Source of the DNA: a virus
DNA: 25,056 bases
Direction: 5' to 3' (one strand)
Virus record (IMG/VR): IMGVR_UViG_3300007735_000521
Location: 1-25,056 of that record
How positions within the stretch are numbered: position 1 is the stretch's first letter; each line of letters opens with the position of its first letter. This document shows, one piece after another, positions 1 to 25,056 of this stretch. The notes beneath the pieces are model-generated. The model was not told the origin of the DNA, ran no database searches, and saw only the letters and a list, made by a program, of their open reading frames with translations. A program made the position numbers and the translations under genes.

Positions 1-2
1 TT

Positions 3-227
3 AGCCTGACAGTCCCACAAGCCACATTGTCATCAGATGCAACAATCATCTCTGTGCCTGATGTGTTGGTGGCTCAGAATGCTTATGCTCGGGCATTGGT
101 AGAGCGTGGTGAAGATGGTGGTTTGTCTTCATCTGAGGCTTATCTTTTGTACAAGTCAATGCTCTCTGATTACATTGCATTGGAAGGCACTCGCTACCCT
201 GAGAATCAGGAGTTTGTAGCGGTATGA
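3..227 (+). CDS. Head-tail adaptor-like protein, C-terminal part (5' end outside window)
   Basis: An open frame enters from the left edge in phase 3 and stops at TGA 225-227. A TTG at 27 is an internal codon, since the frame is open back to base 3. About 74 residues are visible, with an alpha-helical, mildly acidic end containing an AYARALVERGEDGG stretch. The stop overlaps the next start by 4 nt (ATGA), so it is translationally coupled to the gp10-like tail gene. Position just before that gene and the general look suggest a small tail or head-tail completion protein, as in P22-type virions. The family is not certain because most of the protein may be missing. Confidence 0.55.
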   Translation, partial: SLTVPQATLSSDATIISVPDVLVAQNAYARALVERGEDGGLSSSEAYLLYKSMLSDYIALEGTRYPENQEFVAV

Positions 228-1783
228 GCCAACAGATTCAGACATTCAGCATCTCAGCCCCCGGCTTTTATGGGCTGAATACTCAAGACTCGCCTCTTGA
301 TTTGAATGCTGGCTTTGCTTTGGTTGCGACTAATTGCATCATTGACCAATATGGTCGTATTGGCTCACGCAAAGGTTGGTCAAGGGTCAATTCTTCTTCT
401 GGTGACTTGGGCGCAAATGATGTGAAAGTCATTCACGAATTGGTGCTGGCTGATGGAACATTGACTGTCTTGTTTGCTGGAAACAACAAGATATTCAAGT
501 TGAGTTCTACAAATGTTGTGACTGAACTCGCCTATGGGGGTGGGGGTACTGCACCAACCATCACTGCAAGCAATTGGCAATGTGCGTCACTGAATGGCAT
601 CACTTACTTCTTTCAGTCTGGTCACAATCCTTTGATCTATGACCCTGCTGTATCGACTACAACATACCGTAGAGTTTCAGAAAAAACTGGTTATCAAGCT
701 ACTGCACCTGATGCTGACATTGTGATTTCAGCGTTTGGTCGTTTGTGGGCGGCTAACACTACCTCTGTAAATGCCACTGTTTATTTCAGTGACTTGATTT
801 CTGGTCATGTATGGTCAACAGGTACTGCTGGCTCATTGAATGTGAACAATGTGTGGGTAAATGGTGCTGACCAGATCACTGGTTTGGCGGCTCACAATGG
901 CTTCCTGTTCATCTTTGGTAAGCGTCAGATTCTTGTCTATCAAGGTGCAACAGCACCATCAACTATGTCTATCAGTGACACTGTTGAAGGTATTGGTTGT
1001 ATTGCTAGAGACAGTATTCAGACAACAAGCACTGATGTGCTGTTCTTGTCAAACTCTGGTGTTAGATCGTTGATGAGAACGATTCAAGAGAAGTCTGCAC
1101 CTGAGAGAGACTTGTCAAAAAATATTCGTAATGATTTGATGGGTGCTGTAGCTGGTGAGACATTGGCAAACATCAAGTCTGTGTATTCAGAGCGTGAAGC
1201 CTTTTACTTGTTGACAACACCTAGCATTGATACTACTTGGTGCTTTGATACCAAGGCTTATTTGCCTGATGGTTCTGCAAGGGTGACTACATGGGATTCC
1301 ATTACTCCTAAGTCTTTCTTGTCTCGCAGAGATGGAAGTCTTTACATTGGCAAGAATGGATACATTGGGTACTACAACACATACCAAGATTACAACGCTT
1401 CTTACCGTATGTTGTACTACACCAATCATGCTGATCTTGGCGACCAGAATGTAACTTCAATTCTGAAGAAGTTGTCTACGGTTGTGATTGGTGGAACAAA
1501 CCAAGTGGTGACATTCAAGTGGGGTTTTGACTTTAAGACAAACTACTTGTCTGACAATGCAAGTATTCCAGCGCAAGGTGTTTACTATTACGGTATTGCT
1601 GAATATGGTGCAAATGCCACAACGATTGCTTACTATTCTGATGGTGTTGCGTTACAGACTTTGACTGTTTCGGCATCAGGCACAGGTAAGGTTGTTCAAA
1701 CAGGTTATGAATCAGACATCAATGGTGCGGCATTGTCTATTCAGAAGATTGAAATTCAAGCCAAGAATGGCAAACTGAGTTAA
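224..1783 (+). CDS. Tail stabilisation protein, P22 gp10-like
   Basis: The protein has 519 residues, close to the roughly 470 of P22 gp10, which closes the portal channel after DNA packaging. It is rich in Ser, Thr, Asn and Gly, and short beta-strand repeats run through most of its length, as expected for a beta-propeller or beta-rich tail hub. There is no signal peptide or membrane segment. Near the N-terminus it has the NCIIDQYGRIGSRKGW type of motif seen in phage tail proteins of this kind (residues about 37-52), and later blocks such as AFGRLWAAN and GFLFIFGKRQILVY look like propeller blades. It starts in a 4-nt overlap with the preceding gene and is followed 11 nt later by the tail-fibre gene. 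The gp10 assignment rests on recall of family features plus gene order. Confidence 0.65.
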   Translation: MSQQIQTFSISAPGFYGLNTQDSPLDLNAGFALVATNCIIDQYGRIGSRKGWSRVNSSSGDLGANDVKVIHELVLADGTLTVLFAGNNKIFKLSSTNVVTELAYGGGGTAPTITASNWQCASLNGITYFFQSGHNPLIYDPAVSTTTYRRVSEKTGYQATAPDADIVISAFGRLWAANTTSVNATVYFSDLISGHVWSTGTAGSLNVNNVWVNGADQITGLAAHNGFLFIFGKRQILVYQGATAPSTMSISDTVEGIGCIARDSIQTTSTDVLFLSNSGVRSLMRTIQEKSAPERDLSKNIRNDLMGAVAGETLANIKSVYSEREAFYLLTTPSIDTTWCFDTKAYLPDGSARVTTWDSITPKSFLSRRDGSLYIGKNGYIGYYNTYQDYNASYRMLYYTNHADLGDQNVTSILKKLSTVVIGGTNQVVTFKWGFDFKTNYLSDNASIPAQGVYYYGIAEYGANATTIAYYSDGVALQTLTVSASGTGKVVQTGYESDINGAALSIQKIEIQAKNGKLS

Positions 1784-1794
1784 AGGAGAGTATT

Positions 1795-2487
1795 GTGTCT
1801 GACTATACCAAGAGTACGAATTTTGCTACCAAAGACAATTTGTCTTCTGGCAACCCTTTGAAGATTGTCAAGGGTACTGAGATTGACACTGAGTTCAACA
1901 ACATTGCCACTGCTATTGCAACTAAAGCAGATTTGGCAAGTCCTACCTTTACTGGCACACCAACACTGCCAACTGGTACGGTTGCTGTTACTCAGGCTAA
2001 TGGAAGTAACACAACCACTATTGCTACCACTGCTTTTGTTCAAGCGGCAATTGCTTTGTTGTATCCAGTGGGTTCTATTTACACGAATGCAAGTGTTAGC
2101 ACTAACCCTGCAACTTTGCTTGGCTTTGGTACATGGACTGCATTTGGTGCTGGTCGTGTTATGGTTGGTTTTGATTCGGGTAATGCGCTGTTTGACACTG
2201 CTGAAGAAACAGGTGGTAGTGCAGATGCAATTGTTGTCAGCCACACCCACACGGCAACATCTACAGTTACAGACCCCGGACACTTTCACTCTTATGAGCA
2301 ACCTAGTAATACTTTTATTCAGGGCGCAATTGGTGGAACTGGCTTAACCAATAAATTTTCTGGTAGCACTGGGAGCAAAACTACCGGCATTACGGTTGCA
2401 ACAACGAACAGCACAGAAGGTTCAAGTGGCACAAATGCTAACTACCAACCGTACATTACTGTCTATATGTGGAAAAGAACGGCATGA
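1795..2487 (+). CDS. Tail fibre / collar protein with HxH metal-binding tip
   Basis: The GTG start follows AAAGGAGAG at good spacing. The 230-residue protein begins with a virion-attachment-like N-terminus, then a linker with the SPTFTGTPTLPTGTV and TTTIATTAFV blocks (residues about 49-82) common in phage tail fibres. A YPVGSIYTNAS...LGFGTWTAFGAGRVMVG region follows (about 90-125), typical of tail-collar domains. HTHTAT (150-155) and HFH (163-165) resemble the HxH motifs that bind metal in T4 gp12-type receptor-binding tips. The end, YQPYITVYMWKRTA, is the usual collar C-terminus. Likely role: receptor recognition at the cell surface. At 230 residues it is short for a full fibre, so it may be a tip or spike. 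Confidence 0.8.
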   Translation: MSDYTKSTNFATKDNLSSGNPLKIVKGTEIDTEFNNIATAIATKADLASPTFTGTPTLPTGTVAVTQANGSNTTTIATTAFVQAAIALLYPVGSIYTNASVSTNPATLLGFGTWTAFGAGRVMVGFDSGNALFDTAEETGGSADAIVVSHTHTATSTVTDPGHFHSYEQPSNTFIQGAIGGTGLTNKFSGSTGSKTTGITVATTNSTEGSSGTNANYQPYITVYMWKRTA

Positions 2488-2792
2488 AAAACCCTGAAAT
2501 ATTGCATCACTTCTCTGATGGGCTTTACGCCAAGCAGTCATTTTTTCCTGCTGGCATGGCTATCTTGAAGCATACGCATGACTTCAGCCATTTGTCGATA
2601 TTGGCTCAGGGTAAGGTTGCTGTGTTGCGTGGGAATGAGATTGACATTATTGAAGCACCAGCGTGTATTGAGATCAGATCAGGGTTGACTCATGGTGTCA
2701 AAGCAATAACAGATTGTGTTTGGTTTTGTATTCATGCCACTGACGAGAAAGACCCGTCAAAAGTGGATGAAATTTTGATTAAGGGAGATTGA
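2484..2792 (+). CDS. Small cupin-fold protein
   Basis: I chose the ATG at 2484, which overlaps the tail-fibre stop as ATGA and has GGAAAAG upstream; a GTG at 2469 would add five residues. The 102-residue protein has a compact beta-rich sequence with H30, H32 and H36 (KHTHDFSHLSILAQGKV) and a second block with H70 (RSGLTHGVKA). These correspond to the two cupin motifs and their metal-binding histidines. Cupins are beta-barrels that often bind a metal and a small ligand; the substrate here is unknown. It sits between the tail tip and the ejection proteins, so it could be a virion part or a chaperone. The fold call is good, the function open. Confidence 0.7.
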   Translation: MKNPEILHHFSDGLYAKQSFFPAGMAILKHTHDFSHLSILAQGKVAVLRGNEIDIIEAPACIEIRSGLTHGVKAITDCVWFCIHATDEKDPSKVDEILIKGD

Positions 2793-2793
2793 T

Positions 2794-3867
2794 ATGCCTA
2801 TAGCCGCTGCCGCAATTATGGGAGGTGCATCACTGTTAGGTGGTGCAATGCAAAGTAAAGCCGCTGGAGATGCGGCACGACAATCCGCACAGGCTCAACT
2901 TGAGGCGGCACGAATTGCGGCTGAAGCGGCTAAGTTTCGCCCTGTAGGGGTTACTACTAGGTATGGCTCATCGCAGTTCCAGTTTGACCCTAGCGGTTAT
3001 CTGTCTGGTGCTGGCTACACAGTCAGCCCTGAGTTAAAGGCATATCAAGACCGTTTACAGGCTCTTACAGGCGGTGCTTTGACTCAGGCTGAGATGGCAC
3101 AGCAACAGTATGCTCCGCTTCAACAAAGTGCTACAGGATTGTTTGGATTGGGTCAGCAGTACCTACAACAGACACCTGAACAAGTGGCATCTCAATACAT
3201 GAGACAGCAACAAGATTTGCTTGCGCCTAGCCGTGAAAGACAAATGGCTCAGTTGCAAAACCAGTTGTTCCAACAAGGTCGTGGTGGCTTGTCTATAGGT
3301 GCTACAGGATTGCGCCCCGGAGGTGGAGAAGGTTTAAGAGCAACAACTCCTGAGATGGAGGCTTATTACAACGCATTGGCTCAACAAGACTTGCAATTGG
3401 CGGCTCAAGCTCAACAGGCTGGTCAACAGAATGTGGCATTTGGCGCAGGATTGCTAGGTTCTGGTGCTGGCTTAATGGGTCAGTATCAAGCTGGTCAGGT
3501 TGGTGCTCTGAGTCCATTTAGCACTTACTTAGGTGCTGGTTCTACCATTGAATCTCTTGGACAACAGCCTTTGACATTAGGGTCTGCATTGGGCGGTCGT
3601 TCTGCTGAAGCTGGTGCTGGTGTTGGTAAAAGTTTGCTTTTGGGCGGCATTGGGGCGGCTCAAACCATTCAAGGTGCGGCAGGACAAAGTGGTATTGGTA
3701 CTGCATTGATGAACTTGGGTAAGAGTCCTGAGTTTGCTAGTGGTGTAAGCAGTGCCTACGATAAGTATTTTGGCGGTAATTTAAATGCACCATATAACTA
3801 TCAAAGCGGCTTGCAGGTAGGTCCTGTAATGCCGGGTCAAAGTCAACCTTATGTTTTTGCAGATTAA
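2794..3867 (+). CDS. Putative DNA-ejection (internal virion) protein
   Basis: The ATG lies 1 nt after the cupin stop and follows AAGGGAG. The 357-residue protein opens with a small-residue hydrophobic helix (PIAAAAIMGGASLLGGAMQ), then an Ala-rich helix, then long Gln/Ala/Gly-rich helical stretches and a glycine-rich C-terminal half. This composition is typical of the pilot or ejection proteins of podoviruses (functional analogues of P22 gp7, gp16 and gp20), which leave the capsid and help the genome cross the envelope. It is the first of three such genes in tandem. No enzymatic motif is visible. The assignment is by composition, size and position, not by a recognised signature. Confidence 0.6.
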   Translation: MPIAAAAIMGGASLLGGAMQSKAAGDAARQSAQAQLEAARIAAEAAKFRPVGVTTRYGSSQFQFDPSGYLSGAGYTVSPELKAYQDRLQALTGGALTQAEMAQQQYAPLQQSATGLFGLGQQYLQQTPEQVASQYMRQQQDLLAPSRERQMAQLQNQLFQQGRGGLSIGATGLRPGGGEGLRATTPEMEAYYNALAQQDLQLAAQAQQAGQQNVAFGAGLLGSGAGLMGQYQAGQVGALSPFSTYLGAGSTIESLGQQPLTLGSALGGRSAEAGAGVGKSLLLGGIGAAQTIQGAAGQSGIGTALMNLGKSPEFASGVSSAYDKYFGGNLNAPYNYQSGLQVGPVMPGQSQPYVFAD

Positions 3868-3877
3868 GGATTAAATC

Positions 3878-5581
3878 ATGGCATCAGACATCTTAGGTTT
3901 ATTCACTACCCCACAGCAGTATGAGCAACAGCGTCTTGCGGCTATGGAAGCGCAAGCCTTGCAAATGGCAAGACTTAGCCCAATGGAACAGGGTCAATAT
4001 GGCATTGCTCTTGGCGCACAGCAACTAGGTCGTGCCATTGGTGGTGCTTTGGGTGGTGTTGACCCACAATTGCAGAAGATCACTCAGCGTCAGCAGTTGC
4101 TTGGCATGATTGACCCAAGCAACCCAGACTCATACGCACAAGCCATTCAAACAGCATTGCAAGGTGGCGATCAAGAAGCAGCATTCCTGTTGCGTAATGA
4201 AATGATGAAGGCGCAAGAACAGGCAGCAGTTGCCGAGGCTCGTAGGTTTGAGCAACAGAACAGAGCACTTGAGTTTGGCATTAAAACAAGAAACCTAGTG
4301 GCAGAAACTCAGGCGCAAGAAAAATCCAAGTTGCTGTTTAAAGAAGATGGCACTATTGACCAAAATGTTTATGCTGACTTGCTAACCCTTGGGCAAGCTG
4401 GGCAAACTGCTATTGATAGAGCGTTGAAAGGTAGAGAGGGCATTAAATCAATCCAAGTGCAGCAATTGGCTGAAGGATTGTTTAATCCAGATGGGACTCG
4501 TAATATAACAATTCAAAATGAGTTAGCAAGGACTCCAGAAGGTCGCAATATTCTCAAGGCACTTACACCAGAGACTAAGGTCTTTAAGCGTGGCGACCTC
4601 ATTACTGAGGTAAGTCCTATTACTGGAAAATATGAAATAGTGACACCTACAGGATTGAAGCAAGTCCCTGTTGGCGAAAATCCAATCAAAGCCATGATTG
4701 ATAGCAAGGCAATTGACAAAACGGTTGAACCTTTTGCCAAAGAAATTGCGGCTCAGTGGGACAACCTTGATGACAAAGGCAGGGCAGATTCTCTTGAAAG
4801 CCTTACTAAAGTAAATAATACGGCTTTAGATAGAAACCAGAGAAACGCTGAATCTAGTGTTGGTGGTACAGACAAGGTTCAGTCAAGTAAAGTAACTCCT
4901 GATGGAACAACCATTGTTGTTATGAAAAATGGCACAACCAAGGTAATCAGTGCTCAAGGTGTTGAACTTACAGGTCAAGCTAGGGCAGATGCAATTAGAG
5001 CTTCTGAAGAATTTGGTGCGACAACTCAACGCACTAGAGCGCAAGAAAGAAGTGTTGGCGAGTTAACAGCAAAACAAGTTGGTCAAGCCTTTGCAGAGGT
5101 TGGCAAGATCAAGAAGAATATTAGCAACATTAATGAGGCTATTGACGCAATTGACAAGGGTGCGAATACAGGTGTAATCGCAAGTAAATTTCCAAACATA
5201 ACAGCGGCATCAATACAACTTGCAAATGTAAGAAATCAATTAGGTCTTGATGTCATTGGTTCTGTAACATTTGGTGCTTTGTCGGAAGGCGAATTGAACC
5301 TTGCCTTGGATACAGCGTTGCCAACTACCTTGTCTCCCAAAGACCTCAAAACATATTTGGTGAATAAGAAAACTGCTCAAGAAAAACTTGTTGGATATCT
5401 ATCAAAACAAGCAACTTACTTACAAAAGCCTGGCAATACATTGGCTGGATGGTTAGAAATGGTTGAAAACCAAGGTGGTTCAGCACCATCAGTACCTGCT
5501 GTTGATCAAATTCCAAGTGGTAAACAGACACCACCTGCTGCAAAAGGCAAAGTTGTGAAAAAATGGTCTGATCTTAAATAA
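3878..5581 (+). CDS. Putative internal virion protein, coiled-coil rich
   Basis: The 567-residue protein has a start preceded by AAGGATTAAATC. The N-terminal third is rich in Gln, Ala and Met with helices predicted by eye (AAMEAQALQMARLSPMEQ). The middle carries charged coiled-coil segments, and the last 200 residues hold a helical domain (EVGKIKKNISNINEAIDAID) followed by a Pro/Lys tail. There is no signal peptide or clear membrane span. It lies between two other large ejection-type proteins and shares the same kind of leader, so all three are probably co-expressed late and packaged in the capsid. I do not recognise a specific family; scaffold or tape-like roles are alternatives. Confidence 0.55.
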   Translation: MASDILGLFTTPQQYEQQRLAAMEAQALQMARLSPMEQGQYGIALGAQQLGRAIGGALGGVDPQLQKITQRQQLLGMIDPSNPDSYAQAIQTALQGGDQEAAFLLRNEMMKAQEQAAVAEARRFEQQNRALEFGIKTRNLVAETQAQEKSKLLFKEDGTIDQNVYADLLTLGQAGQTAIDRALKGREGIKSIQVQQLAEGLFNPDGTRNITIQNELARTPEGRNILKALTPETKVFKRGDLITEVSPITGKYEIVTPTGLKQVPVGENPIKAMIDSKAIDKTVEPFAKEIAAQWDNLDDKGRADSLESLTKVNNTALDRNQRNAESSVGGTDKVQSSKVTPDGTTIVVMKNGTTKVISAQGVELTGQARADAIRASEEFGATTQRTRAQERSVGELTAKQVGQAFAEVGKIKKNISNINEAIDAIDKGANTGVIASKFPNITAASIQLANVRNQLGLDVIGSVTFGALSEGELNLALDTALPTTLSPKDLKTYLVNKKTAQEKLVGYLSKQATYLQKPGNTLAGWLEMVENQGGSAPSVPAVDQIPSGKQTPPAAKGKVVKKWSDLK

Positions 5582-5590
5582 AGGTTAATC

Positions 5591-7453
5591 ATGGATATTG
5601 AACTGCCAAATGGGGTAATCATTGAAGACATTCCAGAAGGAACAACTTCAGATGAAGTAATGGCTAAAGCTATTAAAGCTGGTCTTGCTACGCCAGAAGA
5701 CTTTAAGCGTGTTTTGGGTATGTCTGAACAAGTAACCCAACCACCACCTCCGCAAGTGCAATATAGAGAACCCTCTTTGGGTGAAAAAATTATTGGTGCT
5801 GGCGAGACAGGGTTAACGCTCTTTACTGGTGGCACTACAGGTCTTGCTGGTACTATTGGCGGTGCTTTATCTGGTGGCTATGAAGAGTTGAAATCTGGTC
5901 AATTTGGTACTCCAGAAGCGGCTAGAAGGATTGAGCAAAGAGCAGCATTGGCTGGTCAGCAATATACCTATATGCCAAGGACTCAAGCAGGGCAAGAACA
6001 AGTTAAATTTCTTGGAGAGGTTGGAGCAGAACTTTTACCACTTCAACCAGTAGTACCACTAGGTTTATTTACCCAAGGTACAGGACAAGCCATTGTGCCA
6101 TCTATTCGGCAAGGAGTTTCTACTGTTCGTGGTGCTTTTGGCGAAAAGCCAGTAATGCCAAGAATCGAACCTACATTTGGTCAAAGTGCTGGTGCGGCAT
6201 CTACACCAATGGCTACAGTTCGTGAGGCAACAGCGACTAATCTTCCTGTTCCTGTGACCTTAACAAAGGGCGCAAAAACCCGTGAGGCTGAACAACTTGC
6301 ATTTGAAAAAGAACAAATGAAGGGGCAGTTTGGTGAACCTTTGCGTAAAAGAATTGAGCAAAACAATCTTGAGGTTCTTCAAAATTTTGATGCCTTAATG
6401 GAAATGACAGGTGCTCAAGCGGCACAATCTGGATTTGCGGCTACAGGGAACAAAGTAATTGATGCTTTGTCTCAAGGTTGGCAGGGTGCTAAAACCAAAA
6501 CCAGTGCGGCATATGCAAAGGCTGAAAAAGCTGGTGAACTTCAAGCTCCAGTAAGCCTTGATTCACTTGCCAGTTACATCAATCAAAATATGCCAGAGTC
6601 AACAGTTGCGCCTGTTATCAATGTTGCAAAAAATAAAGGAATTCAATTAGGAATCCTTAAAGAACTTGATGATGGAACGGTTGTAGCATTGCCAGCAGAC
6701 TTGAAGAATACTGAGTTATTGCGTAGAAGCATTGGCAATACCATTGGCATAGACCCAACAAACAAGAAGTTTGGCGGTGAACTCAAGCAAGTAATTGACG
6801 CATCTACAGAAGGTCTTGGCGGTGATTTATACAAGCAAGCAAGGGCATTGCGTGAGCAACAAGCTCGTAAGTTTGAAGGTCGTGCCATTGTTGCCAATTT
6901 ACTCACAAAGGTAAAAGGCAAGGATGACCCAAAGATTGAGGCTAGTGAAGTATTCCAAAAATCAATTTTGAACGGTAGTCCAGAAGAGATCACTTTCCTA
7001 AAGCGTGTTTTGTTCACAAGCGGAAAAGATGGTCAATCTGCATGGAAAGAGGTTCAGGGGTCAACCATCAACCACATTCAAGAAGTTGCAACAAGTGGTG
7101 TTGGAACTGACTCAATGGGAAGAAAGATTGTCTCTCCAGCAAAACTCAATGATGCAATCAAAGGTCTTGATAAAAATGGTCGTTTAGATATTGTGCTTGG
7201 CAAGGAAAAGGCGCAAACCATTCGTGATTTAAATGAAGTTTTGCAGTATGTTCAAACAGTACCGCCAGGAACTTTGGTAAATACATCTGGTACTGCTGGC
7301 ACTATTTTGTTGGCAATATCAGAGGTTGGTGGTGGTCTTGCATTCACAGGGTTACCAGTTCCTGTTTTAGCTGGAATTCGTTATGCAAATCAATTTGTAA
7401 AAGACCGCAAACTGAAAGCACGAATTGAAGATGCTCTGAACAAAGGAGACTGA
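5591..7453 (+). CDS. Putative internal virion / ejection protein
   Basis: The 620-residue protein has a leader AAGGTTAATC before ATG. The first 40 residues form a small acidic module (ELPNGVIIEDIPEGTTSDEV) that recurs at the N-terminus of phage virion proteins. A Pro-rich linker follows, then Gly/Ala/Thr-rich potentially membrane-active segments (TGLTLFTGGTTGLAGTIGGA, about residues 75-95). The remainder is a long, helical, charged region ending in a hydrophobic stretch (around 570-600) and a basic tail. The third of three consecutive large structural genes, it would fit an ejected protein that inserts in the cell envelope. No lytic transglycosylase motif was seen. Function inferred from position and composition. 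Confidence 0.55.
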   Translation: MDIELPNGVIIEDIPEGTTSDEVMAKAIKAGLATPEDFKRVLGMSEQVTQPPPPQVQYREPSLGEKIIGAGETGLTLFTGGTTGLAGTIGGALSGGYEELKSGQFGTPEAARRIEQRAALAGQQYTYMPRTQAGQEQVKFLGEVGAELLPLQPVVPLGLFTQGTGQAIVPSIRQGVSTVRGAFGEKPVMPRIEPTFGQSAGAASTPMATVREATATNLPVPVTLTKGAKTREAEQLAFEKEQMKGQFGEPLRKRIEQNNLEVLQNFDALMEMTGAQAAQSGFAATGNKVIDALSQGWQGAKTKTSAAYAKAEKAGELQAPVSLDSLASYINQNMPESTVAPVINVAKNKGIQLGILKELDDGTVVALPADLKNTELLRRSIGNTIGIDPTNKKFGGELKQVIDASTEGLGGDLYKQARALREQQARKFEGRAIVANLLTKVKGKDDPKIEASEVFQKSILNGSPEEITFLKRVLFTSGKDGQSAWKEVQGSTINHIQEVATSGVGTDSMGRKIVSPAKLNDAIKGLDKNGRLDIVLGKEKAQTIRDLNEVLQYVQTVPPGTLVNTSGTAGTILLAISEVGGGLAFTGLPVPVLAGIRYANQFVKDRKLKARIEDALNKGD

Positions 7454-7478
7454 AATTGATCCAATCACGATTTGCCTC

Positions 7479-8153
7479 ATGGCGGCTGGTCTGGTCAAGC
7501 AGATTCAGCAAGGTGTTGACCTTTACAAGCAAGCTAAAGATCAGTTTATTCAAGTTAAGCGAACTGGTGAAGAGGTTGTGGCTATTGGCAAGGAACTTGG
7601 TGGCTTCTGGAGTAAGCTACGCAAGTTCTTTGCTGGTAGCCCAAAGCATCAAGTTGCAAAGCCTGTGGCTAAGTCTAGGAAATCGGATTATGTTGATGTT
7701 GACGAGACTCAAGTCAAAATAGACATAGTTAAGAACCTGACAGAGTTCTTCAAACTTCAGGAGCAATTAGCGGCACACATCAGAGAGGAAGAACAGAAAA
7801 GTCTGACAGTCTATGACCCTAATCAGAACCACATGGAAGCGGCTTTAAAGAGGGTGATGGCACAGCAAGAGATGGACAGGTTGGTAATTCAGATTCGTGA
7901 GTGTCTCGTATACAGTGCGCCACCAGAGATGGGTGCTCTGTACAGTTCTGTGTATGACATGAAGGACAAGATTGAAGAGGAGCAGACTCAGGCAAGGTTG
8001 AAAGAAGAGGCTCTCAAGAGGCAAGCACAATGGCTACGCAAAGAGGAAGAAAGAAGCCTACAAGCCAAGCTAGGAGCAGTGGTAGTGACTTTTATATTCC
8101 TCCTTTACCTGTGGATGTGGTTCGTGTTCGTAAGCCATTGGGGGAAGAAGTAA
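7479..8153 (+). CDS. C-terminally anchored coiled-coil membrane protein; probable true start ATT 7455
   Basis: From the first canonical start the product has 224 residues. A helical N-terminus (VDLYKQAKDQFIQVKRTGEEV) is followed by a basic segment, a long charged helical part (EAALKRVMAQQEMDRL and onwards) and a single C-terminal membrane span (about 199-218, hydrophobic and aromatic). This layout matches a phage family of unknown function often found next to lysis genes. The ATG at 7479 has no ribosome site, but AAAGGAG at 7442-7448 sits 6 nt before an in-frame ATT at 7455. That start would add eight residues beginning (M)DPIT, the N-terminus I expect for this family. The last 124 nt overlap the next gene in another frame. 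Confidence 0.6.
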   Translation: MAAGLVKQIQQGVDLYKQAKDQFIQVKRTGEEVVAIGKELGGFWSKLRKFFAGSPKHQVAKPVAKSRKSDYVDVDETQVKIDIVKNLTEFFKLQEQLAAHIREEEQKSLTVYDPNQNHMEAALKRVMAQQEMDRLVIQIRECLVYSAPPEMGALYSSVYDMKDKIEEEQTQARLKEEALKRQAQWLRKEEERSLQAKLGAVVVTFIFLLYLWMWFVFVSHWGKK

Positions 8154-8317
8154 TGGGTTGGATAGCGGCTTGCGTACTGATTGCTCTGCTTTTGCCGATC
8201 ATGGGGTTTCTTTATCTTGACATCTTGGAGACTAAGAATGAGGCAAAGTCTCAGGTTGAAAAGGTGGAGAAGTTGAGAAGACAGGTTGAACAAAAAGATA
8301 GGGAGAAAGAGAAATGA
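8030..8317 (+). CDS. Small single-span membrane protein overlapping the previous gene
   Basis: The frame is open from ATG 8030 (95 residues, weak AGAGG-type site upstream) and also has an ATG at 8153 fused to the preceding stop as TAATG, with GGGGGAAGAAG just before it (55 residues). The longer form adds a basic, Pro/Ser-rich cytoplasmic part ending in PPLPVDVVRVRKPLGEEV, which reads like real protein, so I keep it. A membrane span (about residues 43-64, GWIAACVLIALLLPIMGF) is followed by a charged coiled-coil tail (ETKNEAKSQVEKVEKLRRQ). Both starts may be used. It ends in an ATGA overlap with the lipoprotein gene. The function is unknown; location implies an envelope role at lysis. Confidence 0.6.
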   Translation: MATQRGRKKPTSQARSSGSDFYIPPLPVDVVRVRKPLGEEVMGWIAACVLIALLLPIMGFLYLDILETKNEAKSQVEKVEKLRRQVEQKDREKEK

Positions 8318-8487
8318 AGATAGTTTGCTTGATGGCATTGGTTCTATTGTCTGCCTGTGAAGATAGGTTTAGATATAAGTGCCAAGACCCTCAGAATTGG
8401 CAAAATGCCGAATGTAAGCCCCCGATCTGTACCGCTACAGGTACTTGCCCAGAGCAACTCGTTAAACCTGAACAGGAGAAAAAGTAA
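8314..8487 (+). CDS. Small Cys-rich lipoprotein
   Basis: A 57-residue frame, too short for the usual ORF cut-off, joins its neighbours by ATGA at 8314 and TAATG at 8487. It has a type II signal peptide: Met-Lys start, hydrophobic core (IVCLMALVLL) and lipobox LSAC with the lipidated Cys at 15. The mature part holds CQDPQNWQNAECKPPIC and TGTCPEQL, with four further cysteines (23, 34, 39, 45) that could form two disulfides in the periplasm. Small lipoproteins of this CQDP...W...C type occur beside podovirus lysis genes. It is distinct from Rz1, which is found downstream. Possible roles are envelope protection, superinfection exclusion or assistance to lysis; none is shown by the sequence. Confidence 0.75.
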   Translation: MKIVCLMALVLLSACEDRFRYKCQDPQNWQNAECKPPICTATGTCPEQLVKPEQEKK

Positions 8488-8807
8488 TGCCAACAGTAGG
8501 ATTTAAACCAAACAACCGAATGACCGCTGAAGAGATTGAAGTCCGAATTTGGGCAATCGTCATCTTCTCCCTGACCATGATTCTTCTTGGCTCTGTGGCT
8601 ATGTTCCTCTACAGCGTTTCATTCGTGACGCAACCAATGTCAGGCATGGCGGCAATTGACAAGGTATATACACAGCAAATCAATACCATCATGGTGTTTA
8701 TCACTGGTGTTTTGGGTGGTGTAGCTGGTCGTAGTGCTGTCTCAGCCAGTGCCAAGGCGATAGCCAAGGCAGATGCTGACGCTGACTCAGAGCCACCAAC
8801 ACCATGA
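8487..8807 (+). CDS. Holin-like two-span membrane protein
   Basis: The 106-residue protein has two hydrophobic segments: about 23-45 (IWAIVIFSLTMILLGSVAMF) and about 66-86 (INTIMVFITGVLGGVAGRSA). They are separated by a short polar loop, with a polar N-terminus and an Ala/Asp-rich charged C-terminal tail (AKADADADSEPP). Size, topology and position directly before the spanins and endolysin match a class II-like holin, which would permeabilise the inner membrane and release the endolysin. It starts in a TAATG junction with the lipoprotein gene and ends in an ATGA overlap with Rz. No holin family signature was recognised, so the call rests on topology and neighbourhood. Confidence 0.6.
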   Translation: MPTVGFKPNNRMTAEEIEVRIWAIVIFSLTMILLGSVAMFLYSVSFVTQPMSGMAAIDKVYTQQINTIMVFITGVLGGVAGRSAVSASAKAIAKADADADSEPPTP

Positions 8808-9286
8808 GCCTATTAAACCCTTATGTGATTCTTGGCATCGTCTTAGCGGTGCTAGGTTCGTTTGGCGGTGGGTACTGGAAAGGCTCAAAGGATGAGGTGA
8901 CTCGTCAGCAACTTGAGATTGCCAAACTCAATGCCGAGGCAAGGCAAAAGGAACAAGCACTGACGATGGCGGTTACACAAACAGCAACAGCTTTAAGGAC
9001 ATCAAATGAGAAGGCAAGACAGATTTCAAAAGAGCGTGATTTGGCTATTTCCTCTGGTTCTTTACGGCTGCGGCTTCCTGTCAAAGCAGCCAACTGCCCC
9101 ATACATACCCCCACAGATACCGCCCCTGCCCCCCGAGATAGCGGTGAAGAGAGAGCCGAACTTGACGCAGAGACTGCTCGATCTCTTGTCGCCATCACCG
9201 ACTCAGGTGATGAAGCCATTAGACAACTCACCGCCTGTCAACAAGCCTACGAATCCATCTACCAAACCTTGAAAGGAAAACCATGA
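8804..9286 (+). CDS. Rz: Inner-membrane spanin subunit (Rz-like)
   Basis: The 160-residue protein has an N-terminal signal-anchor (about residues 6-25, PYVILGIVLAVLGSFGGGYW), then a long charged coiled coil (DEVTRQQLEIAKLNAEARQK) and a periplasmic C-terminal part with helix-forming sequence. This is the typical i-spanin plan: the protein spans the inner membrane and binds the outer-membrane partner to fuse the two membranes in the last step of lysis. The identification is strengthened by the Rz1-type lipoprotein frame nested inside it (9006-9272). Start overlaps the holin-like stop by ATGA, and its own stop overlaps the endolysin start by ATGA. Confidence 0.8.
   Translation: MSLLNPYVILGIVLAVLGSFGGGYWKGSKDEVTRQQLEIAKLNAEARQKEQALTMAVTQTATALRTSNEKARQISKERDLAISSGSLRLRLPVKAANCPIHTPTDTAPAPRDSGEERAELDAETARSLVAITDSGDEAIRQLTACQQAYESIYQTLKGKP
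9006..9272 (+). CDS. Rz1: Outer-membrane spanin lipoprotein (Rz1-like), nested in Rz
   Basis: This 88-residue frame lies wholly inside Rz in another frame. It has a basic start, a hydrophobic core and a lipobox-like LVLYGC, giving a lipidated Cys near residue 22. The mature part is short and proline-rich (TAPYIPPQIPPLPPEI), the hallmark of Rz1-type o-spanins, which form the outer-membrane half of the spanin complex. The C-terminal part after about residue 60 is also Pro/Ser-rich. Nested Rz1 genes are classical in lambda-like phages. Another start could be used, but the signal peptide requires the frame to begin close to this ATG. Confidence 0.8.
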   Translation: MRRQDRFQKSVIWLFPLVLYGCGFLSKQPTAPYIPPQIPPLPPEIAVKREPNLTQRLLDLLSPSPTQVMKPLDNSPPVNKPTNPSTKP

Positions 9287-9744
9287 ACCTGTCAGCAAAC
9301 TTCACGCTAAAGGAACTTACCAGATCAGACACTGCCACTCGTTTGGGTCTGGACAATACGCCAGATGATGAGGCTTTAGAGAACCTGAAGACTCTTTGTG
9401 AGAAGGTACTTCAGCCAGTGCGTGACAACTTTGGTCGAGTTACTGTGAACTCTGGGTATCGTAGCCCTGAGTCAAATGCGGCTGTGGGTGGTTCTAAGAC
9501 ATCTGACCATTGCAAGGGTATGGCGGCTGATATTGAAGTTGATGGTGTTGATAACCCTGATTTAGCGCAATGGATTATGGATAACCTTGAGTACACACAG
9601 CTCATCCTTGAATTCTACGAAAGGGGTAAAGGGTCAAGTGGCTGGGTTCATGTTAGCTACGACCCAAACAACCTCAAGAAACAGGAATTGACCGCCACCA
9701 AGGTGGCAGGGAAAACTACTTATCTGAATGGATTAGTGGCGTAA
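9283..9744 (+). CDS. Endolysin, M15-family peptidase
   Basis: The 153-residue protein contains the zinc-peptidase motifs of the M15 (D-Ala-D-Ala carboxypeptidase/VanY-like) family: SGYRSP at about 57-62, SDHCKGMAADIEV with H76 and D83 as zinc ligands, and WVHVSY with H123 as third ligand. E110 in the LILEF segment could be the catalytic acid. Such proteins cut peptidoglycan stem peptides and act as phage endolysins. There is no signal peptide, so export through the holin is expected. It closes the lysis cassette, starting in an ATGA overlap with Rz. Its 3' end overlaps the convergent leftward operon by 29 nt. Confidence 0.88.
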   Translation: MNLSANFTLKELTRSDTATRLGLDNTPDDEALENLKTLCEKVLQPVRDNFGRVTVNSGYRSPESNAAVGGSKTSDHCKGMAADIEVDGVDNPDLAQWIMDNLEYTQLILEFYERGKGSSGWVHVSYDPNNLKKQELTATKVAGKTTYLNGLVA

Positions 9745-9901
9745 GCAGCCTTTTGCAGAAGTGCTTGGGGATAAGGTGCTCAAACAAGATCACCTCCCCA
9801 CACTTCTGGCATAACCAAGCTACGCCTTGATCAACCCTAGTCTCCCGATCACCTCGTAGACCTCTTTGTCTGCCATAAAAGGTGCGTATTTTGACGATCA
9901 T
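9716..9901 (-). CDS. Small putative zinc-binding protein
   Basis: The 61-residue leftward gene starts in an ATGA overlap with the upstream gene, which supports this start. A basic N-terminal half is followed by CQKCG (C31, C34) and then H42, H47 and C49 in EHLIPKHFCK, a plausible zinc-finger ligand set (CxxC plus His/Cys). Such mini zinc proteins are common in phage early operons and may bind nucleic acid or host proteins. It is the last gene of the leftward operon and ends 29 nt inside the convergent endolysin gene. Specific function is unknown. Confidence 0.6.
   Translation of the reverse strand: MIVKIRTFYGRQRGLRGDRETRVDQGVAWLCQKCGEVILFEHLIPKHFCKRLLTPLIHSDK
9756..9808. terminator. Inverted repeat between convergent operons, possible bidirectional terminator
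   Basis: CAGAAGTGCTTGGGGA (9756-9771) faces TCCCCACACTTCTG (9795-9808). The outer 8 bp and inner 5 bp pair, with a 2-3 nt bulge and a 23-nt loop. It lies just after the endolysin stop and inside the last leftward gene, where it also encodes the CQKCG and KHFC parts. There is no T-run, so factor-independent termination is uncertain; it may only be coincidental gene sequence. Confidence 0.35.
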
Positions 9902-10068
9902 TTCTTGTTGCTCAGTGCCTTGGAATAGATAAAAACTTGGTTCTTTTCGTTGATGTCACGCTTGTCCTGCTTTCGTTTGGCAAACTCCTCACCCTGTTTG
10001 AAGCGTTTCATCTTTTCATCACTCAGCCAAACAGATGGTTGCCCCTTATAGTTGAATGCGTTTGTCAT
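9898..10068 (-). CDS. Small basic hypothetical protein
   Basis: The 56-residue leftward gene was read by hand; it is below common length cut-offs. Both ends are ATGA overlaps with neighbours (start at 10068, stop at 9898-9900), a strong sign of real translation in this chain. It is rich in Lys and Arg (EKMKRFKQGEEFAKRKQDKR), mostly helical, with an aromatic N-terminal segment (NAFNYKGQPSVWLSDEK). There is no signal peptide or known motif. Nucleic-acid or protein binding is possible. Confidence 0.65.
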   Translation of the reverse strand: MTNAFNYKGQPSVWLSDEKMKRFKQGEEFAKRKQDKRDINEKNQVFIYSKALSNKK

Positions 10069-10244
10069 CGTTTCATTCCTCTGATGAAAATCCCAAACGA
10101 ATCAAGAGTATCTTTTCCAAAGCACTTCATCTTTTCGACCTCCACCGCCACTTCTTCAAGAATGTCGTTTCTCAACTCGTCATAGACTTGTTGCTGAGTT
10201 TTGTATTCTTCAATCTGTCTCTTGCGGTTCAATGATTCATTCAT
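10065..10244 (-). CDS. Small coiled-coil hypothetical protein
   Basis: The 59-residue leftward gene starts at the ATG at 10244, within an 8-nt overlap with the upstream gene, and stops in an ATGA overlap with the next. The N-terminal two thirds form a charged helix with heptad-like spacing (RQIEEYKTQQQVYDELRND, then EEVAVEVEKM). The end is CFGKDTLDSFGIFIRGM. No known domain was recognised. The chain of overlaps is the main evidence that it is coding. Confidence 0.65.
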   Translation of the reverse strand: MNESLNRKRQIEEYKTQQQVYDELRNDILEEVAVEVEKMKCFGKDTLDSFGIFIRGMKR

Positions 10245-10455
10245 GCGGTAACTCCTGAAGTTCCAAAATTCTTTTGTTCAGTCTGGAGATTCTTTGCTCG
10301 TTGTAATTCACAATGGATTGCGAGTATTCAACTGAAGTCTCTGCTTGCAGCTTGGCAAGCTGTGCCTCAATCAATTCCTTTTGCACCATCTCAAGAGGTG
10401 TCTTTGCTCTGAGTAAATCCTTGACATATTTAATCGTTAAGTCTCGCCAGTTCAT
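10237..10455 (-). CDS. Small coiled-coil hypothetical protein
   Basis: The 72-residue leftward gene is predominantly helical, with a long coiled-coil-like stretch (LEMVQKELIEAQLAKLQAE, then NYNEQRISRLNKRILELQ). Its start overlaps the stop of the HTH gene by 4 nt, and its end overlaps the next start by 8 nt. There is no transmembrane segment or signal. It resembles small phage proteins that dimerise through helices. A role as partner of the upstream HTH protein is possible because the two are translationally coupled. Confidence 0.7.
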   Translation of the reverse strand: MNWRDLTIKYVKDLLRAKTPLEMVQKELIEAQLAKLQAETSVEYSQSIVNYNEQRISRLNKRILELQELPHE

Positions 10456-10646
10456 GGCTGTTTCCTTTTCTTTGATGGCTTGAACTTGCCCGCCTTGCGA
10501 AAGATGGTACGCAAGCTGTTGTAGTTGACACCGAATCTGTTGGCAATCTCCAGCTTGCTGAACCCTTGGTCGAACAAACTGAATGCTCTGCGCTCGTCAA
10601 TCTGAATCGGTTTGCGCCCCGATCCTGCTCTAGCACCACCTTTCAT
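10452..10646 (-). CDS. Small helix-turn-helix DNA-binding protein
   Basis: The 64-residue leftward gene has GGGGGCGAGG just before its ATG. A GARAGSGRKP arm is followed by a helix-turn-helix (about residues 28-50): FDQGFSKLEIANRFGVNYNS then LRTIFRKAG. This is the resolvase/transposase-like HTH plan, in which the second helix (NYNSLRTIF) reads DNA. A Lys-rich tail ends the protein. It is coupled by ATGA overlaps on both sides. Likely a transcription regulator or terminase-like DNA-binding factor. The target site is unknown. Confidence 0.75.
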   Translation of the reverse strand: MKGGARAGSGRKPIQIDERRAFSLFDQGFSKLEIANRFGVNYNSLRTIFRKAGKFKPSKKRKQP

Positions 10647-10753
10647 CCTCGCCCCCTATGGTTGAAAACAAATCCTCTTTTGATTTTTGAATTGGTGCAA
10701 CTGTAGGTTTTGGCAGCCACATCCCTGACCCACCTCGGGCAGTCTGGACACAT
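10643..10753 (-). CDS. Small Cys-containing basic protein
   Basis: A 36-residue product starts at the ATG at 10753, overlapping the small membrane protein's stop as TGATG. It has CPDC (C2, C5) and a third Cys at 19 with a basic tail (SKIKRGFVFNHRGRG), a partial zinc-ribbon-like pattern. Alternatively it is only the C-terminal end of the 103-residue frame with which it is in phase. The stop overlaps the HTH gene start by 4 nt. Confidence 0.5.
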   Translation of the reverse strand: MCPDCPRWVRDVAAKTYSCTNSKIKRGFVFNHRGRG

Positions 10754-10954
10754 CACTCTTTTTCGCTTTCCTTTAGAAGCCACAAAACAAATGCTACGCA
10801 CACTGCTATTCCCAATGCGAATGCTAATGTCGCTATCAGCAGAAAATTTACTATGGTTTCGAGCATGATTGGTCACCCCTTTGTCTTTGCTATCAAAGTA
10901 GAGCAATGCGCCAGCACAAAGCAATGCCACCATGACCTTGCGCCAGTGGTTCAT
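10643..10954 (-). CDS. Hypothetical protein; 103-aa frame, probably composite
   Basis: The frame starts in an ATGA overlap with the upstream gene, which supports a real start here. The first 26 residues (WRKVMVALLCAGALLYF, then DSKDKG) look like a small membrane protein. The next stretch (about residues 27-67) is polar and has no clear fold, and it coincides with a convincing membrane protein in another frame (10753-10866). The last 36 residues are the Cys-containing protein that can start at 10753. One G fewer in the GGGG run near 10876 would end the first protein at DSKDKG. I therefore see either one 103-residue protein with overlapping genes inside, or a merged frame. Confidence 0.4.
   Translation of the reverse strand: MNHWRKVMVALLCAGALLYFDSKDKGVTNHARNHSKFSADSDISIRIGNSSVRSICFVASKGKRKRVMCPDCPRWVRDVAAKTYSCTNSKIKRGFVFNHRGRG
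10753..10866 (-). CDS. Small membrane protein nested in another frame
   Basis: A 37-residue frame starts at ATG 10866, behind AAAGGGGTGA. It holds one strongly hydrophobic segment (about residues 6-31, IVNFLLIATLAFALGIAV followed by CVAFVLWLL) and a charged tail (KESEKE). Its stop overlaps the ATG of the next short frame as TGATG. The clean membrane-anchor architecture, ribosome site and coupled stop argue it is real, although it overlaps the 103-residue frame. Function unknown. Confidence 0.55.
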   Translation of the reverse strand: MLETIVNFLLIATLAFALGIAVCVAFVLWLLKESEKE

Positions 10955-11214
10955 TTGTTTGCCGCAATCAGTTCCAACTCAGCATCCCTGAGTTGGTCTT
11001 TGATGATGGTCAACTCCTCCTCCACCATCTTGAGTTTCTTTTCCATCCTCGTTCTTGTCAATCTCTCAGCGTTGGCGTAGCCAATCAAAGAAGACTCAAC
11101 TGCCACCTTGCGGATGAGTTGGATGATCTGGTCACGACTCATAAAGCCACCAGCAATGTCTTTAGATGGCGCAATCTTGGCAATCAGTTCTTCCAATTCT
11201 TTTTCCATAGTCAT
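10951..11214 (-). CDS. Small coiled-coil hypothetical protein
   Basis: I use the ATG at 11214, which overlaps the upstream stop as ATGA and follows GGAG at 7 nt. A frame open back to 11331 would overlap the upstream gene by 121 nt and is unlikely. The 87-residue product is acidic and helical at the start (EKELEELIAKIAP), with a middle SRDQIIQLIRKVAVESSLIG and a C-terminal coiled coil (RMEKKLKMVEEELTIIKDQL). There is no known domain. It is coupled to its neighbours at both ends. Confidence 0.7.
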   Translation of the reverse strand: MTMEKELEELIAKIAPSKDIAGGFMSRDQIIQLIRKVAVESSLIGYANAERLTRTRMEKKLKMVEEELTIIKDQLRDAELELIAANK

Positions 11215-11462
11215 GCTGTTTCTCCTTGTGGTTGTGATGAATTCCATGCGTGTTGCAAGGCGGTGAAGTTCATGGGTGCAATGGTCACAGTGGATAGGAA
11301 CAAGCCCTTGCCATGCGTTCTGCGCCCCCAATCGTCAGTGGCTTTGATGTTCTTGAGTTCATTCCTCTTGACAGCGTTGTATACGCTATGCTGCTTAAAC
11401 CCTGCCTCTATCAACTCTTCCATTGACCGAGGTTCTTGGCAGAAGTCTTGTAGGGGTGTCAT
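11211..11462 (-). CDS. Small putative winged-HTH-like protein
   Basis: The 83-residue leftward gene contains a segment RSMEELIEAGFKQHSVYNAV followed by KRNELKNIK (about residues 12-41). It resembles the helix-turn-helix core of small DNA-binding proteins in which the second helix is HSVYNAVKR. The rest (DDWGRRTHGKGLFLSTVTIA) could form the wing. Start and stop are ATGA overlaps with neighbours. It may regulate the operon or act on host DNA. The HTH reading is tentative. Confidence 0.6.
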   Translation of the reverse strand: MTPLQDFCQEPRSMEELIEAGFKQHSVYNAVKRNELKNIKATDDWGRRTHGKGLFLSTVTIAPMNFTALQHAWNSSQPQGETA

Positions 11463-11731
11463 TGTTCCCTCGCTTTCAGCATTGCGTCTGCTAGATCGTA
11501 AGCATCTTCAGCAATCAATTCCTTTGTACCTTGGTCTAAATCATTTTTAGGAAGCGCATTCCTATCCTTACTGTCCACAATATTGGGATGGTGGTAATCG
11601 GTTATCCAATACTGGTAGCAGATTGGAAGCGCCTTTGCCGCCATGTAGTCACGCAAGGTCATGCCTCTTGAATTTGTTTCTTGGTCTTCAATGTAAATGC
11701 TTTGTACTGGAAATGCTGGTGGGTTGTTCAT
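11459..11731 (-). CDS. Conserved phage hypothetical protein (MTLRDYMAAKAL type)
   Basis: The 90-residue leftward gene begins NNPPAFPVQSIYIED and has the GMTLRDYMAAKAL block (residues about 23-35) and an end DAYDLADAMLKARE. This combination recurs in many phage and prophage small proteins of unknown function. There is no signal peptide or metal motif. It sits in the middle of the coupled leftward operon with 4-nt overlaps at both ends. I am confident of the coding call and family resemblance; the function is not known. Confidence 0.75.
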   Translation of the reverse strand: MNNPPAFPVQSIYIEDQETNSRGMTLRDYMAAKALPICYQYWITDYHHPNIVDSKDRNALPKNDLDQGTKELIAEDAYDLADAMLKAREQ

Positions 11732-12000
11732 TTCAATGCTCCTTTACGCTTTACTGTGCCAACCAAATTCCCCTTATTGATTTCAGATAAAAGATGTTTG
11801 GCAACATTCAAAACTTGACGAGCATTGTTTAAATCACCATCAGCCATAAAGTCTTGAGCATTGGTTATTAAATCAACAACAATACTGTTGCCACCTTTCA
11901 TTTTGTATGTAATGGTTTCTGTGATACCCAAAGCATATTTTTCAATATGGTCAATACCATATCTGCGTCTATTGCGGCTTATTTCTGGGTATGAAGTCAT
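11728..12000 (-). CDS. Hypothetical protein
   Basis: The 90-residue leftward gene has a basic, Tyr-containing N-terminal part (EISRNRRRYGIDHIEKYALG), a beta-like centre (ITETITYKMKGGNSIVVDLI) and a helical end (DLNNARQVLNVAKHLLSEIN) resembling a TPR-like helix pair. No family recognised. It is joined by ATGA overlaps to the small membrane protein upstream and the gene downstream, so it is probably co-translated with them. Confidence 0.65.
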   Translation of the reverse strand: MTSYPEISRNRRRYGIDHIEKYALGITETITYKMKGGNSIVVDLITNAQDFMADGDLNNARQVLNVAKHLLSEINKGNLVGTVKRKGALK

Positions 12001-12089
12001 TTCACCATCTCCTTTGCAATCTCAATCAGGAACGGCACAGACAGGATCAAGCCTACTAGGGTGGCTTGTAGGGTTTGTTTAAGCGTCAT
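11997..12089 (-). CDS. Tiny membrane protein
   Basis: Three consecutive ATG codons lie at 12095, 12092 and 12089. The last has the best spacing (7 nt) to GAGGAG, giving 30 residues. The product is one hydrophobic helix (LQATLVGLILSVPFLIEIA) with a Lys-containing tail, so it is an inner-membrane peptide. A longer frame reaching back to 12221 is unlikely because it would overlap the upstream gene almost completely. The stop overlaps the next start by 4 nt. Function unknown. Confidence 0.65.
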   Translation of the reverse strand: MTLKQTLQATLVGLILSVPFLIEIAKEMVK

Positions 12090-12231
12090 CATCATTCTCC
12101 TCGCAGAGTTCACAGGTGGGGTGTTCAGGGTCACGGCAGTCTGGGTGTTGGGACAGGAGATACTGGTAGCGTCTGAGGTGACGAGCCTCAGACTTGATCT
12201 CCTCTGCTTCTGATGGGTCAATCTCTCGCAT
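12079..12231 (-). CDS. Small acidic protein with Cys cluster
   Basis: The 50-residue leftward frame was read by hand. It starts at ATG 12231 behind GGAGAATTGAAG. The N-terminal half is charged and helical (EAEEIKSEARHLRRYQYLL). The second half contains DCRDPEHPTCELC with C32, C40 and C43, plus H29 and H37, a possible zinc-binding knuckle, and an acidic tail (EENDDDA). Its last 11 nt overlap the tiny membrane protein start. It may bind a host protein or metal. Confidence 0.65.
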   Translation of the reverse strand: MREIDPSEAEEIKSEARHLRRYQYLLSQHPDCRDPEHPTCELCEENDDDA

Positions 12232-12259
12232 CTTCAATTCTCCTTTTAGGTTGAAAGAT

Positions 12260-12273
12260 GGGGCTTGCGCCCC
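12260..12273 (-). terminator. GNRA-loop hairpin between leftward genes
   Basis: On the minus strand GGGGC-GCAA-GCCCC forms a perfect 5-bp stem with a GNRA tetraloop. It lies between the 62-residue gene and the 50-residue gene, with only a weak run of T after it. It may attenuate transcription or protect the mRNA end rather than terminate fully. Confidence 0.4.
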
Positions 12274-12279
12274 TTTGGG

Positions 12280-12468
12280 TTAAGAGTAGGACAAGCCTTG
12301 AAACTCAAAAGAGTCCGCAAACTCTGGTGCAGTAGACTTGCGAATCTCAATTGAGACACAACCAACACCATAGCGTTGAGCCAAATATTCTTTGGCATCA
12401 ACAGTGTTAGCAACCACCAAAATGGTAGTAGCGTTGAAATCAGCGGGAGAGAAAGTGAAATCGGTCAT
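12280..12468 (-). CDS. Hypothetical protein, first gene of the leftward operon
   Basis: I use the ATG at 12468, directly after GGAGGTCAC, giving 62 residues; a longer frame from 12513 would lack a ribosome site. The product has an alpha/beta look: TTILVVANTVDAKEYLAQRY then GVGCVSIEIRKSTAPEFADSF. It has no signal or membrane segment. Being first behind a near-consensus promoter it is expected to be the most strongly expressed early product, and a hairpin separates it from the rest. No family recognised; host takeover or anti-defence is a guess from position. Confidence 0.65.
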   Translation of the reverse strand: MTDFTFSPADFNATTILVVANTVDAKEYLAQRYGVGCVSIEIRKSTAPEFADSFEFQGLSYS

Positions 12469-12508
12469 GTGACCTCCAAAAAGTTGAATTGCGTTGTTGA
12501 TGGAGTGA

Positions 12509-12536
12509 ATCATACAGCGATTAACTACCTTGTCAA
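12509..12536 (-). promoter_or_regulatory. Leftward sigma70-type promoter
   Basis: On the minus strand, TTGACA (12536-12531) and TATGAT (12514-12509) are separated by 16 bp. The -35 is perfect consensus and the -10 matches five of six. Transcription would begin near 12502, leaving a leader of about 33 nt with a GGAGG site for the first leftward gene. It lies beside the divergent HTH-regulator promoter. Confidence 0.75.
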
Positions 12537-12537
12537 C

Positions 12538-12624
12538 TCCCCCATAACTAATCCCCCACAGTTAACTCAACTATTCAATCACAAAGTGCTTGACCAATCA
12601 ATTAAAAGTCTCTAGACTCCCCCA
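12538..12624 (+). repeat. TCCCCCA repeats in the divergent control region
   Basis: TCCCCCA occurs at 12538-12544, 12552-12558 and 12618-12624, and TTAACT/ATAACT elements lie at 12521, 12544 and 12562. The first and last TCCCCCA copies lie next to the -35 of the leftward promoter and right after the -10 of the rightward promoter. They are candidate operators for the adjacent HTH protein. Confidence 0.4.
12590..12618 (+). promoter_or_regulatory. Rightward promoter giving a leaderless regulator mRNA
   Basis: TTGACC (12590-12595) and TAGACT (12613-12618) are spaced by exactly 17 bp. The ATG of the regulator is at 12629, ten bases after the -10, so transcription would start within a few bases of the start codon. 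The bases before the ATG are pyrimidine-rich with no ribosome site. Confidence 0.6.
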
Positions 12625-12628
12625 CACT

Positions 12629-12859
12629 ATGAACACTCCAACCATGCAAACCATTGATTCCATTAGGGAAAAGGCTGAAATCGCTGGCTACACCATCACA
12701 GATGTTGCTCGTCATGCTGGCTTTCACCCTGCCCAAGTTAGCCGTTACGCCACAGGTAAAACCATACCACTGGTCACCACCATCAGGAGGCTAGATGAGT
12801 CGGTAGATTCCCTGATTCAGGCTCGTTTTAAGGCTCTACAGGGGCTGTTAAATGACTAG
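12629..12859 (+). CDS. Cro/CI-type helix-turn-helix regulator
   Basis: I use the ATG at 12629 (76 residues) rather than a TTG at 12590 that lies in the promoter. Residues about 21-41 form an XRE-type helix-turn-helix: YTITDVARHAGFHPAQVSRY, followed by an ATGK-type turn. The C-terminus is a short helical tail with no dimerisation domain of the large CI type, so it is closer to Cro size. It sits next to the divergent promoters and probably binds them to set the lytic or lysogenic balance or early timing. The mRNA appears leaderless. The stop overlaps the resolvase gene by 8 nt. Confidence 0.8.
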   Translation: MNTPTMQTIDSIREKAEIAGYTITDVARHAGFHPAQVSRYATGKTIPLVTTIRRLDESVDSLIQARFKALQGLLND

Positions 12860-13325
12860 GCGCACCATTGGTATTGACTGTGGCTTAAATGGGGCTATAG
12901 CCCTTGTGGTGGATGGCGAACTGGTGAGGGTAGTGGATATGCCCACAGTGACCTTGGAACGCAACGGCAAGACCAAGCGTCAGGTGTCAGTGCCTGAGTT
13001 GGTGGGCATCATCAAGGAACTTGACCCCACCGAGGCATACGCTGAAAAAGTGTTTGCAATGGCAGGGCAAGGCGTAACCAGTGTATTTTCTCTAGGGCGC
13101 AGTCTTGGGGTGGTAGAAGGTGTACTCACAGCCCTACGCATCAAGACCACCTTGATGACACCGCAAACATGGATTAAAGCTATGGGCGTTGTTGGGGGAA
13201 AGGATGGGTCAAGAGCAAGGGCGATGGAGTTGTTCCCTGACCATCTAGCCCTGTTCAAGAGGGTCAAGGATGATGGGCGCAGTGATGCCAGTTTGATTGC
13301 ACTTTGGGGGTATCGCAATGGATAA
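12852..13325 (+). CDS. RuvC-like Holliday junction resolvase
   Basis: The 157-residue protein has an RNase H-fold opening with GIDCGLNGAIA (D9 catalytic), YAEKVFAM with E65, a later DDGRSDASLIALWG carrying D141/D145, and a MTPQTWIKAMGV block typical of RuvC-like proteins. It would cleave four-way DNA junctions during recombination or before packaging. The length is typical of phage RuvC-like enzymes. It overlaps the HTH gene at its start and the next small gene at its end, forming a coupled chain with the nuclease downstream. Confidence 0.82.
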   Translation: MTRRTIGIDCGLNGAIALVVDGELVRVVDMPTVTLERNGKTKRQVSVPELVGIIKELDPTEAYAEKVFAMAGQGVTSVFSLGRSLGVVEGVLTALRIKTTLMTPQTWIKAMGVVGGKDGSRARAMELFPDHLALFKRVKDDGRSDASLIALWGYRNG

Positions 13326-13542
13326 CAAAGAGAGAGAAACCTTGCGTGAGCACATCGTCTGGTTGGGTTCACAACTTGAACAGGAAAGACGGCAAAACCA
13401 ACACACCGTGGTTTTCTTAAAGAGATTGCTTGACCCTGAAGACCTCGGTCATGCGGTGTCGCATGAGGTGAGAAAACTCGCCTACCAATTACTCATTGAA
13501 CATCACCACATTGAAAGAGACTCATGGCAATCAAACAATTAA
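13318..13542 (+). CDS. Small hypothetical protein
   Basis: I use the ATG at 13318, inside the resolvase end and behind GGGGGT; a longer frame from 13297 lacks support. The product has 74 residues, is highly charged and helical (DNKERETLREHIVWLGSQLE, then EVRKLAYQLLIEHHHIERD), and is rich in His at the end. No known domain. The stop overlaps the following nuclease gene by 19 nt, so it is probably co-translated with DNA-metabolism genes. Confidence 0.65.
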   Translation: MDNKERETLREHIVWLGSQLEQERRQNQHTVVFLKRLLDPEDLGHAVSHEVRKLAYQLLIEHHHIERDSWQSNN

Positions 13543-14612
13543 ACATCAGAGCATCAGGTATCTCACGCACGATTGCTTGCCCTGCAAGCGTGAGGTTGTC
13601 GGCTCAAATGCCCTATCAGGAGAGTGGTGAGGCAGCGAAGATTGGCACTGCCATTCACGCCTTGGCAGAGCACTGCTACAAGCGTGACCTTGACCCTATG
13701 TTTTTCGCAAACAAGGTCTATGAAGGCATACAGATGACAGAGGAAAACTGCGAGTTTGCGATGCAACACTTGCAAGCCATTCGGGACATAGAGAAAGAGT
13801 TGGGAGAGGCAACAGTATCGGTTGAGAAGTTTCTACCCTACCAAGAAACCCCCATATACAAATGCGGTGGCACTGCTGATGTCATATGCATCAGTAAAGA
13901 CAAACGCAAGATCATCATTGCTGACTTGAAAACTGGTAGAGGCTATGTTGATGCTGAATCAGATCAACTCAAACTCTACGCACTGGCGGCTATGGAGTCT
14001 GAGGGTCTATACCAAGACATTGATACTGTAGAACTCTGGATTATCCAGCCTCATCATGGTGAGGTGAGAAAGCACACCATGACAACTCAGGAGTTGGTTG
14101 ATTGGGAGCATTACATATTGACCCCAGCGATTGAGAATGCACTAAACCCTGCATTCCCACCTATGCCATCAGACTCTGCTTGCCAGTATTGTGCAGCTAA
14201 GACAATCTGCCCTGCACAAGCAAACTTGGTTGAGGTGGTTCACTCAGCACCACCAGTAGAAGTCTTGACAGAAGAACAGATCAGCGTCTTGCTGACAAAG
14301 TTTGACATGGTTGAGGACTACATCAAGGCGGTGAGAGATCATGCCCTTAAACGCATGGAAAAGGGTGCTGTCATTCAAGGTTGGCAGCTCGCACCCAAGA
14401 GAGCAATCAGGTCATGGACTTCAGAAGAGAAAGCGATTGAGCAACTGGTTTTCCTTGGGCTACGAATCCATGAGATAACGAAAACCGAACTCTTGACTCC
14501 TGCACAGGTCGAGAAACTGCTACCCAAAGGCTTAAAGGAATCTATTGAACCGCTTACTTCTCGCATATCGTCAGGGCTGACGCTTGCCAGAGACAAGAGT
14601 ATTGGTCAATAA
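13524..14612 (+). CDS. PD-(D/E)XK exonuclease, DUF2800/Cas4-like, with Fe-S cysteines
   Basis: The 362-residue protein has the RecB-family nuclease pattern. An early TAIHALAEH (H45) is followed by GGTADVICI with D119 and IIADLKTGRG with D134 and K136, giving the D...DxK metal site, and then SDQLKLYALAA (Q148, Y152). Four cysteines, C19 near the N-terminus and C220, C223 and C229 in CQYCAAKTIC, match the 4Fe-4S cluster of AddB/Cas4-like nucleases. It probably trims DNA ends in recombination together with the ssDNA-binding protein and resolvase. A C-terminal helical part of about 120 residues follows. I am confident of the nuclease fold. Confidence 0.82.
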   Translation: MAIKQLNIRASGISRTIACPASVRLSAQMPYQESGEAAKIGTAIHALAEHCYKRDLDPMFFANKVYEGIQMTEENCEFAMQHLQAIRDIEKELGEATVSVEKFLPYQETPIYKCGGTADVICISKDKRKIIIADLKTGRGYVDAESDQLKLYALAAMESEGLYQDIDTVELWIIQPHHGEVRKHTMTTQELVDWEHYILTPAIENALNPAFPPMPSDSACQYCAAKTICPAQANLVEVVHSAPPVEVLTEEQISVLLTKFDMVEDYIKAVRDHALKRMEKGAVIQGWQLAPKRAIRSWTSEEKAIEQLVFLGLRIHEITKTELLTPAQVEKLLPKGLKESIEPLTSRISSGLTLARDKSIGQ

Positions 14613-14633
14613 TCCCAACCCCAATCCCCCACC

Positions 14634-14654
14634 GTGACTTTGGTCACATTTTTT
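14634..14654 (+). terminator. Weak hairpin with T-run after the nuclease gene
   Basis: GTGAC-TTTG-GTCAC (14634-14647) is a 5-bp stem followed by A and six T (14649-14654), in the 73-nt gap before the ssDNA-binding gene. The stem is short, so termination may be partial. Confidence 0.4.
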
Positions 14655-14685
14655 AAACTTCAACTTTCAACAAGGAAAACATCAA

Positions 14686-15279
14686 ATGAATCTAAACCTT
14701 TCAAACTCTGGTGGTAGCGGTAACTACATTCGCTTTTCACCTCAAGCAAACGCATGGACAAACCAAGATGGTGAGTTCACCTTTGAAAAGTCGGTCTTTG
14801 ACCATGAGAATCTGCAAACTGGTTGGATGCTGATTGCCGCTGGCATCTTTGAGTTCATGCCTGACAATGGTCTTGGGCAAAAGGGCGCACAACCGAGTGC
14901 GGAGCACAAGCGTGGCTTCAAAGCCATTTTCTATAACAAGACGATGGGTGTCGCAGAGTTCTCAGCCAATGGTGCAGGAGCTAACATGGGCTTGGAAGCC
15001 CTGTGGAAGCAAGTGCAAGCACAGGCATCTGCTAACGCTGGCAAGTTGCCTGTGGTGGAGTACAAGGGTTCTCGCCCTGAGAAGGTGGGCAAGGGAACAA
15101 CACGAGTGCCAATCTTTGAAGTGGTGAGTTGGGTGGCAAGACCTCAAGCAATGCAAGAAGATGGCATGGGTGGGGCAGTGGAGTCAGCGTCACCTTTTGA
15201 TGCGCCAAAGCCTGTAGCCAAACCAGCACCTTCTAAGCCAGCACCATCAACAATGAGTGATGATGAGATGTTCAGCTAA
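14686..15279 (+). CDS. Putative single-stranded DNA-binding protein
   Basis: The 197-residue protein starts behind AAGGAAAAC. The N-terminal and central parts are beta-rich and aromatic (SGNYIRFSPQANAW, GWMLIAAGIFEFM), with a block EHKRGFKAIFYNKTMGVAEF and a later RPEKVGKGTTRVPIFEVVSW. The last 30 residues are Pro/Ala/Lys-rich and end in the acidic SDDEMFS, similar to the acidic tip of SSB proteins that recruits partners. Such proteins lie in the SSB position of many phages without a formal SSB name. It is followed by a strong terminator. The SSB role is inference; coding is certain. Confidence 0.65.
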   Translation: MNLNLSNSGGSGNYIRFSPQANAWTNQDGEFTFEKSVFDHENLQTGWMLIAAGIFEFMPDNGLGQKGAQPSAEHKRGFKAIFYNKTMGVAEFSANGAGANMGLEALWKQVQAQASANAGKLPVVEYKGSRPEKVGKGTTRVPIFEVVSWVARPQAMQEDGMGGAVESASPFDAPKPVAKPAPSKPAPSTMSDDEMFS

Positions 15280-15296
15280 ACACTGAACCCAACCGC

Positions 15297-15328
15297 ACCA
15301 GAGTTTCGGGGGAGACTCTGGTTTTTTT
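15297..15328 (+). terminator. Rho-independent terminator
   Basis: ACCAGAGT (15297-15304) pairs perfectly with ACTCTGGT (15315-15322), with a 10-nt loop, and the stem is followed by T (15322-15328). It lies 17 nt after the ssDNA-binding gene and closes the recombination operon. Confidence 0.85.
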
Positions 15329-15349
15329 GTCTCTTAACTGGATGCATCA

Positions 15350-17392
15350 ATGTCAGCACAACAAATAGCCACTACCTTGGGCAATGCCAAGAAGGTAGGC
15401 AATGGTTACCTAGCAAGTTGTCCAGTACCTCGCCACGGTCAGGGCAATGGCGACAAGAACCCAAGTCTTTCAGTGACAGATGGTGACGATGGCAATGTAC
15501 TTTTTAAGTGCCACGGTGGGTGCGATCAGCAAGAGGTCTTCAATACCATCAAGGACATGGGATTACTCCCACAGTTACCAGATAGACCAGAATATCTTTC
15601 AAATGTCAGACCTATCATGCCAGCTATTCCAGTGTTAGAGCATGAATGGTTCTACACAGATGAAAACGAGATGCCCTTGTTTGTTAAGCAAAGGTACAAG
15701 ACCTTTGATGCCAAAGGCAAGACCTACAAGACTCTCAGAATCTTGGCTGATGGCACTCGGGTTGGGAAGTTGGGAGATTGCAGAATTGTCCCCTACCGAC
15801 TCCCCGAGCTGCTACAGGCGGTTACCAATGGGAAGGTGGTCTATATAGCTGAAGGCGAGAAGGCGGTAGATGCCTTATGCAGTCTGGGGGTCACGGCTAC
15901 CACCTCACACGCTGGCGCAGGAGGTTGGAATCAAGACTTGAACCAATACTTTGATGGCGCAAATGTCGTTGTTGTGCCTGATAACGATGTCGCTGGGTGG
16001 AGTTATGCCGACAAGATTGTCGAATCCTTACTGCCTGTGGTCAAAACCATCAGGGTCTTGGATTTGGGGTTGGACAAGCCAAAGGAAGACGCATACGAGT
16101 TTGTTCACCAATATGGCGGTACTAAGGAAACCCTAGCTGCCAAAGCCAAGGGTGCAAAGGTTTTGGGGCATGAGGATGTCATCTTGATACCCAAAAGACT
16201 GAGAGAGACACCCCCACCACCACCTGACCCTTTCCTCTCCCACGCTAACGAGCCAAAGCTTGAGCAGTCCAACACCAGAAAGAAGTTATTGGTCGAGTCT
16301 TGGGACTCCATTAAGGATGAACCAGTGGAATGGCTGGTGGAGTCGATAGTCCCAAAGAAAGGATTTGTAGCCCTGTACGCACCACCAGCGTCATGGAAGT
16401 CATTTATCTCGCTAGATTTAGCCGAGGCAATTGCTACAGGTCGGGATTGGATGGGCTACAAAATACCCAAGAAAGGGGCTGTGCTGTATATATGCGGTGA
16501 AGGTCATGGCGGTATGGGCGCAAGGGTGAAGGCTTGCAAGATACAGAACAAGAGTCCTGATGGGGTGAATCTGTACATTATTAGGGCGCAACTCAACCTG
16601 AGATCGTCACCAGAAGACTTTGCGGAGTTGTTGAATGCCATCAACGAGTTGATTGCTGAGATAGATGAACCCTTGGAACTCATCATCTTGGACACCCTGA
16701 TGCGGATGTCTGGCGGTGGCTTTAACGAGAACTCATCCGAGGATATGGGTGGGTTTATCACCCAAGCAGGGAAGTTACAGGAAATCTTTGAGTGTGCCTT
16801 GATGGTCATTCACCATAGCGGTAAGGATGTCACCAAGGGTCTTAGAGGTCATAGTTCGCTGCTTGGGGCAGTGGACACAGAACTTGAGATAGCCAGACAG
16901 GATTTAGTCATCAATGCATCAGATGCAAGCGTGATAGGGAATGCCATCTTGACCGTGAGCAAGCAAAAAGATGGGGCAGACAGTATCCAGATCGGCATTG
17001 AAATCGTACTGGTGGAGATTGGAACATCAGATTTAGGCTTTGAAATCAACACTTCACTGGCTATCAGGCATAACCAAGAGATTGCTGGGAGTAACTCTAA
17101 AGGTAGTAAAAACAATGCTGGTAGCGGTAAAAATCAACGGTTGGAGATGGATTCGTTGATGAAGGTTATTAAATCTAAAGGTTCATACCGTGAAGTGGAT
17201 GGTACTAGTAGGTATGGCGTGAGTTTGGAGGATTGGAGGGCTGAATTTTGGTCTATGAAGGGCTGCACTGAGGAGGATAAAACGACTTTTAAGGTAGCTT
17301 GGCTTCGTGCTAGAGAGAGGTTGGTAGCCACCAATAAGGTCGTGATTGGGTCTGGTTGGGTGTGGTTGAAGTCGAGTTTGGAAAACTTCTGA
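15350..17392 (+). CDS. Bifunctional primase-helicase (zinc ribbon, TOPRIM, RepA-like ATPase)
   Basis: The 680-residue protein has an N-terminal zinc ribbon with C24, H29, C54 and C58 (ASCPVPRH, FKCHGGC). A TOPRIM domain follows, with IAEGEKAVDAL (E168/E170) and VVVPDNDVAGW (D211, D213). A Pro-rich linker (PPPPPDPF) leads to an ATPase domain whose Walker A is APPASWKS (K350), a RepA/AAA-type variant, with Walker B LIILDTL (D448) and HHSGKD downstream. The C-terminus is basic and helical. It would make primers and unwind DNA at the fork, the main replication protein of this phage. No DNA polymerase gene is seen in the window, so it probably uses the host polymerase. Confidence 0.88.
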   Translation: MSAQQIATTLGNAKKVGNGYLASCPVPRHGQGNGDKNPSLSVTDGDDGNVLFKCHGGCDQQEVFNTIKDMGLLPQLPDRPEYLSNVRPIMPAIPVLEHEWFYTDENEMPLFVKQRYKTFDAKGKTYKTLRILADGTRVGKLGDCRIVPYRLPELLQAVTNGKVVYIAEGEKAVDALCSLGVTATTSHAGAGGWNQDLNQYFDGANVVVVPDNDVAGWSYADKIVESLLPVVKTIRVLDLGLDKPKEDAYEFVHQYGGTKETLAAKAKGAKVLGHEDVILIPKRLRETPPPPPDPFLSHANEPKLEQSNTRKKLLVESWDSIKDEPVEWLVESIVPKKGFVALYAPPASWKSFISLDLAEAIATGRDWMGYKIPKKGAVLYICGEGHGGMGARVKACKIQNKSPDGVNLYIIRAQLNLRSSPEDFAELLNAINELIAEIDEPLELIILDTLMRMSGGGFNENSSEDMGGFITQAGKLQEIFECALMVIHHSGKDVTKGLRGHSSLLGAVDTELEIARQDLVINASDASVIGNAILTVSKQKDGADSIQIGIEIVLVEIGTSDLGFEINTSLAIRHNQEIAGSNSKGSKNNAGSGKNQRLEMDSLMKVIKSKGSYREVDGTSRYGVSLEDWRAEFWSMKGCTEEDKTTFKVAWLRARERLVATNKVVIGSGWVWLKSSLENF

Positions 17393-17408
17393 TATGTGTT
17401 TTTATCCA

Positions 17409-17518
17409 GTAACAAACGATACAAACGGTAACAAAGTAACTTTTGTTACTCCCGAGGAGATGGTTACAAACCACCTCAGGTCTATGTACCTGAGGTTTGT
17501 AACCTGTCACTTTGTAAC
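17409..17518. repeat. Iteron-like GWWACAAAS repeats with a large stem-loop
   Basis: Seven copies close to G(T/A)(T/A)ACAAA(C/G) lie in 110 bp. On the plus strand they are 17409 GTAACAAAC, 17418 GATACAAAC, 17428 GTAACAAAG and 17463 GTTACAAAC. On the minus strand they are 17440-17449, 17495-17503 and 17510-17518. The first three are spaced 9-10 bp, about one helical turn. Within the group GGTTACAAACC(ACC)TCAGGT at 17462-17481 pairs with 17488-17504 to form a 17-bp stem with a 3-nt bulge and 6-nt loop. It is intergenic between the primase-helicase and an unknown gene. It may be a replication origin or an operator. Confidence 0.65.
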
Positions 17519-17539
17519 TTTATAAATTTTAGAAGGAAA

Positions 17540-18172
17540 ATGAAAATGAGTCGATCTAGGTCAAGAAGAGAAGTGCCCCAAGTTGAGGTCAAGAGGTATG
17601 AGCCAACCACTTGGGATATTCAGGCGAGTGCTTGCCTCACCGAATTGGAGGTGAGAAAGGAGCAACATCATCAGAAATGGGGTTGCGAGAGATTGATTAC
17701 TTTAGTTGACACGGTATTTAGGGAGAGGTTTTGGGTGCAAATGGCTAGGGTTTGGGATGCCACTGATGCCAAGGATATTGAGAGACTGAGGAAGGCGGTC
17801 TACGGCATGGTCAAAGGGTACGATGCTTTGGAAGCGTGGGCAGTGGACAATGGAGTTCCACAAAACCCACCCATCAGGTTTTTGGAGTGGAAGACTTTGG
17901 ATGGGAAAATCATGGCAGTTGTCCAGACCGTCAACGAAAGCCTAGACTTGCAGCGAGAACGCAAAGACTTGAATTGGATTTGGACACTGGAAGAGTTTGA
18001 GATTGTCTTGGCTGACCCATTGGTGCAAGAGATCATGGCAATCAAAGCACTCGACCCCACCGCACAGGTCAAGATGTTCAAGAAAGGTGAATCAGGGTTT
18101 GAAGACATGGAAGACGACCTCCATGTTTTGGAGGGTGAGCCAGCACCTAAACTTTTCAATGTGAAGAGGTGA
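17540..18172 (+). CDS. Hypothetical protein between two replication-like cis regions
   Basis: The 210-residue protein has two possible starts, ATG 17540 and ATG 17546, behind AGAAGG; the second has better spacing. It is mostly helical with an Arg-rich N-terminus (SRSRSRREVPQVEVKR), an aromatic centre (ERFWVQMARVWDATDAKD, then MVKGYDALEAWAVDNG) and a charged C-terminal half. There is no zinc motif, signal or membrane span. Similar proteins are seen upstream of terminase genes in phages, without known function. Its place between the iteron-like cluster and the DnaA-box region suggests it could bind one of them or regulate packaging. This is inference. Confidence 0.6.
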   Translation: MKMSRSRSRREVPQVEVKRYEPTTWDIQASACLTELEVRKEQHHQKWGCERLITLVDTVFRERFWVQMARVWDATDAKDIERLRKAVYGMVKGYDALEAWAVDNGVPQNPPIRFLEWKTLDGKIMAVVQTVNESLDLQRERKDLNWIWTLEEFEIVLADPLVQEIMAIKALDPTAQVKMFKKGESGFEDMEDDLHVLEGEPAPKLFNVKR

Positions 18173-18175
18173 TGG

Positions 18176-18388
18176 GTGGGTAAAGGCAGACCATCCAGTT
18201 TGAAGGTCAAATACTTTCAGCGGCAACTTGGTGAGGCTGAGAAGACAATTCTTGCCTGTGCTGGCAATGGCGATATATCGTTGGGGTTCAAGATTGTCAT
18301 TGAATCGTTTGCGGTTCTATGGGAAGCTGGATACAGACCACAGGGCGATTTGCGTGATTTCTTGGGGCTGGATACAGAACAGCAATAA
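18176..18388 (+). CDS. Small hypothetical protein
   Basis: The 70-residue protein has a GTG start 3 nt after the previous stop (TGATGGGTGG context). A basic N-terminus (GKGRPSSLKVKYFQRQ) is followed by a helical segment (LGEAEKTILACAGNGDI) and a hydrophobic helix-like stretch (GFKIVIESFAVLWEAGY), then RDFLGLDTEQQ. No known domain. The GTG start is the only one that fits; an ATG at 18172 runs into a stop at once. It is followed by tandem terminators. Confidence 0.6.
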   Translation: MGKGRPSSLKVKYFQRQLGEAEKTILACAGNGDISLGFKIVIESFAVLWEAGYRPQGDLRDFLGLDTEQQ

Positions 18389-18399
18389 AAACCTGTTCT

Positions 18400-18459
18400 A
18401 GCCTTGTTTTAAGGCTTTCTAGAGGCATCGGCAGTCATAGATTCTGCCTAGCCTTTTTT
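18400..18459 (+). terminator. Tandem terminator hairpins
   Basis: The first hairpin is AGCCTT-gtttt-AAGGCT (18400-18416), followed by TTCT. The second has AGGC (18423-18426) pairing with GCCT (18451-18454) and GGCAG (18430-18434) pairing with CTGCC (18444-18448), followed by T's to 18459. The pair closes the replication operon before the long non-coding region. Confidence 0.75.
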
Positions 18460-18471
18460 AATATTTGGAAA

Positions 18472-18492
18472 TGAGAATCACTATCATTCTCA
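18472..18492. promoter_or_regulatory. Fur-box-like palindrome
   Basis: TGAGAAT (18472-18478) and ATTCTCA (18486-18492) form a perfect 7-bp inverted repeat around CACTATC. The core matches 14 of 19 positions of the classical Fur consensus GATAATGATAATCATTATC. A host iron-dependent repressor could bind; a simple hairpin is the alternative. Confidence 0.4.
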
Positions 18493-18567
18493 AGTACCCC
18501 AATAATGCACCCTCCGCCTCTCTCCCTCTCCGCCTCCCTGCCAGTTGCCGATTTGCCAAATTCCAAG

Positions 18568-18792
18568 TTATCCACAGGTTATCCACAGATTTGGATCGAA
18601 GTTATCCACAATTGCCCCAACTGGTTTCAATTTGCGTCTCAATTGCTGTGAGTTTGTAATGCTTTCTTTGATTTTGAGTTAACATAATGGACATCGTGTT
18701 AAATGGATTTTGTAAGTTATCTGTAAGTTGCAGAGAATGTCCAATGAAATCAACAACTTACAGATGCACATCTGCAAACTGAGTTATCCACA
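18568..18792 (+). other. Candidate replication origin with four DnaA boxes
   Basis: Perfect TTATCCACA boxes lie at 18568-18576, 18579-18587, 18602-18610 and 18784-18792, all on the plus strand. An AT-rich stretch (18658-18720), repeated TGTAAGTT elements and an IHF-consensus site lie between box 3 and box 4. This is the composition of a DnaA-dependent origin. Confidence 0.65.
18719..18765. repeat. 12-bp inverted repeat with IHF consensus
   Basis: ATCTGTAAGTTG (18719-18730) and CAACTTACAGAT (18754-18765) are exact inverted copies with a 23-nt spacer. A further direct copy of TGTAAGTT starts at 18711. AATCAACAACTTA at 18748-18760 fits the IHF consensus WATCAANNNNTTR. Confidence 0.6.
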
Positions 18793-18890
18793 GAAAATAG
18801 TTCTCAATTTTTCGATGGGGGGAGGGGGTGGTCTTGGTCTGTGATAATTGTGGGAGCATCCGCCCCTCTGAAAAAGCGAAAATAGAAAAA

Positions 18891-18903
18891 GGGGCGAAGC
18901 CCC
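18891..18903. other. GGGGC-GAA-GCCCC hairpin
   Basis: Perfect 5-bp stem with 3-nt loop, similar to the hairpin at 12260-12273 in the leftward operon. There is no T-run after it. Confidence 0.4.
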
Positions 18904-18995
18904 GCTTCCCCGCTATGAAAAAAAAGGAGTTGGCGGTTTCCATAAGGCAGGATTCGGGCGCAATTCAACAAAAATCTCCCACGATGCCGACACGC

Positions 18996-19047
18996 TTGAC
19001 CGCCAACGCTGATAAATCTAGCATATCGTCACAGTATTTGCTATAGT
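18996..19047 (+). promoter_or_regulatory. Promoter candidates for the terminase operon
   Basis: TTGACC (18996-19001) and TAGCAT (19019-19024) are 17 bp apart. Downstream, TG-C-TATAGT (19039-19047) is an extended -10 element. One or both could start the packaging transcript; the small terminase begins at 19083. Confidence 0.5.
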
Positions 19048-19082
19048 CCCCACCTATCACGCCCACCAAGACAAGGACAATC

Positions 19083-19514
19083 GTGAAGATCGAACAGATG
19101 GACAGCATCCAAGATGAAGCCCCACAGCCTCAGCCAGAGAAGAAGAAGGCTGGCAGACCCAAGGGCATTTATGGCTTAAAGCGTCAGATACAGGAGTACG
19201 CAAGGAATCCTGAGTTAGCGTTACCCAAGACTGACAACCAGAGAATCAAGGACTTGAAGGATATGCTTATCAAGTCCAGTGGTAAGGATGTGGTTGAGAA
19301 GATGATCTCCATTGCGTTGAATGACAACCACCCCGCACAGATGGCGGCTATCAAGATGTGCGTTGACCGCACACTGCCTGTTAGTATGTTTGAGAAGGAT
19401 AAGAGCCAGAGGAGTGCGGTCACCATCAATATCACTGGCATAGGCGCACCTACGGTAGCGGCAACGACAATTGAGCCTGATGACATACAGGATGTAGAGG
19501 CTAAGAATGGCTGA
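19083..19514 (+). CDS. Small terminase subunit (putative)
   Basis: The 143-residue protein starts at GTG 19083, with a weak purine tract before it (CAAGGACAATC); an in-frame ATG at 19098 is an alternative. The N-terminus is acidic to basic (PEKKKAGRPKGIYGLKRQ), the AGRPKG arm being typical of phage DNA-binding proteins. Helical regions follow (NQRIKDLKDMLIKS, DVVEKMISIALNDNHPAQMA), and the end is acidic. It lies directly before the large terminase with an 8-nt overlap, so it probably recognises phage DNA and regulates packaging. The assignment is mainly by position and general character. Confidence 0.65.
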   Translation: MKIEQMDSIQDEAPQPQPEKKKAGRPKGIYGLKRQIQEYARNPELALPKTDNQRIKDLKDMLIKSSGKDVVEKMISIALNDNHPAQMAAIKMCVDRTLPVSMFEKDKSQRSAVTINITGIGAPTVAATTIEPDDIQDVEAKNG

Positions 19515-20766
19515 TCTGAACTTTGCGCTATTGCCGTGGCAGCAGGAGGTGTATGCCGACAAGACGAGGTTCAAGGTGGTGGTTGCTGGTAGACGATGCG
19601 GTAAGTCTAGGTTAGCGGTGACTACCTTATTGATTGAGGGTTTGAGCTGCCCTGCTGGTAGTGCGGTGCTGTATGTTGCCCCTACCCAAGGTCAGGCAAG
19701 GCAGATCATTTGGGATGTGCTCTTGGACATAGGGCGAGAGATCATCACCAGTAGCCATGTGAACAACATGGAAGTCACGCTTATCAATGGTGCAAAGATA
19801 TACATCAGGGGTAGTGACAGACCCGACACCTTACGAGGTGTCTCCTTGACTTACGCAGTACTGGATGAGGTAGCGGATATTAAGCCTGAGACTTGGGAAC
19901 AAGTTATCAGGGCATCTTTGTCGGATAAGCGTGGTCGTGCCATGTTCATCGGTACACCCAAGGGTAGGAACTGGTTCTTTGACCTGTACAACTTGGGTCA
20001 GGAGGGTGAGGATGCGGATTGGAAGTCGTGGCATTTCACCACCAAGGATAACCCTTTGATTGATGTCTCTGAGATTGAGAGCGCAAAGAAGACCCTATCA
20101 AGTTTCGCCTTTAAGCAAGAGTATATGGCGAGTTTCGACAATGCTGGCTCTGATGTGTTTAAAGAGGAGTGGGTGAAGTATGGGGAGATGCCTGAGCATG
20201 GGAGTTACTTCATAGCGGTAGACTTGGCTGGGTTTGAGGAGGTGGCAAAGCAAGCCGCCAACTCCAAGAAGAGGCTAGACCAGAGTGCCATTGCGGTGGT
20301 GAAGGTGACCGAGGATGGCAAGTGGTGGGTGCAGAAGATTGAGTATGGGCGGTGGGACATTAGAACGACTGCTGCCAATATACTGTTGGCGATCAGGGAC
20401 TACAAGCCCCTATCCATTGGGATTGAGCGTGGTGCGTTGAAAAATGCGGTACTTCCCTATTTGTCCGATTTAATGCGAAAATCGAACATATATGCCCATA
20501 TTGTGGACTTGACGCATGGGAACAAGAAGAAGAGTGATCGAATCATTTGGGCATTGCAAGGAAGGTTTGAGCATGGCAGAATCGTGCTTAACAAGGAAGA
20601 GGATTGGACAGAGTTCCTAGATCAGTTGTTGATGTACCCATCTCAGGGGGTGCATGATGACCTTCCTGATGCGTTAAGTTATATAGATCAGTTATCTATA
20701 ACCTCATACTTTGAGGCAGATGATGAAGACGAGTGGCAACCAGTTGACATCATTAGCGGGGTTTAG
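19507..20766 (+). CDS. Terminase large subunit
   Basis: The 419-residue protein has a Walker A GRRCGKS (28-34), Walker B VLDEVAD (D120, E121), coupling motif FIGTPKG (147-153), and a C-terminal RNase H-like nuclease domain with FIAVDLAG (D239), IGIERG (E307) and HDDLPDALSY (D384/D388). This is the ATP-driven packaging motor and headful or cos nuclease acting at the portal vertex. All key residues are present. The length is typical of smaller podovirus terminases. It overlaps the small-subunit gene and is followed with no gap by the 821-residue protein gene. Confidence 0.92.
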   Translation: MADLNFALLPWQQEVYADKTRFKVVVAGRRCGKSRLAVTTLLIEGLSCPAGSAVLYVAPTQGQARQIIWDVLLDIGREIITSSHVNNMEVTLINGAKIYIRGSDRPDTLRGVSLTYAVLDEVADIKPETWEQVIRASLSDKRGRAMFIGTPKGRNWFFDLYNLGQEGEDADWKSWHFTTKDNPLIDVSEIESAKKTLSSFAFKQEYMASFDNAGSDVFKEEWVKYGEMPEHGSYFIAVDLAGFEEVAKQAANSKKRLDQSAIAVVKVTEDGKWWVQKIEYGRWDIRTTAANILLAIRDYKPLSIGIERGALKNAVLPYLSDLMRKSNIYAHIVDLTHGNKKKSDRIIWALQGRFEHGRIVLNKEEDWTEFLDQLLMYPSQGVHDDLPDALSYIDQLSITSYFEADDEDEWQPVDIISGV

Positions 20767-23232
20767 ATGGCAAGAGATGATGGCTTTGACATATTTAGTC
20801 CCGACCCTTTTGGTCGTGACATCATCTATGGGCTATCTACTGGTCAAGAGCCATTGGGTCTTGCGCCACCACCACAGGGTTTGCCTGTAGACACCAGACC
20901 CTATGACAGGATGCAAGCTACCCCAAGGGGGTTCATCTCTGGTTTGTTCTCTGATGTTTTGGGTGGTACTTTTAATATGCCACAAATGCCTAGAACTGGC
21001 ATACCTGCTGTGGATGTGTTTAGCCCTAATATAAATTTGTTTAACAGGTTGGCTTTGGGCGATGTCCAAAAGACTGCTGAACGCATCTCTTATGGTGAGC
21101 CACTGGCTACAGGTCAAGGCATGACTTTGCGCCCAAGGGATGAAACCATTGGTGCGGCTTTGACCGTTGCGCCTTTTGTTGGTGAAGCAGCTGTACTTGG
21201 CGCAAGGGGTGCTCGCACTGGTGCAAGGATGGTAGGTCAAGAAATAGCAGACAGGGTGGCAACTGGTCAGTCCATGCTGCCAAGTGGGTTTGCTGAACCA
21301 AGACCATCATTGTTTGCGGTTGAGCCTAGCCCCATGATGCCAAAGCCTCAAGCCCCAGTTTCTCCATTGGGTTTTTACTCAGCGGCTGAACAAGCGGCAT
21401 TGAACTTGCCAAGGAACAAGGGTACTGGTCAAGCGTTCCTTAATGACCTGATGAAAGCCCCTGATGTTAAGAAGGATGAACTGTCTTGGATTGGGTTGGA
21501 TGACTTTCTGAAAGACAAGCCCAATGTGACCAAGCAAGAGGTGCAAGACTTTATTGCAAACAATAAGGTGGATTTGCAAGAGGTGAGGTTGGGTGAGTCT
21601 CCATTTGAAGACCCTGCTGGTATTGCCAAGCGTAAAGCAATATTTGATAAGTATGAGCCAGAGATACAACAGTTATATAAAGATTTGGATGATGTAAATC
21701 TTAAAACAAGAAATGCAGTCAAAGTAGCAACTGCAAAATATGACGAGATGCTTTATCAGTTAAATAAAGAGGGGTATATGCCCACCGCACAAGATTACGA
21801 GGCTTTTAATTTAGCAGAAAAAGAATTAACCCAAGCTAACAGAATGCGGAATGATGATATTGATATAAGAAATAGGCTTAGCGAAATACAAAGTATGCGT
21901 GATGCAGAAGCTGATGCGGCTTATGTAGTTCCAGAGCGTGTGCCAACAAAATATGGCAAATACCAACTTGCTGGCGGTGAAAACTATCGTGAGATTTTGC
22001 TGAAGTTGCCGCAAAAACCACAAGCATTACCAGAGGGTTTTAATGTTGATGCTTATTCTGTTAATGGTGTAACCAAATATGGCGTTTATGGCGCTGATGG
22101 TCTGAGGTATGGTAGTGGCGCAACAAAAGAAGAAGCACTTCAAAGATTTAGTGAGGTACATCAAAACAAGCCATACCAATCCTCCCACTTTGACCAACCC
22201 AACATCCTAGCCCACATGAGGGTCAATGACCGTGTTGATTCTGATGGTAAGAAGATGCTGCTTGTGGAGGAGATACAGTCTGATTGGCATCAAGCTGGTA
22301 GGGAGAAGGGGTATGCAACGACAGACATCAATACCCGCCTGAAGGAATCAGAAAAAGAACTAGAACAGATTGGCTTGCAAATCAGAGGTTTAAATAATCG
22401 CATGGCAAGCCTGTCTGATGCTGATCTTAATGAGTTCAATAAACTTGCTGATGAACGACAGAAGTTGTATGACAGACAAGGCGTGTTAATAGATGAGGGC
22501 AATGCACTCATTGATAGACGCAATGATGGAGTACCAGACGCACCTTTCAAAGATACATGGTATCAACTTGCCCTAAAACGCATTATGAAATATGCCGCTG
22601 ACAATGGGTATGACAGGGTGGGGTTGACTACTGGTAAGCAACAAGCAGATCGCTATAAATTAAGCAATGAAGTTGATGAAATAAATGTTACTGGTAGAAC
22701 AAATATGGCTACTGGTGAAAAATCAAGGTCAGTAGCATTAGATTTGAAATCAGGAACATCTTACAGATTAGGCGTAGATAACAATGGCGTTATTGATAAT
22801 GTAAATGATGCTCAAATAGCAAACTTTAAAGGAAAAAAACTTGCTGAAATTGTTGGCAAAGACATTGCAAAACAAATTATGGAAGGCAGTTCGCAAACAA
22901 TAAAAGGCGAAGGGCTTAATATTGGTGGCGAGGGAATGAAAAGATACTACGATGAAATCTATCCCAAGTACCTAGAGAAATACGGCAAGAAGTTTGATGC
23001 TAGTGTTGGTGAGACAAAAGTCAATACTGTTATGCAAAGAGCTGATAACAGCATGATTCCCCAAATGGGTCAAGAACCAGTACGCTACATTGACATTACG
23101 CCTAAAATGAAGGAAAGTGTTGGTAAGGGACAGCCATTATTTACTGCAATCCCTGCTGGCACACTAGGTTTAGGGGGTCTTGAGTACACAGACCCCTTTG
23201 CAAACCCATTAGCAGAGGACACAACAAGGTAA
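20767..23232 (+). CDS. Large polyvalent-type phage protein of unknown activity
   Basis: The 821-residue protein begins immediately after the terminase stop. Residues 1-230 are Pro/Gly-rich and low in structure, with PPPQGLPVDTRP and a Gly/Ala-rich stretch. A domain follows with YGKYQLAGGENYREILLKLP (about 396-415), LLVEEIQSDWHQAGREKGY (about 499-515), an inserted coiled coil, ALKRIMKYAADNGYDRVG (about 601-618), GGEGMKRYYDEIYPKYLEKY (about 720-739) and YIDITPKMKESVGKGQPLF near 773-791. These blocks recur in large polyvalent proteins of phages and mobile elements, thought to enter the cell with the DNA. Place between terminase and portal suggests a virion-associated effector. The enzymatic activity is unknown. 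Confidence 0.55.
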   Translation: MARDDGFDIFSPDPFGRDIIYGLSTGQEPLGLAPPPQGLPVDTRPYDRMQATPRGFISGLFSDVLGGTFNMPQMPRTGIPAVDVFSPNINLFNRLALGDVQKTAERISYGEPLATGQGMTLRPRDETIGAALTVAPFVGEAAVLGARGARTGARMVGQEIADRVATGQSMLPSGFAEPRPSLFAVEPSPMMPKPQAPVSPLGFYSAAEQAALNLPRNKGTGQAFLNDLMKAPDVKKDELSWIGLDDFLKDKPNVTKQEVQDFIANNKVDLQEVRLGESPFEDPAGIAKRKAIFDKYEPEIQQLYKDLDDVNLKTRNAVKVATAKYDEMLYQLNKEGYMPTAQDYEAFNLAEKELTQANRMRNDDIDIRNRLSEIQSMRDAEADAAYVVPERVPTKYGKYQLAGGENYREILLKLPQKPQALPEGFNVDAYSVNGVTKYGVYGADGLRYGSGATKEEALQRFSEVHQNKPYQSSHFDQPNILAHMRVNDRVDSDGKKMLLVEEIQSDWHQAGREKGYATTDINTRLKESEKELEQIGLQIRGLNNRMASLSDADLNEFNKLADERQKLYDRQGVLIDEGNALIDRRNDGVPDAPFKDTWYQLALKRIMKYAADNGYDRVGLTTGKQQADRYKLSNEVDEINVTGRTNMATGEKSRSVALDLKSGTSYRLGVDNNGVIDNVNDAQIANFKGKKLAEIVGKDIAKQIMEGSSQTIKGEGLNIGGEGMKRYYDEIYPKYLEKYGKKFDASVGETKVNTVMQRADNSMIPQMGQEPVRYIDITPKMKESVGKGQPLFTAIPAGTLGLGGLEYTDPFANPLAEDTTR

Positions 23233-23236
23233 CACT

Positions 23237-25056
23237 ATGGCAACAGACAAACTTGAACAAAACGAATTTTATGAGCCGACTGAGGCTGATAAAGAATTGA
23301 CAGATTTTGTCACTGACCATTGCCAACGCTGGCGTGATTACCGAGACACCAACTTTCTCCCTGATTGGCTAGAGTATGAACGCATCTTCCGAGGTCAATG
23401 GGCTTCTGAAGACAAGACTCGTGAGTCTGAGCGTAGCCGTATCGTCACCCCTGCCACACAACAAGCAGTTGAAACTCGTCATGCCGAGATCATGGAAGCA
23501 ATCTTTGGTCAAGGCGAGTTCTTTGACATTGAAGACAATATCCAAGATGTGAACGGCAACCCCATTGATGTTGAGATGATTAAGGCTCAACTGATGGAAG
23601 ACTTCAAGAAAGACAAGATTCGTAAATCCATTGACCAAATTGAGTTGATGGCTGAAATCTACGGCACAGGTATTGGCGAGATTATTGTCAAGACTGAGAA
23701 AGAGTTCATCCCTGCCACTCAGCCCATCCCAAATATGCAAGGTCAAGCGGCAATTGGAGTCATGGAAAGAGACAGGATTGCTGTCAAGATCATGCCTGTC
23801 AACCCCAAGAACTTCCTCTTTGACCCCAATGGTACATCCATTGATGACTGCATGGGCGTGGCTATCGAGAAATATGTCTCAATCCACAAAATTGTGGCTG
23901 GTATTGAGAAGGGAATCTACCGCAAAGTAGACATCACCCCTACTTATGAAGACACTGACCTTGAGCCAACCCAAGAAGTCTCTCAATATCAGGATGAAAA
24001 GGTACTTTTGCTGACCTACTATGGTCTTGTCCCTCGTGAATACCTCAATAACATGAAGGAAAACAAGGAAATCGTAGAGTTATTTCCTGAAAACTCAGCC
24101 GCTGAAGACTACACAGACATGGTTGAAGCCATTGTCGTGATTGCCAATGATGGTTTGTTGCTTAAGGCTGAAGAAAACCCATACATGATGAAAGATCGTC
24201 CTGTTCTGAGCTATCAGGATGACACAGTTCCTAACCGATTGTTGGGTCGTGGCACAGTGGAGAAGGCATTCAATATGCAAAAAGCCATTGATGCCCAGAC
24301 TCGTAGCCACTTGGACTCACTGGCATTGACCACAAGCCCCATGATTGCGATGGATGCGACTCGTTTGCCTCGTGGTGCTAAGTTTGAGGTGAAGCCGGGC
24401 AAGGCAATCCTGACAAATGGTGCTCCTAGCGAGATTTTGTATCCATTCAAGTTCGGTTCAACCGATGGAAACAACCTCCAAACGGCTCAAGCCTTTGAAA
24501 GAATGCTGTTGCAAGCTACTGGAACTCTGGATTCTCAGGGCATGGTGACTCAGGCGGCTCGTGATGGCGGTGGTGGCGGTATGTCTATGGCTGTTGCCTC
24601 CATCATCAAGAAATACAAGCGTACTTTGGTGAATTTCCAAGAAGATTTCTTGATTCCTTTCATCAAAAAAGCCGCTTTCAGGTTCATGCAGTTTGACCCA
24701 GAGCGTTATCCCTCTGTAGACATGAACTTCATCCCAACTGCTACCTTGGGCATCATTGCTCGTGAGTATGAGCAACAGCAATTCATTGGTTTGTTGCAAA
24801 CTTTGGGTGCTGAAACCCCTGTTTTGCCCATTATCCTCAAAGGAATCATTGGAAACAGCAGTTTGTCTAACCGCATGGAGTTGATTGCCAAGTTGGATGA
24901 GATGATGCAACCCAATCCTGAAGCTCAACAGTTGGCACAGGCTCAACAACAGTTGGCACTGCAAGCGGCACAGGCTCAGATTGCAGTTTCTACGACTCAA
25001 GCTGAACAAAACAGGGCTGAAGCACAGAAATTGCTCACAGAAGCGCAGTTGATGCC
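23237..25056 (+). CDS. Portal protein, P22-like, 3' end outside window
   Basis: ATG at 23237 follows AAGGT at suitable spacing. About 606 residues are visible and the frame is open to the window edge. The N-terminal part (RDTNFLPDWLEYERIFRGQW) and the SRIVTPATQQAVETRHAEIM block (about 75-95) are typical of P22-like podovirus portals. A PVNPKNFLFDPNG segment lies near residue 190, and a DSQGMVTQAARDGGGGGM loop near 430. The tail is a long Ala/Gln-rich coiled coil (from about residue 560), as in the barrel or C-terminal helix of such portals. It forms the dodecameric ring through which the terminase pumps DNA. Confidence 0.85.
   Translation, partial: MATDKLEQNEFYEPTEADKELTDFVTDHCQRWRDYRDTNFLPDWLEYERIFRGQWASEDKTRESERSRIVTPATQQAVETRHAEIMEAIFGQGEFFDIEDNIQDVNGNPIDVEMIKAQLMEDFKKDKIRKSIDQIELMAEIYGTGIGEIIVKTEKEFIPATQPIPNMQGQAAIGVMERDRIAVKIMPVNPKNFLFDPNGTSIDDCMGVAIEKYVSIHKIVAGIEKGIYRKVDITPTYEDTDLEPTQEVSQYQDEKVLLLTYYGLVPREYLNNMKENKEIVELFPENSAAEDYTDMVEAIVVIANDGLLLKAEENPYMMKDRPVLSYQDDTVPNRLLGRGTVEKAFNMQKAIDAQTRSHLDSLALTTSPMIAMDATRLPRGAKFEVKPGKAILTNGAPSEILYPFKFGSTDGNNLQTAQAFERMLLQATGTLDSQGMVTQAARDGGGGGMSMAVASIIKKYKRTLVNFQEDFLIPFIKKAAFRFMQFDPERYPSVDMNFIPTATLGIIAREYEQQQFIGLLQTLGAETPVLPIILKGIIGNSSLSNRMELIAKLDEMMQPNPEAQQLAQAQQQLALQAAQAQIAVSTTQAEQNRAEAQKLLTEAQLM

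Follow-up and report, generated by a model that had tools for sequence, protein, structure and literature searches.

A proposed replication origin behind a phage primase-helicase gene, with iterons that co-vary with the winged helix of the enzyme

The 25,056-base virus fragment IMGVR_UViG_3300007735_000521, analysed over its full length and referred to below as the window, carries a dense group of short repeats in the gap directly behind a primase-helicase gene. What does this cluster do, and which protein reads it? An earlier note on this DNA had proposed that the repeats bind an initiator or a master regulator, and had named the 210-aa product of the following gene and a helix-turn-helix (HTH) protein as binders. 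The initiator part of that proposal is supported by covariation, as described below; the two named binders are not.

Repeats and hairpin in the gap

The features discussed here are listed in Table 1. Seven near-identical 9-mers (GWWACAAAS) in both orientations had been reported in the gap. Six of them are exact (iterons 1-3 and 5-7), and the seventh, iteron 4, fits only when its last base is relaxed. The size given for the gap and the start spacings of 9 and 10 bp for iterons 1-3 proved correct. All six exact matches of the 25-kb record lie inside the gap and none elsewhere, against an average of 2.3 matches in shuffles of the whole window. Short repeats are thus confined to one intergenic site, as in iteron-type origins. 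In the relatives described below, the repeats specific to each class are ~107-fold enriched in the gap compared with the rest of the locus (median, 58 loci). The suggested minimum of the cumulative GC skew near 17.4 kb was not found; the skew climbs steadily through this position. In the window GC skew tracks gene strand and is uninformative as origin evidence. The A+T-rich stretch that follows iteron 7 is a possible candidate for an unwinding element.

Table 1. Positions of the features discussed in the text
Feature	Position	Strand	Remark
Primase-helicase, 680 aa	15350..17392	+	TOPRIM-type primase, RepA-type RecA-like helicase, C-terminal winged helix
C-terminal winged-helix domain, residues 589-680	17114..17389	+	Proposed iteron-binding domain; AlphaFold2 model
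Codons 648 (K) and 649 (V), helix 3	17291..17296	+	Specificity residues, by association ranking
Intergenic gap	17393..17539 (147 nt)	+	Proposed replication origin: iterons and central hairpin
Iteron 1, GTAACAAAC	17409..17417	+	Exact GWWACAAAS match
Iteron 2, GATACAAAC	17418..17426	+	Exact GWWACAAAS match
Iteron 3, GTAACAAAG	17428..17436	+	Exact GWWACAAAS match
Iteron 4, GTAACAAAA, relaxed, inverted	17441..17449	-	Fits GWWACAAAS only with last base relaxed
Iteron 5, GTTACAAAC	17463..17471	+	Outer left arm of hairpin
Iteron 6, GTTACAAAC, inverted	17495..17503	-	Outer right arm of hairpin
Iteron 7, GTTACAAAG, inverted	17510..17518	-	Exact GWWACAAAS match
Hairpin, 17 bp (9+8)	17462..17504	+	Fold, covariation
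Hairpin outer arms	17462-17470/17496-17504		
Hairpin bulge, 3 nt	17471-17473		
Hairpin inner stem	17474-17481/17488-17495		
Hairpin loop, 6 nt	17482-17487		Loop region GTCTAT
A+T-rich stretch ahead of next start codon	17519..17539	+	Sequence
210-aa conserved protein	17540..18172	+	Function not assigned by family; excluded as iteron reader

The 17-bp stem with a 3-nt bulge that had been read inside the cluster is present, and the gap folds better than shuffled versions (z -3.3). In 20 distinct relatives that share the type of the window, standard pairs make up 99.4% of the pair cells of the hairpin, double-sided changes occur at eight pairs, and the covariation score was reached by no shuffle. 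By this comparison of sequences, the hairpin is shown to be under structural selection. Of the 140 loci, 137 have a stable hairpin at the loop motif TCTA, and the loop GTCTA is retained among relatives while the hairpin covaries base by base. In the inner stem, all 160 pair cells are G-C or A-T/U and none is G-U, which leans towards a DNA role for the hairpin.

Beside or instead of such a role, the hairpin could act as RNA (in processing, as an attenuator or in translational control of the 210-aa protein), as it would be part of the operon transcript and is strongly structured and covarying. We consider this quite unlikely. The outer arms are iterons and vary with the DNA-binding domain described below, the lack of G-U pairs would be odd for an RNA, no Rfam RNA family or tRNA match was found for the region, and a search of the + strand at the hairpin yielded neither a sigma-70 promoter nor a terminator or terminator tail.

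Relatives of the locus and switching of the repeats

No cultured phage matched the window by DNA, and protein matches were only partial and of low identity. Relatives were collected from viral contigs, 80 at first and more by further scans, giving 140 distinct loci after deduplication. The position and plan of the gap are kept in all aligned relatives (140 distinct loci). Comparison with related phages therefore upheld the expected conservation in part: layout and hairpin are conserved, but the sequence of the repeats is not and changes together with its probable reader.

The repeats of a locus switch class in concert. GWWACAAA is found in the window and in locus L001, G(T/G/A)GACAAA (the GRGACAAA class) in most relatives of 70-92% identity, and TGGACAAA, that is (T/C)GGACAAA, in another group; the remaining relatives have GTTACAA, GTAACAA, G(A/C)GACAA, CTTACAA or GATCAGAA. 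Window and locus L002 illustrate such a switch. Their enzymes are 91% identical, with K649V among the differences; at the specificity positions of the iterons 16 of 27 bases differ (59%), against 17 of 138 at the other positions of the gap (12%).

Several loci carry additional repeats. In five of them (L006, L008, L016, L018 and L019) another set of GGGACAAA repeats, upstream of the normal origin, occupies the first ~150 nt after the primase-helicase stop codon, and TGCTTAA-like repeats lie between the two; this looks like a duplicated origin. An extra inverted pair lies right after the stop codon in two further groups, both with a longer gap and two iteron clusters: TTGTAACTTGTAAC in L103, L107, L112, L117 and L121, and TTGTTACTTTGTTAC in L078-L080.

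Winged-helix residues and the bases of the iterons

The primase-helicase matches the dnaG model at residues 150-259 (E 5e-6), indicating a TOPRIM-type primase, and AAA_25 at residues 314-493 (E 3e-35), indicating a RepA-type RecA-like helicase; its plasmid matches are annotated as 'helicase RepA family protein'. Sequence searches against solved structures gave nothing for the full-length enzyme and no convincing match to its C-terminal domain. AlphaFold2 models the last 92 residues as a winged helix (pLDDT 85.6), with helix 3 at residues 641-660. The model resembles the winged helices of CRP and ORC with Z-scores of 7-8 and a best Foldseek E-value of 0.03, values that indicate a common fold only. 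Residues 648, 649 and 653 are in the register that we take to be that of CRP residues 180, 181 and 185.

Every position of the enzyme (~680) was scored by the uncertainty coefficient against the three bases that precede ACAA. Residue 649 ranked first of ~680 for base 3, the base directly before ACAA (0.98), and residue 648 ranked first for base 1 (0.91). In the 121 labelled loci, the combinations of residue 649 with base 3 were K-G (61), Q-G (1), T-T (34), M-A (18), V-A (6) and V-T (1). Hence all 121 follow the rule that K or Q goes with G, T with T, M with A, and V with A or T, the last being a departure from a strict one-to-one code. When the rule was fixed on the first 80 loci and applied to the later ones, it held in 59 of 59, although the independence of these held-out loci from the first set is not complete. 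At the level of single repeats, 723 of 798 agreed. On a tree built from residues 1-560 of the enzyme only, 29 changes were counted at residue 649 and 28 at base 3. Among supported branches, independent pairs agreed in 8 of 8 cases for K/Q-G (p 0.008) and in 9 of 9 for T-T (p 0.004), showing that the link between residue and base does not stem from shared ancestry. For residue 648 and base 1, three independent pairs were informative, and the link was not significant.

One locus outside the labelled set, L137, breaks the simple rule: it combines K649 with GTTACG repeats, rather than GRGACAA, and has aspartate at position 653, which is otherwise arginine. This suggests that residue 653 may read the ACAA core.

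In 14 loci that lack the F..AW segment, the last 95 residues of the enzyme are of another type (31-36% identity in alignments that span most of the domain). Outside this segment, the enzyme shares 78-96% identity with that of other loci. Where it was matched in these loci, the 210-aa protein is 88-96% identical in six and 67% in one. Twelve of the 14 have a gap that starts at the repeats, with GATCAGAA or GATCGGAA iterons and the GTCTA hairpin kept. L197 and L210 are the two exceptions: their primase-helicase reading frame continues through the repeats, so that GATCAGAA-type iterons lie inside the frame and the protein ends in ...NNQQSEAIRSDQKSDASDDQKSESETRVYKTRSF; here the tail of the protein seems to be translated from the origin.

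By comparison, therefore, the iterons and the winged helix of the primase-helicase are shown to co-vary residue by base, as far as can be read from their sequences, and since the repeats change in step with two C-terminal residues, the enzyme itself is pointed to as the reader. The second feature of an iteron-type origin, recognition by the replicon's own initiator, is thus indicated by covariation.

It could be argued that the true reader of the repeats is a host factor, the HTH protein or the 210-aa protein, and that the association with the primase-helicase reflects linkage only. The C-terminal codons adjoin the gap, being less than 130 bp from the first iteron, and would travel with it, so that linkage adds to the association. 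However, the score peaks at residue 649 and not at the residues nearest the gap, dropping to between 0 and 0.57 at residues 660-680, and linkage leaves unexplained that seven repeats change jointly but the adjacent hairpin does not. Neither named candidate tracks the iterons. The best position of the 210-aa protein reached 0.52, against 0.99 for residue 649 in the same loci, and the protein stays 88-96% identical in six loci with a swapped domain. The HTH protein (12590-12859) has an identical recognition segment in loci with different iterons. Both were rejected as readers, and another reader is very improbable.

The 210-aa protein has no family match, and comparison of its model with the PDB gave weak matches only, none with an E-value below 0.001. 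Its matches in the viral library are mostly uncharacterised phage proteins; one is annotated as a terminase small subunit.

Some distant homologues of the enzyme also have repeats behind their gene: GGGGAC in L267 (Hyphomicrobiales; the weaker case against shuffles) and, strong against shuffles, TGTCCC in L277 (Acidiphilium), GTCACG in L268 (Myxococcota) and nine GATACA matches in L271 (Streptomyces), the last two loci each with a hairpin. No iteron cluster was found behind the gene in several others (L347, L269, L272, L274, L291 and more), most of whose matches stop short of the C-terminal domain; in L348 there is no gap behind the gene. As to the host, bacterial genome contigs yielded distant homologues only. 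The clusters on bacterial contigs also bear on the idea that the repeats serve packaging (pac/cos) or partition, which the terminase genes ~1.5 kb downstream might bring to mind. With such clusters behind distant homologues, and with the primase-helicase rather than a terminase as the covarying reader, this idea is scarcely credible.

A proposed origin and its known counterparts

The reading that best accounts for these data, and to which we give a probability of about 0.8, is that the gap is the replication origin of the phage. The C-terminal winged helix would bind the iterons that lie immediately behind its own gene, and the bound enzyme would load its helicase. Loading would open the DNA and expose the hairpin, at whose conserved GTCTA loop the primase domain of the same enzyme would land or start; the hairpin may thus be a single-strand priming site. 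Origin activity of the gap is what we infer from repeats, hairpin and covariation together.

The same binding could alternatively serve an operator, at which the primase-helicase or its winged helix controls transcription into the 210-aa gene and beyond rather than replication. The cluster lies directly ahead of the start codon of that gene, and initiators often double as regulators of transcription. On the other hand, the reader is part of a protein with primase and helicase domains, the + strand of the gap yielded no good promoter, the repeats are absent from all other promoter regions of the window including that of the enzyme itself, and an operator has no need for a covarying central hairpin. 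An operator is therefore unlikely, if the least so of the alternatives considered.

The general plan of the proposed origin is already known from SaPI Rep, P4 alpha, RSF1010 and pRN1. To our knowledge, SaPI Rep and SCCmec Cch2 have a helicase of SF3 or MCM-like type and no fused TOPRIM primase. The enzyme described here has AAA_25 instead, that is, a RepA-type RecA-like helicase fused to a TOPRIM primase, together with a central covarying hairpin. What SaPI Rep and Cch2 have in common with it is C-terminal recognition of an origin downstream of the gene: their C-terminal domain binds iterons just downstream of their own gene (PMC7581432), and covariation and position indicate the same here.

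With P4 alpha our enzyme shares the presence of a TOPRIM-type primase and a winged helix in one polypeptide. P4 alpha has an SF3 helicase, which we did not find in the window's enzyme, and a two-part origin (ori and crr). The present helicase is of another family, and the proposed origin is a single one, 3' of the gene, with the hairpin within the iteron array. In P4 alpha the winged helix, joined to the primase and the helicase, binds the origin repeats (PMC4234260).

RSF1010 encodes the RepA helicase, the RepB' primase and RepC, and has iterons and the ssiA and ssiB hairpins at which the primase starts (PMC4234260). A RepA-type helicase, iterons and a hairpin recur here, priming at the hairpin being putative. 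The three proteins of RSF1010 are separate, whereas here primase and winged helix lie within the same 680-aa protein as the helicase, so that one polypeptide would do all three tasks, with one hairpin inside the iteron array.

In replicons of the pRN1/Bordetella phage BIP-1 type, a stem-loop conserved in structure and variable in sequence lies directly 3' of a gene for a primase, helicase and winged helix, and that of pRN1 is required for replication (PMC4234260). The hairpin behind the present gene is likewise a structure-conserved stem-loop 3' of a primase-helicase gene. These replicons have an archaeo-eukaryotic primase and an SF3 helicase, with no iterons reported (PMC4234260), unlike the primase, helicase and repeats found here. 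By its helicase type, then, the enzyme is outside the SaPI, P4 and pRN1 families, but by analogy it would work like them.

A co-varying, swappable pair of DNA-binding domain and origin is also found in the RepA_N initiators of PLEs, in which the module has been swapped repeatedly while the rest stays (PMC8263062), under selection by an origin-directed nuclease (PMC8263062). These initiators belong to a different protein family and form two origin groups, not a series at residue level. New in the present case are the architecture of the enzyme, the combination of iterons with a central hairpin and the residue-to-base specificity code with its ~29 natural switches.

A wider reading, put forward tentatively and at slightly less than even odds, is that these loci represent a self-contained family of tailed-phage initiators. 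One polypeptide would equal RSF1010 RepA, RepB' and RepC together, its winged helix would follow a near one-residue-to-one-base code, and specificity would have been switched ~29 times (121 loci), both through exchange of the domain and through point changes accompanied by a joint rewriting of all iterons. If this is true, co-infecting relatives could avoid cross-replication or origin-targeting parasites. A likely origin is placed and its putative initiator named for a group of uncultured phages without a close cultured match, and ~120 loci with at least seven iteron types form a natural series in which two winged-helix amino acids are tied to the bases read. Two questions thereby become testable: how an initiator and its origin shift their specificity jointly, and why phages do so again and again.

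No gene for a DNA polymerase turned up in the frames of the window that were examined. A DUF2800/PD-(D/E)XK exonuclease frame (13524-14612) lies beside the replication gene, with a RuvC-like resolvase frame (12852-13325) upstream of it. In another part of the window, a short lipoprotein-like frame (LYGCG, 9006-9272) is nested in that of a membrane-anchored coiled protein (8804-9286); the two look like an Rz/Rz1 spanin pair, and a peptidase-like endolysin frame follows at 9283-9744.
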